Shown here piece after piece: positions 1 to 64,000 of a stretch of 64,000 nt of DNA; positions within the stretch are counted from its first letter, which is position 1; every line of letters starts with the position of its first letter. The DNA is from Marinobacter qingdaonensis (lineage in GTDB: Bacteria; Pseudomonadota; Gammaproteobacteria; Pseudomonadales; Oleiphilaceae). The notes beneath the pieces were generated by a model, which was given only the letters and a program-made list of their open reading frames with translations, ran no database searches and was not told where the DNA came from. The position numbers were made by a program, and so were the translations under genes. The DNA lies in NCBI RefSeq assembly GCF_034555935.1, contig NZ_JAYDCJ010000001.1, positions 310,001 through 374,000 of the forward strand, read 5' to 3'.

Positions 1-454
1 TTTCGACCTTCTCGGCCGATTCCGTCACCTTGCTGATCTGGCGCCGGATCTCACTCTGGCCCACCAGCAACCGGGAGATGCCCTGGGGCGCGTCTTCGGC
101 CCACTTCAGCACCGGCGTTGCCACCGCGTAGGTCACCCCGACGATGCTCACCAGCACCAGCAGCACCAACAGCAAGGAACTGACCATGCGCGGAATGCGC
201 CAGGACACGTAGAATTTTTTCACCAGGGGCGACAACAGCAGGCTGGTCAATATCGCCAGGATGATGGGCAGGACAATCTGGTGCGCCACATACAGGGTGT
301 AGAGAATGCCGAGCGTGAACAGCCCGTAGATGGGCGTGGAGAGCTCCGCGCCAATGAGCGGGCGCGGCTGGGCTTCCGGTTCGTTGGGTTCGGGCTGGGT
401 CTTATCCGTTGGCTGATCGTCCACGTGGCGTAGGCTGTCCTGAGTTGATTCCAT
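1..454 (-). CDS. AI-2E family (PerM-type) transporter, C-terminus outside window
   Basis: Reading the minus strand from the ATG at 454-452 gives 151 codons that run off the left edge. The product has an acidic and proline-rich cytoplasmic N-terminus (about 37 residues), then hydrophobic segments at roughly residues 42-75 and 88-115, followed by a soluble stretch. That order is typical of the AI-2E/PerM (UPF0118) permeases, which are about 350 residues long and have been linked to export of small molecules or ions; the substrate here cannot be told. No clear Shine-Dalgarno precedes the ATG. Instead an 8-bp inverted repeat (460-467 with 483-490) ends five bases before it. The gene lies about 100 bp downstream of vgrG on the same strand but is probably not functionally linked to it. 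Confidence 0.8.
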   Translation of the reverse strand, partial: MESTQDSLRHVDDQPTDKTQPEPNEPEAQPRPLIGAELSTPIYGLFTLGILYTLYVAHQIVLPIILAILTSLLLSPLVKKFYVSWRIPRMVSSLLLVLLVLVSIVGVTYAVATPVLKWAEDAPQGISRLLVGQSEIRRQISKVTESAEKVE

Positions 455-459
455 GTAGC

Positions 460-490
460 CGGGCTGACCAGTCCAGGGACGTTCAGCCCG
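460..490 (-). promoter_or_regulatory. Hairpin in the leader of the AI-2E gene
   Basis: CGGGCTGA (460-467) and TCAGCCCG (483-490) are perfect 8-bp inverted repeats around a 15-base loop. On the minus strand the stem finishes just before the ATG at 454, where a ribosome-binding site would be expected. There is no T-tract after it, so it does not look like an intrinsic terminator for vgrG. A role in translation is only a guess. Confidence 0.3.
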
Positions 491-554
491 CTCCCTCATT
501 ACCTACTTTAACGCCCCTCGCCCAGGAACGCATCAGCCGCAAGTTACTGTTGTG

Positions 555-2507
555 TCAGGACTCAAGACGCCGGGGCCGTTCCGGGGACTGCACCGAGGCA
601 GGCGTCCCCGCCCCCGGCGCCCCGCCGGAGTTCATGCGCACCAAGGGCCCGGACACGGTCACCCCACTGGGGTCCACCTTCACAAAGCTGCCGCCCGCCA
701 CCAGACTCACCTCGGCGCCGGCCTCAATCACGACCTTCAGGCCGGCTTTGTGGTGAATCTCCTGCCCGGCTTCAATCAGTTGCGCCCTACCCTGGTACCC
801 GCGAAAACTCCCGCCCACGGCGTGACTGCAATCACCGCCCACCGACTCCCGGTGTCCGCCGTCCACCGTGTGATGGGCGTTACCCAAAACCCGCTCGACG
901 CAGTCGTTGCCGATCGTGAGGTGGCTGTCGTTCCGGATCACCTCGGTGCGGTTGTGCTCGGTCAGCAGGTCCAGGTTTCTCTGGGCGTGGACGTAGACCC
1001 GTTCCTGCCCGGCCTCGTCCTCGAAGCGCAGCTCGTTGCTGCCCTCGCCCTTGTGGGTTTGGGTTTTCAGGGTGGTGCGGGTCTTGTGTTCGGGCAGGGC
1101 GTACGGCGGTTGGTTGGTGGCGTGATGGGTGCGCCCGGTGATGATCGGCTGGTCCGGGTCGCCGTCGAGGAAGGACACAATCACCTCGTGCCCGATGCGC
1201 GGCAGCGCCATGAAGCCATACTGGCCACCGGCCCAGCCCTGGCTGACCCGCAGCCAGGCGCTGCTGTGTTCGTCGTTCTGGCTGTAGCGGTCCCAGGGGA
1301 AGCGCACCTTGACCCGGCCGTACTGGTCGCAATGGATTTCCTCGCCCTCCGGGCCGGTAACGATTGCGATCTGTGGGCCTTCCATGCGCGGGCGATGGGG
1401 GCACAGAGGGCGCCAGGTCTGGCTGGCCGGAATGGCGCTGAAATGGTTGTGGTAGTGGGTAGGCTCGGCCCCACCCTCTTCTTCCAGGGCCTGGGGTTGC
1501 CGGCCCAGATGGGTGACGGATGTGAGCAGCCAGGGCCGGTTCAACGCATCTTGATCGTGATCGGTGAGGTCGACCCTGGCACCGGCACTGAAGTCGGGAC
1601 GGTTGCTCTCGCCCTGGGCGGTACTGGCGTCGTTGCGCGAGGCCTCGAGGCGAGCCTGGGTAAACGGCTGGCCGCTGGCATCGGCCTTGAACCGGCCGGG
1701 GTAATCGAAGTGCTGGTAATCGTCCCGCTGGTTGGACGTGCTCGCGCCCTGCTCGTGCATCAGGGCGTAGGCCGGGTTCCGGAAGGTGTAATCCTTCAGC
1801 GCCACCGAGGCGGCCCGCACCCGCTCCTGCACGCGCAGCCGGAACACCGACGGTTGCCGGTGACTGCCGCCGGCCGTGGCGTTGTAGGCCACCGGATCGA
1901 GCGTGGGGGCATCGCCGTGGTGATCGGCAAAGATCAGGGCCGGAGGCTCGGAACCGTCGGCACTTCCATGACGATAGCGGTAATGCCAGCCCTCTTCCGC
2001 CGCCAGCCGTTCCACAAACGCCAGGTCGGTTTCCCGGTGCTGGACGCAATACTCCCGCACCTGGGACGGCCGCTTCAGCTCAAACACCGTCTCCACGATG
2101 CCGCGCTCTTCCAGCAGGGTGCGGATCATGGCCTCAGTGCCCAGGCCCTGGAAAATCCGGCTGTTGTACATCAGCCCCAATCGCCACAGCGGCGGCTGGA
2201 TCACCAGTTCGTAGCGGGTGCGGCGATGGCCGGCGTCGCCACGGGCGGCCTCGCTGACCACGCCGCTGAACCGGCGCAGGGGGACACCGTCCTGCCAGAT
2301 CAACAGCTCCACCGGCTGTTCCAGCAAGCGGCCAACATCCACATGAGGGTCAACACTGGCCAGCTCCAGCCGGCCCTGACAGAGTTCGGAGAGGCCTTCG
2401 GTCAGCGCAAAGCCAACCACGGCGAACAAATCCTGGGGGTGCTCACCGACACGGACGGTGAACTGCAATCCACTTGCCTGGGGCATGCTTTCAATCCTTT
2501 GAAGCAT
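555..2507 (-). CDS. vgrG: Type VI secretion system tip protein VgrG (TssI)
   Basis: The 650-residue product is a complete VgrG spike protein, which trimerises at the tip of the type VI secretion tube. The N-terminal gp27-like part (about residues 1-380) contains the family's 'YCVQHRETDLAFVERLAAEEG' region and a tyrosine/histidine-rich stretch. The gp5-like OB fold follows ('GRVKVRFPWDR', then 'SAWLRVSQGWAGGQYG' and 'PRIGHEVIVSFLDGDPDQP'). The C-terminal beta-helix has repeated short motifs such as 'VGGDCSHAVGGS'. There is no extra C-terminal effector domain. A GTG at 2522 is in frame, but I prefer the ATG at 2507, which has GGTGGG upstream. No other tss genes are visible, so this is an orphan or auxiliary vgrG. 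Its start faces the attC cassette cluster. Confidence 0.93.
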   Translation of the reverse strand: MLQRIESMPQASGLQFTVRVGEHPQDLFAVVGFALTEGLSELCQGRLELASVDPHVDVGRLLEQPVELLIWQDGVPLRRFSGVVSEAARGDAGHRRTRYELVIQPPLWRLGLMYNSRIFQGLGTEAMIRTLLEERGIVETVFELKRPSQVREYCVQHRETDLAFVERLAAEEGWHYRYRHGSADGSEPPALIFADHHGDAPTLDPVAYNATAGGSHRQPSVFRLRVQERVRAASVALKDYTFRNPAYALMHEQGASTSNQRDDYQHFDYPGRFKADASGQPFTQARLEASRNDASTAQGESNRPDFSAGARVDLTDHDQDALNRPWLLTSVTHLGRQPQALEEEGGAEPTHYHNHFSAIPASQTWRPLCPHRPRMEGPQIAIVTGPEGEEIHCDQYGRVKVRFPWDRYSQNDEHSSAWLRVSQGWAGGQYGFMALPRIGHEVIVSFLDGDPDQPIITGRTHHATNQPPYALPEHKTRTTLKTQTHKGEGSNELRFEDEAGQERVYVHAQRNLDLLTEHNRTEVIRNDSHLTIGNDCVERVLGNAHHTVDGGHRESVGGDCSHAVGGSFRGYQGRAQLIEAGQEIHHKAGLKVVIEAGAEVSLVAGGSFVKVDPSGVTVSGPLVRMNSGGAPGAGTPASVQSPERPRRLES

Positions 2508-2699
2508 TGGTGATGTACCCACCGGCTAAAGCGCAGCAGTCGATCCTCGACTAATCTACCCGGTGAGGTTGAGGTGAAAACTACCAGTGCGGAAGTGCTG
2601 AATCAACGCGTCGGGACTGAAGTTGCGGACTGAGTAGTGTTGGGGGCTAGAGTTATACGAACGGGTTCGCTGAATACACTGTTAAAACGTCAGGTGAGT

Positions 2700-2915
2700 A
2701 TGGAGAGCGAACCCAACAAAAGGAAGACGATGCTGGCTAACCGAGTCCTATTGGCCTCTGGAGTTGTCTTTGCATCGAGTGTCCTACTCTTTGTCGCTGC
2801 TCATCATGCTGGGCTGGACCAACCTTCTGCCTTCGGGCCAAGAATTGGCATCGCTATAGTTGGAGGCATAGCTCTGATGGTCGATCGTATTTATGTCGCG
2901 AGATATCGCCGGTAG
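2700..2915 (+). CDS. Integron cassette protein A, small two-helix membrane protein
   Basis: A 71-residue protein starting at the ATG at 2700 (AGGTG just upstream). A longer in-frame reading from 2637 would cross the probable left cassette boundary at 2652-2658, so I reject it. After a charged N-terminus (ESEPNKRK) come two hydrophobic segments, about residues 13-31 and 44-58, and a short basic tail (YVARYRR), which suggests a bitopic inner-membrane hairpin. I do not recognise a family. It is the first cassette of the array and is followed 15 bp later by attC1. AT-rich codon use fits recent acquisition. Confidence 0.6.
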   Translation: MESEPNKRKTMLANRVLLASGVVFASSVLLFVAAHHAGLDQPSAFGPRIGIAIVGGIALMVDRIYVARYRR

Positions 2916-2930
2916 CTAAGCCGTGAACTG

Positions 2931-3029
2931 TTTTAACAAGGCCATCAAATTTGTTGCAGCGACGAAAAGCGTGGCTTCCACTGGACTGCCTACGCGTTGC
3001 TTCGGCAGCCGTTTATGGCGGCGTTATGA
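2931..3029 (+). repeat. attC site 1
   Basis: The site is about 99 bp. The left box is TTTTAAC (2931-2937) and the right box is GTTATGA (3023-3029). Just inside, GCCAT (2941-2945) pairs with ATGGC (3015-3019). The layout matches attC recombination sites that fold as bottom-strand hairpins; the outer boxes deviate from the RYYYAAC/GTTRRRY consensus at one or two positions. Confidence 0.65.
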
Positions 3030-3044
3030 AGGGAAAATGGAATT

Positions 3045-3374
3045 ATGCCCAAGTTACGAGTAGCTGCCTTTTCCATCCTCTTTTTCGGCGGAGCGTTCTC
3101 GGCAGTCTCCCTAATGTTCTATTTTGGGGATTGGCAAAGGCTGGCCTTGGTTGGTTCCGCTGGGGTGTCTGTGGGCTTAGTTGCAGCACCGACCATTGAG
3201 CCAAAGTTGTTCAAGCCCCCCTGGGCTTATGAGTTGATTTTCGGGGCTCTGGCAGGAGCGATGCTGGGGTTAGAATTTGGAGTCGGAGCGGAAGCCGCAG
3301 GCATTGGGGCTTTATTGGGTGGGGTTCTTGGTTATCTTGCGCCATATTGGATCAAGCATGTAACAATCCCCTAA
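3045..3374 (+). CDS. Integron cassette protein B, small membrane protein
   Basis: A 109-residue hydrophobic protein. The ATG at 3045 lies 16 bp after attC1 and has GAAGGG upstream at usable spacing. Predicted membrane segments are at about residues 5-25, 33-50 and 62-98; the last is a long glycine/alanine-rich hydrophobic stretch (GALAGAMLGLEFG, then GIGALLGGVLGYL) that could make two helices. No conserved polar catalytic motif is visible and I do not recognise the family. It is followed three bases after the stop by attC2. Confidence 0.6.
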   Translation: MPKLRVAAFSILFFGGAFSAVSLMFYFGDWQRLALVGSAGVSVGLVAAPTIEPKLFKPPWAYELIFGALAGAMLGLEFGVGAEAAGIGALLGGVLGYLAPYWIKHVTIP

Positions 3375-3377
3375 AAC

Positions 3378-3461
3378 TCATAACAAGGCCAGGAACGGGG
3401 ACCGCTTTTTAATTGCGTCTTCGCCTGTACTGCAAAGCTGCGCATGCTGGCGGCGTTAAGT
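3378..3461 (+). repeat. attC site 2
   Basis: The site is 84 bp. The left box is TCATAAC (3378-3384) and the right box GTTAAGT (3455-3461) matches GTTRRRY exactly. The internal arms GCCAG (3388-3392) and CTGGC (3447-3451) are complementary. It starts three bases after the stop of cassette gene B. Confidence 0.75.
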
Positions 3462-3487
3462 ATTCTGGACACACGGAGGTTTAGCAT

Positions 3488-3775
3488 TTGAAGTCATGGG
3501 CATACTCACTATTAATCGCTGGTTTAGCGGGGGTGTTTGTCTCGGTGCTGGTGCTCGAAAAGAAACTACCGAGCCAAGCCTATGGAGTATCTTCCGGCTG
3601 GCTAACCTTCATCATCGTGGGGGCTCTCTGGCTTTCTTATCTCAGGCTATTTATACCTCGATGCCCCAAATGTGGTTTGGGCGTTTTTTCCATTATAGAA
3701 ATTGCCAAGTTCCCCATCATCGTTAAATCCTGGGTTAGCGCTAAGTGTTTTAAATGCGGAGAAAAACTAGAATGA
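3488..3775 (+). CDS. Integron cassette protein C, two TM segments plus zinc ribbon
   Basis: A 95-residue protein beginning with TTG at 3488, supported by GGAGGT at 3475-3480. Two membrane segments (about residues 5-22 and 37-55) are followed by a cytoplasmic C-terminus with CPKC and CFKC pairs separated by 24 residues, a zinc-ribbon arrangement. The fold is inferred from cysteine spacing and function is unknown. Cassette product E has the same architecture with a different sequence. The gene ends four bases before attC3. Confidence 0.65.
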   Translation: MKSWAYSLLIAGLAGVFVSVLVLEKKLPSQAYGVSSGWLTFIIVGALWLSYLRLFIPRCPKCGLGVFSIIEIAKFPIIVKSWVSAKCFKCGEKLE

Positions 3776-3779
3776 AAAA

Positions 3780-3851
3780 ACTTAACAATGTGGTCAACGG
3801 GACGCCAACTACGATGCGCTCCGTTGGCGCTCATTACCACTGGCGTTATAA
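3780..3851 (+). repeat. attC site 3
   Basis: This is the most regular site, 72 bp. The left box ACTTAAC (3780-3786) fits RYYYAAC exactly and the right box is GTTATAA (3845-3851). Two nested arms pair: GTGGT (3790-3794) with ACCAC (3836-3840), and GCCAAC (3804-3809) with GTTGGC (3823-3828), leaving unpaired bases between them as expected for attC hairpins. Confidence 0.8.
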
Positions 3852-3853
3852 CT

Positions 3854-4330
3854 ATGGGTAACAGGCATCTTCGAGGGCTGGGCTTTAAAGCGCCGGAAGT
3901 ATTTCGAAAATCTGAGGTAGCGATAAATCAGCTTACCCAGGCTATCGAGCTATTCTTGCAAGAAAATTTTATTTGCAGTCTCACGCTCGCTGGCGCAGCA
4001 GATGCAATTCTTGCAGGACTTCTCGAGAGTGAAGGGCAGCAGCCATCTCACGAAGTTTCTTATGATCTACTAAGAACCTTTAGGGCAGTTTTGGATCTCG
4101 ATCCTGCAATCGATCAACAATCCAAAGGGTCGATTTTTAAGGCCTGGAACAGCGGCAGAAATAAACTAAAACACCACGATCCGAGTGATGAGATTGAGTT
4201 CGAGATGAACGACTGCGACGAAGCGTACTGGATGATTCGTCGAGCTTTGAGGAATGCAGCTGCTTTAAAATTGGACGTTCGGAATAAGGTCCAATTCGAC
4301 ACTTGGGTACAGGGAAATCAAAAGCTATAA
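3854..4330 (+). CDS. Integron cassette protein D, HEPN-like
   Basis: A 158-residue mostly helical protein. A longer reading from 3788 would lie inside attC3, so the ATG at 3854, two bases after the site, is the likely start; it leaves almost no leader, as is common for cassettes. The segment CSLTLAGAADAIL (about 41-53) and the later GRNKLKHHDPSD (101-112) give an R-x4-H motif (Arg102, His107) of the kind found in HEPN ribonucleases and their relatives. HEPN proteins often act as RNA-cutting toxins or defence effectors; whether this one is catalytic is unknown, and no antitoxin gene overlaps it. The stop codon lies inside the left box of attC4. Confidence 0.65.
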   Translation: MGNRHLRGLGFKAPEVFRKSEVAINQLTQAIELFLQENFICSLTLAGAADAILAGLLESEGQQPSHEVSYDLLRTFRAVLDLDPAIDQQSKGSIFKAWNSGRNKLKHHDPSDEIEFEMNDCDEAYWMIRRALRNAAALKLDVRNKVQFDTWVQGNQKL

Positions 4331-4423
4331 CAAGTTATTGCAGTTCGTTCCGGCCCTAACGGCCCTCCACCGGATGCCCTTTTCGCTGCGCTACAAGGGC
4401 ACCGCTGAATAAAAGCGTTACGG
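4325..4423 (+). repeat. attC site 4
   Basis: The site is 99 bp. The left box CTATAAC (4325-4331) contains the stop codon of cassette gene D; the right box is GTTACGG (4417-4423). TTATT-G-CAG (4335-4343) pairs with CTGAATAA (4405-4412), leaving G4340 bulged, which resembles the extrahelical bases that set strand choice in attC sites. GCCCTT/AAGGGC arms pair further in. Confidence 0.75.
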
Positions 4424-4427
4424 AATC

Positions 4428-4715
4428 ATGAATATTCGACTTAGAAGTTTTGCGGTTGCTTTCGGTCTAGCTCCGGTAGTAATCGCTCCGCAGCTTATTG
4501 TGATTGAGCTCTGCGAGTATTTTCAGGTCGTTTGGCCCATGTTCGTCATGATTCCTTTGGTGGCTTTGGTTTTTGGTCTAGGTTGGGTGCACTGCATCAC
4601 TGGCATGAAGTGCAAAGTATGCCATGGGCATTACGGGGTTTCTTTCAGCTTTATCAGGGCCTTGTCGATCCCAGAAAAATGTATGAATTGTGGTGCACAT
4701 GCCGGCATCGCATAA
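4428..4715 (+). CDS. Integron cassette protein E, two TM segments plus zinc ribbon
   Basis: A 95-residue protein whose ATG at 4428 follows attC4 by four bases. Two hydrophobic segments (about residues 8-28 and 36-57) precede a C-terminal domain with CKVC and CMNC pairs 19 residues apart, a probable zinc ribbon. The overall plan copies cassette product C, but the residues do not align well, so either common design or distant homology is possible. The stop lies inside a GCATAAC box that looks like the left end of a fifth attC. Confidence 0.65.
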   Translation: MNIRLRSFAVAFGLAPVVIAPQLIVIELCEYFQVVWPMFVMIPLVALVFGLGWVHCITGMKCKVCHGHYGVSFSFIRALSIPEKCMNCGAHAGIA

Positions 4716-4731
4716 CAGTGCACTGTTGACG
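4710..4731 (+). repeat. Collapsed attC remnant (right edge of cassette cluster)
   Basis: GCATAAC (4710-4716) overlaps the stop of cassette gene E exactly as in attC4. Only eight bases separate it from GTTGACG (4725-4731). The centre, AACAGTGCACTGTT (4714-4727), is a perfect 14-bp palindrome. It looks like an attC whose central stem has been deleted so that the two outer boxes are nearly fused. This is an interpretation of one short site. Confidence 0.4.
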
Positions 4732-4760
4732 GTAAGCTTTGGCTTGATCCACAGGTGAAA

Positions 4761-5150
4761 ATGGAGAAATCTCACTGGTCTGAGCTCATGGAAGATGGTG
4801 AAACTCGTCTGCAGATTAATCTTTACCAGTATCTGCATCTGAGAATTCTCACGAGAACGACAAGCCGCATACAGAAGCGGCGGGTCTCTCGCAGTAGCTT
4901 TCGCGGCAAGATCATTTGGGGCGCTTTTGAAGCTCTAAAGGCAGCCGGCAAGATCACATCACCTAGGGCAATGAGGATTTTCTGGTTCTGGGTCGATGCT
5001 AGGTGGGTTTTAGCCGGACTTGAGAAGAAAAAGTTGGGAATAAACGCTTACGAGTTTCGGTTTATCCGGAAAAAGCATCTGAACCCTCAAGACATAAAAA
5101 TGAACTTCCAGGATTACAGGGCGGTTCATCAGATTCGAAATTCCATATAG
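4761..5150 (+). CDS. Hypothetical basic protein F
   Basis: A 129-residue protein from the ATG at 4761 (AGGTG upstream; an in-frame GTG at 4755 is the alternative). It is strongly basic in the middle (RTTSRIQKRRVSRSSFRGK) and tryptophan-rich around IFWFWVDARW, with no signal peptide or clear membrane segment. I recognise no family. Its AT-rich composition matches the cassettes on its left. No full attC follows it, so it may be a cassette whose site has decayed or a separate acquisition. A weak TCAGC/GCTGA stem followed by GTTTTATT about 20 bases after the stop could be a terminator. Confidence 0.5.
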   Translation: MEKSHWSELMEDGETRLQINLYQYLHLRILTRTTSRIQKRRVSRSSFRGKIIWGAFEALKAAGKITSPRAMRIFWFWVDARWVLAGLEKKKLGINAYEFRFIRKKHLNPQDIKMNFQDYRAVHQIRNSI

Positions 5151-5284
5151 CAAGATTTGCGACCATCAGCTTTCCTTTTTTGCTGAGTTTTATTCAAAAC
5201 AACTTTGCGCTGTAGTCCATGGTCGACGACCGCCGGACGCCCAACTTATCGTGGCTTCCCTTTACAGCTATACGAGACCAAGAC

Positions 5285-5785
5285 ATGAATCTCACAATCC
5301 GCACGGAAACACCGCAGGATGCGGAACACATCCACACCGTCACCGAACAGGCGTTCCAAAACGCCCCCCATACCGATCACACCGAGCAGTTCATCGTTCA
5401 GGCGCTTCGGAAGTCTGACGCACTGACTGTCTCCCTGGTGGCCGAATCCGATGGGAAGATCATCGGCCATGTGGCGATCTCGCCGGTGCGCATTTCCGAC
5501 GGTGCGGCCCACTGGTTCGGGCTGGGGCCGATGTCCGTGCTGCCGGCGTACCAGGGCCAGGGCGTGGGCTCTCAACTGATGAAACGAGCGCTTGCCGATC
5601 TTGATGCCAAGGGGGCCTCGGGCTGTGTCCTGCTGGGCGATCCCCATTACTACGGGCGCTTTGGCTTCAAGGTCGTCGAGGGGCTGGTTTTCCCTGGGGT
5701 GCCCGCCGAATACTTCCAGGCCGTGTCCTTCGGCGTGGCGTTTCCCCAGGGCGAGGTGACCTACCATGACGCCTTTTCAGCCTAG
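5285..5785 (+). CDS. GNAT family N-acetyltransferase (YhbS-like)
   Basis: The 166-residue product is a GNAT acetyltransferase of the YhbS type, which moves an acetyl group from acetyl-CoA to an unidentified amine. Visible features are the N-terminal 'IRTETPQDAEHI', the beta4 strand 'GLGPMSVLPAYQGQGVGSQLM' (abridged here; the Q-G-Q-G-V-G acetyl-CoA loop is clear) and 'LLGDPHYYGRFGFK', which is characteristic of this subgroup. An in-frame ATG at 5219 would add 22 residues with no similarity to the family, so I chose the ATG at 5285. GC content is back to the chromosomal level, so it marks the right flank of the cassette island. Confidence 0.85.
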   Translation: MNLTIRTETPQDAEHIHTVTEQAFQNAPHTDHTEQFIVQALRKSDALTVSLVAESDGKIIGHVAISPVRISDGAAHWFGLGPMSVLPAYQGQGVGSQLMKRALADLDAKGASGCVLLGDPHYYGRFGFKVVEGLVFPGVPAEYFQAVSFGVAFPQGEVTYHDAFSA

Positions 5786-5801
5786 CGCCGCTCGATAGAC
5801 T

Positions 5802-6095
5802 ATGGACGACAAGCTAACCCTGCTCCCCCCGCACATGCCCGGCGAACCACCACCGCCGGGCGCCGTGCTTGCGGATGCCAGCAAGCTCGCCCACATCAAC
5901 ACCTACGGCGATCTGCCCCGCTGGTACCGGGATTACCCGTTCATCTGCCTCGACTGCGGCGCGGCGCAGACCTGGACCGCGGAACAGCAGAAGTGGTACT
6001 ACGAGGAAGCAAAGGGCCATCTCTGGGCGGTGGCGGTCCGTTGCCGGCCCTGCCGCCAGCGGCGCAAGCAGGGCGACCATCAAAACGACGACTGA
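5802..6095 (+). CDS. Zinc-ribbon domain protein (zf-trcl type)
   Basis: A 97-residue soluble protein with the conserved layout of the small 'probable zinc ribbon' (zf-trcl) family. 'YRDYPFICLDCGAAQTWTAEQQKWYYEEAKG' is the family signature (positions about 42-72) and 'RCRPCRQRRK' follows, giving two CxxC pairs (Cys50/Cys53, Cys80/Cys83 approximately). The N-terminus is proline-rich. No biochemical role is established for the family. It starts 16 bp after the GNAT gene on the same strand and could be co-transcribed with it. Confidence 0.8.
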   Translation: MDDKLTLLPPHMPGEPPPPGAVLADASKLAHINTYGDLPRWYRDYPFICLDCGAAQTWTAEQQKWYYEEAKGHLWAVAVRCRPCRQRRKQGDHQNDD

Positions 6096-6505
6096 CCCAT
6101 CGCCGCAACTGGCCCCGACAATGCCGCCACTCATACCCTGGGCTCCATCACCGCTCAGCCGCGCCAAAACGACCGCAGCCGGCGTACTACGGCGCGTACC
6201 AGATCCCGACGGGCCCGACGCTGATCCTGCCTCACCCGTTCAAGGTTGATGCCCCCTCGCCCATTCCGGTACCTGCGCGGAATGGACTCCGGCCGTGGTT
6301 GATAGGCTCCACCGCCCTCGTTCCCGTTGCCATCGCGACGGGCTACGGCGGTGCCGGTGTAGTAGGTGTGTGCGTGTCCTGAATAGATCATGTCTTTAAC
6401 CTCCATTCCGCCGCCCGGGTTGTGGGGCTTGGGTATCTCATGGCTTCAGGAACATGCTAGTTTTGTTCTATCGTGCAAACTATTCCAAAAGAGTGAATAA
6501 GAACT
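6096..6505 (+). other. 410-bp gap with a possible decayed gene divergent from LysR
   Basis: I see no convincing gene. On the minus strand an ATG at 6391 has an excellent GGAGGT seven bases upstream. It opens about 79 codons ending at 6155, whose second half becomes arginine-rich and unlike a real protein. Other frames are broken by stops. The position, divergent from a LysR gene, is where a regulated target would be expected, so this may be a frameshifted remnant. The last 70 bases before 6506 are AT-rich and should hold the lysR promoter. Confidence 0.35.
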
Positions 6506-7465
6506 TTGCAAAAACGAACAACCGAAAAGCCCAAGTCCTCCTCGGGTTCCGCCGCCAGTTTCCGGGGCCACCTCGCCTGGAATGACTTTGAAGTGGTGCT
6601 CGCCATCGCCTCCTCCGGATCCTTGTCCGGGGCGTCGCGCACGCTGGGCGTCAGCCATGCCACGGTTTTCCGGCGCCTGGGCGACATCGAGCAGCGCCTG
6701 GGGGTAGCCCTGTTCGAACGCAGCCGGTCCGGTTACCGGCCCACCCTGGCGGGCGAGGAGTTGGCGGACACCGCCAAGATCATGGACGAAGCGGCCCTGG
6801 CGGCGGAACGCAAGGTTGCCGGCCGGGACCTGGCGCCCAGCGGGGAGATCTGGGCCACCACCACGGACTCGCTGATGATGGGGCTGCTGGCGCCGTTGTT
6901 CACCGAGTTCCAGCACACCTACCCCGGCATCGTGGTCGACGTGGCCATCTCCAACCAATTGTTCAATCTCACCCGCCGGGAAGCGGATGTGGCGGTACGC
7001 CCCTCCAATCGCCCGCCCGAACACCTCATCGGCAGGCCGCTGACCAAGATTGGCCAGGCGGTGTACGGCCATCGGAGTTTCGGCCTGAGCCCGGGGGCGT
7101 CCATCGACGCCCTCGCCAGGCACCCCTGGATCGGCACCGGGCCGCGGCTGCAGGATTCGGAACTGGACCACTGGATGGACCACCACCAGCTGAAGTCCGC
7201 CTGTGGGTTCCGGGTGGACACCCTGGTTGGCATTCTCAGTGCCATTCGCGCCGGCATGGGCCTGGCGGTCCTGCCCTGCTACCTGGCCGATAACGACCCG
7301 GAGATTGTGCAGCTCACCGACCCGATTCCCGAGCTGGAATACGGCCTCTGGTTCCTGATGCACCCGGATTTGCGGGGTGTGGTGCGAATTCACGCGCTGA
7401 TGGATTTTCTGACCGAGGCGATTCGGGCCCAGGAACATCGCCTGGCCGGGCGCCCCGTGTGTTAG
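6506..7465 (+). CDS. LysR-family transcriptional regulator
   Basis: A 319-residue LysR-type regulator. An N-terminal extension of about 20 residues precedes a winged helix-turn-helix (about 24-85): 'FEVVLAIASSGSLSGASRTLGVSHATVFRRL' is followed by the linker helix 'LGVALFERSRSGYRPTLAGEEL'. The C-terminal part is a periplasmic-binding-protein-like sensor ('READVAVRPSNRPP', 'GLAVLPCYLAD'). The start is TTG at 6506; no ATG lies before the DNA-binding domain in this frame. LysR proteins usually control a divergent neighbour, but that side holds only a probable gene remnant. The effector is unknown. Confidence 0.88.
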   Translation: MQKRTTEKPKSSSGSAASFRGHLAWNDFEVVLAIASSGSLSGASRTLGVSHATVFRRLGDIEQRLGVALFERSRSGYRPTLAGEELADTAKIMDEAALAAERKVAGRDLAPSGEIWATTTDSLMMGLLAPLFTEFQHTYPGIVVDVAISNQLFNLTRREADVAVRPSNRPPEHLIGRPLTKIGQAVYGHRSFGLSPGASIDALARHPWIGTGPRLQDSELDHWMDHHQLKSACGFRVDTLVGILSAIRAGMGLAVLPCYLADNDPEIVQLTDPIPELEYGLWFLMHPDLRGVVRIHALMDFLTEAIRAQEHRLAGRPVC

Positions 7466-7577
7466 CCTTGCCGGACCGCGGGCGAGCGCCGGCTGGCTGA
7501 ACCGAGTCCAGCACCAACAACCGGACATCCCGCCCCGTAACGCTCAAACCCAACCCGACCGCCATGGAACTGCCCAA

Positions 7578-8039
7578 GTGACCAAATCCATCGCACTGGC
7601 CACCCTGCTCCTGTTGTTGCTCGCAGGCATCGTCTTCCAGTACTACATCACGGCGTTGCCGGAGCTGGACCAACCCATCTCGGTGCAGAGCGCCACCCGC
7701 TCGACGGAGACCGGGACCATCTCCGTGACCTTCCAGGACCGGGACGGCGACCAGTTTCATTTCGGGGTTCGGGGCAGCGCCGATAGCAAACCGCAAGCCT
7801 TCCCGCTGTTTTACATCCGCAACCCGAAACTGGTGCCCTACGTGTACTGGCCCTCGGTGGGTGGACCGGATGAGCGGGCCCTGCTTCGGGTGCTGGACGG
7901 CTGGATTCAGCGCAATGTCTCGCCGGAGGCGCAAGCACGGCTGGCGCAGGCTTCCCCAGAGACGCTGATCCCCTCCGAGGCGGACGTGGCGGCGGTGTAT
8001 CAGATCTACGAGATTCTACAGGCCCGGCATCGGCGCTGA
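7578..8039 (+). CDS. Hypothetical membrane-anchored protein
   Basis: A 153-residue protein starting with GTG at 7578. An ATG at 7564 is out of frame and meets a stop at once. Residues 4-22 form a membrane anchor or uncleaved signal (ALATLLLLLLAGIVFQYY). The rest is predicted periplasmic, with a beta-rich stretch (SVTFQDRDGDQFHFGVRG) and a helical C-terminus. No cysteines or recognisable catalytic motif are seen and I do not know the family. It stands alone between the LysR gene and the VOC gene. Confidence 0.7.
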   Translation: MTKSIALATLLLLLLAGIVFQYYITALPELDQPISVQSATRSTETGTISVTFQDRDGDQFHFGVRGSADSKPQAFPLFYIRNPKLVPYVYWPSVGGPDERALLRVLDGWIQRNVSPEAQARLAQASPETLIPSEADVAAVYQIYEILQARHRR

Positions 8040-8124
8040 CGGCGGCCGCCAAAACCGCTCCTCCCGCCGGCAAATTTCTGCTATCACTGGGGTGACTGAC
8101 TTTCACAACCAGGGAGGTCACAGC

Positions 8125-8508
8125 GTGAGCGTGCAACTGAACCACACCATTGTCTGGTGCCACGACAAGCACAGGTCCGCCAACTTCCTCACAGGCCTGC
8201 TGGGACTCGACAGCCCCACCCCGTTCGGGCCCTTCCTTGTGGTCGAGCTAAGCAACGGGGTTTCCCTGGATTACTACGAAACCGGGCGCGAGATCGCATC
8301 CCAGCATTACGCGTTCCTGATCAGCGAGCCGGAATTCGATGAGATCTTCGGACGCATCCGCGACCAGGGCATCGCCTACTGGGCCGATCCGGGCAAGCAG
8401 AAGCCCAACGAGATTAACCGGCACGACGGCAGCCGCGGACTGTATTTTGACGACCCCGATGGGCATTTCCTGGAGATCATCACCCGCCCCTATGGCAGTG
8501 GTGGCTGA
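8125..8508 (+). CDS. VOC superfamily (glyoxalase-like) protein
   Basis: The 127-residue product belongs to the vicinal oxygen chelate superfamily. It has the paired beta-alpha-beta-beta-beta modules: 'NHTIVWCHDKHRSANFLTGLLGL' at the N-terminus and 'GLYFDDPDGHFLEIITRPY' at the C-terminus, where the final Glu is the usual metal ligand. The histidine in 'LNHTIVW' would be another ligand. Substrate unknown; such proteins include dioxygenases, resistance proteins and glyoxalases. The GTG at 8125 is chosen over 8092 because a strong GGAGGT lies at 8112-8117. Confidence 0.85.
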   Translation: MSVQLNHTIVWCHDKHRSANFLTGLLGLDSPTPFGPFLVVELSNGVSLDYYETGREIASQHYAFLISEPEFDEIFGRIRDQGIAYWADPGKQKPNEINRHDGSRGLYFDDPDGHFLEIITRPYGSGG

Positions 8509-8545
8509 AGCGCCAGGTCATGGCCCTACCCACGCATTGCCGGCG

Positions 8546-10966
8546 TTAGAATTCGAAATTCATCGCCACTTCCGGGGCCTGGATAAAATGGCCCTGGAAA
8601 TTGCGGACGCCGCGCTCCCAGAACCAGGCCAGGGCCTTGGCGTCCTCGACCCGCGTCGCCACGATCGGCAGGCTGGAGCCAAACACGTCGGTTAACTGCC
8701 GCAGCAGCTTCTCCAGTTCCGGGGTCTGCTCGACACTGGCGCCGTATTTTGCATCGAGCTTCACGTAATCCACCGAGCCCAGCTCCCGCACCAGCTCCAG
8801 CGACGCCGGGCTGGCGTCCAGGTGCTCGATGATCACTCCGCATTCCATGTCCTGCACCACCTTCAGCACCTGCTTGGCACTGGCGACGTCCTTGATCACG
8901 GTGGCTCTGGAGAGCGCCAGGTAGATACGCCGGTTGCCCTTGATGCGGGCATTGCGCATGCCGGTACTCAGGAACGACAGGAGTTTGGCCACCTCCCCCA
9001 TCGGCGAGGCGAGTTTGATGGCAACCGAGTGACTGGCGGCGGCCTTGCCCGCCAGCTTGGAGAGCCCGTCCAGGGCGTGTTCCACCACCCAGCGATCCAG
9101 ATCCAGCAGGGTGCCGTGGTTGCCCTGGGCCAACTGGGGCAGGAACTGGCCGGGCAGGTACACGGCGTCGTCTTCATCCACCAGACGGACCAGGGCTTCG
9201 AACACGGTGTCGCCCGAATCCATGTTCACGATGGGCTGGTAATGCAGTTTGAACGCCTGGGCCACGAGCAGCTCGCGAATACGGTGATCCAGTCCGCCGT
9301 TGTCCGACCGCTCCGGTGCCCGGTGCCAGACCACACAACCGCCAGCCTGCATGGCCTCGGCACAGGCCTGTTCCACTTCCAGCAGAGCCTTGTCTTCGTT
9401 CATGGATTCGGTCAGCGGCAAAACGCCCATGCTCAGGGTCACCGGTACCGCCGGCTCTCCCAGGGACCAGCGCGGGCTGTTCAAGCGTTGGTGGAATTGC
9501 TCGAGGAAGGCCTCGGCGGCCTCGGCCACGGGCGGATTGATCTGAAACAGGAAGCTGCCACCGCCCAGGGCGCAGCCGGAATCGCTGGCGCCCAGCTGGT
9601 CGGCGAAGTGCTGCGCCATGTTGGCGGTCAGACGGGCCAGGGCTCGGGCACCGTGCTGCGCGCGCAGGAACTCCTCCCGATCGATGCCGACCTGCACCAG
9701 GAATTGCGAGGGCTTGTTCGGCGCGGCCTCCAGATAGGCCAGCAGAGTGCCCAGTTCGGTCAGGAAATAGTCGTGATTCTGCAGGCCCTGGTGTGCCCGG
9801 CGCTGGCTCACCAGGTTGATGCGGCTCGAAAGCAGTTGCGCCTGCATCAGGTGTTGCTGGAGGGCGGCCAGGAAACGCTGGTTATCCAGCGGTTTCTTGA
9901 AAATCTGGCTGCCCGCCATGCGGTGCTGCGCCAGCTGATCGGACACCGCCCCGGAGGCCGATACAAACAGCACCGGCATGGTCATGTAGCGGGCGTCCTG
10001 TCGCAGCACCCGGGCCAGGTCCACGCCCTGCACACCGGGCATTTCGTGGTCGAGCACGATGGCGTCGGGCTGGAATTCCTCGATACGCTCCAGAATCCGC
10101 ACCGGCTGGGACAGCCCCTCCACCTCGTAGCCGTGCTCGGCCAGCAGGGTCTTGAAGTAGGCCAGCAGCTCGGCGTCGTCATCCACCCAGAGCACACGCT
10201 GCTTGGCACGGGTGCTGGTGCTCAGCAACTGATCGATGCGCGTTTCCAGCACGCCCAGGTCCAGGGGTTTGGTCAGGTAGGTATCCGCGCCGGCACGCAG
10301 CGCGCGCATGCGGGCCACCATGTCGCTTCGGGCGGACATCATGATCACCGGGGTGTTGGCGTCCATCTGAAGTTTCAGGCGTTCCAGCCAGGCGATGCCC
10401 TCCAGTGCCCCTTCCGGGAAGCTGATGTCCAGCAGAATTAACTGATGGCTGTGGCTCTCCGTGCGCGCGCTGTAGGCCGCCGGCGTGTCGAAGACATCTA
10501 CGGTAAAGCCACGCTGTTCCAGCCAGTCGCGCAGGAACCCGGCCAGGTGCTCGTCGTCCTCGATCACGGCGATGCGGTGACGGTTCCTCGCCGGCATTGG
10601 CGACGTTGCCGGTGCCTGAGCGGGCGCAGCGGTATCGATGGCCTGGTCGGCCACGCGTTCCAGGCCACTGAGCAAGGCTTCGATCTGGTTTCGTTCCGCC
10701 GGGGTGGCATCGGCCTTTTTCAGCAGCTGCTGCAGCTGCTCTTCCAGCGCCTGGGCGCCCTGACTGATTTCCGGCAACTGGAAGGTCGCGCCGCTGCCCG
10801 AAAGCTTGTGGGCGCACTGCTCCATGAACGTCAGCGCCTTGGCGTCCCAGCTGACATGTTGCAAGCGGTTCCAGGAGGATCGTAGCTCCTGGAGGCGAGT
10901 CGGCAGGCTCTGCACGTACTGCTGTTTGAGCGCTTCGTATTTGGGGCCTAGATCGACACCTGCCAT
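8546..10966 (-). CDS. Hpt-REC-REC-GGDEF-EAL signalling protein with degenerate catalytic motifs
   Basis: An 806-residue cytoplasmic protein without membrane segments. Domain order: Hpt (about 1-115, 'AHKLSGSGATF' with phospho-acceptor His53), receiver 1 (about 128-245, IEDDE and LLDISFP), receiver 2 (about 255-370, VDDDA, LDHEMPG and the FKKPLD lysine), a GGDEF-like fold (about 400-545) and an EAL-like domain (about 565-806). The GGDEF signature is replaced by GGGSF. The EAL domain keeps FEALVRL but lacks the usual NLS, E-TE and DDFG metal-site motifs (IIEHLDA replaces the last). It is therefore probably a phosphorelay-controlled c-di-GMP binding or scaffold protein, not an enzyme. The ATG at 10966 has GAGG seven bases upstream; the longer reading to 11020 lacks family support. 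Confidence 0.85.
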   Translation of the reverse strand: MAGVDLGPKYEALKQQYVQSLPTRLQELRSSWNRLQHVSWDAKALTFMEQCAHKLSGSGATFQLPEISQGAQALEEQLQQLLKKADATPAERNQIEALLSGLERVADQAIDTAAPAQAPATSPMPARNRHRIAVIEDDEHLAGFLRDWLEQRGFTVDVFDTPAAYSARTESHSHQLILLDISFPEGALEGIAWLERLKLQMDANTPVIMMSARSDMVARMRALRAGADTYLTKPLDLGVLETRIDQLLSTSTRAKQRVLWVDDDAELLAYFKTLLAEHGYEVEGLSQPVRILERIEEFQPDAIVLDHEMPGVQGVDLARVLRQDARYMTMPVLFVSASGAVSDQLAQHRMAGSQIFKKPLDNQRFLAALQQHLMQAQLLSSRINLVSQRRAHQGLQNHDYFLTELGTLLAYLEAAPNKPSQFLVQVGIDREEFLRAQHGARALARLTANMAQHFADQLGASDSGCALGGGSFLFQINPPVAEAAEAFLEQFHQRLNSPRWSLGEPAVPVTLSMGVLPLTESMNEDKALLEVEQACAEAMQAGGCVVWHRAPERSDNGGLDHRIRELLVAQAFKLHYQPIVNMDSGDTVFEALVRLVDEDDAVYLPGQFLPQLAQGNHGTLLDLDRWVVEHALDGLSKLAGKAAASHSVAIKLASPMGEVAKLLSFLSTGMRNARIKGNRRIYLALSRATVIKDVASAKQVLKVVQDMECGVIIEHLDASPASLELVRELGSVDYVKLDAKYGASVEQTPELEKLLRQLTDVFGSSLPIVATRVEDAKALAWFWERGVRNFQGHFIQAPEVAMNFEF

Positions 10967-11203
10967 GGATGAACCTCGTGTACTGCACGTGAAAGGGGAT
11001 AAATGTGAACAGCGTCTCAAAGTACAGGTTTACACTCTGGATAACGAGAGCTGAAGGAAAATAGTTCCTCGGTGAGCGGCGTCATGACAGCGACCATGGC
11101 TACGATCCCACCCTCAAGGGCTATATGCTTGCAGACAGGCAACCACATCCTGCATCGAATCCGCCCGGTTCACCCCGGGCAGACAAAAGAGGTAAAGCAC
11201 CCA

Positions 11204-11830
11204 ATGCACGTCCCCAGTCATTTCCTGGAAAGCGACCAGGCACAGTTGCAGCAATACATTCGCGACTATGGATTCGGCCTGCTGATCCTGGCCGATGCCG
11301 AAGGCATCGAAGCCAACCACGTGCCTTTCCATCTGGTGCCCTCGGACGGTGGCACCCCAGGGGTGCTCCAGTGCCACCTGGCCCGCAGCAACCCCGCGTG
11401 GCGCCGCCTGGAAACCGGTGCCAGGGTCCTCGCCGTCTTCCAGGGCCCGGACGCCTACGTATCGCCGTCCTGGTACGCCACCAAGGCCGAAACCGGGAAA
11501 GTCGTGCCCACCTGGAACTACCTGGCCGTCCACGCCGAGGGCCAGGCCCGGGTAGTCCAAGATCCGGAGTGGCTGCAACGCCACCTCAACCAGCTAACCA
11601 ACCAGCACGAGGCGGAACGCACGGAGCCCTGGTCAGTGGCGGATGCACCTGAAGACTACATCGAGCGCATGATGCAGGGCCTGGTGGGTATCGAAATCCG
11701 CATCGACAAGCTCACCGGCAAACTCAAAGCCAGCCAGAACCAGCCGGAGCGCAACCGCGAAGGCGTCAAGGCCGGTCTTGAGGAGCGGGACCAGTCCGGG
11801 GATCGGGCCATGGCCAAGTTGATTGGCTGA
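11204..11830 (+). CDS. FMN-binding negative transcriptional regulator (PaiB family)
   Basis: A 208-residue protein of the PaiB family, split-barrel flavin-binding proteins first described as negative regulators in Bacillus. Typical features are the start 'MHVPSHF', 'NHVPFHL', 'HLARSNPAWR', 'VSPSWYATK' and 'VPTWNYLAVHAEG', then a C-terminal 'GLVGIEIRIDKLTGKLKASQN'. No helix-turn-helix is visible, so direct DNA binding is doubtful in this family. The start at 11204 is preferred over 11072 because AGAGGT lies 12 bases upstream and homologues begin at MHVP. Confidence 0.87.
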   Translation: MHVPSHFLESDQAQLQQYIRDYGFGLLILADAEGIEANHVPFHLVPSDGGTPGVLQCHLARSNPAWRRLETGARVLAVFQGPDAYVSPSWYATKAETGKVVPTWNYLAVHAEGQARVVQDPEWLQRHLNQLTNQHEAERTEPWSVADAPEDYIERMMQGLVGIEIRIDKLTGKLKASQNQPERNREGVKAGLEERDQSGDRAMAKLIG

Positions 11831-12079
11831 TCAGAACAGCAGTCGGGACACCCGAGACTTTATTGGCAATCATGCCAGCCGGATCATCGAGGGCTGCTAT
11901 TCTGACATTATCGAAGCGCTTCTCGTCGACTGCGAGGAACTCATCCTCCTCAATACCGGCGTCATTACCAGCCGCTTTTGGGGAAAAGCGCGCACCCAAC
12001 GCGCATGACCTGAACCACCCAAGGTAGACATTGTGCCGTGCCGTTGCCTTGAGCTTACTCACGCCAAGGGGAGCTAACC

Positions 12080-12427
12080 ATGGACTATGTAGAAGGATTT
12101 GTCGCCGCCGTACCCACCAAGAACAAGGACGACTATATTCGTCACGCCAGCGAAGCCGCCCAGATTTTCGAGGAGCACGGTGCCACCCGTCTGGTCGAGT
12201 GCTGGGGCGATGATGTCCCGACCGGCAAGAAGACCTCGTTTCCGCAGGCGGTGCAGTGCGGCGAAGATGAAACGGTGGTGTTCTCATGGGCCTTGTGGCC
12301 CTCGCGGGAGGCCCGGGATGCTGGCATGACCAAGATCATGAATGACCCGCGCATGCGGGATAACCCGATGCCCTTCGACGGCAGCCGCCTGATCTACGGC
12401 GGTTTTCAGATGATTCTGGACGAATAG
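12080..12427 (+). CDS. DUF1428 family protein (YbaA-like)
   Basis: A 115-residue soluble protein with clear DUF1428 hallmarks: 'MDYVEGFVAAVPTKNKDDY' at the start, 'ATRLVECWGDDVPTGK', 'ETVVFSWALWPSREARD' and 'PFDGSRLIYGGF' near the end. The family has a dimeric ferredoxin-like alpha/beta-barrel fold and no settled function. GGGGAG is five to nine bases upstream of the ATG. The 250 bp before it holds only a short unconvincing open frame. Confidence 0.88.
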   Translation: MDYVEGFVAAVPTKNKDDYIRHASEAAQIFEEHGATRLVECWGDDVPTGKKTSFPQAVQCGEDETVVFSWALWPSREARDAGMTKIMNDPRMRDNPMPFDGSRLIYGGFQMILDE

Positions 12428-12470
12428 GGTCTGGGGCGCCGGGCGGATGGCGGCGCGCGGGATGGCCGTA

Positions 12471-12809
12471 TCAGTTCTGCCCCTCCGGCTCGTCGAGGGA
12501 GACATACCAGTCGGCGTAGGGGGTGTTTTCGATCTTGTGCTGGGTGTAGTCAGGCGCACCATCGGACCACCACACCGGCCCTCGCTCCCCGAGTGCTCGC
12601 TTGGCGGCATCGACCCTGGTCCGGGCCTCGCGCTCCTGTTTATTGCTGCCGGCCTTCTGCGCCTTGTGCACGTCCCGGCGCGCCGACATCAGGCGGTGCA
12701 CACGCTCACGGTAGGCCGCTCCGGACAGCTCCGGATTGGCGCAGCGCCACAGGCGGCCTTTGACTACCAGGTAGCGGCCATCGGGTGTTTTCAGTTTGGA
12801 TGAGCTCAT
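12471..12809 (-). CDS. Conserved hypothetical protein
   Basis: A 112-residue hydrophilic protein. The N-terminal 'LKTPDGRYLVVKGRLWRCANP' and C-terminal 'ALGERGPVWWSDGAPDY', with 'NTPYADWY' after it, are features I associate with a conserved proteobacterial family of unknown function. A helical, arginine- and lysine-rich middle (about 30-75) joins the two. It is transcribed on the minus strand, beginning about 90 bp after the mmsB stop, but the hairpin at 12868-12889 probably separates them. Confidence 0.75.
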   Translation of the reverse strand: MSSSKLKTPDGRYLVVKGRLWRCANPELSGAAYRERVHRLMSARRDVHKAQKAGSNKQEREARTRVDAAKRALGERGPVWWSDGAPDYTQHKIENTPYADWYVSLDEPEGQN

Positions 12810-12867
12810 GCCTCAACCCTAGCAGAGGACTGCCAGAGTGGGGCCGAAGCGAAGCCAGGTGGGAAAC

Positions 12868-12889
12868 GGGGCGCGGCACACCGCGCCCC
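12868..12889 (-). terminator. Hairpin terminator after mmsB
   Basis: GGGGCGCGG (12868-12876) and CCGCGCCCC (12881-12889) form a perfect 9-bp stem with a CACA/TGTG loop. On the minus strand it is followed by GTTTCCC, a short T-run. It lies 7 bases after the mmsB stop and should end the valine operon. Confidence 0.6.
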
Positions 12890-12895
12890 ACCCGG

Positions 12896-13783
12896 TCACT
12901 CCGGCTTGTACAGGCGTTGGATGCTGGAGAAGTCCAGCGTGCCATTGCCCTGCCCGGCGTGGATCGAGAACAGGTTGCGGGCCAGCGAGCCCATGGGGAT
13001 GGAGGCCTGGTTCTTGACCGCGTTGTCGAACGCCAGGCCCAGGTCCTTGGTCATCAGATTGACCAGGAAGCCGCCCTCGTAGTTGCGGGACGCCGGCGCA
13101 TTCTCCATCACACCCGGCCAGGGGTTGTAGACGTTCAGGGCCCAGTTGCCGCCGGAGCTCTGCTTCATGATTTCCGACAGTACCGCCGGGTCCAGGCCGT
13201 TCTTCACACCCAGGGCCAGGGCTTCGCTGGTGCCGGCCATCAGGATCGCCAGCAGCATGTTGTTGCAGATCTTGGCGACCTGACCGGAGCCGTGGGGGCC
13301 GGCGTGGAAGATGTTCTTGCCCATGGCGTCCAGAATCGGCTTGGCCTTGGCAAAGGTGGCCTCGTCACCGCCGCAGATGAAGGTCAGGGTACCGGCCTTG
13401 GCACCACCCACACCGCCGGATACCGGCGCGTCCAGGAACGGAATGTTCCGGGCCTGGGCTGCTTCGGCCACACCCCGGGCGGTTTCCGGCGCGATGGTGG
13501 AGGAATCAATCACCAGGGTGCCTTCGGGCAGCTTCGCCAGCAGGCCGTCGTCACCCAGGTACACCGCTTCCACATGCTGGCCGGCGGGCAACATGGTGAT
13601 CACGCACTCGGCGCCCTCGGCCGCCTGGTGGGCGGTATCGGCAGTTTTCGCGCCCTCGGACACCAGGGTCTGGACCGCGTCCTTGGACAGGTCGAACACG
13701 GTCACGTCGTGCCCGGCTTTCACCAGGTTGCTGGCCATGGGGCCACCCATGTTGCCCAGGCCAATAAAGGTAATAGTTGCCAT
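12896..13783 (-). CDS. mmsB: 3-hydroxyisobutyrate dehydrogenase
   Basis: This 295-residue enzyme oxidises 3-hydroxyisobutyrate to methylmalonate semialdehyde with NAD+ in valine breakdown. The N-terminal Rossmann fold 'FIGLGNMGGPMASNLVKAG' binds NAD, 'DAPVSGGVGGAKAGTLTF' is the substrate-binding loop, and the catalytic lysine lies in 'GSGQVAKICNNML'. The C-terminal helices match the family length. AAGGAG lies upstream of the ATG. It is the last gene of the operon mmsA - acyl-CoA dehydrogenase - enoyl-CoA hydratase - hydrolase - mmsB, and its product is the substrate of MmsA. Confidence 0.93.
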   Translation of the reverse strand: MATITFIGLGNMGGPMASNLVKAGHDVTVFDLSKDAVQTLVSEGAKTADTAHQAAEGAECVITMLPAGQHVEAVYLGDDGLLAKLPEGTLVIDSSTIAPETARGVAEAAQARNIPFLDAPVSGGVGGAKAGTLTFICGGDEATFAKAKPILDAMGKNIFHAGPHGSGQVAKICNNMLLAILMAGTSEALALGVKNGLDPAVLSEIMKQSSGGNWALNVYNPWPGVMENAPASRNYEGGFLVNLMTKDLGLAFDNAVKNQASIPMGSLARNLFSIHAGQGNGTLDFSSIQRLYKPE

Positions 13784-13843
13784 ATCCCTTCTCCTTATTG
13801 TTCTCGTCGGTTTTATGGGCCACCGGTGTCGGTGGCCGTTTGG

Positions 13844-14917
13844 CTATGCGTTGAAAAAGTCGTCGATCCAGGCGCTGTCCATCTCCGCCAGCGAGGCGTA
13901 GCGCCAGCGCGGCTGCTGATCCTTGTCGATAAGCAGGGCCCGGATACCTTCGGCGAATTCGCCTTTGTCCAGGCACTTCTGGGACATCACCAGTTCGGTG
14001 TCGAGCACTTCCTTCAGGCTCTTGTGTTTGCAGCCGTGCAGGTGGCGCCACACCAGGGCCAGCGACGTCGGTGACGCCGACGCCAGGGATTTGGTCGCCT
14101 TGGCCACCCAGCTGTCACCACCGGACAGTTCGCTCAGTTGGCTCACGACCGCTTCCAGCGTGTCGGCGTCGGTAACCCGATTGATCTCATCGAAATGGGT
14201 GCGAATCGGCGATTCCGGCTGGGCATCGGCGCTTTGCTGCTCAAACTGGCGCAGCACACCGCCCACCACCGCGTGAGGGTTCTCGCCCTGCCAGCGCTGC
14301 TGCTTCAGCTCGCTGACCACCTCGGCCTTCAGATCGTGCTTGATGAAGCGGTCGGCGAGACCGGTGAAGACGGCGTCGGAGCCGTTCATCCGTGCGCCGG
14401 TCAGGCCCAGGAACAGGCCGGTGCGGCCCGGCGTGCGGTTCAGGAACCAGCCGGCAGCCACATCCGGGTACAGGCCGATGGTGATTTCCGGCATCGCCAG
14501 CTTGGATTTCTCCGTCACTACCCGGTGCGAGGCCCCTTCCATGATGCCCATGCCGCCGCCCATGACGATGCCATGGCCCCAGCACACGATTGGCTTGGCG
14601 AAGGTGTGGATCAGGTAGTCCAGCTCGTATTCCTCGGTGAAGAAGGCTTCCCCTTCGCCGGTACCGTTGGGCTCGGTCATGCTGCGATACAGGGCGACGA
14701 TGTCACCGCCGGCGCAGAACGCCTTGTCGCCTTCGGCCTCCAGCCAGACCGCGCAAATGCGCGGGTCTTCGGCCCAGCGCTTGAGCTGGGGCGTGAGCAG
14801 GCGAATCATCTCCAGGGAGAGTGAATTCAGCGCCTTGGGCGTGTTCAGACGGGCCACGGCGATCAGGGCGTCGTCGCCGGTTTTCCACTCTTCAAAAACA
14901 ATGGGTTGGTCACTCAT
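13844..14917 (-). CDS. 3-hydroxyisobutyryl-CoA hydrolase (crotonase fold)
   Basis: A 357-residue crotonase-superfamily protein. Its length and the segments 'GDKAFCAGGDIVALYR', 'GIVMGGGMGIMEGASHR' and 'MPEITIGLYPDVAAGWFLNR' identify the 3-hydroxyisobutyryl-CoA hydrolase (HIBCH) branch and not a plain hydratase, which is about 260 residues. The enzyme releases free 3-hydroxyisobutyrate from the CoA ester. This is exactly the step needed between the enoyl-CoA hydratase upstream (14963-15742) and mmsB downstream. AAGGA precedes the ATG. Confidence 0.92.
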   Translation of the reverse strand: MSDQPIVFEEWKTGDDALIAVARLNTPKALNSLSLEMIRLLTPQLKRWAEDPRICAVWLEAEGDKAFCAGGDIVALYRSMTEPNGTGEGEAFFTEEYELDYLIHTFAKPIVCWGHGIVMGGGMGIMEGASHRVVTEKSKLAMPEITIGLYPDVAAGWFLNRTPGRTGLFLGLTGARMNGSDAVFTGLADRFIKHDLKAEVVSELKQQRWQGENPHAVVGGVLRQFEQQSADAQPESPIRTHFDEINRVTDADTLEAVVSQLSELSGGDSWVAKATKSLASASPTSLALVWRHLHGCKHKSLKEVLDTELVMSQKCLDKGEFAEGIRALLIDKDQQPRWRYASLAEMDSAWIDDFFNA

Positions 14918-14962
14918 AACAATTCCTTCAACCGTTGCACGGCACCGGTTTTGCAGCTGTGT

Positions 14963-15742
14963 TTAGCGGTTCTTCCACTCCGGGGCGCGCTTTTCCAGGA
15001 AGGCGTTCACGCCCTCTTTCTGGTCCTCGGTGGAGAACAGTTCCACGAACAGCTCCCGCTCCATGCGCCAGCCGTCGTCGTGGCTGCGGCCGTCCCGGGC
15101 GCTCATCACCAGGGACTTGCAGCGGGCGGTGGACGACGGGCTCTGCTTGCAGGCCATCTCCGCCAGCTCCAGGGCTTTCTCCAGGCTCTTGCCGGACGGC
15201 ACCACTTCTTCCACCAGGCCGATTTCCAGGGCCTTGTCCGCCTTCACGCGCTCACCACACAGGATCATGCGCTTGGCCCAGCCCTCGCCCACCAACCAGG
15301 GCAGGTTCTGGGTGCCACCGGCACAGGGCAGCAGGCCAACGCCCGCTTCCGGCAGCGCCATCTGGGCGTGCTCTTCGGCTATGCGGATGTCACAGGCCAT
15401 GGCGCATTCCAGGCCACCACCCATGGCGTAGCCGTTGACCGCGGCGATGGATACGCCCCGGAACTTGCTGAGCTCGGCAAAGGCTTCACCGAACAGTTGC
15501 GCCATCTGGTTGGCGCGGGCCTTGTCGCCGTCGGCGAAGGTTTTCAGGTCGGCACCGGCGGAGAAGAACTTCTCGCCCTGGCCGGTCACCACCAGCGCAA
15601 AGATGTTCCGGTCGGCGTTCAGCTCCCGGATGGTTTCCCGCAGCGCCGGCAGGGATTCCGCCGTCCAGGTGTTGGCCGGCGGGTTATTGATCGTCAGTAC
15701 CGCAATGTGTCCGCGCTTCTCGAGCTGAATCAGATCGCTCAT
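14963..15742 (-). CDS. Enoyl-CoA hydratase (valine pathway)
   Basis: A 259-residue crotonase-family enzyme. 'GEKFFSAGADLKTFADGD' forms the first oxyanion-hole strand, 'GYAMGGGLECAMACDIRIA' the second, and 'ALPEAGVGLLPCAGGTQNLP' contains the catalytic glutamate region. In this operon it would hydrate methacrylyl-CoA to 3-hydroxyisobutyryl-CoA. GGGAG is well placed before the ATG at 15742. The gene lies 36 bases after the acyl-CoA dehydrogenase stop. Confidence 0.92.
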   Translation of the reverse strand: MSDLIQLEKRGHIAVLTINNPPANTWTAESLPALRETIRELNADRNIFALVVTGQGEKFFSAGADLKTFADGDKARANQMAQLFGEAFAELSKFRGVSIAAVNGYAMGGGLECAMACDIRIAEEHAQMALPEAGVGLLPCAGGTQNLPWLVGEGWAKRMILCGERVKADKALEIGLVEEVVPSGKSLEKALELAEMACKQSPSSTARCKSLVMSARDGRSHDDGWRMERELFVELFSTEDQKEGVNAFLEKRAPEWKNR

Positions 15743-15778
15743 GGTTTGTCTCCCTTTCCTTGCGGTGTTCTTGATGAA

Positions 15779-16945
15779 TTATTGAATGGCCTCGGCCACG
15801 CCATCGTCGAGCAGACGGCGGGCAACGATCAGGCGCATGATTTCGTTCGTGCCTTCGAGAATCTGGTGCACCCGCAGGTCACGCAGATAACGCTCGATCG
15901 GATATTCCCGGATGTAGCCGTAGCCACCGTGCAATTGCAGGGCCTCGTTCACCACCTCGAAACAGGCGTCGGTGGCGAACCGCTTGGCCATGGCGCAATG
16001 CAGGGTTGCTTCCGGATCGCCACTGTCGAGCTTGAACGCGCCGAGCCGGACCATCTGCCGGGCCGCCACCAGGTTGGTGGCCATGTCGGCCAGCTTGAAC
16101 TGCAGGGCCTGGAACGCCGCCAGTGGCTTGCCGAACTGCTCGCGCTCGTGCATGTAGTTGCGGGCCCGGACCAGGGCTGCCTGGGCGCCGCCCAGGGAAC
16201 AGGTGGCGATGTTCAGCCGGCCGCCGTCCAGGCCCTTCATGGCGATGGCAAACCCGTCGCCCTCCTCGCCCACGCGGTTGGTGGCGGGAATGCGCACGTT
16301 CTCCAGGCTGATCATGCGGGTCGGCTGGCTGCGCCAGCCCATCTTCTCTTCGTTCTTGCCGTAGCTGATGCCGTCGGCATCGGCCGGGATCACGAACGTG
16401 GAAATGCCCTTGGAGCCGCTGTCCGGGGCACCGGTGCGGGCCATCAGCACGAGGATGTCGGTGCTGCCAGCACCGGAGATGAATACCTTGCTGCCGCTGA
16501 TCAGGTAGTCGTCGCCATCGCGCACGGCCTTGGTACGCAGGCTGGCGGCGTCGGAGCCGGCACCGGGTTCGGTCAGGCAGTATGACGCCAGCCACTCGCC
16601 GCTGGCGAGCTTGGGCACGATTTCCTGCTTCAGGTCGTCAGAGGCAAAGCTGGCGACCATCCAGGTGGCCATGTTGTGAATGGTGATGAAGGCGGCGGTG
16701 GACGGACAGGCCGCGGCCAGCTCCTCCACGATCACCGAGGTGTCGAGCCGGGACAGGCCCATGCCGCCCAGGGCTTCTGGTGTGTACATGCCCATGAAGC
16801 CCATTTCACCGGCTTCGCGCATGACATCCACGGGGAAAATATGCTCGTCGTCCCACTTGGCCGCGTGCGGTGCCATGGATTTTTCGGCAAACGCGCGCGC
16901 CGCTTCCCGGAACGCCAGCTGGTCTTCACTCAGGTTAAAGTCCAT
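15779..16945 (-). CDS. Acyl-CoA dehydrogenase (probable isobutyryl-CoA dehydrogenase)
   Basis: A 388-residue FAD-dependent acyl-CoA dehydrogenase. 'YCLTEPGAGSDAASLRTKA' and 'ISGSKVFISGAGSTDIL' are the FAD/substrate-binding signatures, and 'LQLHGGYGYIREYPIERY' followed by 'ILEGTNEIMR' holds the C-terminal flavin site and the region of the catalytic glutamate. Operon context (mmsA before it, methacrylyl-CoA hydratase after it) points to isobutyryl-CoA as substrate; this is inferred. The ATG at 16945 has GGAGTG upstream and is preferred over 16963. An intrinsic terminator lies between mmsA and this gene. Confidence 0.92.
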   Translation of the reverse strand: MDFNLSEDQLAFREAARAFAEKSMAPHAAKWDDEHIFPVDVMREAGEMGFMGMYTPEALGGMGLSRLDTSVIVEELAAACPSTAAFITIHNMATWMVASFASDDLKQEIVPKLASGEWLASYCLTEPGAGSDAASLRTKAVRDGDDYLISGSKVFISGAGSTDILVLMARTGAPDSGSKGISTFVIPADADGISYGKNEEKMGWRSQPTRMISLENVRIPATNRVGEEGDGFAIAMKGLDGGRLNIATCSLGGAQAALVRARNYMHEREQFGKPLAAFQALQFKLADMATNLVAARQMVRLGAFKLDSGDPEATLHCAMAKRFATDACFEVVNEALQLHGGYGYIREYPIERYLRDLRVHQILEGTNEIMRLIVARRLLDDGVAEAIQ

Positions 16946-16983
16946 CGAATCACTCCAGATCAAAGAGGCTTGGTGGCGGAAGG

Positions 16984-17015
16984 GAAAAAAGGGGGCCGGA
17001 AACAGGTTCCGGCCC
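16984..17015 (-). terminator. Strong intrinsic terminator between mmsA and the acyl-CoA dehydrogenase gene
   Basis: GGGCCGGAA (16993-17001) and TTCCGGCCC (17007-17015) form a perfect 9-bp stem with a five-base loop. On the minus strand a run of six T (16990-16985) follows almost at once. It lies in the 93-bp gap after mmsA, inside what is otherwise a continuous catabolic operon, so it should cap part of the mmsA transcription. Confidence 0.8.
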
Positions 17016-17038
17016 GATTTACCCCACCTTCAACACAC

Positions 17039-18529
17039 TCAACGCAACTGGATCGAGAAGTTCGCTTCGGTGCTGGCCTCGCTGGAGAACCAGCGTGAAG
17101 TGACGGTCTTGGTTTCGGTGTAGAAGCGTACCGCCTGCTTGCCGTAGGCGTGCTGGTCACCGTAGAACGAGCCCTTCCAGCCGGTGAAGGAGAAGAACGG
17201 CAGGGGTACCGGGATGGGGATGTTCACACCCACCTGACCCACGTCGATCTCGTGCTGGAAGCGACGGGCACAGCCACCGGAGGAGGTAAAGATGGAGGTA
17301 CCGTTGCCGTACGGGCTGTTGTTGATCAGCTCGATGGCCTCACCCAGGGTGTCGGTTTCCATGCAGGACAGCACCGGGCCGAAGATTTCCTCGTTGTAGA
17401 TGTCCATCTCGGTAGTCACACCGGAGAACAGGGTCGGGCCGACCCAGTTGCCGTCCGGCAGACCATCCACGGTGCAGCCGCGGCCGTCCAGCAGCAGGTT
17501 GGCACCCTGGGCTTCGCCGGTGGCGATCAGGGACTCGACACGGTCCTTGGCCTTGGCGCTGATGATCGGGCCGTAGCTGGCGCCGGAATCGTTCCAGGCA
17601 CCCGGGCGAACCTTGGCCATGGCTTCTTTCAGTTCCGGAATCCAGTTCTGGGCTTCGCCCACGAACACGGCCACGGAGATAGCCATGCAGCGCTGACCGG
17701 CGGCACCGACGGAGGCGCCCACCAGGGCATTGATCACCTGTTGCTTGTCGGCATCCGGCATGATGACCATGTGGTTCTTGGCGCCGGCGAAGCTCTGAAC
17801 ACGCTTCATGTTGCGGGTACCGGTCTCGTAGATGTAACGACCAACCGGTACGGAGCCGACGAAGGACACGGCGCGGATGGCCGGATCGGTCAGCAGTACG
17901 TCAACCTGCTCCTTGCCACCGTGGACCACCTGCAGCACGCCCTTGGGTGCGCCAGCTTGCTCGAACAGCTCGGCCAGACGCATCGGCGTCAGCGGGTCCT
18001 GCTCGGACGGCTTCAGGATGAAGGTGTTGCCGCAGGCGATGGCCATCGGGAACATCCACAGCGGAATCATGGCCGGGAAGTTGAACGGGGTAATACCGGC
18101 GCACACGCCCAGCGGCTGGATCCAGGAGTGGGTGTCCACTTCCCGGGCCACGTTTTCCACGGTTTCACCCATCATCAGGGAGGCCACGTTGGCGGCGTGC
18201 TCAACCACCTCGATACCACGCCAAACGTCACCCTTGGCGTCTTCGAAGGTCTTGCCGGTTTCTTCCGACAGGATTTCGGCGATCTCGTCGTGGTGCTCTT
18301 TCAGCAGGGCCTGGTAACGCATCATGACCCGGGCGCGCTCGGACACCGGCGTTTCTTTCCAGGACTTGAACACTTCCCCGGCGTTCTGGATGGCTTTTTC
18401 CATCTCCGACGGCGTGGTACACGGCGCCTTGGCGATCACTTCGTTGGTGGCCGGGTTGGTTACTTCAATCCATTCCTGAGTCTGGCTTTCAACAAACTCA
18501 CCGGCGAGGTACAGAGGTACATTCTTCAT
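17039..18529 (-). CDS. mmsA: Methylmalonate-semialdehyde dehydrogenase (CoA-acylating)
   Basis: A 496-residue aldehyde dehydrogenase of the MmsA type, which converts methylmalonate semialdehyde (and malonate semialdehyde) with CoA and NAD+ to propionyl-CoA (acetyl-CoA) and CO2. Visible are '[20 protein letters not shown]' near residue 140, '[17 protein letters not shown]' in the NAD fold, the catalytic cysteine in '[17 protein letters not shown]', and '[16 protein letters not shown]'. It is the promoter-proximal gene of the valine operon, divergent from an AraC-type regulator (163 bp between the preferred starts), as in the Pseudomonas mms locus. Confidence 0.95.
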
Positions 18530-18692
18530 AGCAATAATCCCTGTTTGTTTTTATGAGGGAAGCAAGCCGAAACCCGAGAGGCTTCGACCACGATTGAAAA
18601 AAGACTAGCACGGGGTTTGGCCCAGGGTGATTGACTAAATTTCGCTCTTGATGGACTATCTTTCGGAAACCAACAAAACATCGCCCCGAATC
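18530..18692 (+). promoter_or_regulatory. Divergent control region between mmsA and the AraC-type regulator
   Basis: This AT-richer spacer must contain promoters for both genes. A TTGACT element at 18631-18636 with a weak GACTAT 17 bases later (18654-18659) could serve the regulator. If so, transcription would begin after the ATG at 18651, which favours the downstream ATG at 18693 as its start. No palindromic operator stood out by eye. Confidence 0.35.
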
Positions 18693-19568
18693 ATGACCCA
18701 GACCTCGCAATGGCCGGTGCCCGAGGACAGCGTCCGCTATGTGGTGCCGGCGCCAATCATCCGCCTGCTGGCCAGCCATCCGCTGACCCGGGACCTGTAT
18801 CCCCTCGCCTTCGGCCATTATCGCCGGGCCGCAGGCCATCACATGCACCGGGAACACCACAGCGACTATCTTTTGATCTACTGCACCGAGGGCAAGGCCT
18901 TTCTCAATGTGCTGGGTGAACCGCACACGGTGGAAGCCGGCGACCTGCTCCTGCTGCCCGCCGGCGCGCACCATCGCTACACCTCCGACCCGGACAATCC
19001 ATGGACAATCCACTGGGTGCACTACACCGGCCCCGTGGCGGAGGAATTCCGGAACTACATGGGGTTCTCCGGCACCACCCGCGTCCGCCACCTGGGCCGC
19101 CAGCCCCGGCTGCTGGTGGACTTCAACGGCCTGCTCTCGGTGCGCCAGACCGGCTTCCGGGCGCGCGGGCTGATCCACGCCGCCAACCGGCTGCGCCAGC
19201 TGATGGCGGCCATTCCCCTGACCGCCGACGAGACCAGCCACGAACACAAGGCCGAACTGGACACCATCCACAACTTCATGCGCGAGCATCTGGATGAGCG
19301 CATTTCCCTGGATCAGCTCGCGGACCTGGCGGGCCTGTCGCCCGCCCACTTCGCGACCCGCTACCGGGAGCAGACCGGCACCTCGCCGATCCAGCATTTC
19401 CTGCACCTGAAGGTGGAACGCGCCTGCCAGATGCTGGACACCACGGACCTCAGCTTCGCGGACATCAGCCGGCGCATGGGCTACGACGACGCCTACTACT
19501 TTTCCCGCTTATTCAAGAAGGTCATGGGTCAGTCTCCCCGAGACTACCGGCACACGGCGCGGCACTGA
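18693..19568 (+). CDS. AraC-family transcriptional regulator (MmsR-like)
   Basis: A 291-residue AraC/XylS-type activator. The N-terminal cupin-like sensor includes 'GHHMHREHHSDYLLIYCTEG' and 'VEAGDLLLLPAGAHHRYTSD'. The C-terminal pair of helix-turn-helix motifs is at about 190-290: 'ISLDQLADLAGLSPAHFATRYRE' and 'FADISRRMGYDDAYYFSRLFKK', followed by 'GQSPRDYR'. It faces the mmsA operon across a shared promoter region, so it probably activates that operon in response to valine or a breakdown product, like MmsR of Pseudomonas. The start is uncertain: ATG 18651 is also in frame and neither has a good ribosome-binding site. Confidence 0.9.
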   Translation: MTQTSQWPVPEDSVRYVVPAPIIRLLASHPLTRDLYPLAFGHYRRAAGHHMHREHHSDYLLIYCTEGKAFLNVLGEPHTVEAGDLLLLPAGAHHRYTSDPDNPWTIHWVHYTGPVAEEFRNYMGFSGTTRVRHLGRQPRLLVDFNGLLSVRQTGFRARGLIHAANRLRQLMAAIPLTADETSHEHKAELDTIHNFMREHLDERISLDQLADLAGLSPAHFATRYREQTGTSPIQHFLHLKVERACQMLDTTDLSFADISRRMGYDDAYYFSRLFKKVMGQSPRDYRHTARH

Positions 19569-19695
19569 GGGCCGCGGGAACTGCCCTTTCGGGCCAGAGT
19601 GACACCTGTCCACGAATGCGACTTTTGTTGGCCACTGCGAACCGCTACCCTTGGGCGACATAACGCATAACAAGAGCCACCAACAAGAGCACCCC

Positions 19696-20124
19696 ATGGC
19701 GATGTATACCATTGAAATCAATGAGACATTTGACGTGCCCCGGGATCGGGTCTTCGCCCTGTTCGCCGACCATCACCGCTTCGGCAAGCTGATCGGTGCG
19801 CCGGTCAAACGCATCAAGGACAGCGACCAGGCCGACCCCAACGGCATTGGCTCGGTTCGCAAGATCGGCATCGGCCCGATCGGCCTGGAGGAGACGGTGC
19901 TCAATTTCGAGCCGGATTCACTGATCGAATACGCGATCACCAGCCTGAGCCCCATCCGCAATCACATGGGTCGCATCCGGTTCGAGGAGACTGCGGACGG
20001 CCTGACCCGCATCAATTACACCATCACGTTTGACGATATCGTGCCGTTCACCGGCAAGGTGGTCAGCACCGCGCTGGAACAGGGCCTTCGCCGGGGCATC
20101 AAGCGGGTGCCGCGCCTGGCCTGA
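19696..20124 (+). CDS. SRPBCC family protein
   Basis: A 142-residue START/Bet v1-like (SRPBCC) protein. It opens with the family pattern 'YTIEINETFDVPRDRVFALFADHHRFGKLIG', continues with 'GSVRKIGIGPIGLEETVLNFEP' and 'YAITSLSPIRNHMGRIRFEE', and ends in the long C-terminal helix 'VSTALEQGLRRGIKRVPRLA'. These proteins have a hydrophobic ligand cavity; the ligand is not predictable. The ATG at 19696 is preferred over 19651. Upstream, AACCGCTACCCTTGG (19640-19654) is shared with the region before the ABC exporter at 62275 and may be part of a promoter. Confidence 0.82.
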   Translation: MAMYTIEINETFDVPRDRVFALFADHHRFGKLIGAPVKRIKDSDQADPNGIGSVRKIGIGPIGLEETVLNFEPDSLIEYAITSLSPIRNHMGRIRFEETADGLTRINYTITFDDIVPFTGKVVSTALEQGLRRGIKRVPRLA

Positions 20125-20163
20125 AGTAGTTGAAGATGGGTGAGGAGTGACGTTCTAGAGATT

Positions 20164-20197
20164 GATCAAAAAGGAACGGCCCCGGACGGCTGTTCCT
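20164..20197 (-). terminator. Intrinsic terminator for the Met-rich gene at 20216
   Basis: AGGAACGGCC (20172-20181) pairs with GGCTGTTCCT (20188-20197) with one mismatched position. On the minus strand the stem is followed directly by a TTTTT run (to about 20167). It lies about 20 bases after the stop at 20216. It may also serve the plus-strand SRPBCC gene, but the T-tract favours the minus direction. Confidence 0.65.
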
Positions 20198-20215
20198 CCA
20201 CTGCCCGGCTGTGAC

Positions 20216-20563
20216 TCAGTAATTGCTCTCCACCTCGCCACGGTGGCCCTTGCGGTGGGTCTTCATTCCTTTTTCCGCTTCCATGTTCATTTCGTCCATA
20301 TGCTTCTCGTCCGGGTGGCCAGCCGCGGTCGGGGGCATATTTTCGATGTCGTCGACGGAATTAATTCCGCCTCGCTCCATCATCTTCTGACGATTCTCAT
20401 TGACCGCACCGTCGCCCCGCATGGTCTTGCCCATGCGCCGGTCTTCCTCGTCGTCCATCATCTTCTGTTGCTGGTCTTGCCGGTCTTCCCACTCGTCGGC
20501 GAGCGCCGAACCGAGCGGCAGCAGCAGAGCCAGAGTCATCGAACCAATAACAAGCTTTTTCAT
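20216..20563 (-). CDS. Met-rich secreted protein, member 1 of a tandem pair
   Basis: A 115-residue protein with a clear signal peptide (MKKLVIGSMTLALLLPLGSALA, cut near residue 22). The mature part is highly charged and methionine-rich (about a dozen Met), with clusters such as KMMDDEED and KMMERGG. Near the C-terminus 'IENMPPTAAGHPDEKHMDEM' (about 73-92) matches a segment in the neighbouring protein at 20850-21149. The tail has HRKGHRG. No cysteine and no known domain is seen. Metal binding in the periplasm is a plausible but untested idea. The ATG at 20563 has GAGGGAGGG upstream, which rejects the longer reading from 20611. Confidence 0.75.
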   Translation of the reverse strand: MKKLVIGSMTLALLLPLGSALADEWEDRQDQQQKMMDDEEDRRMGKTMRGDGAVNENRQKMMERGGINSVDDIENMPPTAAGHPDEKHMDEMNMEAEKGMKTHRKGHRGEVESNY

Positions 20564-20849
20564 GGAGTTACCCTCCCTCTGACGGCCGCCTATCCCCGGC
20601 CTCGGGAACAACTCTCAACGGGCTGACACTGCGCAAAAATCATTCACCCCACGTCTCAAGGATACTCTCCGGGTCCTGCCAAAAAAGGGCTGAAAGGTTA
20701 AACCTCGGCATCCTTACAACAATTTCATCTGTGGCTTTGGGCGGGGGCTGCGGGACAACTGGTGCGGGGAAGGTACAGGCAGGGTTGAGCGATACAGCGG
20801 CGGACGGTTGGACGTCTGCCGCTGTGGCGACCAGTCGGTACGCTGAATC

Positions 20850-21149
20850 CTACTCTTCCTCTTCCAGTGTCATTGGATCTGTCTCATCAGGCATGCTTGA
20901 GTCGTCTTGCATCTGATCGTCCATGCCCTCTTCCTCGGGCTGGCCGGCTGAGGTGGGCGGCAACTCTTCGAGGTTGGTACCCTCATGCATACCGCTTTCC
21001 ATCCCTTGTTCCTTATGCTCCTTCATTTCCATCCCTGCGCCATCTTTCTCCATTTCCATGCCTTCGTCATGGCCGTGGCTGGCGCCGTAGGCGGGTGCGA
21101 AAGACAGTGCGAGGACGAGAGAGGCCGAAGAAATCAGTAAGCGTTTCAT
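20850..21149 (-). CDS. Met-rich secreted protein, member 2 of a tandem pair
   Basis: A 99-residue protein with a signal peptide ending near ALSFAPAYGA (residue 22-23). The mature part is built of Met, Glu, Asp, His and Gly (GHDEGMEMEKDG, GMEMKEHKEQGM), with very few hydrophobic residues. 'LEELPPTSAGQPEEEGMDDQM' (about 60-80) parallels the motif in the neighbour at 20216-20563, so the two are probably divergent paralogues on the same strand about 290 bp apart. Function unknown; an unstructured periplasmic metal buffer or chaperone is one possibility. GGGGG precedes the ATG at 21149, and the upstream reading to 21224 has no support. Confidence 0.72.
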   Translation of the reverse strand: MKRLLISSASLVLALSFAPAYGASHGHDEGMEMEKDGAGMEMKEHKEQGMESGMHEGTNLEELPPTSAGQPEEEGMDDQMQDDSSMPDETDPMTLEEEE

Positions 21150-21357
21150 CTTGAATCCCCCTTGGCCAACGGGCCTTCTGGGTTTCGTGGATAAAACAGG
21201 CTGAAAACAGGACCACCTGTTCATTTAGTTCAGCATTTCCCCTAAAAACGTCAAGTCGGTGACTCCGTCGGATTTGCCAAGCCATTAATCAAACCTGTCC
21301 CGCACCGCCAATGTTGAGTAAAATCCACCGTTTTCAGCAAAACAAGAGGCAGCGAAG

Positions 21358-22089
21358 ATGGGCAGAGCCTACCAGAATCGCAAGGAATCCATGGCCAAGA
21401 CGGCCGCGGCAAAAACCAAGGTGTACAGCAAATACGGTCGTGAGATTTACATGGCCGCAAAATCCGGCGGTACCGACCCGGACGGCAACCTGTCCCTGCG
21501 CGGCCTGATTGATCGTGCCAAGAAGGACCAGGTTCCGAGCCACGTCATCGAAAAGGCCATCGACAAAGCCAAGGGCGGCGCGGGCGAGGACTACTCCCCG
21601 GCCCGTTACGAAGGCTATGGTCCCGGCAACTGCATGGTCATCGTCGACTGTCTGACCGATAACCCGAACCGCACCTTCGGCGATGTCCGCCTGGCCTTCA
21701 CCAAGACCAAGTGCAAGATCGGCACCCCGGGCGCCGTGGCACACATGTTCGATCACTGCGCCATCTTTGCCTTCAAGGGCGAGGACGAGGAGGCCGTGCT
21801 TGAGGCGCTGATGGAAGCGGATGTCGACGTGACCGACATTGAGAACGAAGACGGCCTGATCACCGTGTTCACCCCGAACACCGAGTACGCCAAGACCCGC
21901 CAGGCCCTGGCTGACGCCTTCCCGGACATCGATTTCGAAACCGACGAAATCCAGTTCCTGCCCAAGACCACCACCCCGGTGGAAGGCGATGACGTACCGA
22001 TGTTCGAGAAGTTCCTGGACATGCTGAACGACCTGGACGACGTCCAGAACGTGTTCCACAACGCCGAAGTCGCCGAGCACTCCGAGTAA
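21358..22089 (+). CDS. YebC/PmpR family protein (YeeN-like branch)
   Basis: A 243-residue member of the YebC family, long annotated as DNA-binding regulators; recent work on relatives links them to relief of ribosome stalling at proline stretches. The N-terminal '[31 protein letters not shown]' differs from canonical YebC ('AGHSKW...') and resembles the YeeN branch. Further marks are '[16 protein letters not shown]', '[23 protein letters not shown]' and '[13 protein letters not shown]'. The ATG at 21358 has GAGG about ten bases upstream. A GATase gene follows 26 bp later. Confidence 0.9.
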
Positions 22090-22115
22090 CCCCAACGCCC
22101 GAGCAGGAGCCTGAT

Positions 22116-22856
22116 ATGAGCGAGCCACGCAGCCCACAGCCCAGGGTTGTCATCCTGAAGACCGGAACCACCTACCCGACCATTCGGGAGCAGGCCGGGG
22201 ATTTTGAGGACTGGTTCGTTCGGGGGCTGTCGTCGGCGCTGTCGCTGACCGTGGTGAATGTCGAGCAAGGCGAGAACCCGGGCCAGCCCTCCGACTGGGA
22301 CGGCATCGTGGTGACGGGCTCCCCGGCCATGGTGAGCGAACGCGCCGCCTGGAGTGAGGCCACCGCCGCCTGGCTGGCCCTGGCGGTGGACGAATCGGTA
22401 CCGGTATTCGGGGTCTGCTACGGTCACCAGCTGCTGGCCCATGCCCTCGGTGGCCAGGTTGGCTACCACCCGGATGGCCGGGAAACCGGCACCCGGACCG
22501 TGACCTTACGGCCCGACGCCAAGGCCGACCCGCTGTTCCGGGAGTTGCCGGCCAGCTTCCCGGCCCAGCTGACCCACAAGCAGTCCGTTCTCCGGCTGCC
22601 TGAGGGTGCGGTGCTGTTGGGCCACAGTGATTTCGAGCCGCACCAGGCCTTCCGCTTTGGTGACTGTGCCTGGGGCGTGCAGTTTCACCCGGAATTCAGC
22701 GACGCGGTCATGACCGCTTACCTGCGGGTGCAGGCTCCGGAGCTGACCGATGAAAACCTGGACCCCGAGGCCCTGCTGGCCGCCGTGGAACCGGCACCGG
22801 CGGCCTCGAGCCTGCTCCAGCGATTCTCCGAGCTGGTATTGAATCGGCGGGGTTAG
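22116..22856 (+). CDS. Class I glutamine amidotransferase (GMP synthase-like)
   Basis: A 246-residue stand-alone GATase1 domain. The nucleophile elbow 'VFGVCYGHQLLAHALGG' carries the catalytic cysteine (about residue 103), and 'WGVQFHPEFSDAV' carries the catalytic His-Glu pair. The N-terminal 'VVILKTGTTYPTIREQAGDFEDWF' and 'DGIVVTGSPAMVSE' are usual for this subgroup. Such free amidotransferases hydrolyse gamma-glutamyl substrates or assist an unknown synthase. AGGAG precedes the ATG. Its 3' end overlaps the convergent FHA gene by 4 bp. Confidence 0.88.
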   Translation: MSEPRSPQPRVVILKTGTTYPTIREQAGDFEDWFVRGLSSALSLTVVNVEQGENPGQPSDWDGIVVTGSPAMVSERAAWSEATAAWLALAVDESVPVFGVCYGHQLLAHALGGQVGYHPDGRETGTRTVTLRPDAKADPLFRELPASFPAQLTHKQSVLRLPEGAVLLGHSDFEPHQAFRFGDCAWGVQFHPEFSDAVMTAYLRVQAPELTDENLDPEALLAAVEPAPAASSLLQRFSELVLNRRG

Positions 22857-23203
22857 TCGAGGATGTACGCGGTTTTCTCCAGCGCGTTTTCGTCCTCATC
22901 CACAAACCGGAATTCGTTCCAGCCCACCCGCACCACATCGTTGCTGTTCAGCCGCTGCCGGCTTTCCACCCGGATGTCGTTCACAAAGGTGCCGTTGGTG
23001 CTGTCGCTGTCGGTGATGTAGAAGTCCACCGTTCCCTCGAGGTAAACGTTGGGGACCGCTTCTATCACCGCGTGATGACCGCTCACGGAAATCTCGTCAA
23101 TCCGGATGTCGTTATCGGCGCGCCGGCCGATGCGGGTTTGCGCTGGCTGCAGCTCAAAGGTGTTGACCACCACGTTGTCGACCAGCTGTGAAAACGAAGC
23201 CAT
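22853..23203 (-). CDS. FHA domain protein
   Basis: A 116-residue protein that is essentially one forkhead-associated domain, a phosphothreonine-binding fold. 'TRIGRRADNDIRIDEISVSGHHAVI' and 'DSDSTNGTFVNDIRV' contain the conserved Gly-Arg, Ser-x-x-His and Asn-Gly residues of the binding loops. It is the last of three genes on the minus strand (kinase, phosphatase, FHA) with 15 bp between it and the phosphatase, so it is the probable reader of phosphorylation by the kinase. Confidence 0.9.
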   Translation of the reverse strand: MASFSQLVDNVVVNTFELQPAQTRIGRRADNDIRIDEISVSGHHAVIEAVPNVYLEGTVDFYITDSDSTNGTFVNDIRVESRQRLNSNDVVRVGWNEFRFVDEDENALEKTAYILD

Positions 23204-23218
23204 CTCAGGTTCCTCTGC

Positions 23219-23971
23219 TTAATTCAGGGTCAGTAAAACAACGGAGACATTGTCCGAGGCCAGGTTATCCAGGGCGGTCTCGATCATGGCCTCCACGGCA
23301 CTCTCGTTGCTGTCCTCGGCCGTCAGTACCCCTTCCCAGTCCGACTGCGCCACGGCATTGGTCAGCCCGTCCGAGCACAGCAGCAGCCGATCACCCGGCT
23401 GTAGCGGCTGGCACTGGTAGCTGACCTCCAGCGCCTCCATGGCGCCGACGGCGCGGGTCAGGACGTTGCGGAACGGCACATTGGCCGCATCCGCCTCGGT
23501 GATGCTGCCATCATCGAGCATGTTCTGGACCACGGTGTCGTCCCGGGTCAGGCAGTGGGCCTTGCCGGCCCGAATCAGGTAACACCGGGAATCGCCGACG
23601 TGGGCGATGTGCGCCTGATCACCGTCAAGCCAGGCCACCACCAGGGTGGTGCCCATCTTGTCGAGCCGGGCATCGGTAGCCCGCCGCTCCTGGATCCGCT
23701 CATTGGCCAGCGCAAACGCCGCCATCAGGCTTTCCTCGACGCTCAGCGCCGGCGTCGGGGTCTGAACACCGGACAGCCGGGGCACCAGGGCTTCCAGCAC
23801 CGCATCGGCGGCCATGCGGCTGGCGATCTCACCGCCCTGGTAACCACCCATGCCATCGGCCACCAGCAGCAGGCCGGCGCCGCCGTCGTCCCGCACCTCC
23901 CAGGCCACGACGTCCTGGTTGCGCTCGCGCACGGCACCGGTGTGACTGCGGCCAGCAATCTCCATACTCAT
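23219..23971 (-). CDS. PP2C-type serine/threonine protein phosphatase
   Basis: A 250-residue PPM/PP2C phosphatase. Metal-binding motifs are all present: 'RERNQDVVAWE', 'LLLVADGMGGYQGGEIAS' (Asp and Gly of the bimetal centre), 'AHIGDSR'-type 'AHVGDSRCYLIRAG', 'LLLCSDGLTNAV' and 'ASDNVSVVLLTL'. It would remove phosphate from proteins modified by the adjacent kinase. The gene overlaps the kinase stop by one base (TGATG), so the two are translationally coupled. The lack of membrane segments places it in the cytoplasm. Confidence 0.93.
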   Translation of the reverse strand: MSMEIAGRSHTGAVRERNQDVVAWEVRDDGGAGLLLVADGMGGYQGGEIASRMAADAVLEALVPRLSGVQTPTPALSVEESLMAAFALANERIQERRATDARLDKMGTTLVVAWLDGDQAHIAHVGDSRCYLIRAGKAHCLTRDDTVVQNMLDDGSITEADAANVPFRNVLTRAVGAMEALEVSYQCQPLQPGDRLLLCSDGLTNAVAQSDWEGVLTAEDSNESAVEAMIETALDNLASDNVSVVLLTLN

Positions 23972-25617
23972 CAGGACGCCTCCCTGGCTTCGCGCACCGC
24001 CAGCCGGCGAACCGCCTCGGCCATGGCGGCGGCGGAGGCAAACCGTTTGTCCGGCTCGCGCTGGATGGCCTTATTGATCAGTCGGACCACGCCATTGGGC
24101 AGTTCCGCGTTGAATTCCCGGACACTGCGGGGGCGCTTGTTGAGGATCTGGTAGGTCAGGTTGGCCAGGGTATCGCCCTGGTACGGGGTCTCGCCGCTGA
24201 CCAGTTTGTACAGGGTGACCCCCAGGCTGTAGATGTCCGACGCGCCGGTAACCTTCTGGCCCTTGAGCTGTTCCGGGGACATGTACAGCGGGCTGCCCAT
24301 GACGCTGCCGGTACGGGTCCGGGAGTCGTCGGAGATCTTGGCGATGCCGAAATCGGTGATCTTGATGTCGCCATCGTCGGGGTTGTAGATGATGTTGCCG
24401 GGCTTGATGTCCCGGTGCACGATCTTCTGACTGTGCGCGTAGGCCAAGGCATCCGCCACCCGGGCAATGATGTCCAGGACCGTGGCCAGGGGCAGCAACC
24501 GGCCGGGTTTGCCAAAGTCGCTGAGCGCCCTGCCCTGGGCGTAATCCATGGCGATGTAGGCCAGGTCGGCCTCCTCGCCCACGTCGTACACGGTGACAAT
24601 GGCGGGGTGATTCAGCCGTCCGGCCGCCTCGGCCTCACGGAAAAAGCGGGCTTTCAGCTCGGTCAGCTGGCCGTCGTCAAACGCATGGTAATTCAGGGTC
24701 TTGATCGCCACGGTGCGGGCAATTTTCGGGTCCTTGCCCAGGTAGACCACGCCCATGGCGCCGCGGCCGATTTCACGGTCGATCTCGTAACGCCCGAGCG
24801 TTGGCCGGCTGACCGACTGTTCCGGCATCACCAGGGTGCGGGTGCTGTCGAAGCCGCCCGACTGTACCACCGTCCCCTCGCTCGACAGTTTTTCCAGGGC
24901 CGCCAGGCGCTCGCCGGCGTCCCGGAAGTTCTTGCGCTGCGCCAGGATGTCCCGGTAGGTGCGCACCGCCTTGTCGTACTGGCGCTTACGTTCCTGCTGG
25001 ATGGCGATGTCGTAGCGCAACTCCAGCGCGCCGTCGCACTTGGGGCAAGCGTGCAGGACCTCCAGGGCCTCGTCGGTATGGCCCTGCTGCAGGGTCAGTC
25101 GGGCCAGCCGCAGGCGCGCCTCGCGGGCATTGGCGGTGAGCTCGCGGATCTGCCGCTGGGGTTGCAGCCAGTACAGCATCAGCACGAAGCCGGCGCCCAG
25201 CAGGGTAAGCACTTCCCCCAGCGGCAGCCATTCGTTGCGATAAAAGCTCATGGCGGCCTGCGCCACCACCAGCGACCCAGCCAGCAACAGGGTCACCGGC
25301 AGTGCCACCGTCGCTCCCATCCTCGGGATTGCCAGCACCAGGTAGAGCGCAGCGACCAACAGGCTGATCCGCATCGCCAACCCGGACCAGGCCGGCTCCG
25401 CCAGTTCCCGCGCCGCCAGTGTCGCTGACACCGCCTCCACGGGGATGGGCACCGAGACGGACTCGGCATCCGGCACGCCCAACAGGCCCAGCAGGACCCG
25501 GTCGGCCCAGCTGAACGCCGCCAGTTGATCTCCCGCCAGAGCCAGCACCACCGCCAGAACGAACACCAGCAGTCTCAGGCTGAACAGGTGCGAGCAAAGG
25601 TAAATTATGGAATTCAC
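23971..25617 (-). CDS. Membrane-anchored serine/threonine protein kinase
   Basis: A 548-residue protein. Four hydrophobic segments (about residues 13-30, 84-100, 104-122, 133-152) come first, then a helical repeat-like linker (about 155-240), then a Hanks-type kinase (about 275-540) with 'IGRGAMGVVYLGKD', the lysine in 'VAIKTL', 'HRDIKPGNII', 'DFGIAKI' and 'GSPLYMSPEQL'. The membrane part resembles the tail end of CHASE2 kinases ('WLPLGEVLTLLGAGFVLML'), but only about 50 residues lie between helix 1 and helix 2, so the periplasmic sensor seems lost. It starts with GTG at 25617 and is first in a kinase-phosphatase-FHA operon. Confidence 0.9.
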   Translation of the reverse strand: MNSIIYLCSHLFSLRLLVFVLAVVLALAGDQLAAFSWADRVLLGLLGVPDAESVSVPIPVEAVSATLAARELAEPAWSGLAMRISLLVAALYLVLAIPRMGATVALPVTLLLAGSLVVAQAAMSFYRNEWLPLGEVLTLLGAGFVLMLYWLQPQRQIRELTANAREARLRLARLTLQQGHTDEALEVLHACPKCDGALELRYDIAIQQERKRQYDKAVRTYRDILAQRKNFRDAGERLAALEKLSSEGTVVQSGGFDSTRTLVMPEQSVSRPTLGRYEIDREIGRGAMGVVYLGKDPKIARTVAIKTLNYHAFDDGQLTELKARFFREAEAAGRLNHPAIVTVYDVGEEADLAYIAMDYAQGRALSDFGKPGRLLPLATVLDIIARVADALAYAHSQKIVHRDIKPGNIIYNPDDGDIKITDFGIAKISDDSRTRTGSVMGSPLYMSPEQLKGQKVTGASDIYSLGVTLYKLVSGETPYQGDTLANLTYQILNKRPRSVREFNAELPNGVVRLINKAIQREPDKRFASAAAMAEAVRRLAVREAREAS

Positions 25618-25827
25618 ACGTATCTTTTTCTTTTGGGAATGTATGCGCTCAAGTTTAGAAACAGTCGGGGACGGGCGATACGGGCACGGGGGTGTTTTTT
25701 GTAAGGGTTTGTTTACCTGAGAGATGCCTCACGACCGGTTTGATCCGAATCCTGACGGCTTCGTAAATTGAAGGTCAGCCCATAGTTGGTCTATGGTCTT
25801 AGAACATAACGAAAAAAGGAGTTAGAT

Positions 25828-26229
25828 ATGTCCGGTATTAGAAAACATCTCAAAAATGTTTCATTTGTTATGGCCCTGCTGCTGGCCCTCGGGTCGGTCT
25901 GGTCTTCCACGGCGACGGCCGCCATGGTGGGAACCGGCGAGATGGTCTATGACCAGACTGTCCAACTGGACCGTCAGCAACTGATGGACATGCTGGACAC
26001 CCAGGCGGTGCAGGACAAACTGGCCGACATGGGTGTGAGTGAGGATCAGGTACGCGACCGGATCCAGAATCTGACTCCCCAGGAACTGGCGGACTTCGAG
26101 CAAACCCTGGCAGAAGCACCGGCCGGCCAGGACGTGGTTGGCATCATCGTGCTGTTCCTGCTGGTGTTCATCATCACCGACATGCTGTGCGCCACCAATA
26201 TCTTCCCATTCATTAACTGCATCCGGTAA
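25828..26229 (+). CDS. PA2779-family protein
   Basis: A 133-residue secreted or membrane protein. A signal-like helix (about residues 12-32) ends in TATAA. The middle is helical and acidic ('QQLMDMLDTQAVQDKLADMGVS', 'LTPQELADFEQTL') and a C-terminal helix ('IIVLFLLVFIITDMLCA') anchors it. This layout is that of the PA2779 family of Pseudomonas, always beside a PA2778-like peptidase, as here: the next gene starts immediately after its stop. Function unknown. AAAGGAG precedes the ATG. Confidence 0.85.
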   Translation: MSGIRKHLKNVSFVMALLLALGSVWSSTATAAMVGTGEMVYDQTVQLDRQQLMDMLDTQAVQDKLADMGVSEDQVRDRIQNLTPQELADFEQTLAEAPAGQDVVGIIVLFLLVFIITDMLCATNIFPFINCIR

Positions 26230-27228
26230 GTGACTTCCGCTCACTTCTCCGTGCCGGCCGGCCGCCTGATCGCGCTATTCCTGATCCTGCAGCTGGCCGG
26301 CTGCGCCACCGCCCCGCAATGGCCCAGTGGCGCTGACACGTCCCCAGCCCTGCAGTCCCGCACCTTGCTCACGGAGGTGCCCTTCTACCCCCAGGAGCGG
26401 TATCAGTGCGGCCCGGCGTCTCTGGCGATGATGCTGAATGCCCAGGGCCTGAACACCGACCCCGACGTGCTGCGGGACCTGGTCTACATCCCGGGCCGCG
26501 AAGGCTCGCTGCAGGTGGAAATGGTGGCCGCCGGGCGTGCCCACAACATGCTGGTGTACACCCTCGATGGGAGCCTGGAGAGTCTGCTGACCGAGGTGGC
26601 CGCCGGCAACCCGGTGCTGGTGATGCAGAACCTGCTGTTCGACTGGTGGCCACAGTGGCATTTTGCCGTGGTGATTGGCTTTGACGCGGAGCGGGAAACC
26701 ATCATCCTGCACACCGACACCCGGGAGCGGCACGAGACCAGCGTGGAGGTGTTTGCCAATACCTGGGCCCGATCGGACCACTGGGCGGCGGTGATGCTGC
26801 CACCGGACGAGATTCCGGCCACCGCCACGGCATTGGGCTACCTGGCTTCCGCCAGCGACCTGGAAGTGACTGGCCGCACCCACGCGGCGCTGACCGCCTA
26901 CCAGACCGCCGAGCAACGCTGGCCGGAACAGCCCGCCGCGATTCTCGGCCAGGGCAACATTGCCTATACCCGCAAGCAACTGCCGGAGGCGGCTGACCAG
27001 TTTGCCCGCATGGTGACCCGCTTCCCCCGGGAGGCCGTGGGCTGGAACAACCTGGCCCACACCCTGGGCCAGTTGGGCTGTGAAACCGAAGCCACCAGGG
27101 CCCAGCACTGCGCCGCAACCCTGGCGCCGGAACGTTTCGATCAGGAGGTGACACTTAACCCCGCCGCCGATGGTCCGGCCCAATGCGCCGTTCCGGCCTG
27201 CCCGGTGCCTACGCCGGCCTCGCCGTGA
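26230..27228 (+). CDS. PA2778-family cysteine peptidase, lipoprotein
   Basis: A 332-residue protein that begins with GTG directly after the PA2779-like stop. The N-terminus is a lipoprotein signal with lipobox LAGC (Cys at about residue 25). A C39-like papain fold follows: 'YPQERYQCGPASLAMMLN' holds the catalytic cysteine, 'WWPQWHFAVVIGFD' the histidine and 'LHTDTRERHE' the aspartate region. From about residue 210 a tetratricopeptide-like stretch follows ('ALTAYQTAEQRWPEQPAAILGQGNIAY'). Targets are unknown; the pairing with a PA2779-like partner suggests joint action in the envelope. The 3' end overlaps the convergent methyltransferase gene by 20 bp. Confidence 0.87.
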   Translation: MTSAHFSVPAGRLIALFLILQLAGCATAPQWPSGADTSPALQSRTLLTEVPFYPQERYQCGPASLAMMLNAQGLNTDPDVLRDLVYIPGREGSLQVEMVAAGRAHNMLVYTLDGSLESLLTEVAAGNPVLVMQNLLFDWWPQWHFAVVIGFDAERETIILHTDTRERHETSVEVFANTWARSDHWAAVMLPPDEIPATATALGYLASASDLEVTGRTHAALTAYQTAEQRWPEQPAAILGQGNIAYTRKQLPEAADQFARMVTRFPREAVGWNNLAHTLGQLGCETEATRAQHCAATLAPERFDQEVTLNPAADGPAQCAVPACPVPTPASP

Positions 27229-27859
27229 CCGGCTTCTGGAACAACGCGACGTCCTTGCGTGGCACCGACAGGCTCCAGCCCAGCTGCCCGGCGATGACCG
27301 CCAGGGTGTGTTCACGGTAGAACACCACGTGGGTTGGGTCCCGCCGGTAATGCCAGTTGGCGAACCGGCTGTCGTCGGTCTGGAAGCAGGTCATGACGCC
27401 GAGCCAGCCTCCGGGTTTGAGCAGACCGTCGAGCTGCCGGAACACCCGGGCGGGCTGGTGCAGGTGCTCCACCACTTCGGTACAGGCAACAAAGTCGTAC
27501 TGGCGCGCCAGGGCATCGGTCGACGGATGGAAGAAGGGGTCGTACAGGCTCACCGCCATTCCGGCCTCGGTCAGCATCTCGGCCAGCACCGGCCCCGGTC
27601 CGCAGCCAAAGTCCAGCCCCTGCTGGCCCGGCGTCAGACGCGCCAGCAGGGGCTCGGCCAGTTTCGAGAGAAACCGACGGTAGCCCGGATCGGCCTCATT
27701 CTCATGGAAATCGTAAATCGCCCGCTCCTGGTCCGCGGATAACCGGCAGGCCTCTGCCATGACCGTGGCCTGGCATTCGGGGCACCGCAGGTAGTGCTGA
27801 CTCTGAACCGTCTGGAAGGACACCAGCGCACCCCGTTCACACACCGGGCAGTCAGCCAT
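27209..27859 (-). CDS. Class I SAM-dependent methyltransferase with N-terminal zinc finger
   Basis: A 216-residue protein. CPVC and CPEC pairs (about residues 4-7 and 26-29) form an N-terminal zinc ribbon. A Rossmann-like methyltransferase follows, with 'GLDFGCGPGPVLAEML' as the SAM-binding glycine motif and 'CTEVVEHLHQPARVFRQLDGLLKPGGWLGVMT' covering motifs II and III. The substrate is not evident. It starts two bases after the CobW-like gene's stop on the minus strand, so it is the last gene of the fetA-fetB-cobW-methyltransferase run. Confidence 0.87.
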   Translation of the reverse strand: MADCPVCERGALVSFQTVQSQHYLRCPECQATVMAEACRLSADQERAIYDFHENEADPGYRRFLSKLAEPLLARLTPGQQGLDFGCGPGPVLAEMLTEAGMAVSLYDPFFHPSTDALARQYDFVACTEVVEHLHQPARVFRQLDGLLKPGGWLGVMTCFQTDDSRFANWHYRRDPTHVVFYREHTLAVIAGQLGWSLSVPRKDVALFQKPVTARPA

Positions 27860-27861
27860 GG

Positions 27862-28854
27862 TCAGTCCTGTCCCGCCGCCTGACGCAGCTGTCGGTCGAG
27901 GTCCGCTTCCGGCAACTCAGCGGCGGAAATCACTTCGACCCGGGACAGTGCACGGGGGTCGGCGTCGTTCACCGACAACGCGCCATCCACCATGTTGAAG
28001 GTCCGCCAGCCATCACGGCAGTGCACCACCGCCTTGAAGCGGACGAAGCGGTCGTCCAAGGCGAGCGACATCAGGGCGTTTTCATCAAACTGCAGCGCCG
28101 GATCCAGACGCCAGCCCAGACTGACAAAGCCCTGCCCGGCGTTGCGCAGGCGCTGCCAGGGCTGTTCGTTGATATCCGGCGCGGGCGCCTCGGCTTTGTC
28201 CGCGTGGTGGTGATGGGCGTGGGGATCGGTCACCGGCGGCAGCTCGGTCTGCCCTTCCAGCCATTCCGGTCGCAACCGGCCCTGGCTGGTCCGGAACACC
28301 GGGCGCTCCGGCCGGTCCTGGGCCTCGACCCAGCGTTCAAACCCGGCCATCTGATCGGCGCTGGCCAGGTCGGTCTTGTTGGCAACCAGGATGTCCGCTG
28401 CCGCCACCTGGTCCCGGAACTGGACGTTATCCAGCACACGCGGGTCTTCCAGTTTGCGCGGGTCCACCAGGGTGATGACCGGTTTCAGATCGAGCACATC
28501 GGCGTAGTGCTCGTCCGTCAAGGTGGTCAGGATCTGCGACGGATGGCCGAGGCCGGTGGGCTCGATCAGCAGACGATCCGGTTTCGCCCTCATGATCAGC
28601 TGGTTCAGGCCAATCTGCATGGGCAGGCCGGCGACGCAGCACATACAGCCGCCGGGTATTTCCTTGATCGCGACGCCTTCGGACTCGAGCATGGCGCCGT
28701 CGATGCCGACCTCGCCGAATTCGTTCACCAGGACGGCCCAGACTTCGCCCTCGGGCCGGGCTTTCAGCAGGTTCAGGATGGCGGTGGTCTTGCCGACCCC
28801 GAGAAAGCCAAAGATCAGATTGGTGGGAATGGGGGATTTCATGGAATCGGGCAT
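27862..28854 (-). CDS. CobW/COG0523 family GTP-binding metallochaperone
   Basis: A 330-residue G3E GTPase. The Walker A is 'GFLGVGKTTAILNLL' and the metal-binding GCMCC motif lies at about residues 70-74 ('GGCMCCVAGLP'). 'LIEPTGLGHPSQI' and 'NKTDLASADQ' (NKxD) complete the GTPase. A histidine cluster 'DPHAHHHHADK' links to the C-terminal CobW_C domain. Family members deliver metals, often zinc, to target enzymes. The gene begins four bases after the fetB-like stop and so is probably co-translated with a metal exporter. No Zur or Fur box was seen before the operon. Confidence 0.9.
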   Translation of the reverse strand: MPDSMKSPIPTNLIFGFLGVGKTTAILNLLKARPEGEVWAVLVNEFGEVGIDGAMLESEGVAIKEIPGGCMCCVAGLPMQIGLNQLIMRAKPDRLLIEPTGLGHPSQILTTLTDEHYADVLDLKPVITLVDPRKLEDPRVLDNVQFRDQVAAADILVANKTDLASADQMAGFERWVEAQDRPERPVFRTSQGRLRPEWLEGQTELPPVTDPHAHHHHADKAEAPAPDINEQPWQRLRNAGQGFVSLGWRLDPALQFDENALMSLALDDRFVRFKAVVHCRDGWRTFNMVDGALSVNDADPRALSRVEVISAAELPEADLDRQLRQAAGQD

Positions 28855-28858
28855 GGCC

Positions 28859-29665
28859 TCATCGGTTGGTCGTTGATACTAATCGGTCCAGTCGCAGTCG
28901 TTCCCGCTCGTCGAACAGGCGACGACTGCCCCAGGCCACGGCAAGCAGGGTACCAAAGCCGGTGCCCACGGTGATCGTGAGCATTACCAGAATCTGGTAT
29001 TTCACCGCCACCGACGGCGGGCTGCCGGCCAGGATCTGGCCGGTCATCATCCCCGGCAGACTGACGATACCGGCGGCGGCCATGGCGTTGATGGACGGCA
29101 TCATGCCACTGCGCATGGCGTGTTTGCGAATGTCTTCCAGGGCGACCCGCCAGGGCTCCCCCAGCATCAACCGGTTCTCGATCACCGCCCGCTGACTCCA
29201 GACCGCTTCGTTCAGCCGATCCAGACTCAGGGCCACCCCGGTCATGGTGTTGCCCAGCATCATGCCCAGCAACGGGATGGCGTACTGGGGCGCATACCAG
29301 GGCTCCGGCCCGATCACCACGGTGAGGGTCAGCACGGTCACGGTGAAGGAGGAAACGAACATGGCGCCGGTGCCCAGCCCGAACGACCAGAAGCCACGGA
29401 GTCGGCGCTGTTGCCGGGCCATGACTTCCCGGCCTGCCACCGCCAGCATGACCGTCGCCAGCAGGGCAATCCAGATGAACTCGGACGAGGCGAACAGGGC
29501 TTCCAGCACCAGACCGATCAGCGCCAGCTGAATCACGGTCCGGCTGGCGGCAATCAGCAGGCTGCGGGCAATCCCCAGCCGGCTCGCCAGGCTCACCCCG
29601 GCGAGCAGGAGAATGAGCAGGGCCGTGAGCGCCAGCTTCCACCAGGCCAGATCAATGACTTCCAT
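28859..29665 (-). CDS. fetB: ABC transporter permease, FetB family
   Basis: A 268-residue membrane protein with about seven helices, matching FetB (YbbM), the permease of the FetAB system linked to iron export and peroxide resistance in E. coli. Hallmarks are 'SRTVIQLALIGLVLEALF', 'LLGMMLGNTMTGVALSLDRL' and 'SINAMAAAGIVSLPGMMTGQILAG'. The ATG at 29665 has GGAG seven bases upstream and overlaps the end of fetA by 14 bp; the longer form from 29683 lacks that site. The substrate assignment rests on family similarity. Confidence 0.9.
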   Translation of the reverse strand: MEVIDLAWWKLALTALLILLLAGVSLASRLGIARSLLIAASRTVIQLALIGLVLEALFASSEFIWIALLATVMLAVAGREVMARQQRRLRGFWSFGLGTGAMFVSSFTVTVLTLTVVIGPEPWYAPQYAIPLLGMMLGNTMTGVALSLDRLNEAVWSQRAVIENRLMLGEPWRVALEDIRKHAMRSGMMPSINAMAAAGIVSLPGMMTGQILAGSPPSVAVKYQILVMLTITVGTGFGTLLAVAWGSRRLFDERERLRLDRLVSTTNR

Positions 29666-30251
29666 CGATGCGCTCCAATGCACTGCCGCGAATGCCGAGA
29701 TGGCGATCGGAGACCCGCTCGATCTGGCCCTGGTCGTGGGCGACCCAGAGGGCGATCAGGTGCCGCCGGCGGATCTGGTCGACCAGCCAGGCCTCGACCT
29801 GACGGGTCATCTGGTCATCCAGGTTGGCGGTGGGTTCGTCCAGCAGCAGTACCCGCGGGTTCCGAGCCAGGGCTCGCCACAGGGCCAGGCGCTGTTTTTC
29901 ACCGGACGACAGCCGGCTCACCGACCAGGTCATGACGTCCGGGGAAAACCGCAGCGCATCCGGAGGTTCCTCGCTTGGCGAGTGAAAATGCTCACCCACG
30001 GTCTCACACCACCACTGGCTTTCCGCCGGCACCATCATCACTTGCTGCCGCCAGGCATGGCCTGAGACCCGGCCCTGGGCGGTCTGATCGAGTTCAACGT
30101 CACCCTGGTGGGGGTCCAGGTCGGCAATGGCGCGAAGCAACCGGCTTTTGCCCGAGCCCGATGGCCCCGACAGGCAGACGCACTCGCCGCCACGCAGGCT
30201 CAGGGAGATGTCCTTGAGAGCGCCGACCGCAACCTTATTCAGCCTGAGCAT
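29652..30251 (-). CDS. fetA: ABC transporter ATP-binding protein, FetA family
   Basis: A 199-residue ATPase, short like FetA (YbbL). The Walker A is 'LSGPSGSGKSRLLRAIADL', the signature is 'VSRLSSGEKQRLALWRAL', the Walker B 'PRVLLLDEPTANLD' and the switch histidine lies in 'LIALWVAHDQ'. It pairs with the overlapping fetB and precedes the CobW-like gene. The ATG at 30251 is preferred over TTG 30257; no strong ribosome-binding site is visible for either. Confidence 0.9.
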   Translation of the reverse strand: MLRLNKVAVGALKDISLSLRGGECVCLSGPSGSGKSRLLRAIADLDPHQGDVELDQTAQGRVSGHAWRQQVMMVPAESQWWCETVGEHFHSPSEEPPDALRFSPDVMTWSVSRLSSGEKQRLALWRALARNPRVLLLDEPTANLDDQMTRQVEAWLVDQIRRRHLIALWVAHDQGQIERVSDRHLGIRGSALERIDGSH

Positions 30252-30423
30252 GGTCAATGTGACACCGGAATGATCTTGGAATTCAGTTGGAAAGACTGGT
30301 TATCGGACAGCCTGGGAGCGCCTCCGATCATGGCAGAGCTCGGCCCAAAGCGCCAGCGCAGAGGCTGTCAGCCCGCACTGCCCCTGTTATCATGGCGCCT
30401 GCCAGTCACCGATCGGATCCGTC

Positions 30424-31359
30424 ATGACCACAAGCTCCTCCACCCGCCTGAACAAGTACATCAGCGAAAGCGGACTCTGCTCCCGCCGGGAGGCCGATCG
30501 CTACATTGAACAGGGCCAGGTGTTCATCAATGGCAAGCGGGCCACCGTGGGGGATCAGGTCGCGCCCGGCGATACCGTCAAGGTCAGCGGCCAGGTGATC
30601 GAGCCGCGTTCCGAAGAGGATCTGGTGTTCATTGCGGTGAACAAGCCAGTTGGCATTGTCAGCACCACCGACGACGCCGAAAAGCACAACATCCAGCGCT
30701 TCGTCGGGCACAGCGAGCGGATTTTCCCCATCGGCCGGCTCGACAAGGACTCCGAAGGCCTGATTTTCATGACCAGCAACGGCGACCTGGTGAACAAGAT
30801 CCTGCGCGCCGGCAACAATCATGAAAAGGAATACCTGGTGACGGTGGACAGGCCCATCACCAGGGAATTCATCCAGGGCATGGCCGGCGGCGTGCCGATC
30901 CTGGGCACCATGACCAAGAAGTGCCGGGTCCAGCAGGAATCCCGCAATGTCTTCCGCATTGTCCTGGTGCAGGGCCTGAACCGGCAGATCCGCCGCATGT
31001 GCGAGCACTTCGGCTACGAGGTCACCAAGCTGAAACGGGTGCGCATTATGAACATCCAGCTTGGTGGCCTGCCCGCGGGCCAGTGGCGCGATCTCACCAG
31101 CAAGGAGCTGGCCGTGCTGTTCGAGTCCATCAAGGATTCGTCGTCGGAAGCGCCCGCGGGCGCTCGCAAACAGGTGCGCAGCCCGGGCAAGAAGCCGTCA
31201 CCCGGCGGCAAACGTCCGGGCAACAAGCCTGCGCGCAAGACCGGGCCGGGCCAGCGGACGGGGGGCAAACCCGGAGGCAAACCGACCGGTCGGCCAGGCG
31301 CCAAGCCGGCGTCCCGACCCAAACCGAAAAAGCAGCGCCAGCGCAGCAGCAAACGCTGA
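30424..31359 (+). CDS. rluF: 23S rRNA pseudouridine synthase (RluF-like) with long basic tail
   Basis: A 311-residue pseudouridine synthase of the RsuA/RluB/E/F type. An N-terminal S4 domain ('[22 protein letters not shown]') precedes the catalytic core with '[22 protein letters not shown]', containing the catalytic aspartate, and '[19 protein letters not shown]'. RluF modifies U2604 of 23S rRNA; the assignment to RluF over RluB or RluE is by overall look. The last 65 residues are almost entirely Lys, Arg, Gly and Pro and must be unstructured. It runs convergent to the GNAT-nitrilase gene with a 6-bp gap. Confidence 0.88.
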
Positions 31360-31365
31360 ACCGCC

Positions 31366-32934
31366 CTACTCCCCGCGCCAGTTGACGCTGTAGAGGTCGT
31401 GCCGGCGGTCCTGCAGGTTCTTTACGGTGCCGCTGTTGCGCGCGGTGATCAGCACTTCCGGACGCAGATCGGCGAAGGCCACGGTTTCCACGTTCGGCTC
31501 GGTGTCGGCGGCGATGCCGTCACGGGCGAACGGAAAATCGCAGGGCGTGAGGATGCAGCTCTGGCCGTACTGGATTTCCATGTTCGGCACATTGGGCAGG
31601 TTGCCGACGTTACCGGACATCACCACGTACACCTGGTTCTCCACCGCCCTCGCCTGGCAGCAGTAGCGCACCCGCAGGTAGCTCTGGCGCTCGTCGGTGC
31701 AGAAGGGGACAAACACGATCTGCACGCCCTGGTCCACCAGGTGCCGGGTCAGTTCCGGGAATTCCGCGTCGTAGCAGATCAGCACGCCAATGGGGCCGCA
31801 ATCGGTGTCGATGGCGCCGACCCGGTTGCCGCCTTTCACGTTCCACCAGTAGGCCTCGTTCGGGGTCGGGTGGATCTTGGGCTGGGTAAAGACCTGGCCG
31901 TCCCGCAGGCACACGAACGCGGTGTTGTGCACGGTGCCGTCCTCTTCCCTGACCGGGGTGGAGCCGGCAACGATGTTGATGTTGTAGCGCAACGCCAGGT
32001 CCCGCATCAGCTCCCGGAATCGGCCGGCGTAATGGGTAACCGCGGCGAAGGCCTCGGCCGCACTGCCATCCCGGCGTTCGATGGACAGTAGCTGGAGCGT
32101 GAACAGCTCGGGAAAGACCACAAAATCGCCCTTGTAGGACGACACCACATCCACGAAATAGCGCACGATCTCGCTGAACTCCTCGAACGACGCCACCGGC
32201 CGCTGTTGGTACTGCACGGTGCCGACCCGCACCGTGTCGGGCATGCGTTTGCCATAGCGCTTGGTTTTCTCCCCGGGGCCGGCCTGGGGCACCTTGGGGT
32301 TACGCCAGATCAGGTGAATGCCGTAACCGAGGGAGGCGCGGTCGGCGTCCAGGTAATGGGGAATGATGCCGTGCACCTCGAAACCATTGTGCAGCTGGAA
32401 AGACAGCACCGGATCCGACTGTTCCTTGGACTGGACCGCCGCCACGTAGGCCTCGACCGAGTCGTATTTCTTCAGGCGTCGGGCCAGGGTTGGCAGGCGG
32501 CCGGCAAACACCACGCCCTGCAGCCCCAGGTCCTGGCACAGCTGTTTGCGCTGGTTGTAGAGCCGCTCGCCAATCCGGTAGCCGCGGCATTCCGGGTCCA
32601 CGCAGACCTCCATGCCGTACAGCCAGTCGCCCTCCGGGTCGTGTCGGGAGGCATAGCCGTTGCCGGTGATCGAGGTCCAGTCGTGGGGGGCCAGGGCAAT
32701 CTCGCCGGCCATCCTGAAGGTGGCGCAGTAGCCCACCACCGTGTCGCCCAGCATGGCCACGAACTGGCCATCGGGAAAGGTGTTGATCTGGCCGGTAAGC
32801 GGCCCCTTGGTGTACCCGTACATTCCGGTGCCGGCGTAAACGCGGCGGCTCAGGGCAATGATTCCGGGAATATCAGAAAGGCTGGCAGGACGAACGAAGA
32901 GACGCTGTTCAGGATCTGAAAACGGAGGACACAT
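31366..32934 (-). CDS. Fused GNAT acetyltransferase / nitrilase-family hydrolase
   Basis: A 522-residue two-domain protein. The N-terminal half (about 1-205) is a GNAT fold ('VRPASLSDIPGIIALSRRVY', 'GMEVCVDPECRGYRIGERLYNQRK'). The C-terminal half (about 225-510) is a carbon-nitrogen hydrolase with the Glu-Lys-Cys triad in 'VVFPELFTLQ', 'QPKIHPTPNE' and 'VLICYDAEFPELTRH'. Such fusions occur in several bacteria; the amide substrate and acetyl acceptor are unknown. The ATG at 32934 has GAGG five bases upstream; a GTG two codons earlier (32940) is the alternative. Confidence 0.88.
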   Translation of the reverse strand: MCPPFSDPEQRLFVRPASLSDIPGIIALSRRVYAGTGMYGYTKGPLTGQINTFPDGQFVAMLGDTVVGYCATFRMAGEIALAPHDWTSITGNGYASRHDPEGDWLYGMEVCVDPECRGYRIGERLYNQRKQLCQDLGLQGVVFAGRLPTLARRLKKYDSVEAYVAAVQSKEQSDPVLSFQLHNGFEVHGIIPHYLDADRASLGYGIHLIWRNPKVPQAGPGEKTKRYGKRMPDTVRVGTVQYQQRPVASFEEFSEIVRYFVDVVSSYKGDFVVFPELFTLQLLSIERRDGSAAEAFAAVTHYAGRFRELMRDLALRYNINIVAGSTPVREEDGTVHNTAFVCLRDGQVFTQPKIHPTPNEAYWWNVKGGNRVGAIDTDCGPIGVLICYDAEFPELTRHLVDQGVQIVFVPFCTDERQSYLRVRYCCQARAVENQVYVVMSGNVGNLPNVPNMEIQYGQSCILTPCDFPFARDGIAADTEPNVETVAFADLRPEVLITARNSGTVKNLQDRRHDLYSVNWRGE

Positions 32935-32963
32935 ACACACCTCAAAAAGGCGCCATACATACC

Positions 32964-33533
32964 CTATCTTTGGTGGGCGTCGTCGATTTCGTCAACCGAA
33001 TTCCTCAGCCCGAAACGCTCGACTACGGTATATACCGATCCGTGCGGGCCCTGGGTGCTTTCCAGCAGGACAAAGTTGTCGACCGAAACCGGACCGAAGG
33101 TGTCCTGGTCGTGCTCGGCCAATACCGGCGCCACCGAGCCCCGGCGTTGCCGGAACCGCGCCAGGGTAATGTGCGGCCGGAACGGCCGGGTCTCGAGTTC
33201 GTACCCCAGGGGCGCCAGGCGTTGCCTGAGTGCATCATTCAGTGCCACCACCGGCGCCGTGGGCTGGACCCCGGCCCACAGGTTACGGGGCGTTTCCGGG
33301 CGACCGAAACAGCCCAGGCCGCGCACCTCCAGGTCAAACCGGGCCACCGGCAGATCACGGGCCGCGGTGCAAACCTCGGGCACCGCCTGTTCCGTGACCC
33401 GGCCGAGAAACAGCAGGGTCAGGTGCAATTGCGCGTCATTCTGCCACCGGGCGCCGGGCACCGGGGCCTGCAGGCGCAGCAGTTGGCGCCGGACCCTTGC
33501 CGGCAGATCCAGGGCGAAGAACAGGCGCGCCAC
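32964..33533 (-). CDS. thpR: RNA 2',3'-cyclic phosphodiesterase (ThpR)
   Basis: A 189-residue 2H-phosphoesterase of the ThpR/LigT family, which opens 2',3'-cyclic phosphates (and joins 2'-5' RNA ends in vitro). The two catalytic HxTx motifs are visible: 'LHLTLLFLG' (about residue 40) and 'PHITLARFRQ' (about 125). 'LFFALDLPARVRRQL' is the usual N-terminus. The start is GTG at 33533, six bases after the SDR stop, with GAGGA inside the end of the SDR gene as ribosome-binding site. Confidence 0.9.
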   Translation of the reverse strand: MARLFFALDLPARVRRQLLRLQAPVPGARWQNDAQLHLTLLFLGRVTEQAVPEVCTAARDLPVARFDLEVRGLGCFGRPETPRNLWAGVQPTAPVVALNDALRQRLAPLGYELETRPFRPHITLARFRQRRGSVAPVLAEHDQDTFGPVSVDNFVLLESTQGPHGSVYTVVERFGLRNSVDEIDDAHQR

Positions 33534-33537
33534 CGGC

Positions 33538-34296
33538 CTAGTCCTCGTAGATCATCTTGCGGACCATGCCGCCATCGACCACAAAATTCTGGCCGGTGAT
33601 GAAGCCGGCGGCGGGCGAAATCAGGTAGGCCACCAGCGAGGCGATGTCCTCGGGCCGGCCGACCCGACCAGCGGGGTGCTGGCGGTGGTCGGATTGCGCC
33701 AGTGGCGGCACGCCTTCCGGCTGGCCCTGGAAGGCGCGGGTGTCGATCCAGCCCGGGCTGATGCAGTTGACCCGAATGTCCGGCCCGAGACTCATCGCCA
33801 ACGCGTGAGTCAACGCGACCACGCCGCCCTTGGTGGCGGCGTAGGCTTCGGTTTCCGGTTCGGATTGCAGGGCCCGGGTGGAGGCCAGGTTCACGATCGC
33901 GCCGCGACTGTCCCGCAAATGAGGCACCGCGTGCTTGGTGACCAGGAAAGGACCGGTCAGGTTAACGTCCAGCCGCCGTTGCCAGTCCGCCAGCGACAGG
34001 TCCTCAATAGGCCCGGTCTCCGGATTGGCGATGCCGGCGTTGTTGATGACCGCATCCAGACGACCACCCCAGGCCAGTGTTTCCCTGACCAGCTTCTTGA
34101 CCGACCGTTCGCTGGCCACATCGGCGGCAATGAACCTGACCTGGCCATCGCTGCCGTCGGCCAGCGCCTTGCCGACCGAGTCATCGACGTCACAGAACAC
34201 AACGCGCCAGCCATTGCTGGCCAGATGCTGAACGATGCCTCGACCAATACCCTTGGCGCCACCGGTCACCAGCGCGACCTGTTCTGTGTCGTTCAT
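33538..34296 (-). CDS. SDR family oxidoreductase
   Basis: A 252-residue classical short-chain dehydrogenase/reductase. 'ALVTGGAKGIGRGIVQHLASNG' is the TGxxxGxG cofactor motif, 'VINNAGIANPETG' the NNAG motif, and 'AYAATKGGVVALTHALAM' holds the catalytic Tyr-x-x-x-Lys. The aspartate in 'VVFCDVDDS' after strand 2 suggests NAD(H). The C-terminus 'FITGQNFVVDGGMVRKMIYED' is typical. Substrate unknown. It lies between ohr and thpR in a minus-strand run. Confidence 0.88.
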   Translation of the reverse strand: MNDTEQVALVTGGAKGIGRGIVQHLASNGWRVVFCDVDDSVGKALADGSDGQVRFIAADVASERSVKKLVRETLAWGGRLDAVINNAGIANPETGPIEDLSLADWQRRLDVNLTGPFLVTKHAVPHLRDSRGAIVNLASTRALQSEPETEAYAATKGGVVALTHALAMSLGPDIRVNCISPGWIDTRAFQGQPEGVPPLAQSDHRQHPAGRVGRPEDIASLVAYLISPAAGFITGQNFVVDGGMVRKMIYED

Positions 34297-34309
34297 GGCA
34301 GCCTCCGGT

Positions 34310-34738
34310 TCAGTCGACCCGCTTCAGGGTCACGTCGATGTTGCCACGCGTCGCGTTGGAGTACGGGCAGACCTTGTGGGCTTCGTCGATCAGCTGCTTG
34401 GCCTGGGCGTCGTCCATGCCCGGCAGGCTGATGCGCAGCTCCACTTCGATCCCGAAACCGCCGGGAATCTGGCCGATACCCACCTGGCCTTCGATGGAGG
34501 CGTCTTCCGGCATGGGCAGGTTATCCCGGCCGGCGACGAATTTCATGGCGCCGATAAAGCAGGCGGAATAGCCAGCGGCGAACAACTGCTCTGGGTTGGT
34601 GCCCTTGCCGCCAGCGCCGCCCAGTTCTTTGGGCGTGGCCAGTTCAACATCAAGGATGCCGTCCGAGGAAATGGCGCGACCATCGCGACCACCGGTGGCT
34701 TCTGCGGTTGCGCGGTAAAGAACTTCTTCAATGGACAT
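34310..34738 (-). CDS. ohr: Organic hydroperoxide resistance protein
   Basis: A 142-residue Ohr/OsmC-type peroxidase that reduces organic hydroperoxides with two redox cysteines. These are seen in '[17 protein letters not shown]' (Cys about 60) and '[16 protein letters not shown]' (Cys about 124), with the N-terminal '[18 protein letters not shown]' as in Ohr. GGAGAG is placed before the ATG. I see no OhrR gene next to it. It is the first gene of the minus-strand run ohr - SDR - thpR. Confidence 0.93.
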
Positions 34739-34898
34739 AACACTCTCCTGCTCTTGGGTAATGATCAGGCCCGGACCGCGCCGTGCGGATTCAGGCCTGC
34801 TCGGAATTCAAACGGTTATCACGTACCAATCTCTGGGTGTTGCAATGGCCCTTCGCCTGGGCCCAGTAACCCATTGTCTCGTAAGCCATTACGAACAG

Positions 34899-34935
34899 AA
34901 AGAGCGATTTCCCGGAAAGCGGGAAATCGCCCTCT
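34899..34935 (-). terminator. Intrinsic terminator after the SDR gene
   Basis: GCGATTTCCCG (34904-34914) and CGGGAAATCGC (34920-34930) form a perfect 11-bp stem with a five-base loop. On the minus strand CTCTTTCTGTT follows. It lies 15 bases after the stop of the SDR gene at 34946-35638. Confidence 0.75.
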
Positions 34936-34945
34936 TCTGCATTTG

Positions 34946-35638
34946 TCACTGCTGGGCCGGCGTCGGCCGCACCAGGATTTCATTGACGTCGACATGGGCC
35001 GGCTGGGACACCGCGTACATCACCGCGTTGGCAATGTCTTCGGATTTCAGGGCGTGGGCCGGGCGCTCATCGAAGAACGGTGTGTCCACCATGCCGGGTT
35101 CGATCAGGGTCACCCGGATGCCGCTACCGCGCAGCTCCTCCCGCACCCCGTAGCCAATGGCCGACACTGCCCACTTGGTGGCGCTGTACATGGAGCCGGG
35201 AATGGTCACCCGGCCGGCAGCCGACCCGGTCAGCAATAAGTGCCCCTGGCTCTCGCGCAGCGCCGGCAGGCAATGCTGGACGGTGAGCCCGACTCCGTAG
35301 ATGTTGGTCAGGATCATGTCTTTCCAGACCTCCGGATCGGCGCCGCTGAAGCCGCCGGGCTCGCCACCCCGACCGGCGTTGGCGAACACCGCATCGATCT
35401 GGCCAAACTCCGCCAGGGCCCGGTCGACCATGGCCTTCTGATCGTCCCCGCTCTGAACGTCGCACTGCACCGTCAGCACCTGGCCGCTGCCACCCAGCTC
35501 CTGGGCCAGCGCTGCCAGTTTGTCCTCGGACCGGGCCGCCAACACCAGCCGGTAGCCGGCCTGGGCCGCCGCTCGGGCCGTGGCGGCGCCAATGCCCGAC
35601 GACGCCCCGGTAATCAACATCACTGGCGAGTTCGCCAT
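34946..35638 (-). CDS. SDR family oxidoreductase (YdfG-like)
   Basis: A 230-residue short-chain dehydrogenase/reductase. Motifs are 'LITGASSGIGAATARAAAQAGY', 'RSEDKLAALAQEL' (the arginine suggests NADPH), 'VFANAGRGGEPGGFSG' and 'YSATKWAVSAIGYGVREEL' with the catalytic Tyr and Lys. 'VTLIEPGMVDTPFF' follows. The overall pattern is close to the YdfG/serine-dehydrogenase-like SDRs that act on 3-hydroxy acids; the true substrate is unknown. It has its own terminator at 34899-34935. Confidence 0.88.
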   Translation of the reverse strand: MANSPVMLITGASSGIGAATARAAAQAGYRLVLAARSEDKLAALAQELGGSGQVLTVQCDVQSGDDQKAMVDRALAEFGQIDAVFANAGRGGEPGGFSGADPEVWKDMILTNIYGVGLTVQHCLPALRESQGHLLLTGSAAGRVTIPGSMYSATKWAVSAIGYGVREELRGSGIRVTLIEPGMVDTPFFDERPAHALKSEDIANAVMYAVSQPAHVDVNEILVRPTPAQQ

Positions 35639-35736
35639 AACATCATGCTCCTGTGCGAGTGTGTGTGGGAGGGTCTACGGCCTCCGGCAGGCAGCCGATC
35701 AACGTCAGGGCGGGATGGACGCTGCCGTGGGCTGAC

Positions 35737-36054
35737 TCAGTAGGCGTTGAGCAGAAACACCGCGACGATGGCCAGGGCCAGCAGGAACCACCGGGCATAA
35801 AAGTCCGGCTTGTCCTCGGCTGGATCGGTGGCGATCACGGCGTGGCCGCCGGCCTCGTATTCCCGGACCAGTTCCCGGGCCCGGTACAGATCGTCGTCTT
35901 CGACATGGACATTGCTGAATCCGGCTGTGCCGATTTCACCCATGGCGCCCTGAAGGTAATGGCCACCTACGTGCGCCTCGATGCCATGGGCATTGAGCAG
36001 CCCGGCTACGATGTGAGCCTCGGTGATATCACGGGCCCGATATGCTATTTGCAT
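35737..36054 (-). CDS. DUF2007-type putative signal-transducing protein with TM anchor
   Basis: A 105-residue protein. The N-terminal 60 residues have the DUF2007 pattern ('ARDITEAHIVAGLLNAHGIEAHVGG', 'GFSNVHVEDDDLYRARELVREYE'), an ACT-like or GlnB-like small fold. A single membrane helix closes the C-terminus ('WFLLALAIVAVFLLNAY'), an addition often seen in gammaproteobacteria. Function unknown. The ATG at 36054 has AAGGAG about 10 bases upstream; the reading to 36099 is an artefact. Confidence 0.85.
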   Translation of the reverse strand: MQIAYRARDITEAHIVAGLLNAHGIEAHVGGHYLQGAMGEIGTAGFSNVHVEDDDLYRARELVREYEAGGHAVIATDPAEDKPDFYARWFLLALAIVAVFLLNAY

Positions 36055-36163
36055 CGCCCTGCTCCTTCTGTGATCTTTGAAGGCAGCACCCGCCGCCATC
36101 TACGGGTATTATCTGAAGCATAGTTCGCCCCTGACCCCGGGGCCAATCTGACACGGTCCGCCC

Positions 36164-37240
36164 ATGCTCTGGTTTGTTCTCGCCCTGATTGCCCTGATCG
36201 TCATCATTACCCTGGTGCTGTTCCGGATTGAGGATCTGTCCCATCTCGACCAGCACGACCACCCGGTTCGCGAGGGCGCACCCAGCGACGCCCATCAGGA
36301 AGTGCTGGGCCGCATCCGGGAACTGGGCCAGAGTTCCCGGGGCTTGCGCGGCAAGGCCAGGCTGCTGGCCTTGCGGCAACACATGGACGGTTTGAGTGAT
36401 GGTCTGGAGCTGGCCTCGGAATTCCGCGGCACCGACGACCCCAAGGGCGAGTGGGTGCTAGCACCGGGTGTCGATACCCGCCGGCGGGTCCTCTACATTC
36501 ACGGTGGTGCCTGGGCCGCCGGCAGTCCGCGCAGCCACCGGGGCATTACCGACCGTTTGTCGCACCTGGCCAACGCCGCGGTGTTCGCGGTGGACTACCG
36601 GCTGATGCCGGAGAACCGCTACATGGATGGGGTTCGGGACTGTCGCAAGGCCTACACCTGGCTGCTCAAGCATGGCCCCGACGGCGCGGAGGACGCGTCG
36701 TTTGTGGTGGTTGCCGGCGATTCCGCCGGTGGCAGCCACACCCTCGGCCTGCTGGCGTGGATCCGGGATAACGGGCTGCGTCAGGCCGACGCTGCCGTGG
36801 CGCTGTCGCCCTCCACCGATCTGACCCTGACGGCCCCGAGCAATCGGGACAACATCCGCACCGATCCCCTGCTCGGTCCCACCTTCGGCGGCCTGTCCCG
36901 GGTGCCGCTGCCGGTCATCTGGTGGGCCACCCTGGCCGCCTTCCGGGTGTCACCGGCGAGCGCGGTGGCGTCACCGGTGCGCGGAGATCTGCGCAACCTG
37001 CCACCGGTGCTGATTCACGCCAGTGACAGCGAAATGCTGCTCGACAATGCCCGGCGTTACGCCGCCAAGGCCCAGGCCGAGGGCTCACCGGTGGAGCTGC
37101 ACACCTGGCCCGGCATGGTCCATGTCTGGCACATCTTCGTGTCGCTGCTGCCGGAGGCAGACGAGGCCTTTGACGACATCCAGGCGTTCCTGCAGCGAGT
37201 CGAAGCCGGCGAACAGGAGCACCGCGCCCGTCAGAGCTGA
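36164..37240 (+). CDS. Alpha/beta hydrolase (hormone-sensitive-lipase-like esterase)
   Basis: A 358-residue esterase anchored by an N-terminal helix (about 2-22). The catalytic part has the HGGAW oxyanion motif in 'VLYIHGGAWAAGSPRSHRG', the nucleophile in 'VVAGDSAGGSHTLGLLAW' (GDSAG), an acid in 'IHASDSEMLLDNARRYA' and the histidine in 'PGMVHVWHIF'. This is the HSL or family IV type. The substrate is probably a short acyl ester. Its stop overlaps the convergent arfB gene by 10 bp. Confidence 0.9.
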   Translation: MLWFVLALIALIVIITLVLFRIEDLSHLDQHDHPVREGAPSDAHQEVLGRIRELGQSSRGLRGKARLLALRQHMDGLSDGLELASEFRGTDDPKGEWVLAPGVDTRRRVLYIHGGAWAAGSPRSHRGITDRLSHLANAAVFAVDYRLMPENRYMDGVRDCRKAYTWLLKHGPDGAEDASFVVVAGDSAGGSHTLGLLAWIRDNGLRQADAAVALSPSTDLTLTAPSNRDNIRTDPLLGPTFGGLSRVPLPVIWWATLAAFRVSPASAVASPVRGDLRNLPPVLIHASDSEMLLDNARRYAAKAQAEGSPVELHTWPGMVHVWHIFVSLLPEADEAFDDIQAFLQRVEAGEQEHRARQS

Positions 37241-37644
37241 ACCTTGCCGCGCAAGGCCTTAACCTTGCCTTTCTGGGTTTTCTTGTCGACCCGCTTGCGC
37301 TTGGCGGACCGGGACGGCTTGGTCGGCCGTCGGGCCTTGCGCGGTTTCACCGCTTCCTGAATCAGTTCCTTCAGTCGCTGCAGCGCGTCTTCCTTGTTCA
37401 ATTCGAGGGTTCGGAAGGATTGTGCTTTGATGATAAGGACACCGTCCTTGCTGATACGCTGATCGTTCAGGGCCATCAACCGTTCCTTGTAGAACGGCGG
37501 CAGGCTGGAGTGCAGAATATCGAAGCGCAGGTGCACCGCCGAGGCAACCTTGTTCACGTTCTGGCCACCGGCACCCTGGGCACGGATCTGGGAGATGTCG
37601 ATTTCCCAATCAGCAAGTTCAACAGCATTGGACAGTTTCAGCAT
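37231..37644 (-). CDS. arfB: Alternative ribosome-rescue factor / peptidyl-tRNA hydrolase ArfB
   Basis: A 137-residue ArfB (YaeJ) that releases peptides from ribosomes stalled without a stop codon. The GGQ motif that hydrolyses peptidyl-tRNA is in 'RAQGAGGQNVNKVASAVHLRF' (about residues 24-44). The last 35 residues are very basic ('RKARRPTKPSRSAKRKRVDKK'), as needed to enter the empty mRNA channel. It is divergent from the yedK-like gene. Confidence 0.93.
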   Translation of the reverse strand: MLKLSNAVELADWEIDISQIRAQGAGGQNVNKVASAVHLRFDILHSSLPPFYKERLMALNDQRISKDGVLIIKAQSFRTLELNKEDALQRLKELIQEAVKPRKARRPTKPSRSAKRKRVDKKTQKGKVKALRGKVQL

Positions 37645-37697
37645 GGCCGAAGGATAACAAATCCCGGGCCGGCAAGCCGCAAACGCAGGAACAGGAC

Positions 37698-38369
37698 ATG
37701 TGCGGACGATTCACCTTCTACACGCCGCCGGAAACCCTGATCAACGAGTTCGACCTTGACGATCTGGAAGTGGACGGCCACTTCGAGCCGGGCTACAACA
37801 TTCCGCCCGGCGTCGGCATTGCCATGATCCGCTCCACCATGACCGGCCCGTTGCTGCTCACCCACTCCGACTGGGGCTTCCGTCCGGCCTGGGCCGGCGC
37901 CAAGGCGCCGACCCCGATCAACGCCCGCGCCGAGAGCGTGGCCACGTCCGGTTACTTCCGGGAGGCGTTCGCCCAGCACCGCTGCCTGATCCCTGCCAAC
38001 GGCTGGTACGAATGGCGGCAGACCCCGAGCGGCAAGGAACCCCACTACATCACCCCGGCCGACGCCCGGCAGAACCCGGCGATTTTCTTCGCCGGAATCT
38101 GGACGCCGCACGAGGGCGACCACACCACCGCCTGCGCCATCACCACCGAGCCGGCCAGCGAACACCTGCGTCACATTCACGACCGTCAGCCGGTGGTGCT
38201 TGACCCGGGTTGCCTGAGAGACTGGCTGGACCCCGCGCGCACCGACCGCGACAGCATACGCGCCGCCACACGCCGGCTGCCGCCCGAGCAGCTGCAGGCC
38301 TTCCGGGTCTCGACCGCGGTCAACAACGCCCGGCACGACGCCCCGGAGCTGATCCGAAACATTGGGTAG
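37698..38369 (+). CDS. yedK: SOS response-associated peptidase (YedK/HMCES-like)
   Basis: A 223-residue SRAP-domain protein. It starts 'MCGRFTFYT', so after removal of Met the catalytic Cys2 is exposed; this residue forms a thiazolidine crosslink with abasic sites in single-stranded DNA. Other conserved features are 'INARAESVATSGYFREAFAQHRC', 'IPANGWYEW' with the catalytic Glu region, and 'IHDRQPVVL' with the histidine. No LexA box was noticed in the 53-bp spacer to arfB. Confidence 0.92.
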   Translation: MCGRFTFYTPPETLINEFDLDDLEVDGHFEPGYNIPPGVGIAMIRSTMTGPLLLTHSDWGFRPAWAGAKAPTPINARAESVATSGYFREAFAQHRCLIPANGWYEWRQTPSGKEPHYITPADARQNPAIFFAGIWTPHEGDHTTACAITTEPASEHLRHIHDRQPVVLDPGCLRDWLDPARTDRDSIRAATRRLPPEQLQAFRVSTAVNNARHDAPELIRNIG

Positions 38370-38450
38370 CGACATTTCAATGACCGTAACCTGACATTCG
38401 GCGCCGGCACGAATAAGGTAAGGGCTGATTTGATCGCCCGGAGTCCTTGC

Positions 38451-38948
38451 ATGCCTGCCCCATCCCGCCCGCTGTTCCTGGTGCTGCTGCTCACCCTCGT
38501 GCTTGGCGGCTGCGCCAGCACCAACCAGCTGTCGAGCGGCCCCGACCTGCGGCCCACGACCGTTGCCGGCGCGCCCGATTCGGCCAAGGCGGAGAAGCTG
38601 TGGCAGGTGTATGAGCGCTACGCCGGCGTGCCCTATGAATACGGCGGCACCTCGGCCCGGGGGTTCGATTGCTCCGGGTTTATCCGCGCGGCGTTCGATG
38701 AAGGTCTGGGCCAGCAGCTGCCACGGACCACCTCGCAAATGCTCCGATACGGGGAAGTGGTGGCAACGGACGACATCCGCCCGGGCGACCTGGTGTTCTT
38801 CCGGATACGCGGCAAGGAGCAACACGCCGGGATCTACATGGGCGACAATCGCTTCATGCATTCCTCAACGTCGGTGGGGGTGACCCTGTCGGACCTGGAT
38901 GGCTACTACTGGAAAGACCGCTACACCCAGGCCCGACGGTTCGAATGA
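38451..38948 (+). CDS. C40 (NlpC/P60) family lipoprotein peptidase
   Basis: A 165-residue lipoprotein: signal peptide with lipobox LGGC (Cys about 21) and an NlpC/P60 domain. The catalytic cysteine is in 'GFDCSGFIRAAF', the histidine in 'KEQHAGIYMGDNRFMHSS', with the polar third residue following. The family cuts peptidoglycan stem peptides in the periplasm (as Spr/MepS does). The ATG at 38451 with GGAG upstream replaces the TTG at 38430. It converges on the DUF4442 gene with a 10-bp gap. Confidence 0.9.
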   Translation: MPAPSRPLFLVLLLTLVLGGCASTNQLSSGPDLRPTTVAGAPDSAKAEKLWQVYERYAGVPYEYGGTSARGFDCSGFIRAAFDEGLGQQLPRTTSQMLRYGEVVATDDIRPGDLVFFRIRGKEQHAGIYMGDNRFMHSSTSVGVTLSDLDGYYWKDRYTQARRFE

Positions 38949-38958
38949 CGCCCCGGCG

Positions 38959-39429
38959 CTAGCGTTTCTTGCGCACGTACAGGACCTTGTGCACCCGGGC
39001 GACCACTTCACCGGATTCGTCCAGGATGTCGACGTTCCATTCCGGCAGGTGCTTGTCGCCATTCTCGGTCAGGCGACGGATTTCCTCGACCCGCTCGTCG
39101 GTGAGCTCAAAGTGGGCCCTGACCGTGCCCTTGCCGGGCCGGACGAAATCAATGCTCGCCGATTTGTCCCACACGATGTAGTCACTGCCCAGCCGCCGCA
39201 TCAGCAGCAGCATGTACATGGGGTCGGCCATGCTGTACAGCGAGCCACCGAAGTGGGTGCCCACGTAGTTGGTGTTGTACCAGCGTTGGCGCAGCTCAAC
39301 GGTCGCGGAACTGAAATCCTCGGCGACGTGGGTCACGGCCACGCCGGCGCCCAGGTACGGGGCGAAAGCGGTCAGCATCCGGCGCAGGGCACCGGCACTG
39401 GCAAACCACTGGCGTACTTTTCGATTCAT
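38959..39429 (-). CDS. DUF4442 / hotdog-fold thioesterase-like protein
   Basis: A 156-residue protein with a hotdog fold of the DUF4442 group. '[33 protein letters not shown]' includes the conserved N-x-x-G-T-x-F/H-G-G element, and '[21 protein letters not shown]' matches the following strand. Relatives are predicted acyl-CoA thioesterases; activity here is untested. No signal or membrane segment is seen. Confidence 0.85.
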
Positions 39430-39538
39430 GGGTGGGCCCTTGTCGAGGAATTGGCTTTAAGTAGCAGCCTATCTTCTACAAGGGCGCGCGGGCATGCAAG
39501 GAAAATTCATACGGTCGTTTGATTTTTTTGCGGGCCGG

Positions 39539-40144
39539 TCACAGCCCACTGAAGGCCAACTGAAGGGCGATACCCGCCATCATCAGACCGATCACGCCAT
39601 CGATCAACCGCCAGGCGGTCGGACGCGACAGCACCGGCGCCAGGGCCGAACCGCCCCAGGCGACCAGGCCAAACCAGAGGATGGAGGCGCTGCTGGCGCC
39701 GGCGACAAAGGTGGTGGCGTTTTCCTGCTGGGCCCCGACTGCGGGAATCAGCAGCAAGGTGTCCAGATACACCTGCGGGTTGAGCAGGGTAACGGCCAGG
39801 GTGGTGAACAGTACCCCCTTGAGGCTGCGCTTGGTGAACTCGCCCGCCTCCAGGGCTACCCGGCCCCGGCTGGCACGGTAGAACGCCTGCACCGCGAGCC
39901 AGCCGAGAAACGCGACCCCCAGCCAACGCAGCAGTTCCAGGGCTTCCGGCATGGCCATCAGCGCGGCGCTGACCCCGAACATGCCCAGGGTAAACAGGGT
40001 GACGTCCGCCACCATGCAGATGCCGGCGGACCACCAGTGGTGCTCCCGGCGAATGGCCTGGCTCAGGATATAGGCGTTCTGGGCGCCAATCGCCACGATG
40101 ATGCCGCCACACACCACCAACCCGGTCAGATAACTCTCCAGCAC
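39539..40144 (-). CDS. argO: Arginine/lysine exporter of the LysE/ArgO family
   Basis: A 201-residue inner-membrane protein with about six helices. 'GAQNAYILSQAIRREHHW' near the N-terminus and 'LLNPQVYLDTLLLIPAVGAQQ' are LysE/ArgO signatures. ArgO exports arginine and toxic analogues. The GTG at 40144 has GAGGAGG seven bases upstream. It is divergent from a LysR gene of the ArgP type, its known activator in E. coli, which supports the call. Confidence 0.92.
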   Translation of the reverse strand: MLESYLTGLVVCGGIIVAIGAQNAYILSQAIRREHHWWSAGICMVADVTLFTLGMFGVSAALMAMPEALELLRWLGVAFLGWLAVQAFYRASRGRVALEAGEFTKRSLKGVLFTTLAVTLLNPQVYLDTLLLIPAVGAQQENATTFVAGASSASILWFGLVAWGGSALAPVLSRPTAWRLIDGVIGLMMAGIALQLAFSGL

Positions 40145-40232
40145 AGCAGGACCTCCTCAAATGATGGCGCAAGCATAGCGACTCCCGGCTATACTTGAAA
40201 TTCATACTCATAATGCTGCATAAGTTTTACTT
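40145..40232 (+). promoter_or_regulatory. Shared argO-argP promoter region
   Basis: This 88-bp spacer separates the divergent starts. It contains AT-rich elements including TATACTT (40191-40197) and TCATACTCATAATG (about 40202-40215). LysR-type ArgP would be expected to bind here. I cannot assign the boxes securely from sequence alone. Confidence 0.4.
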
Positions 40233-41108
40233 ATGATTGACTACAAACTGCTGGAAGCGCTGGCCACGGTGACCGAGTGTGGCGGTTTCGAAAAAGCCGG
40301 AGCGGCGCTCGGACTCAGCCAGTCGGCGGTGTCCCAGCGGATCCGCACCCTTGAGATTCGTATGGGCCAACCGGTGCTGGTGCGCAGCCCGACCCTGAAA
40401 GCCACGCCCGCCGGCCAGCGCCTGCTGAACCACGTACAACAGGTGCAGCTGCTGGAACGGGACCTGGCCCGGTCGATTCCGGCCCTGTCGGAACCCTCGG
40501 CACGACTGCGCATCGCACTCAACGCCGATACCCTGGCCACCTGGTGGGGTGAGGCCATCGGCGCCTTCTGCAGCGAGGAAAGCCTGTTGCTGGACCTGGT
40601 GATCGAGGATCAGGACGTGGGCCTGCGCCGCATGCGTGAAGGGGATGTAGCCGCGTGCCTGTGCAGCAGTCCGCAGCCGGTCGCCGGAGCCCGCAGCGTG
40701 CCGTTGGGCAGCATGACCTACCTGCCCCTGGCCACGCCGGACTATGTGCGCCGGCACTTTGCCGGCGGGTTTAACCACGACAGTCTGGAGACCGCCCCCG
40801 CCATCGTGTTCGGTCCCAACGACCAACTGCAGCACCGGTTCCTGGCCGAGTGCGGCTTTCACGGCAGTGTCCCGCACCACCTGTGCCCGTCATCGGAGGG
40901 ATTTGTTAAGCTGGCGCTCGCCGGGATGGGCTATGGCATGATTCCCGAACTCCAGGTCCGCAAGGAACTGGCCGCCGGCAGGCTGATCAGCATTGCCCCC
41001 GGTAAGTCCTTGCAAGTACAGCTATACTGGCACTTCTGGCGCCACGGTGGTGGCATCATGGACCGACTGACACAAACCCTGACATCCAACGCAACGTTTA
41101 CCCAATAA
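40233..41108 (+). CDS. argP: LysR-family regulator ArgP
   Basis: A 291-residue LysR regulator of the ArgP (IciA) type. The DNA-binding part is 'YKLLEALATVTECGGFEKAGAALGLSQSAVSQRIRTLEIRMGQPVLVR', seen at residues 3-52, shared with ArgP where the 'LxAVxxxGSFExAAxxLxxxxSAVSQRI' pattern is usual. The C-terminal sensor includes 'GMGYGMIPELQV'. ArgP activates argO in response to arginine and is blocked by lysine. The divergent argO-like gene supports the assignment. Confidence 0.9.
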   Translation: MIDYKLLEALATVTECGGFEKAGAALGLSQSAVSQRIRTLEIRMGQPVLVRSPTLKATPAGQRLLNHVQQVQLLERDLARSIPALSEPSARLRIALNADTLATWWGEAIGAFCSEESLLLDLVIEDQDVGLRRMREGDVAACLCSSPQPVAGARSVPLGSMTYLPLATPDYVRRHFAGGFNHDSLETAPAIVFGPNDQLQHRFLAECGFHGSVPHHLCPSSEGFVKLALAGMGYGMIPELQVRKELAAGRLISIAPGKSLQVQLYWHFWRHGGGIMDRLTQTLTSNATFTQ

Positions 41109-41120
41109 GGAGCTGTGGGA

Positions 41121-41690
41121 ATGGCCACACTGATCGCCGGCCTTGTTCTGTTTCTCGGCATTCACTCGCTGTCCATCGTCAACGAGCCACTGCGCAATCG
41201 CCTGCAGGCATCACTGGGCGAAATCCCGTTCAAGGGCCTGTACTCGCTGATCGCACTGATCGGCCTGGTCCTGATTGTGGTCGGCTACGGCGCCGCCCGC
41301 ATGGACCCGACCGTCCTCTACACCCCGCCGGGCTGGCTCCGGCATCTAGCCCTGTTGCTCCTGGTGCCAGTGTTCCCGCTGCTGCTGGCGACCTACCTGC
41401 CCGGCCGCATCCGGCACACGCTGAAGCACCCGACGCTGGTGGCGGTGAAACTCTGGGCCCTGGCGCACCTGCTGGCCAATGGCATGCTCCACGACACCCT
41501 GCTGTTCGGCGCGTTCCTGGCCTGGGCCGTGGTCGACCGGATTTCCATCAAGCGACGCGCGCCGCGGGCGACGCCGACCCTGCCCCAGGGCAAGGCCAAC
41601 GACCTGATCGCCGTGGTCGGGGGGCTGGCGCTGTACGTGGTCACCGTGCTTTGGGCCCACCAGTGGCTGATCGGCGTATCGCCTGTCTGA
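41121..41690 (+). CDS. NnrU family membrane protein
   Basis: A 189-residue inner-membrane protein of the NnrU family with about five hydrophobic segments. The N-terminal 'LVLFLGIHSLSIVNEPLRNRL' and 'GYGAARMDPTVLYTPPGWLRH' and the later 'HPTLVAVKLWALAHLLANG' are family marks. NnrU was named from a nitric/nitrous oxide reductase cluster, but most members lie elsewhere and the function is unsettled. The ATG at 41121 has AAGGAG seven bases upstream; the GTG at 41115 is rejected. It follows argP by 12 bp and may be co-transcribed. Confidence 0.88.
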   Translation: MATLIAGLVLFLGIHSLSIVNEPLRNRLQASLGEIPFKGLYSLIALIGLVLIVVGYGAARMDPTVLYTPPGWLRHLALLLLVPVFPLLLATYLPGRIRHTLKHPTLVAVKLWALAHLLANGMLHDTLLFGAFLAWAVVDRISIKRRAPRATPTLPQGKANDLIAVVGGLALYVVTVLWAHQWLIGVSPV

Positions 41691-41751
41691 CCGGGGCAGC
41701 CCGGGGTCTATACTTACCCCACTGCCTTACCGACTGAACAAGGACCCGATT

Positions 41752-42168
41752 TTGGATCTGACCACACCCGCCCTGCTGTTCCCGGCCATTTCCCTGCTGC
41801 TTCTGGCGTACACCAACCGCTTCCTGGTCCTGGCCCAGCTCATCCGCCAGTTGAAGCAGATGGACACCGAGGAAGACCATGCCCTGATTGCCCGCCAGAT
41901 CAGCATGCTGCGCAAGCGCATCGTGCTGACCAAACGGATGCAGGCCTTTGGGGTGCTGAGCTTTCTGATGTGTACGGTGTCGATGTTCCTGCTGTTTCTC
42001 GGATCGGAACTGCCTGGCGCCGTCGCCTTTGGTATCAGCCTGGTGCTGCTGTCGCTGTCGCTGCTGTATTCGTTCTACGAGATTCAGCTCTCGACCAACG
42101 CCATCAATGTGGAGCTGGCCAATTTCGAGGCGCGCAAGGAAGCGTCGGCCCAGACCGAGCGTCAGTGA
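41752..42168 (+). CDS. DUF2721 family membrane protein
   Basis: A 138-residue protein with three membrane helices (about residues 4-26, 62-82, 86-108) and a charged loop after the first ('RQLKQMDTEEDHALIARQISMLRKRIVL'), the DUF2721 arrangement. Function unknown. The start appears to be TTG at 41752 since no ATG lies before helix 1. A TATACTT at 41708-41714 may be part of its promoter. The 3' end overlaps the convergent CPBP gene by 7 bp. Confidence 0.82.
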   Translation: MDLTTPALLFPAISLLLLAYTNRFLVLAQLIRQLKQMDTEEDHALIARQISMLRKRIVLTKRMQAFGVLSFLMCTVSMFLLFLGSELPGAVAFGISLVLLSLSLLYSFYEIQLSTNAINVELANFEARKEASAQTERQ

Positions 42169-42761
42169 GGCTGGCGCGGCGCCAGGCCGAACCAGTGGGG
42201 AAAGCGGAGCAGGCAGAACAGGGCGATCATGTCGTAGACCGCGTGCCAGACCATGACCATCGCCAGGCTGTCTGACAGGGCGTAGGCGCCGCCCAGAATC
42301 AGGCCCAGGCCGGTCGCCACCAGAAAATAGACAAAGGAAATGTAGTGGGCCAGGCCAAACGCCAGGGAGGCCAGCGCCACCGCGGTCATGGTTCCGAAGC
42401 TTGCGTCCAGCCAGCCCTGGAGGGCGCCCCGGAACAGCAGCTCCTCCCCCACCCCGGCCAGGATGGACAGGACCACCAGGGTCGGCCAGCCAAAACCGGC
42501 GGCAAACTCCCGCAGGTGACGCATCTGGCGCTCCAGGCCGACGGGGAACAGGCCCGGAACCCGGGTCAGCAGCATCAGGCCGGCGTAGGTCGCCAGTGCC
42601 CCGAGGCAGCCCCAGCCCAGCACCGCCCCCCAGGCCAGGCCCTGATTCTGCACCGGAATATCCAGCAGCAGGATGCCGATCAGCCCCACCACCCCGAGAC
42701 CGCCCTGGAAAGCCAGCGCGGACAGGGCAGACATACCGGAGCGGGAGCCCGTTGCCGCCAT
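42162..42761 (-). CDS. CPBP family intramembrane metalloprotease
   Basis: A 199-residue integral membrane protein with about six helices and the CPBP (Abi/CAAX-processing) motifs: 'GVGEELLFRGALQGWLD' with the catalytic EExxxR, 'ALASLAFGLAHYISF' with a metal-ligand histidine, and 'AMVMVWHAVYDMIALF' with the last one. Substrates in bacteria are mostly unknown, though some members process peptides or mature bacteriocins. The ATG begins directly after the crotonase stop, so the two genes are coupled. Confidence 0.88.
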   Translation of the reverse strand: MAATGSRSGMSALSALAFQGGLGVVGLIGILLLDIPVQNQGLAWGAVLGWGCLGALATYAGLMLLTRVPGLFPVGLERQMRHLREFAAGFGWPTLVVLSILAGVGEELLFRGALQGWLDASFGTMTAVALASLAFGLAHYISFVYFLVATGLGLILGGAYALSDSLAMVMVWHAVYDMIALFCLLRFPHWFGLAPRQPH

Positions 42762-43616
42762 TCAGGACTCGAACAGGGGTTTCACGGGCAGCAGGTCGTC
42801 GTACTCCGGCGCCTGCTTCTGGGCCTTGGCTTGGAAGGTCTTCATCATGTCGTTGGGCCGGAACATGCCCGCCTGCCAGGTCGCCATGTAGCGCAGGCTG
42901 TCCTCCACCGAATGGTCCCGGCTGTAGTTGAGCATTTCCTTGCAGCCGGTGACCGCCAGCGGCGAATTGGCGGCAATCTGGCCGGCGATTGCCATCACCG
43001 CTTCCAGCATCGCTTCCTGGTTGGCGTAGGTGGCGTTCACGAAGCCCAGTTGCTGGGCTTCCTGGGCGGTAAACTTCCGGCCGGTGTAGGCCAGTTCACG
43101 CACCACACCCTGGGGCATCAGCTTGGGCAAACGCTGCAGGGTGCCCACGTCGGCGGTCATGCCCAGCTCGGTTTCCTTGATGGTGAAGTAGGCGTCCTCG
43201 GTGCAGTAGCGACTGTCGGCGGCACACACCAGATCCAGGGCACCGCCGATACAGCCGCCATGGATCGCCGCCAGCACCGGCAGGCGGACTTTTTCGAGCG
43301 AGGTCAGGGTGTCCTGGAGCTGCAGCACAATGCGCCGCAGGTTTTCCGCCATCCGTCCTGGATCGCCCTTCATGGGCACCGCATTGGGATCACTGAATAC
43401 GCCCAGATCCATACCGGCGGAAAAGTGCTTGCCGGTGCTGGAGATCACGATGACGCGGGCCTCGGTGTTGGTCTCAATGTCCTGCATGCACCTCGGCAGC
43501 TCGGTCCAGAAGGCCTTGGTCATGGAGTTCAGGGCTTCCGGACGGGAAAACTGGACGTGGGCGATGTAGTCCTTCACTTCAACGTTGAAGCTTTCGTAGG
43601 TGGCAAGATCAGACAA
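42762..43616 (-). CDS. Crotonase/enoyl-CoA hydratase family protein
   Basis: A 284-residue crotonase. 'VISSTGKHFSAGMDLGVFSD' gives the first oxyanion strand and 'AAIHGGCIGGALDLVCAADSRYC' the second; 'IKETELGMTADVGTLQRLPKLMP' carries acidic catalytic residues. The GMDL and D-VG-TLQRLP segments resemble delta3,5-delta2,4-dienoyl-CoA isomerases (ECH1 type), so isomerase activity on unsaturated fatty acyl-CoAs is the better guess over plain hydratase. The start is TTG at 43616 with GGAG seven bases upstream. Confidence 0.87.
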   Translation of the reverse strand: MSDLATYESFNVEVKDYIAHVQFSRPEALNSMTKAFWTELPRCMQDIETNTEARVIVISSTGKHFSAGMDLGVFSDPNAVPMKGDPGRMAENLRRIVLQLQDTLTSLEKVRLPVLAAIHGGCIGGALDLVCAADSRYCTEDAYFTIKETELGMTADVGTLQRLPKLMPQGVVRELAYTGRKFTAQEAQQLGFVNATYANQEAMLEAVMAIAGQIAANSPLAVTGCKEMLNYSRDHSVEDSLRYMATWQAGMFRPNDMMKTFQAKAQKQAPEYDDLLPVKPLFES

Positions 43617-43845
43617 GGTGAGACTCCTTCGTTGCTATTGTTCTGTGCTGTTGAGCGGTGCTGGGTTCTGGCCGCGGGCCTGACGCCTGCCCGGGCGGTA
43701 AGGCCACATCATTAACCAGCTAACCATCTGCCGACAACCCGGAGCCCGAAATTTCTGATACGTTCAGGGGAATTGCCTCTGGTGCCGGACTTGCCGACGG
43801 CATCGGAGCAATCCATGCTGAAGCTTTGAGCAGGAGACGGACATC

Positions 43846-44718
43846 ATGACTCAGCGTTTTCAGGCCCGCACCAGCGATGTGGGCGGCATCCCCGTAGCCC
43901 GGAATCTGCCCACCCGGGGGCGCCGGCAGATCGGCGCCTGGTGTTTTCTCGACCACATCGGCCCGGTCCACTTTGGTGCCGACGACGCGGGTTTGCAGGT
44001 CGGCCCGCACCCGCACATCGGACTGCAGACCTTTACCTGGATGATTGAGGGCGAGCTGCTGCACCGCGACAGCCTGGGCACCGAACAACGCATCCGCTCG
44101 GGGGAAGTCAATCTGATGACTGCCGGTCACGGCATCAGCCACACCGAGGAATCGGTGTTCGGCGACCGCGACCTGCACGCGGCGCAACTCTGGATTGCCC
44201 TGCCGGAAGCCGAACGCCACACCGAATCCCGCTTCGATCACTACGCCAACCTGCCCTGTTGGCAGGACCAGGGCGCGACCTGGACCCTGCTCACCGGCCA
44301 CTACCGCGACAAGAGCGCCGATACGCTCCAATTCTCCCCACTGGTGGGACTGGATATCGACTGCGCCGAGGCCCAGGAAATCGAGCTGGACCTGAACCCC
44401 GGGTTTGAGTACGGACTGCTGACGCTGACCGGCGGGGTCGACATCAATGGCGACCCGTTCCTGACCGACGAACTGGCCTATCTGGGCGATGACCAGTCGA
44501 GCGCCACCCTGACCTGTCAGCCGGGCACACGCCTGTTGCTGGTCGGGGGTGAACCCCTGGGCCGGGATGTGGTGATGTGGTGGAACTACGTGGGCTACGA
44601 CAAGGCCGAGATTGTCGAGGCCGAGCTGGACTGGGAGGCGCACAGCCCGCGCTTTGGCAGCATTCCCGAATGGCCGGGCGAGCGCCTGCAGGGACCCGCC
44701 TCACCGTGGCGGCGGTGA
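43846..44718 (+). CDS. Pirin family protein
   Basis: A 290-residue bicupin of the pirin family. The N-terminal cupin has the metal-binding histidines in 'GPHPHIGLQTFTWMIEGELLHRD' and 'MTAGHGISHTEESV', with a glutamate completing the site. 'LWIALPEAERH' and 'LLLVGGEPLGRDVVMWWNYVG' in the second half are also typical. Pirins include quercetin dioxygenases and transcription cofactors; which applies is unknown. The last 18 bp overlap the end of the convergent mechanosensitive channel gene. Confidence 0.9.
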   Translation: MTQRFQARTSDVGGIPVARNLPTRGRRQIGAWCFLDHIGPVHFGADDAGLQVGPHPHIGLQTFTWMIEGELLHRDSLGTEQRIRSGEVNLMTAGHGISHTEESVFGDRDLHAAQLWIALPEAERHTESRFDHYANLPCWQDQGATWTLLTGHYRDKSADTLQFSPLVGLDIDCAEAQEIELDLNPGFEYGLLTLTGGVDINGDPFLTDELAYLGDDQSSATLTCQPGTRLLLVGGEPLGRDVVMWWNYVGYDKAEIVEAELDWEAHSPRFGSIPEWPGERLQGPASPWRR

Positions 44719-45783
44719 CATCATCTCGGACCGTTCGGTGTCGACCATGCGGGCCCGAATCCGCGGCAGGAATTCGGGGTAGTGTTCCTGTAGGAAGGTA
44801 ATCAACCCCTCCCGCACCGCGCAGCGCAGATCCCAGGCCTGGCTTGAGTCGGGTGCGCTCATCAGGAACCGGACCTGGATGGTCTGGTCGTCGGAATCGG
44901 TGACCTGCACCGTCTCGATCTTGCCATCCCACTGGGGTGACTGGCGCAACAGGCGGGCAAACTCCTCCCGCAGTGGAAAGATTGGCATGGCGTAGTCCAC
45001 CCGGATAAACACCGTGCCCAGGAGATCGGCGGTGTTGCGGGACCAGTTCTGGAAGGGATTCTCGATAAACCACTGCAAGGGCACGATCAGGCGACGCAGA
45101 TCCCATACCCGCAGCACCACGTAGGTGGCGGTAACTTCCTCGACCCAGCACCATTCGTTCTGGACGTAGAGCACGTCATCAATGCGGAACGGCTGGGTCA
45201 GCGCGATCTGCATGCCCGCCAGCAGATTGCCCAGCACCGGCCGGGCGGCGAACCCGAGGATGATGCCACCCACACCGGCGGACGCCAGCAGACTGCCACC
45301 GACGTGGCGGACCGAGTCAAAAGTCATCAGGGCGGCGCCCAGGCCTACAATCACGATCAGGATATTCAGGCCCCGAACCAGGAACCGGGTCTGGGTTTCC
45401 ACCTTACGCGCCCGCTTCCACTCCCCTTCCAACACCGGATTCAGGGTCACGATGACCTCGCCGATGGCGGAGGTGCAGCGCACCAGCGCCCAGGTAACGG
45501 CAAAGATCAGCAGCAGGGTGGCAATGTGTTGGAATTCGCTCAGGTAAGGCAGGTCCTGTGGGCTGGCCTCCAGTACCCCATTCAGCACCAGCAGGCTGAC
45601 CACCCAGCCCACCGCCCGGGCCGAGGCATCAAGAAACAGCCGTGGCACCGCCTTGCGCCGGGTGAGCCGATGCACCAGGCCCAGCGCCAGGCGAAACCCA
45701 CCATAGGCCAGAAGCGCGGACACCAACGCCGATATCGCGGGATACAGCCACCCGCCCAGTCCCGCGTCCACGGATTCCAACAT
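44701..45783 (-). CDS. Mechanosensitive ion channel family protein (MscS superfamily)
   Basis: A 360-residue MscS-type channel. Four N-terminal helices (about 10-165) end in the pore helix 'VGGSLLASAGVGGIILGFAARPVLGNLLAGMQIAL', seen here between residues about 163 and 198. The cytoplasmic beta domain follows ('IDDVLYVQNEWCWVEEVTATYVVLRVWDLRRLIVPLQWF', abridged) and then an alpha/beta vestibule. It would open on membrane tension. The ATG at 45783 has GGAG six bases upstream; a GTG at 45795 is the alternative. Confidence 0.88.
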   Translation of the reverse strand: MLESVDAGLGGWLYPAISALVSALLAYGGFRLALGLVHRLTRRKAVPRLFLDASARAVGWVVSLLVLNGVLEASPQDLPYLSEFQHIATLLLIFAVTWALVRCTSAIGEVIVTLNPVLEGEWKRARKVETQTRFLVRGLNILIVIVGLGAALMTFDSVRHVGGSLLASAGVGGIILGFAARPVLGNLLAGMQIALTQPFRIDDVLYVQNEWCWVEEVTATYVVLRVWDLRRLIVPLQWFIENPFQNWSRNTADLLGTVFIRVDYAMPIFPLREEFARLLRQSPQWDGKIETVQVTDSDDQTIQVRFLMSAPDSSQAWDLRCAVREGLITFLQEHYPEFLPRIRARMVDTERSEMMSPPPR

Positions 45784-45826
45784 GGGCCACTCCACCGCCT
45801 GAATTCATTTGCTTTCAAGATAGCAG

Positions 45827-46153
45827 TCAATCCAACTGCTGCACCCCCGGCGGCAGTACGACCCACTCCGGATCTTCGAACTCGCCCAACGGCGTGATGT
45901 CGACGAACGGCGCGACGCTGCGAATAATCTCGGCTACATTGGGGTTATGCTTCGACTCCATGGCGTCCCTGGCTTCCTTGCTGTCCCAGCTGGCAATGGC
46001 AATCAGCGTATCCGGTGCCCCGATTTTTCGGTGCAGCGCCGTGCCGCGCGCGCCCGGCGCCTGCTGGATCAGTTCACTGGCCCGCACCCAGGCATCGGCG
46101 TAGTCCTCGGCCCGATAGCCTTCCCTGATTCGGACTTCAAAGATAAACTTCAT
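45827..46153 (-). CDS. Small dimeric alpha/beta-barrel protein (antibiotic biosynthesis monooxygenase-like)
   Basis: A 108-residue protein with the pattern of ferredoxin-like dimeric alpha/beta barrels: 'MKFIFEVRIREGYRAEDYADAWVRASELIQQAPGARGTALHRK', with the strands at residues 1-8 and 36-45, then 'LIAIASWDSKEARDAME'. The ABM/EthD-like family includes quinol oxygenases and proteins of unknown function. The ATG at 46153 has GGAGGT upstream; the longer reading from 46300 is not supported. Confidence 0.75.
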   Translation of the reverse strand: MKFIFEVRIREGYRAEDYADAWVRASELIQQAPGARGTALHRKIGAPDTLIAIASWDSKEARDAMESKHNPNVAEIIRSVAPFVDITPLGEFEDPEWVVLPPGVQQLD

Positions 46154-46284
46154 AGGCACCTCCCAGGTGACCGCACGCGGCGGTTTTGCGTTACGTTTGA
46201 TCGGCCTGATGCCGGGCCGCGGGAAGGCTGGCCCGGATTTGCCCGGGCCGCCCCAGGATGCAGTACTGCTCAGGAAGGCAGTCG

Positions 46285-49200
46285 ATGAGCCAAAAGCCAA
46301 GGAAAACCATCCGGTTACTTCAGGATGCCCTGCTCGTTGCCCGGGGCTTGCTACCCTGCGGCTGCGTTGTAACCAGTGTAGATAGCAGGAACGACGAGGT
46401 CACAATCAGCCTTGAGCGGGTGACATCGCCGGCGGTCGCGGATGCACTGTCCGAAGGCGCCGCTCAGGGCATAGGTGTGGACCTGCACCTGTATCCGCCC
46501 GAAGTGGTTGGCGGCCTGCACATTCGCGGCAAGGTGGTGAAAGCGTCGAAACAGAGCTTCAGCCTGCGCGCCAAACCCGGGCAGCCGGTCATTGCGCAGG
46601 TCCAGTCGCTCGAGAGCCAAGCCAGCACCGCTCAGCTTCTTGCCAACCCCTCGGGCCTTGAGGGGTTGAAGCGCCTGTTCCAGAGCCACAGCCATCGTCT
46701 GCTGGACCGGCTGCTGCACGATTTCGTCGACACCACCCAAGACAAGATCCAGAAGGCGCTGGACGACGCCACCGATCTGCGGGAAATCACCCGCCTGAAA
46801 GACATGCGCTTCATCGTCGGCAGCCGCCGCAACCAGATCTTCGACGACTTCGCCGCCCGCTTTTCCGCCAACAGCGCGGTCCTGACCGCGGACACGGGTG
46901 AACAGGCCAAGGGGTCGGAACTGCACGTGCTCCAGCAGCAGGTGTTCGAGGACTGGCTCGACCTGCAGAACGTGGCCTCTCGCCTGCTGGCCAAGCACCG
47001 CGATCTGCTGTTTGCCCTGAACCAGTTGCTCAATCAGGTGTTCGGACGCGACCTCAAGGACGCCTCCAATCCCCTGGCCCCGGCTGCCCTGTGCGCCTGC
47101 CTGCAGTATTCCGCAGACCGTCTCGGCATCGCCCGTGAGCACCGGCATGTGCTGTACCAGGCCTTCCAGTCGGCACTGGAACAGGCCTGGGCCCCCGCCA
47201 TGCAGTCGCTGATTGCCGACCTGACCCGAGCCGGACTGCACAGCCTCCGCTACGACCAACTGCCGCCCAACTGGTCCGCCCGGGACGAGGACACCGAGAA
47301 GCCGGAACCGCCGAAACCCGCGGGCGCTGGGGGCTCAGCGTCGGATGCGGACGGGCCCGAACCGGCGCCGGCGCCCGAGCCAGCCAGCCACACCCCGGAC
47401 CAGTCCCTGTTCCGCCTGATGGGGCTGGAAAACCACAGCAATCTCGGCGGCTGGGAACAATCCAGTCCGCAGTTCAGTGCACACCTACGGCCCAAGCGGG
47501 AAGACCTGCTGGAGAAGCTCCGGTCACGGCAACCGGCCATCAGCGATGCCATTCGGGAGATGGCAGAGCTGGATGCCGAATTTGGCGCGTCGATCGATCA
47601 GCCGACGCTGGCCAAGGCCGATCTGGTCGATCAGTTGTTTGCCCCCCTGCAGGCCAGGAACGGCATGTCGGAGCCACTTCGCGACAAGCTCGAGCAGTTG
47701 CGACTGCCGGTGTTCGAGGTGCTGCTGGACACCCCGGAGTTCCTGAACCAGGAAGATCACCCGGCCCGGGAAATCGTCAACGATCTCATGCGACTCTGTT
47801 TTGCGGAGCGGGCCTCGACCAAGAGTCTGGAGTCCACCGTCACCGCCATCATCGACGAGCTGATTCACAGTGAAACCCTGGACGCCGACCAGCTCGACCG
47901 CCTGAACGGCAAGCTCAAGGTGCTGGTGGAACGCCAGGGCCAGTCCTTCGTGCGCAACTCCGAGCGCCTGGCCAAGACCCTGGAGGGCAAGGAGCGCCTG
48001 AGAGTGACCCGGCAGCAGGTCCAGCGCCGACTGAACGCCATTCTTGGTGGCCGGGATGTTCCCAGGGTGCTGCTGGACCTGCTGGAAACCGGCTGGGAGC
48101 AGCTCATGGTCCTGGCGGTGCTACGGGAAGGACCGCAAAGCGACCAGTACGCCGAACTGTTCGACGTGGTCGGGCTGCTGCTGTCCTGGCTGGCCCCCGA
48201 GGCCCAGACCGAGGAACTGGCGTTCGAGCGGGAGCTGGAAAGCGGGCCCATCCTGACCTTCATCGATCGCGAGCTGCGCAACGTGGGTGACATCGGACGA
48301 TTCAGGTCGATCATGGCCGACCTGACCGGTCAGCTCCAACAGCAGAAAAGCATCAGTACGGTTTACGTTGAGACGTATGGCGACGCGTCGGAGCCGGCGC
48401 CCGGGCCGGAAGTGGATGCCGGCGACCGATGGACCACCCGGGCCCGGGAACTGGCGGTGGGCGACTGGGTCGAGATCACACTGGATGACGACGAGAAACG
48501 CAAGTTGCGCCTGGTGTGGGGGGGCGAGGAGGTACTGCGGTTTGTCTTCCTCTCCCCCACGGGTATGAGCGAGATCAGCTTCGAATTCCCGGAATTCGTC
48601 CAGAAACTGCGTACCGGCGAGGCTTCCCTGGTGGACGATGGCGACATCCCGTTCGTGGACCAGAGCCTGTTCAACATGGTCCAGGACGTGTACCGGCGGC
48701 TGAACTTCGAGGCCACCCACGATGCCCTGACCGGCTGCATGCACCGCCGGGATTTCGAAAAGCTGGTCACCGCCATGCTGGCCCAGTCCGACGATGGCGG
48801 TGCAACCGGCGCCCTGGTGGTGGTGGATATCGACGAATTCAGCGTCATCAACACCACCTATGGCGCCAATGCCGGCGATCAGCTGCTGCAGGCCACCGGC
48901 GAACTGGTGACCCGCCATTGCCGCAGGTTGCACCCCGAGCCCCACGCCGGCCGGATTAGCGGCAACGAGTTCGCCATCCTGATCAGCAACCCCGCCATTG
49001 AGGACAGTCTGGATTTCGCGGAGAACCTGCGCCAGGACTTTGAGAAGCAGGCCTTTGCCCACGCCAACGCCGAATTCCGGGCCACCCTGAGCGCCAGTGT
49101 CTGCCCGATCACCCCGGCCGCCCTGTCCGCCGGCGACCTGCTGAATTCGGCCAGTCTGTCCCTGAAATCGGCCAAACGGCGCGGTGGCAACCTGGTTGAA

Positions 49201-50022
49201 CTGGTGTCCGAGTCGACCAACACCGCCAAGCCGGAGACTCCGCAGTGGGTCTCGGAGATTGATCGGAGCATCCGGGACGGCAGCCTGTTCCTCCGGGCCC
49301 AACCCATCGTTGCCATCGACGGCCCGGCGAATGCGGGAAAATCGTACGAACTGCTGCTGGGTCTGACCGACGCCTCCGGCAAACAGGTCTCGCCCCAGGC
49401 CTACATTGAGGCGGCCGAGCAGTTCCGGCGCAGCACCCGGGTGGACGCCTGGGTGGTGGAGCAGACGCTGACCTGGATGCAGACCCACCCCGAGGTGCTG
49501 GCCGGCATCGATACCCTGAACGTGAACCTGTCCGGGGCCTCACTCAGCGACGACGGCTTCATGCTGGAACTGGAAACCCGGCTGAAAGCGAACCGCCAGC
49601 ACGCCTCCAAGATCTGTTTCGAGGTCACCGAAACCTGCGCCGTATCCAACCTGCATTACGCGGCGGATTTCATGCGCGAAATGAAGCGCCTCGATTGCCG
49701 GTTCGCCCTCGATGATTTCGGCACCGGGCTGTCGTCGTACGCCTACCTGCAGAAACTGCCGGTCGACTACGTCAAGATCGACGGCATTTTCGTTCGCGAC
49801 ATGGCCACCAACCTGACCAACTACGCCATGGTGCGCTCCATCAACGAGCTGTGCCACTTCCTGGACCTGAAAACCATCGCCGAGTACGTGGAAGATATGG
49901 AGATCCTGGAAACGCTTCGCGAAATCCAGGTGGATTACGCCCAGGGCTTTGGCATTGCCAAGCCCCGACGCCTGGACAGCCTGACCCGGGACATCACTGC
50001 CTCGGCTGGAGCCACGCTCTAG
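46285..50022 (+). CDS. DUF1631-GGDEF-EAL protein with degenerate GGDEF and EAL signatures
   Basis: A 1245-residue cytoplasmic protein. The N-terminal part (about 1-110) has PilZ-like strands. A long helical region (about 115-680) and a following beta segment ('DWVEITLDDDEKRKLRLVW', about residue 730) look like DUF1631. A GGDEF domain starts near 'THDALTGCMHRRDFEKL' (about 811), but its signature reads SGNEF (about 892). The EAL domain has ELLLGL where EALLR is usual (about 1021) but keeps 'NVNLSG', 'CFEVTETCA', 'DDFGTGLSSYAYLQKL' and 'VKIDGIFV'. It probably senses or weakly degrades c-di-GMP and does not make it. The ATG at 46285 has AGGAAGG upstream. Confidence 0.85.
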   Translation: MSQKPRKTIRLLQDALLVARGLLPCGCVVTSVDSRNDEVTISLERVTSPAVADALSEGAAQGIGVDLHLYPPEVVGGLHIRGKVVKASKQSFSLRAKPGQPVIAQVQSLESQASTAQLLANPSGLEGLKRLFQSHSHRLLDRLLHDFVDTTQDKIQKALDDATDLREITRLKDMRFIVGSRRNQIFDDFAARFSANSAVLTADTGEQAKGSELHVLQQQVFEDWLDLQNVASRLLAKHRDLLFALNQLLNQVFGRDLKDASNPLAPAALCACLQYSADRLGIAREHRHVLYQAFQSALEQAWAPAMQSLIADLTRAGLHSLRYDQLPPNWSARDEDTEKPEPPKPAGAGGSASDADGPEPAPAPEPASHTPDQSLFRLMGLENHSNLGGWEQSSPQFSAHLRPKREDLLEKLRSRQPAISDAIREMAELDAEFGASIDQPTLAKADLVDQLFAPLQARNGMSEPLRDKLEQLRLPVFEVLLDTPEFLNQEDHPAREIVNDLMRLCFAERASTKSLESTVTAIIDELIHSETLDADQLDRLNGKLKVLVERQGQSFVRNSERLAKTLEGKERLRVTRQQVQRRLNAILGGRDVPRVLLDLLETGWEQLMVLAVLREGPQSDQYAELFDVVGLLLSWLAPEAQTEELAFERELESGPILTFIDRELRNVGDIGRFRSIMADLTGQLQQQKSISTVYVETYGDASEPAPGPEVDAGDRWTTRARELAVGDWVEITLDDDEKRKLRLVWGGEEVLRFVFLSPTGMSEISFEFPEFVQKLRTGEASLVDDGDIPFVDQSLFNMVQDVYRRLNFEATHDALTGCMHRRDFEKLVTAMLAQSDDGGATGALVVVDIDEFSVINTTYGANAGDQLLQATGELVTRHCRRLHPEPHAGRISGNEFAILISNPAIEDSLDFAENLRQDFEKQAFAHANAEFRATLSASVCPITPAALSAGDLLNSASLSLKSAKRRGGNLVELVSESTNTAKPETPQWVSEIDRSIRDGSLFLRAQPIVAIDGPANAGKSYELLLGLTDASGKQVSPQAYIEAAEQFRRSTRVDAWVVEQTLTWMQTHPEVLAGIDTLNVNLSGASLSDDGFMLELETRLKANRQHASKICFEVTETCAVSNLHYAADFMREMKRLDCRFALDDFGTGLSSYAYLQKLPVDYVKIDGIFVRDMATNLTNYAMVRSINELCHFLDLKTIAEYVEDMEILETLREIQVDYAQGFGIAKPRRLDSLTRDITASAGATL

Positions 50023-50035
50023 TCTCCGACTCTGC

Positions 50036-50065
50036 CGGCGCTGACCGCCATCGGCGCCGATTTTT
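50036..50065 (+). terminator. Putative terminator after the DUF1631-GGDEF-EAL gene
   Basis: CGGCGC (50036-50041) pairs with GCGCCG (50054-50059) around a 12-base loop and is followed by ATTTTTA. A second T-run (TTTTTT, 50075-50080) lies just beyond. It sits 14 bases after the stop at 50022. Confidence 0.55.
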
Positions 50066-50161
50066 ACGTCGCTGTTTTTTGCAGATCGACCGGGCCACTG
50101 CCATGCTTATGATACGCGCGTAACCAAGAGTATTGCCGGACGGCAATACGGGGAGGACGCC

Positions 50162-50581
50162 ATGTACCACAAGATCCTGGTGCCGGTCGATCTGGCCCAC
50201 ACGGAGAAAATCGGCAAGGCGTTGAACACGGCCATCGACATGGCCAAGCATTACCACGCCACGCTCTGCTACATCGCCGTCACCAACACCGCACCCGGGG
50301 CCGCCGCCCACAACCCCAAGGAACTGGAACAGAAGCTCCAAACCTTCGCGGAGGAACAGGGCAAGTCCCACGGCATCCACACCGAGAGCAAAGTGCTGTC
50401 CACGCCCGACACCGCCGTGGAACTGGAGGACAAGCTGCTGCGCGCCATCGAGGACACCGGCTCCGACATGGTGGTGATGGCGTCCCACGCCCCGGGGCTG
50501 GGCGACCGGCTGCACCTGCTCCACTCCAACGCTGCCAACATCGTCAAGCAAAGCACGGTCGCGGTCTTCGTCGTGCGCTGA
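50162..50581 (+). CDS. Universal stress protein (UspA family)
   Basis: A 139-residue UspA-type protein. 'YHKILVPVDLAHTEKIGKALNTAIDMAKHY' is the first strand and helix, and the end 'MVVMASHAPGLGDRLHLLHSNAANIVKQSTVAVFVVR' covers the nucleotide-binding loop, where the usual G-x2-G-x9-G-S/T is changed ('GLGDRLHLLHSN'). The change could weaken ATP binding. GGAGG lies seven bases before the ATG. Such genes respond to starvation or membrane stress, but the regulator is unknown. Confidence 0.9.
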   Translation: MYHKILVPVDLAHTEKIGKALNTAIDMAKHYHATLCYIAVTNTAPGAAAHNPKELEQKLQTFAEEQGKSHGIHTESKVLSTPDTAVELEDKLLRAIEDTGSDMVVMASHAPGLGDRLHLLHSNAANIVKQSTVAVFVVR

Positions 50582-50613
50582 CCGGCAGGCAGCAACCCGG
50601 GCTTCCCTTTCCG

Positions 50614-51285
50614 TTACCAGGGCAGCTCCTCGCCATTGCTGTGCCAGAAGGAACCGCTGTTTTCCAGGTTCAGACGCTCAATACACGCCGCCAAACCTCG
50701 GGCCGACTCCTCGGGTGAGATCAAGCCACCGAAATTCACCATTCGGGTCTGGACGTATCCCGGGTGCAGTTGCGCCACCGCCACGCCCTGGGGTTTGAGG
50801 TCGATGGCCAGGGATTTGCCGAAGGCATTGAGCGCGGCCTTGGACGCCCGGTAGCCGTAGCGACCACCCGAGTCGTTATCGGCGATCGAGCCCATGCGGC
50901 TGGTGATGTTGGCGATCTTGCCGCCGGCGGGAATCTGGGGCGCCAGGGCCTCGGCAATCCTCAGGGGCGCGTAGGCATTGACCTCCATCAGGGTGCGCAG
51001 GGAATCCAGGTCGATCGAGCCCAACTGGTTGTCCTGTAGCAGGCCGGCGTTGTTGATCAGCAGGTCAATACGCTCACCGGCCAGGGCGTCGACGAGCCGC
51101 TCGATACCGCTGTCGGCGGTCACATCGACCCCGTCGATGACCTGGCTGGCGATGGCCGCCAGCTCCTCCGACCCGCTCCGGCAGACACCAATCACCCGCC
51201 AGCCCTCGCGGGCATAGTGCCGGGCCAGCTCGAGACCAATGCCCCGATTGGCACCGGTGATAACTGCAACTTGTTGATCAGACAT
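50614..51285 (-). CDS. SDR family oxidoreductase
   Basis: A 223-residue short-chain dehydrogenase/reductase. 'AVITGANRGIGLELARHYAREGW' is the glycine motif, 'LLINNAGLLQDNQLG' the NNAG motif and 'YGYRASKAALNAFGKSLAIDL' holds the catalytic Tyr and Lys. It ends 'NSGSFWHSNGEELPW', a feature of the CsgA/short SDR group related to carbonyl reductases. Substrate unknown. The ATG at 51285 has GAGGAGG upstream, so the longer reading from 51327 is rejected. It is divergent from mtfA. Confidence 0.88.
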   Translation of the reverse strand: MSDQQVAVITGANRGIGLELARHYAREGWRVIGVCRSGSEELAAIASQVIDGVDVTADSGIERLVDALAGERIDLLINNAGLLQDNQLGSIDLDSLRTLMEVNAYAPLRIAEALAPQIPAGGKIANITSRMGSIADNDSGGRYGYRASKAALNAFGKSLAIDLKPQGVAVAQLHPGYVQTRMVNFGGLISPEESARGLAACIERLNLENSGSFWHSNGEELPW

Positions 51286-51350
51286 GACAACCTCCTCGGG
51301 TAAGCATAGGGTAAGATGACGAAACACCCATCCGGACCGGAATCCTGCGA

Positions 51351-52199
51351 ATGTCCGCTCTGCTTGTCTTTGCCGTGTTTGCGCTGGCCTTTATCGGCCT
51401 GGCCGTGTTCTACCTGTTCTTTTACCGGGACTGGCGCCGGCGCCGGCAACTGCGCCGGCCCTTCCCCGGCGGGTGGCGAGCCCTGCTGACAGACAATGTG
51501 CCCCTGTATCGACGGCTGCCGCCGGAGCGTCAGCGAATGCTTGAGCAACACGTTCAGCTGTTCCTGGCGGAAAAAACCTTCTACGGCTGCGCGGGCTTCG
51601 AGATCGACGATCGGGTCCGGGTCACCATCGCCGGCCACGCCTGCCTGCTGATCGTTGCCCGGTCGTTCGACGACTACAACGACATCCGCAGCATTCTGGT
51701 CTATCCGGACATTTTCCGGGTTCGGGAGCAGGAACACGACGGCCCGGTGGTGAGTGTAAATGATGAGATTCGCGCCGGCGAAGCCTCCAGCCACGGCCAG
51801 GTCGTACTGGCCTGGGCCGAATGCGAGGACAGCGCCCGGTACCCGGACGAACCCTACAACGTGATCCTGCACGAATTCGCCCACCAGCTCGACTACCTGG
51901 ACGGCGCCGCCGACGGCGCGCCACCGTTGAGCGGGCACCAGGCCCAGGCCTGGCAGACCACCATGTCCGACGCCTACAACCACCTCCAGGACACGCTGGA
52001 GCAGCATGAAGAAAGCTGGCTTGATCCCTACGGTGCGACCGAGCCGGCGGAATTTTTTGCGGTGCTGACCGAGACCTTTTACCAACAACCGGGCCACCTG
52101 AAAGCAACCCAGCCGGCGGTCTACGCGGTGCTGTGTGACTTCTTCAGGATCGACCCGCTTCACCTGTTTCGATCGGAGCCGCCCCCGCCCGTCACCTGA
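51351..52199 (+). CDS. mtfA: MtfA-type zinc-dependent peptidase
   Basis: A 282-residue protein with an N-terminal membrane helix (about 3-23) that E. coli MtfA lacks, followed by the M90 peptidase fold. The zinc motif is 'VILHEFAHQLDYLDG' (HExxH) and the third ligand glutamate lies in 'EFFAVLTETFYQQP'. 'FLAEKTFYGCAGFEI' and 'YPDIF' are other family marks. In E. coli MtfA binds the glucose repressor Mlc; here only the peptidase relationship is clear. The membrane helix suggests a tethered form, and the next gene (a diguanylate cyclase) starts one base after its stop. Confidence 0.88.
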   Translation: MSALLVFAVFALAFIGLAVFYLFFYRDWRRRRQLRRPFPGGWRALLTDNVPLYRRLPPERQRMLEQHVQLFLAEKTFYGCAGFEIDDRVRVTIAGHACLLIVARSFDDYNDIRSILVYPDIFRVREQEHDGPVVSVNDEIRAGEASSHGQVVLAWAECEDSARYPDEPYNVILHEFAHQLDYLDGAADGAPPLSGHQAQAWQTTMSDAYNHLQDTLEQHEESWLDPYGATEPAEFFAVLTETFYQQPGHLKATQPAVYAVLCDFFRIDPLHLFRSEPPPPVT

Positions 52200-52200
52200 G

Positions 52201-54021
52201 ATGACAGATTCGGGGTTTGGATATAGGCTAAAAAGACCGTTTTATAGGGATGTAAAACAAGTGCGACGGTACTGGTCCCTTCTATCCCTGCTGGCCCTGT
52301 TTGCTGTAGCGACTGGCACCGACGCAGCCCCGGGCAGCGGCGATCGACCATTGCCCATGCTCAACGCGGAAATGAGTTACCAGGGCCCCATCGCCCACCG
52401 GGTCGCGTTCATTGCCGAGCTCGGCGAAGAACTCTCGGTCGGCGATATCCAGCACCTGATCCGAACTGCCCCCCACCGCCTGGAACGAACCGATGCGCGC
52501 GTGCTCACCCGCGGAGTGAACGCCGGCGCCATCTGGATCACCGCCGACATCCTCAATCTGAACGACGCCCCGGTGACCCGGCGCCTGACGGTGCGGACCG
52601 GCTGGTTGGATCGGGTCGATTTCTACTTCCTGGGCAATGGCCGGCCCGTGCGCCGGCTGGCCGGCGGTGACAGCTTACCCGTGTACCAGCGCTTCTTGGG
52701 CAAGCGCATCGCCACCGCAGACCACGCCTTTCACCCCGGCGTTACCCGCCTGATGCTGAGGGTCGAGACGGCCGACCCGCTGGTGGTGCCGTTCTATTTT
52801 TCCAGCCGGGAAGAGGCCCACGAACGGGAGCAGTTTGAAACCGCCTTCCACAGCTTCGTCTATGGGGTCATGCTGGCCCTGGCGGTCTACAACCTGCTGC
52901 TGTTTGCCGGACTGCGCCGCCGACGCTACCTGTACTATTTTCTGTTCATGCTCGCCTTTGTCGCCATGACCGCCGCCTACAACGGCATTGGCATGGCGCT
53001 GTTCTGGCCCAGTGCCCAGGTCTGGCAGCAGTGGGCACCTCCGCTGCTGATCCTGTGTTTCGCGTTCACCGGGCTGGCCTTTGCCACCAGTTTTCTGCAG
53101 ACCAGACGTCGGCGGCGCCGGCTCTACCGCCTGACCCAGATGGTCTGCGGCGCCTATCTGTGCGCCTTCGCCGCCTGTTACTTGTTGGGGGAACGGGGCT
53201 GGGCAATGTGGCTGGCGCTGTCCCTGGCGCCGGTGTTCACCCTGCTGATGCTGTACCTGGGCATTTCGAGCTGGCTCAGTGGCATGCAGTCGGCCCGTTA
53301 TTACCTGCTGGGTACCGTGGCTTCGGCCACCGGCGCCAGTGTCACCGCCCTCACCGTGTCCGGCCTGGTCGGCTACAGCCGGCTCGGCTATTACGCGGTG
53401 GACATCGGCATGGTCCTGGACGCCATGCTGCTGGCCCTGGCCCTCGCCGACCTGGTGCGACGGACCCACAACGCCCGGGTGGCGGCGGAGCGCCGGGCCC
53501 AGGTGGACCACCTGACGGGCCTGGAAAACCGGCGGGGCTTCGTACCGGTTGCACAGTCGCTCTGGGGCCTGGTCAAACGCAAGAACCGGGACATGTGCGT
53601 GGCCATGATCGACATCGACCATTTCAAGGCGATCAACGATCAGTTTGGCCACGCCACTGGCGATCGGGTGTTGCGGGGCATCGCCCGGGTGCTGGACAAC
53701 TCCCGGCGGCACGGGGACCTGCTGGCCCGCTGGGGTGGCGAGGAATTCGTGCTGCTGCTGCCGGAAACCGATCTGGAGGAAGCCTGCCAGGTGGCGGAGC
53801 GACTCCGACAGAACGTGGAGGCACTGACCGTTCGCGAAGGCGCGGACCGAATCCAGTGCACCGTCAGCATTGGGGTCGCCAACCGCGACTCGGAGGAGGT
53901 GAGCCTGGATAAGACCCTGGTCATGGCCGACCAGGCGCTCTATCAGGCGAAAATGGGGGGCCGCAACCGGGTCTGTGCCGGGCCCACCACCGGCACCCCG
54001 GTCAAGGCCGCCTCAGCCTGA
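52201..54021 (+). CDS. 7TMR-DISM diguanylate cyclase
   Basis: A 606-residue receptor. After a signal peptide the periplasmic DISMED2-type sensor covers about 45-190, seven membrane helices lie at about 210-405, and a GGDEF domain fills 430-600. The active site is an intact GGEEF ('ARWGGEEFVLLLPETDLEEA'), and an RxxD inhibitory site (RHGD) lies exactly five residues before it, so the enzyme should make c-di-GMP and be product-inhibited. The ATG at 52201 overlaps the mtfA end; a GTG at 52261 would give a more classic signal peptide (starting RRYWSLLSLLALF) and may be the true start. Confidence 0.9.
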   Translation: MTDSGFGYRLKRPFYRDVKQVRRYWSLLSLLALFAVATGTDAAPGSGDRPLPMLNAEMSYQGPIAHRVAFIAELGEELSVGDIQHLIRTAPHRLERTDARVLTRGVNAGAIWITADILNLNDAPVTRRLTVRTGWLDRVDFYFLGNGRPVRRLAGGDSLPVYQRFLGKRIATADHAFHPGVTRLMLRVETADPLVVPFYFSSREEAHEREQFETAFHSFVYGVMLALAVYNLLLFAGLRRRRYLYYFLFMLAFVAMTAAYNGIGMALFWPSAQVWQQWAPPLLILCFAFTGLAFATSFLQTRRRRRRLYRLTQMVCGAYLCAFAACYLLGERGWAMWLALSLAPVFTLLMLYLGISSWLSGMQSARYYLLGTVASATGASVTALTVSGLVGYSRLGYYAVDIGMVLDAMLLALALADLVRRTHNARVAAERRAQVDHLTGLENRRGFVPVAQSLWGLVKRKNRDMCVAMIDIDHFKAINDQFGHATGDRVLRGIARVLDNSRRHGDLLARWGGEEFVLLLPETDLEEACQVAERLRQNVEALTVREGADRIQCTVSIGVANRDSEEVSLDKTLVMADQALYQAKMGGRNRVCAGPTTGTPVKAASA

Positions 54022-54027
54022 CACCGT

Positions 54028-54420
54028 TCACCGGGGTCGGATCAGGAACCAGCTGAACAACACCAGCCCCCCGAACACCGTGTAACTGAGGATGAACACC
54101 CATTCCGGGGCGCTGTAATAGAGGATGGCCTGAAGCCAGTGCTGGATGAACGAGCCCTCGTAGCTGGCGTCGCCAGCCCGCTCCCGCAGCGCCATTTCCC
54201 AGGTGGTCAGGGGGCAGATCAGCCCCAGCCAGGACTGCAGCACCACGATGGCGATGGCCACCAGATGGCTGACCCGAAACCAGAAATTCCTCACCCAGCG
54301 CCACGCCAGGAAGTGCCCCAGGTAGATCAGCACCAGGCCGAGCACCACAAACGCCACAAACAGCACGTGCAACACCAGCAGTGCATCGGCGAGTACGAGG
54401 AATCCGGTCCCGGAGCCCAT
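54028..54420 (-). CDS. DUF2784 family membrane protein
   Basis: A 130-residue protein with four membrane helices. 'LADALLVLHVLFVAFVVLGLVLIYLG' at the N-terminus, 'SWLGLICPLTTWEMALRERAG' in the middle and 'YSAPEWVFILSYTVFGGLVLFSW' at the end match DUF2784. Function unknown. Its 3' end lies 6 bp from the convergent diguanylate cyclase gene, and it follows the copper chaperone gene by 15 bp on the same strand, so those two may form an operon. Confidence 0.88.
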   Translation of the reverse strand: MGSGTGFLVLADALLVLHVLFVAFVVLGLVLIYLGHFLAWRWVRNFWFRVSHLVAIAIVVLQSWLGLICPLTTWEMALRERAGDASYEGSFIQHWLQAILYYSAPEWVFILSYTVFGGLVLFSWFLIRPR

Positions 54421-54435
54421 GGCGGTTACCGGTCG

Positions 54436-54939
54436 TTAGTGACCGGCGTGGTCGCCATGGCCGGAGTGATCATCTTGGCCATCCATGTCCCCGTGCTCCA
54501 TGGGCTCGACCGCCAGTTCGACCTCAATCTCGCCGCCGTGGTCAAACCGGAGCGTCAGGGGGATGCGCTCCCCGGCCTGCAACGGCCGGTTCAGCGTCTC
54601 CAGCATCAGGTGGTAACCGTGGGGTTTGAGCTCCACGGTGTCGCCGGCCGGAATGGTCAGGCCCTCCGTCAGTGGCCGCATACGCATCACGCCGTCAGAC
54701 ATGCTGGACTCGTGGATGGACACGGCGCCGGCCCGGGGGGTGTTGGCGCCGGTCAGGGTAATCGCGCTGTCGCTGTTGTTGCTGATCGCCAGATAGCCCA
54801 CCCCCATGGGTGTGCCCGGCGGCGTGGGTCGGCTCCAGGGGTGATCGATCTTGATGGCGCCCTGGGTGTAGTCGTGAGCCATGGCCAGGACCGGCGTCAG
54901 GGCGAACATCAGGGTAAGAACACTGGCTCTAACATTCAT
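54436..54939 (-). CDS. PCu(A)C-type periplasmic copper chaperone
   Basis: A 167-residue secreted protein: signal peptide (cut near AMAHD), then the DUF461 cupredoxin-like fold that delivers Cu(I) to the CuA site of cytochrome c oxidase. The copper ligands follow the H-x10-M-x21-H-x-M pattern in 'VSIHESSMSDGVMRMRPL' and 'KPHGYHLMLETL'. The C-terminal tail is rich in His, Met and Asp ('MEHGDMDGQDDHSGHGDH'), which could hold additional copper. AAGGA precedes the ATG. No SCO1 gene lies next to it here. Confidence 0.9.
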   Translation of the reverse strand: MNVRASVLTLMFALTPVLAMAHDYTQGAIKIDHPWSRPTPPGTPMGVGYLAISNNSDSAITLTGANTPRAGAVSIHESSMSDGVMRMRPLTEGLTIPAGDTVELKPHGYHLMLETLNRPLQAGERIPLTLRFDHGGEIEVELAVEPMEHGDMDGQDDHSGHGDHAGH

Positions 54940-55042
54940 GGGCTTGCATATCCTTTGGCATCAACAGGTTGTATTCCTGTGAGCTTAACCGGTGCGGGGT
55001 CGGGAACAAGCTTTTTTTCTGTGGCGAATCGTCGCAGTCGGG

Positions 55043-57355
55043 TCACTCCACAGACGCAAACAGGGTTTCCTTGATCTGGTCGATCGACACCGGCCGGCTG
55101 AAGTAGAAGCCCTGGAACCGCCGGCAGCCCATGGCGATCAGGGTCTTTACCTGTTCTTTCTGCTCCACCCCCTCGGCCACCAGTTCCATGCCGTGGTTGT
55201 GGGCGATGGCGACGATGCTTTCCACCATGTTGCGAGCCTGCTGGTCCTCGTTGATGTGGTCCACGAAGGTCTTGTCCACTTTGAGTTCATCAATGGGCAG
55301 GCTGCGCAGCAGGCTCAGTGACGAATAACCCGTGCCAAAATCGTCCATGGACAGCCGGATACCGGCATCGCGCAATCGGTGCAGCACCGGCAGGATGGCA
55401 CTGTGCCGGGACATGAACAGGGTCTCGGTGATCTCCAGCGTCAGCTCACCGGGCGCCACCCTGTAATGGCGCAGCTTCTCCAGCACTGTCTCGGCAAAGC
55501 CGCGCTGCATGATCTGCAGCACCGAGATGTTGACCGACAGCTCCAGCGGGAATTCGGGGGACCGGGGCAACTGGCCGAAATCCGCTAGGCTGTGGTCCAG
55601 GACATAGTCACCGAGCTGCACCATCAGCCCGGACGCTTCCGCCACCGACACGAATTCGTAGGGGGGCACGTAGCCCAGTTCCTCATCCTGCCAGCGGGCC
55701 AGCGCTTCCATGCCAATTACCCGGCCGTTGGCGTCCACCTGGGTCTGGTAGGCCATGGTAATGAGATTGGGCTCGAGCGCGCCGCGCAGCCGCTGTTCGA
55801 TGTGCACCCGGCGCAGGTAGCCGGTCTCGATGTCGCTTCGGAACAGGCACACTTCGTTGCGGTTTTTCTTGGCCCGATGCAAAGCCAGGTGCGCACTGCG
55901 CACGATGCTGCTGAACGAGTTGCCGTTGGCCGGGAACATGGCGGCCCCGATGCTCGCGCCCAACTGCAGATTCAGCGGCCCCCGCTGCAGGCCACTGCCG
56001 GTTTCCGACAACAGGTGCCAGCAGTACTCGGACAAGCGCTCTGGCTCGGTCTGACTGGTCACCACTGCAAACTCATCGCCACCCAGGCTGGCCACCACGG
56101 CCTCATCTCCAGCCGCCTGACGCAGGGCCCGGGACCACTCCGACAGCACCCGGTCACCAAAATCCTGGCCGAACCGGTCATTGATGCCGCGGAAATTGTC
56201 GATATCAACCAGCACCATGCTGAAGGGCTCCCGATGATCGATCCGGGAATGGATCTGCTCAATCAGGCCGGCCCGATTGAGCAACCCGGTCAGGTCATCG
56301 TGCCGGGCCTGGTGAAACAGCTCCAGGCGTCGCTTTTTCTCGACCCGGTCAATCATGTTGAAGAGGTAGTACAGCAGCGCCGACACCACCAGGAACAGCC
56401 CGGCGTAGACCATCAGCTCCTCGAAGAACTCGCGCAAGATACCGGCCATTCCCGACTCGGAAATGATCCACAGTTCGAAACGGGGGTCGAAGACCGCGGC
56501 GCCAAGGTAGGTACCGCTCTCCCGCTCGGAGTAGTAGACCTCGGCCTCGTTGCCGGCCTTGATGGCCTCGATGCTGCGCCCGGATTCCGCCTCCAGGCGC
56601 CGGGCCGCGTTCTCGATCTGTTCGTCGGTGCGACGGATGGTGGAGTAGATCTCGGGCCCCACCCCTTCCCGGGCCAGGAACTGCAGGTAGCCGTCCCGCG
56701 CCCGGAACAGCATCAGGCTGTCGCCAGGGTGATGGCGTGGATACTGGCGGAAGACCCCATTGTCACCGTCCAGGCGAATGCCAGCAGTCAGTACCGCCAA
56801 CACGCTGCCATCCCGCCCTCGCAAAGCCTTGCGGATAGGAATGATCCATTCGCCCAAAGGCTCGAAAAAATAGGTCCGGCCCAGCACCATCTTGTTCGAC
56901 TGAAGCGCTTGCTCGAAACCGTCCCGGGTCTGCTCCTGAGCACGAAGGTTCGGCCATTCCTCCATTTTGATGTTGGAGGTCATTGAGACAACCTGACCAT
57001 CCGGTCGGGCCAAACCCAGTCCGACCAGCGATTGGCTGGAGGCAAGAACGCTGTCCAGCAGTGGGATCGCGTAACGCTCTACGGGGAAATGGCCCTGGCG
57101 CAGCAACTCACGACCGACAACATCCAGCACCAACTCCTGGGTACTCAGAATGCTGGAGACAGACTGGGCAAAGAACTCGGCTCGCGCCCGGTGACGACGC
57201 TCATTATCTTCGACGGTGTCTTGCCAGGAGGACGAAACCAGGACGGCGAGCAGCACCAAGCCGACCGCGTAGACCAGCCAGAACAGCGTCCAGATATTTC
57301 GCTTAAAAATGGTCAAAGTGAACTCCCGGGCACGCCCATGACGTTGCGTGGGCAT
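55043..57355 (-). CDS. Cache-GGDEF-EAL membrane protein
   Basis: A 770-residue inner-membrane protein. Helix 1 is at about 18-42, a periplasmic dCache-like sensor at 45-300 ('WIIPIRKALRGRDGSVLAVLTAGI'), helix 2 at 305-325, GGDEF at 345-505 and EAL at 520-770. Both active sites look intact: SLGGDEFAVV (about residue 425), without an RxxD inhibitory site at the usual place, and GMEALARW, NISVLQ, EITETL, DDFGTGYSSLS, 'ELKVDKTF' and AEGVE in the EAL part. Net activity cannot be predicted. Starts at GTG 57388 or TTG 57316 (GGGAG upstream) are also possible. Confidence 0.88.
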   Translation of the reverse strand: MPTQRHGRAREFTLTIFKRNIWTLFWLVYAVGLVLLAVLVSSSWQDTVEDNERRHRARAEFFAQSVSSILSTQELVLDVVGRELLRQGHFPVERYAIPLLDSVLASSQSLVGLGLARPDGQVVSMTSNIKMEEWPNLRAQEQTRDGFEQALQSNKMVLGRTYFFEPLGEWIIPIRKALRGRDGSVLAVLTAGIRLDGDNGVFRQYPRHHPGDSLMLFRARDGYLQFLAREGVGPEIYSTIRRTDEQIENAARRLEAESGRSIEAIKAGNEAEVYYSERESGTYLGAAVFDPRFELWIISESGMAGILREFFEELMVYAGLFLVVSALLYYLFNMIDRVEKKRRLELFHQARHDDLTGLLNRAGLIEQIHSRIDHREPFSMVLVDIDNFRGINDRFGQDFGDRVLSEWSRALRQAAGDEAVVASLGGDEFAVVTSQTEPERLSEYCWHLLSETGSGLQRGPLNLQLGASIGAAMFPANGNSFSSIVRSAHLALHRAKKNRNEVCLFRSDIETGYLRRVHIEQRLRGALEPNLITMAYQTQVDANGRVIGMEALARWQDEELGYVPPYEFVSVAEASGLMVQLGDYVLDHSLADFGQLPRSPEFPLELSVNISVLQIMQRGFAETVLEKLRHYRVAPGELTLEITETLFMSRHSAILPVLHRLRDAGIRLSMDDFGTGYSSLSLLRSLPIDELKVDKTFVDHINEDQQARNMVESIVAIAHNHGMELVAEGVEQKEQVKTLIAMGCRRFQGFYFSRPVSIDQIKETLFASVE

Positions 57356-57425
57356 CCTGCCAGTAAGTGGAGTATAGGCTTTGTCCACCTCCTCGGAATT
57401 TACGATTCGTTAATTGCCCGCCCCG

Positions 57426-58543
57426 TTAGCCCTCCGTCAGGGCGCCAACAAGGGCCTCGAGAAACCGGGCCGCCTCACCGCCCGTCGCCGCCCGATGGTC
57501 AAAGGTCAGCGACAACGGCAGGATGCGCCGGACCGCCGGCTTGCCCGCCACCGGCACCACCTTGTCCCGAATCCGGCCGGCGCCCACGATGGCGACCTGT
57601 GGCGGTGTCACCACCGGGTTGGCGTACTGGCCGGTCAGGGTGCCGAAGTTGGACAGGGTGATGGTCGCCCCCTGCATTTCACTGGGTGGAATCTTTCGGG
57701 TCGCCACCGCCTCGCGCAGGTTCTCCAGGCCCTGGCGCAGGTTTTTCTGGCTGCGGTGGTTCACGTCCCGCAACACCGGGACGAACAGACCGTCCGGCGT
57801 GTCCACGGCAATGCCGACGTGGACCTCATTGAGCAGGCGCCGGCTCAGGTTGTCGCCATCGAACCAGCAGTTCAGCTCCGGCACGGTCTCGCAGGCGAAG
57901 GTGATGGCCTGAACCAGGCGCATAGTGATGTCCGTGCCTTTTTTCCAGTCGCTGATGTCGGCATCCTCATAGATCGACACCGGCACCACCTGCGCGTGGG
58001 ACAGGGCCATGTTCTTGGCCATGGTGCGGCGCGGCCCCCGCAGCAACTCGGCCTCGCCCAGCTGTTTCTGGTGACTGGCCTGGCGATGGACATCGTCGTT
58101 GGTGATCAGCCCGCCCGGGCCACTGCCCTTGATCTGCTCAAGGCTTACGCCCAGGCGTTCGGCCAGGGCCCGAACTCCCGGTGTTGCCCGATTGGCCCGG
58201 GCCCGGCGGCTGGACGCCGCAGCGCCAATGATGAACTGATCCTCGTCCGGCGGCTGGTCCTTACCCTTCCCGGCCCCCTTAAGTTCGCCGACCACGGTAC
58301 CGCGGTCGGCGCCCTCGCCTTCAAAGGCCAGCAAGGGCTCGCCGGTGTGAATGATGTCCCCGGGCTCGCCGTAGAGTTTGGCGATGGTGCCCGATTCCGG
58401 CGACGGCACCTCAACGATGGCCTTGGCCGTTTCCACCGACACCAGCACCTGATCCAGCGCCACCCGGTCGCCCACCTTGACGTGCCACTCGACGATTTCC
58501 GCCTCTGGCAGTCCTTCGCCCAAATCGGGGAGTTTGAAGTTCT

Positions 58544-58547
<4 letters not shown>
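57426..58547 (-). CDS. 2-oxoacid dehydrogenase E2 component (dihydrolipoamide acyltransferase)
   Basis: A 373-residue E2. The lipoyl domain (about 1-80) has the modified lysine in 'VSVETAKAIVEVPSPE', a peripheral E1/E3-binding domain follows ('ATPGVRALAERLGVSLEQIKGSGPGGLITNDDV', about 118-150), then the acyltransferase core. In the core the usual HRxxDG reads HRAATGG, with Thr in place of Asp; I have seen this variant in related E2s, so it may not mean loss of activity. The ATG overlaps the E1beta stop by 4 bp. The acyl group (branched-chain or acetyl) is not certain. Confidence 0.9.
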
Positions 58548-59532
<985 letters not shown>

Positions 59533-59536
<4 letters not shown>

Positions 59537-60612
59537 GACTGACCTCCCCGATACTTGGCCTGAATCCGCTCCCGCTGCCCGGCCAGGGCCTTGGGCAGGG
59601 ATTCGAACAGGTAATCCAGCATCGCCGTCGGCGGCTCCGGCTCGGTGGCCAGATAAACCTCCACGGCCTCCTCCACCGTCCGCTTGCAGTCGGCCTGAAG
59701 TGCCTTTTCCTTATCCGGATTCCAGAACCCGGCGTCGTGCAAATAATTCTGCAGGCGTTTGATGCCGTCCCGTTCCCAGGCCCGTTTCAGATCCTCGGCG
59801 CCGCGATAGCGGGTGGCATCGTCGGCGGTGGTGTGATCCCCCAGGCGATAGGTGACCGCCTCGATCACCGCGCCACCCTTGCCCGAGTGCGCCCGTTCCA
59901 GGGCATTGTCCAGCGCCTCGATGCAGGCGAAGTAATCATTGCCATCCACAATGTGTCCGGGCAGGCCGGCGCTGATGGCTTTCTGGGCAATGGTTTCGGC
60001 TCCGGTCTGGACGCTGCGCGGGGTGGAAATGGCCCACTGATTGTTGATGACCACAAACACCACGGGCAGGTGCCAGGCCCCGGCCAGGTTGATGCTTTCG
60101 AGAAAATCGCCTTTGGAGGTGCCACCGTCGCCCACGCAGCAGACCACGGCGCGGGCCTCGCCACGAATCCGGAAGGCCGACGCCACACCCACCGCATGGC
60201 AGCATTGGGTGGCAATGGGCACGGCGATCGGCAGGTCCTGCGGGCAGTTCTTCCAGGCACTGCCCCGCTCATCGCCGCCCCAGTACAGCAGCAACTCCGG
60301 AAGCGTGGCACCGCGCAGGATGTGCACCGCCTGGTCCCGGTAATAGGGCACGAACACGTCGGTTTTGGCCAGGCTCTGGCCGATGGCGGTACCAATGATC
60401 TCGTGACCCAGCACCGAGGGGTAGGTGCCGCATTTTCCGGTCCGTTGCAGGGCAATGGTTTTTGCGTCGAAGGTGCGGGTCAGCACCATGTTGCGATAGG
60501 CGGCCAGGGTACGCTCGGTGTCCTCGGCCTGGGGCGGCAGGTCTTCAACGGGCTTGCCTCGGTCATCCAGGTAACAAACGCTGTCCACATGAAATTCGTG
60601 GCGCTGTCTCAT
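59533..60612 (-). CDS. 2-oxoacid dehydrogenase E1 component, alpha subunit
   Basis: A 359-residue E1alpha. The thiamine diphosphate motif is 'VVCCVGDGGTSKGDFLESINLAGAWHLPVVFVVINNQWAI' (GDG to NN, about residues 162-200), and 'YRLGDHTTADDATRYRG' is the phosphorylation-loop region typical of this subunit family. AGGAGG precedes the ATG. It is the first gene of the E1alpha-E1beta-E2 operon; the 235-bp upstream gap must hold the promoter. Annotated relatives are called pyruvate or branched-chain dehydrogenases. The valine operon in this window makes the branched-chain role attractive, but that is inference. Confidence 0.91.
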
Positions 60613-60846
60613 CCCATCCTCCTTACCCCGTCCACGTTCACGTCAGAAGCAGGGGCCGATCGGATGCCCGCTTGTGGCAGGCGGTAAATCGGCATGGGGC
60701 CAATCTTTATGGTACTGGCGTGGGTTACACGCTCCTGGGACTTGCACGAATGCCAAAACCGGCTCTCTGTCTATTATTTAGACGATTGCCTTCAATTGAT
60801 CAAAGCCGCCCCAGACGATGGGCGATAGCGCGGGGTCGGATGAGGC

Positions 60847-61419
60847 TTACTTGCCCGGCGCCACGCGGGCCAGAATCTGGGGCGAATCGGACAGGGGCAG
60901 CGCAATGATCACGCCCTCGTTCGAGGCCGGGTAGATCCCGGTCAGCGCGGTGGTGTTCACTTGATGCGAGACCAGAATAATCGGCGCGCCCTGGCCCATC
61001 TCGTTCACACCGACAATGGTGTCCCGAGTCTGCCTGGGCCCGTCACCGCGGTTCTGAAAAAAGGAATTCAGCGGCGGCCAACCGGTAACTTCGCCCATGT
61101 CCATGCCCGTGGCGGTATCCATGCAGCGGCACCACTGAGACGAAAACACCCTCGCCGTGGTAATGCCATGCTCCGCCAGAAAAGGCTTCCAGGCTCGAGC
61201 CTGGGCCCGCCCTTCGTCGTTGAGGTTTCGTTGCGTGCTGCAATCGCCCAGCTCAAAATTGCCCGGGTCGCCGGTGCCGGGTGCGAGCGCATGGCGCATC
61301 ATCAGGACGGCTTCGCCATTTCGAAGTGCCTGCCAAGCCTCACCGTTGTCATCGGCTGCCAGCAAGGGCGCCGCCATCATTAAGACACAAAGCGCCAACC
61401 ACGAACCTTTCGTTTTCAT
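60847..61419 (-). CDS. Periplasmic histidine phosphatase family protein
   Basis: A 190-residue secreted protein with a signal peptide (cut near ALLAADD). The histidine-phosphatase core has the phospho-acceptor in 'AVLMMRHALAPG' (the usual RHG is RHA), a second arginine in 'ARVFSSQWCRCMDTA' and the second histidine in 'PIILVSHQVNTTAL'. Similar proteins have been described as lipopolysaccharide core heptose phosphatases or uncharacterised phosphatases. AGGAAA precedes the ATG. It is divergent from yaiI across a spacer with a nested palindromic repeat. Confidence 0.87.
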   Translation of the reverse strand: MKTKGSWLALCVLMMAAPLLAADDNGEAWQALRNGEAVLMMRHALAPGTGDPGNFELGDCSTQRNLNDEGRAQARAWKPFLAEHGITTARVFSSQWCRCMDTATGMDMGEVTGWPPLNSFFQNRGDGPRQTRDTIVGVNEMGQGAPIILVSHQVNTTALTGIYPASNEGVIIALPLSDSPQILARVAPGK

Positions 61420-61492
61420 CGCTTGTTTCCTCTCGACGCAGTTTCAATTACGAAAATAGTCCAGACGATTTGCAGCCGTGCAGGGCCGGGGA

Positions 61493-61590
61493 ATTGGGAG
61501 AGCGCTTCCAAAAACCGCTACAAGCACATCCATGTGCGCTTGGCTCCGGCCATCCATGGCCTCCGACATTTTTGGAAGCGCTCTCCCAAT
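61493..61590. repeat. Nested palindromic intergenic element
   Basis: A perfect 22-bp inverted repeat (61493-61514 with 61569-61590) flanks a 54-bp interior. The interior contains two smaller hairpins: CACAT-CC-ATGTG (61525-61536) and GGCCAT-CC-ATGGCC (61548-61561), both with a CC loop. The whole could fold as a long stem carrying two side hairpins on either strand. It lies between the divergent histidine phosphatase and yaiI genes, so it is not a terminator for either. I recall similar palindromic intergenic elements in marine gammaproteobacteria, but cannot check copy number here. Confidence 0.85.
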
Positions 61591-61714
61591 CCCCCAGCCA
61601 CCGAACTGGGTGCATAGTCCAACATACGTAAGTCCCTACTACCGGGCTCACGCTCTCAACCTGTAAACTCGCGTCAACAACCACTGAGCTTTTGATGCAT
61701 TCAAGGACACCACT

Positions 61715-62167
61715 ATGCCAATCTGGGTCGACGCCGACGCCTGCCCCGTTCCGATTCGGGAAATCCTTTGCCGCGCGGCGACTCGCTGGCAGATTCAGAC
61801 CACGTTTATCGCCAACCACGCCATCAACCTGCCGCCCAGCCCGTACATCTCGCGCCGACAGGTGGCCCACGGTTTTGATGTGGCGGACAACGAGATCATG
61901 GAGCAGATGACCCAGGGCGACCTGGTCATCACCCAGGACATCCCCCTGGCTGCCGAGGCCATCGAGAAGGGCGCGGACGTGTTCAACCCGCGGGGTCAGG
62001 CCTTTACCAAGGAAAACATCCGTCAGCGCCTGGCCATGCGCAATTTCATGGAGGAGATGCGCAACGCCGGCCAGGTGACCGGTGGCCCGGCGCCGTTCAG
62101 CCAGACCGACCGCAAGGAGTTTGCCGACAAACTGGACCGGTGGCTGCAGCGTAACCACAAATCCTGA
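61715..62167 (+). CDS. yaiI: YaiI/YqxD family protein (DUF188)
   Basis: A 150-residue DUF188 protein. Its opening 'WVDADACPVPIREILCRAATRW' has the D-A-D-A-C-P motif, and later 'DNEIMEQMTQGDLVITQDIPLAAEAIEKGADVFNPRGQAFT' is highly conserved in the family; both regions carry the acidic residues of a PIN-like nuclease fold. Activity is unproven. It stands alone between the palindromic element and the ABC exporter. Confidence 0.92.
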   Translation: MPIWVDADACPVPIREILCRAATRWQIQTTFIANHAINLPPSPYISRRQVAHGFDVADNEIMEQMTQGDLVITQDIPLAAEAIEKGADVFNPRGQAFTKENIRQRLAMRNFMEEMRNAGQVTGGPAPFSQTDRKEFADKLDRWLQRNHKS

Positions 62168-62200
62168 CGGCCACGCTACAACAGTCATCGGACACTTGTT

Positions 62201-62219
62201 GGAAATGATTCTCTTTTAT
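62201..62219 (+). promoter_or_regulatory. Possible Fur-box-like sequence before the ABC exporter
   Basis: GGAAATGATTCTCTTTTAT matches the 19-bp Fur consensus at about 11 positions, with the ATGATTCTC core. Twenty bases further on, AACCGCTACCCTTGG (62231-62245) repeats a 15-mer found before the SRPBCC gene and could contain a -10 element (TACCCT). Both calls are by eye and weak. Confidence 0.25.
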
Positions 62220-62274
62220 TTTTAGCAGCTAACCGCTACCCTTGGCGCTTTTCCCAGCCCCATGGAGTGTCCCG

Positions 62275-64000
62275 ATGTCTGGCCAGACCCGCCAAACCAC
62301 CAGCAGTTTTGCTGCGCTTGCCCGCCTGCTGAAATACGCGCGGGGCTACCGGCGCCAGATCATTGCCGCCACCACCTGCTCCATCATCAACAAGCTGTTC
62401 GACATCGCGCCGGAGATCCTGATCGGGGTCGCCATCGACGTGGTGGTGAACCAGGAGCAGAGTTTTGTTGCCGGGCTGGGCTTTGAGACGGCGCGGGAGC
62501 AGATCACCATCCTGGCGATCCTGACCTTCTTCATCTGGGCCGGAGAATCCCTGTTCGAATACCTGTTCCAGATCTTGTGGCGCAACCTGGCCCAGCGGCT
62601 GCAGTCGGACCTGCGCCAGGACGCCTACGAACACGCCCAGCGCCTGGACATGAGCTTCTTCGAGGCCCGCAGTTCCGGCCAGCTGGTGGCCACCATGAAC
62701 GACGACGTCAACCAGCTGGAGCGCTTCCTGGATGGGGGAGCCAACGCCATGATCCAGGTGCTGGTCACCGTGGTGGCGGTGGGCGCCGTGTTCTTCGTGC
62801 TGTCTCCGCTGATTGCCCTGCTGGCCTTCACCCCGATTCCGCTGATCATCTGGGGCGCGTTTTTCTTCCAGCGCAAGGCGGGGCCGCTGTACGCTGATGT
62901 CCGCGAAAAAGTGGGCGACCTGTCCAGTCGCCTGGCCAACAACCTGGGTGGCATTGCCACCATCAAGAGTTTTACCGCCGAGCGGCGTGAAGCCGAGCGG
63001 CTGAAAGCCAGCAGCGAGGCCTACGTGGAGGCCAACCGCCGGGCCATTCGCATCAGCTCCGCGTTCATTCCGGTGATCCGCATGGCGATCCTGGCCGGCT
63101 TCCTGGCCACCTTTACCGTGGGCGGGATGATGGCCCTGGAAGGCTCCCTGAACGTGGGCGCCTACGGCGTGCTGGTGTTCCTGACCCAGCGCCTGCTCTG
63201 GCCCCTGACCGGCCTGGCCGAAGTCATCGACCTGTTCGAGCGGGCCATGGCCAGCACCCGGCGCATTCTGGACCTGCTCGCCGAGCCGGTATACGTCCAC
63301 GACCAGGAAGGCGTGCCCCTGGCGCAGCCGGTCCGGGGTGACGTGCGGTTCGAGCAAGTGAGCTTTCACTACCCCGCCAGCGGCGCTGGCATCAAGGGCA
63401 TTGACCTGCAGGTGCCGGCCGGCCACACCCTGGCGCTGGTCGGCGCCACCGGCTCCGGCAAGTCCACCCTGGTCAAGCTGTTGCTGCGCTTTTACGACCC
63501 GAGCCAGGGCCGCATCCTGATCGACGGCCAGCCCATCCAGTCCCTCAGCCTGAACTCGCTGCGCAGCGCCATCGGCCTGGTCAGCCAGGACGTGTACCTG
63601 TTCGAAGGCAGCATTCGTGAGAACCTCGCCTACGGCAAACCGGACGCCACCGACGCCGAGATCGTCGAGGCCGCGAAAACCGCCGAGGCCTGGTCCTTCA
63701 TCGAGGCCCTGCCCGACGGGTTGGACACGCCGGTGGGCGAGCGCGGCATCCGCCTGTCCGGCGGCCAGCGCCAACGCCTGTCCCTGGCCCGGGCCCTGCT
63801 GAAAGACCCGCCCATCCTGGTGCTGGACGAGGCCACCAGCGCCGTCGACAACGAAACCGAGGCCGCCATCCAGCGCTCCCTGAAACGCATCGGCCACAAC
63901 CGCACGGTGATCATGATTGCGCACCGCCTGTCGACGATCGTGGACGCGGACACCATTGCCGTGGTCGAGGCGGGCCAGGTGGTGGAAGCCGGCACGCACC
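62275..64000 (+). CDS. ABC exporter with fused membrane and ATPase domains, C-terminus outside window
   Basis: From the ATG at 62275 (GGAG eight bases upstream) 575 codons run off the right edge. The N-terminal half is an exporter-type membrane domain with six helices (about 35-320). The ATPase domain starts near 'VRFEQVSFHYPASG' (about 356): Walker A 'VGATGSGKSTLVKLLLRFY', signature 'IRLSGGQRQRLSLARALL', Walker B 'PPILVLDEATSAVDNET' and the switch histidine in 'VIMIAHRLSTI'. Only some 20-40 residues should be missing. It resembles MsbA-like or siderophore-type exporters; the cargo is unknown. Confidence 0.93.
   Translation, partial: MSGQTRQTTSSFAALARLLKYARGYRRQIIAATTCSIINKLFDIAPEILIGVAIDVVVNQEQSFVAGLGFETAREQITILAILTFFIWAGESLFEYLFQILWRNLAQRLQSDLRQDAYEHAQRLDMSFFEARSSGQLVATMNDDVNQLERFLDGGANAMIQVLVTVVAVGAVFFVLSPLIALLAFTPIPLIIWGAFFFQRKAGPLYADVREKVGDLSSRLANNLGGIATIKSFTAERREAERLKASSEAYVEANRRAIRISSAFIPVIRMAILAGFLATFTVGGMMALEGSLNVGAYGVLVFLTQRLLWPLTGLAEVIDLFERAMASTRRILDLLAEPVYVHDQEGVPLAQPVRGDVRFEQVSFHYPASGAGIKGIDLQVPAGHTLALVGATGSGKSTLVKLLLRFYDPSQGRILIDGQPIQSLSLNSLRSAIGLVSQDVYLFEGSIRENLAYGKPDATDAEIVEAAKTAEAWSFIEALPDGLDTPVGERGIRLSGGQRQRLSLARALLKDPPILVLDEATSAVDNETEAAIQRSLKRIGHNRTVIMIAHRLSTIVDADTIAVVEAGQVVEAGTH

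Follow-up and report, generated by a model that had tools for sequence, protein, structure and literature searches.

The region between positions 2649 and 4717 of the window (the 64-kb stretch of Marinobacter qingdaonensis DNA that was analysed) is, judging from its sequence, probably an array of integron cassettes seated in an attI dock without an integrase gene, and one of a dispersed set of such docks in the genus. An earlier note on this DNA had described an integron cassette cluster without a nearby integrase at 2652-4731, made up of five small AT-rich genes in one direction with mostly unknown products, and this description held: a covariance model finds four attC sites, no intI passes its cut-off, the five genes are present at 2700-4715, the array has a GC content of 48.9% against 63.1% for the whole window (66.3% for vgrG), none of the five products reaches the cut-off of a Pfam or NCBIfam family, and the extent given was close to the edges found (attI core at 2656-2684, end of the last detectable attC at 4423, end of the fifth gene at 4715). 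Cassette gene 1 (2700..2915, + strand) encodes a small protein of 71 aa, hydrophobic by eye and without a family; its Pfam and NCBIfam matches, obtained with a longer 92-aa reading (2637-2915) as query, were all sub-threshold. Cassette gene 2 (3045..3374, +) encodes a glycine-rich hydrophobic protein of 109 aa, and cassette genes 3 (3488..3775, +) and 5 (4428..4715, +) each encode a hydrophobic 95-aa protein with two CxxC pairs, all as judged by eye. Cassette gene 4 (3854..4330, +; 158 aa) is of unassigned function; apart from the protein itself, 12 relatives were found in the database, and 11 of these come from contigs shorter than 5 kb. Beyond these genes lie orf131 (4755..5150, +; 131 aa, no family), which from its GC content of 46% is perhaps a remnant of the right end of the array, and a GNAT acetyltransferase gene (5285..5785, +) identified by Pfam. 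Among the seven array-region proteins the GNAT protein alone passed a Pfam cut-off, and none of the seven matched a PADLOC family.

Because the window gave no Rfam hit above a family's gathering score, a covariance model (R1) was built from 19 attC sites of other arrays, the sites of the window being left out of training. A covariance-model search for attC had been set as a check on the cluster; with R1 it returned four full-length matches with E-values from 5.5e-12 to 1.6e-7, namely attC 1 (2931..3029, 54.7 bits, E 5.5e-12), attC 2 (3378..3461, 37.9 bits, E 1.6e-7), attC 3 (3780..3851, 53.4 bits, E 1.2e-11) and attC 4 (4325..4423, 45.7 bits, E 1.3e-9), all on the + strand; on both strands of the 64 kb, at E up to 10, nothing else was found. 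The claim that an attC follows every gene thus stood for four of the five genes and fell for the fifth, as R1 with its filters off detected no attC in 4600-6100. A TAACA motif stands alone at 4713-4717, at the end of cassette gene 5, and the attC of this gene is lost or cut short. Two of the sites have close relatives in the training set: attC 1 reaches 93% over 94 nt against the training sites, which include one in locus L269, beside a partial intI of genome G091 (91% over 101 nt), and attC 3 matches a site in the intI-bearing locus L024 (94% over 70 nt), as well as a site in L238 (97% over 66 nt). For attC 2 and attC 4 the matches to training sites span 39 nt or less. Pair counts in the training alignment are strong, but since its 19 sites had been chosen for the complementarity of their arms, these counts are not independent proof of structure; folding of seven single strands gave an inconsistent signal (z from -2.06 to +0.89). 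A custom scoring scheme for attC, superseded by the covariance model, listed three of the four sites and missed attC 3, its weakest site overlapping the scores of shuffled sequence. The intended control set for R1 (56 of 80 loci) contains real arrays and is not a clean negative control; it yielded 70 matches, on a single strand throughout. R1 did not recover two 'decayed attC' sites picked out by eye, one between orf131 and the GNAT gene and the other behind the higBA pair of L009. In relatives of the GNAT gene from other genera, an attC begins a few bases past the stop codon (at 8502 in L045, L048, L056, L057, L059 and L065); R1 detected none after the stop codon of the window's gene.

The left end of the array, which could not be recognised from the letters alone, is formed by the attI dock (2649..2684, +), which reads GAGTTATACGAACGGGTTCG then CTGAATACACTGTTA. 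By sequence similarity its core, at 2656-2684, is a homologue of the attI that adjoins intI in other members of the genus (in G008, for instance, the two agree at 91% over 33 nt), and the G|TTA crossover is expected at 2681/2682. In the intI-adjacent copies two palindromic elements lie 265-290 bp apart (23 of 23); the second element is present in 70 of 96 copies without intI, with a spacing of 266-275 bp in 64 of the 70. A module of about 277 bp is conserved over 64 orphan and 22 intI-adjacent copies. The stretch beyond the module on the intI side, which we take to contain a LexA-box-like motif, is not conserved in the orphans. In the window one repeat remains and about 240 bp are deleted relative to G003 (alignment with L129). 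The palindrome is a low-copy element, with 36 matches in six of eight genomes, nearly all at attI modules (elsewhere one each in G005 and G007, with one match of the reversed-pattern control in G029), and its low copy number ruled out a high-copy repeat. By eye, no clean target-site duplication, which together with terminal inverted repeats would mark a MITE or an integron mobilisation unit, was found at context 2, and comparison with an empty site, made for one context, did not delimit the insertion cleanly. Simple scans found no cassette promoter (Pc) at the dock: over 2400-5300 a sigma-70 scan gave a single match, which lies within the array, against 2.8 for shuffled sequences, and it gave none in 900-1600 of L014.

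The earlier note had seen no intI in view, and its absence extends to the whole assembly, in which no match to TIGR02249 passes the cut-off (best 83.6 bits against 265); contig C3 carries one possible C-terminal intI relic. At its nrdB locus the same genome has an attI with three attC; at the second native locus, next to a pterin dehydratase gene, it has a single attC. The system looks retired in this genome, and the array is probably frozen now, because the genome lacks any intI above the cut-off and its module is short by about 240 bp.

Docks of this kind recur across the genus. A degenerate attI-core pattern matched at least 129 times in 70 of 124 genomes, the reversed pattern not at all; 96 of these matches, in 61 genomes, are orphans with no intI match within 1.5 kb, and 46 of the 61 genomes have an intI match somewhere. 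The counts are lower bounds, as the pattern did not catch the dock beside vgrG in G060. The orphans lie in about 20 gene contexts, vgrG among them (the 23 context clusters overcount, since context 19 is the gene of context 2, and for L211 and L234 the sequence upstream is too short). Around 90 orphans all 207 attC lie downstream, on the array side and in array orientation; at least one is present at 73 of the 90. The orphans followed by 2.5 kb of sequence or more also number 73, and 11 of these have no attC. Genome G056 holds four orphans besides its intI-adjacent attI. In 18 of the 24 genomes with both kinds of copy, at least one orphan shares an identical 15-nt right half with the intI-adjacent attI. 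Within genomes 40 of 76 right-half pairs are identical, against a mean of 20.9 and a maximum of 34 in 5000 label shuffles, a test that ignores kinship and covers 45 genomes with at least two copies, the commonest variant making up 53 of 104 rows. Outside the genus the pattern occurred in 3 of 39 genomes of the family and, with up to one mismatch, in none of the remaining 374 genomes of a 390-genome sample from the order; no match to the attI region was found on plasmids, and none to the exact pattern in viral contigs.

Comparison of the 5' flank of vgrG between relatives, another check set beforehand, showed that gene order there is not fixed. The dock beside vgrG is present in seven species with near-identical boundaries and 21 attC-closed cassettes, and the closed cassettes differ in all seven: tblastx of whole closed cassettes at E 1e-4 gave no match between different species. 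Turnover has not been total, because three closed cassettes match genes past the last attC in other species (cassette 1 of G060 in G003, cassette 2 of G065 in G060 and, weakly, cassette 3 of G091 in G065). Cassette 4 of the window also occurs at the nrdB-side dock of G038 (L202; 78% DNA identity over 577 nt), so that one cassette is known from two different docks. Since only three of the seven species carry a full-length intI at another locus (G003, G008 and G060; partial in G091, and no match at E 1e-40 in G000, G007 and G065), present activity of the dock is unsupported.

The array might instead have begun as a complete integron of intI, attI and cassettes beside vgrG, from which intI was later deleted to leave a degraded remnant. 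The nrdB locus shows both states (41 of 113 intI matches within 5 kb of it, together with 17 orphans), two orphans keep a stub of intI, some 50 aa long, and the genome of the window has itself lost intI at both native loci. Since intI is native to the nrdB and phhB-like contexts, their 17 and 6 orphans probably did arise by intI loss. At vgrG, however, such an origin is possible but doubtful: vgrG adjoins none of the 70 intI loci read among the 113 matches (the other 43 being 37 within 5 kb of nrdB, plus 6), the flanks of those 70 match contexts 0, 4, 7, 12 and 17 only, and the interval from vgrG to attI contains no remnant of intI in any of the six vgrG docks covered (all but that of G060). 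A landing of cassettes at an arbitrary secondary site of the attG type, a route by which integrase-less arrays can arise (Loot et al., 2024, as cited in the available part of PMC12444791), is very improbable here, given that the boundary is homologous to attI and carries the same module as the intI-adjacent copies, and that the seven species share nearly the same boundary.

The array does adjoin a type VI spike gene, as the earlier note had said: vgrG (555..2522, - strand) encodes 655 aa with the Pfam domains Phage_GPD, Gp5_trimer_C and Phage_base_V, and its named relatives are mostly Marinobacter VgrG proteins. The earlier note's further and speculative proposal was a vgrG-linked hotspot for cargo swapping. 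A version in which cassettes supply effectors or immunity proteins for the adjacent VgrG could draw on the small hydrophobic products, which might in principle be immunity proteins. Effector genes usually sit 3' of vgrG; the array lies 5' of it and is divergent, its five genes lack any PADLOC, Pfam or NCBIfam family over cut-off, and the identical kind of dock occurs in about 19 other contexts. The proposal is therefore highly unlikely, and vgrG is a neighbour of the array, not a partner.

On comparative evidence we favor the reading of the array as cassettes in a dispersed attI dock. The attI is one copy of the 277-bp module, which in this genus is also found separating intI from its cassettes and which occurs without intI, as an integrase-less dock, at many other chromosomal places; the cassettes would have arrived through recombination of attC with attI, catalysed in trans by an integron integrase encoded at another locus. 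A wider model, to which we give an even chance, is that of a distributed integron in which one integrase may serve several attI docks, the module can move or be copied, several contexts can hold cassettes and docks persist once the integrase is gone. In the usual description an integron has a single integrase and, typically, a single adjoining attI, and integrase-less arrays are ascribed to decay or to cassettes landing at arbitrary sites. Dispersed, cassette-loaded attI copies suggest a third origin for such arrays, would explain their recurring positions and make the use of remote docks by a native integrase directly testable. Standard detection has a blind spot here, because attI sites other than those of class 1 are poorly characterised and are hence missed by IntegronFinder 2.0, according to the available part of its description (PMC9024848). 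No report of dispersed attI came up in searches of open-licence literature, including the accessible parts of PMC12901181, PMC7923331, PMC9024848, PMC12444791 and PMC10295459.

Among known systems, the array comes closest to a CALIN, defined in IntegronFinder as an attC cluster without an integron-integrase, with which it shares several attC-closed cassettes and no intI nearby: at least two attC in a row are present (four in 2931-4423), and the neighbourhood holds no intI. It differs in starting at an attI homologue in a position common to several species. Of the parts of a complete integron, an attI at the head of the array is recognised by homology, and a functional intI is absent from the assembly. 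Marinobacter sp. LQ44 is tabulated with one CALIN and a separate In0 in the accessible part of PMC10295459. With attG insertion, as outlined in the portion of PMC12444791 available (Loot et al., 2024), the array shares chromosomal cassettes away from an integrase, but attG sites are neither attI nor attC and the site in the window is an attI homologue. The Xanthomonas CALINs treated in the same portion are likewise integrase-less arrays at recurring, conserved loci, where integrase activity has been progressively lost; unlike the genus studied here, they come with no mention there of dispersed attI copies. The chromosomal integron of the genus itself, with intI near nrdB or the pterin dehydratase gene, shares with the dock in the window the attI core, the module and closely related attC, whereas the dock lacks intI and the LexA-box-like stretch on the intI side, and vgrG takes the position that intI holds in the ordinary integron.

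From 2700 to 5785 of the window, small open frames run in a common direction on the 5′ side of a complete, divergently oriented vgrG, the gene for a type VI spike protein. An earlier note had described this region as an integrase-less cluster of five AT-rich cassette genes, each followed by an attC-like site. The array has a GC content of 48.9% against 63.1% for the window. To search for attC sites, a covariance model of 72 positions and 15 pairs, here called R1, was trained on 19 attC located downstream of the attI core in intI-bearing loci of other genomes (intI being partial in some). Over the 64-kb window R1 matched only four times at E ≤ 10, each time over its full length and on the + strand: attC 1 at 2931-3029 (E 5.5e-12), attC 2 at 3378-3461 (E 1.6e-7), attC 3 at 3780-3851 (E 1.2e-11) and attC 4 at 4325-4423 (E 1.3e-9). 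The training set holds relatives of attC 1 (93% identity) and attC 3 (94%), and none such for attC 2 and attC 4. The attC claim was thus upheld by the model for four genes, and fell short at the fifth (4428..4715), after which R1 detected no attC.

Judged by its sequence, the left edge of the array is an attI (core at 2656-2684). Seven species of the genus have nearly the same sequence, close to TTATACGAACGNGTTCGYTGAATACNCTGTTA, at the point where the cassettes of the vgrG 5′ flank start; in loci with intI, a very similar stretch separates intI from the first cassette. The intI-adjacent and intI-less attI copies have in common a module of ~277 bp, which is bounded on the left by the palindrome GGAGTTATACGAACGCGTTCGCAAAACTCC and on the right by the attI core and contains a centrally placed inverted repeat. 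To the left of the palindrome, intI loci carry a conserved stretch that resembles a LexA box, followed by the integrase gene; intI-less copies have little in common there. In the window, ~240 bp of the module are deleted relative to genome G003, leaving one repeat of two and the attI core intact. By eye, the left palindrome of nrdB-side loci often starts within ~20 bp of the apparent preceding stop codon, which may be relevant to termination or to the module boundary. The sequence after attI also starts in a similar way in several loci with and without intI: in L027 and L037, for example with AGCGGTGGGTGAGGGTGCA, and, going by the first bases, in L214, L230 and L252.

The claimed absence of intI extends to the whole assembly (5 contigs totalling 3,985,056 bases; completeness 99.9%), in which no match to the integron integrase model TIGR02249 exceeded the 265-bit cut-off. 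A weak match (E 3.6e-5) at C3:886196-886306 of this genome, minus strand (16197-16307 of the extracted locus L009), has a translation resembling the IntI C-terminus and adjoins genes for a HigB-like toxin and a helix-turn-helix protein; R1 found no attC nearby, and the match is a possible IntI relic. Since 94 of 124 genomes of the genus have an intI match at E 1e-40 or better (84 over the cut-off), this genome belongs to an intI-less minority.

The same 124 genomes were searched for the attI pattern TACGAACGNGTTCGNNNAATNNNCTGTTA with up to 2 mismatches, which gave 129 matches in 70 genomes; the reversed pattern gave none. These counts are minimum values, as the pattern missed the vgrG dock in genome G060. 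Of the 129, 33 were no more than 1.5 kb from an intI match; the other 96, here called orphans or docks, are spread over 61 genomes, and both kinds occur together in 24 of these. An intI match somewhere in the genome accompanies the orphans in 46 of the 61, and 15, our own included, have none at E 1e-40. Grouping the orphans by upstream proteins gave 23 clusters, of which the five largest have 17, 17, 7, 6 and 6 members. Since one cluster duplicates another and two are short of sequence, they correspond to about 20 gene contexts. To the vgrG context belong 6 orphans, or 7 counting G060.

Around 90 docks (the 96 minus six covered by separate R1 searches) R1 found 207 attC at E 0.01 or better, every one of them on the array side and in array orientation. 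At least one attC was present at 73 of the 90, and at 62 of 73 where downstream sequence reaches at least 2.5 kb. The vgrG docks of seven species hold 21 attC-closed cassettes (4, 1, 4, 5, 4, 1 and 2). The flank comparison showed these to differ among all seven species, no closed cassette having a tblastx match at E 1e-4 to a closed cassette of another. Three do match another species' sequence beyond the last attC (tblastx), two of them strongly; cassettes have therefore been gained and lost over time, and the attC of some genes has disappeared. Window cassette 4 also occurs at the nrdB-side dock of genome G038 (78% DNA identity over 577 nt), so the same cassette is found in two different docks of two species.

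The nrdB context (ribonucleotide reductase small subunit by Pfam) is a native intI locus, 41 of the 113 intI matches being no more than 5 kb away, as is that of a pterin dehydratase gene, where 35 of the 70 intI loci that were read are situated; vgrG stood beside intI in none of those 70. As to how the module reaches new places, deletion of intI accounts for the nrdB and pterin dehydratase contexts, and not obviously for the others. Cassettes would enter the docks by attC × attI recombination, with integrase supplied from another locus. In 18 of the 24 genomes with both kinds, the 15-nt right half is the same in the intI-adjacent attI and at least one orphan, and right halves were identical in 40 of 76 within-genome pairs against a mean of 20.9 in label shuffles, which leave relatedness in. 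This agreement favours an integrase acting from another locus, and would likewise be expected if docks had been duplicated recently.

Our own genome holds three integrase-less remains: the vgrG dock with its four attC; the native integron locus at nrdB (L209/L273), where an attI core with two mismatches at C3:677156 is followed by three attC; and a lone attC at C3:3000598-3000658 (L348) near the pterin dehydratase gene, the genus's other native locus. The simplest reading would be that this lineage lost its integrase and that its arrays are now frozen.

Regarding cargo, PADLOC matched none of the seven proteins encoded in the window's array region, and of these only the GNAT acetyltransferase (5285-5785) passed Pfam cut-offs. 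Cassette genes 3 (3488..3775) and 5 encode hydrophobic products with, by eye, two CxxC pairs each. For cassette gene 4 (3854..4330), 12 relatives other than itself were found at E 0.001, and 11 of these lie on contigs shorter than 5 kb. In several other genera the GNAT family is carried on cassettes, and an attC begins just 3′ of the GNAT stop codon in loci L045, L048, L056, L057, L059 and L065; the window GNAT may be an old cassette whose attC was lost. Among seven cassette proteins scanned from relatives' vgrG docks, one AAA_21/AAA_15 ATPase and one GNAT passed Pfam cut-offs.

The genus was assigned from the names that VgrG relatives bear, the nearest named one being a Marinobacter sp. protein (95% identity). 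In the literature searched, as far as its accessible text goes, no report of dispersed attI was found. Loot and co-workers (2024), as cited in PMC12444791, reportedly described attG sites as further entry points for cassettes. For Marinobacter sp. LQ44, the portion of a published study that includes its table, with no attI discussion for this strain, gives a CALIN plus a separate In0 (PMC10295459), which fits an array lying away from its integrase.
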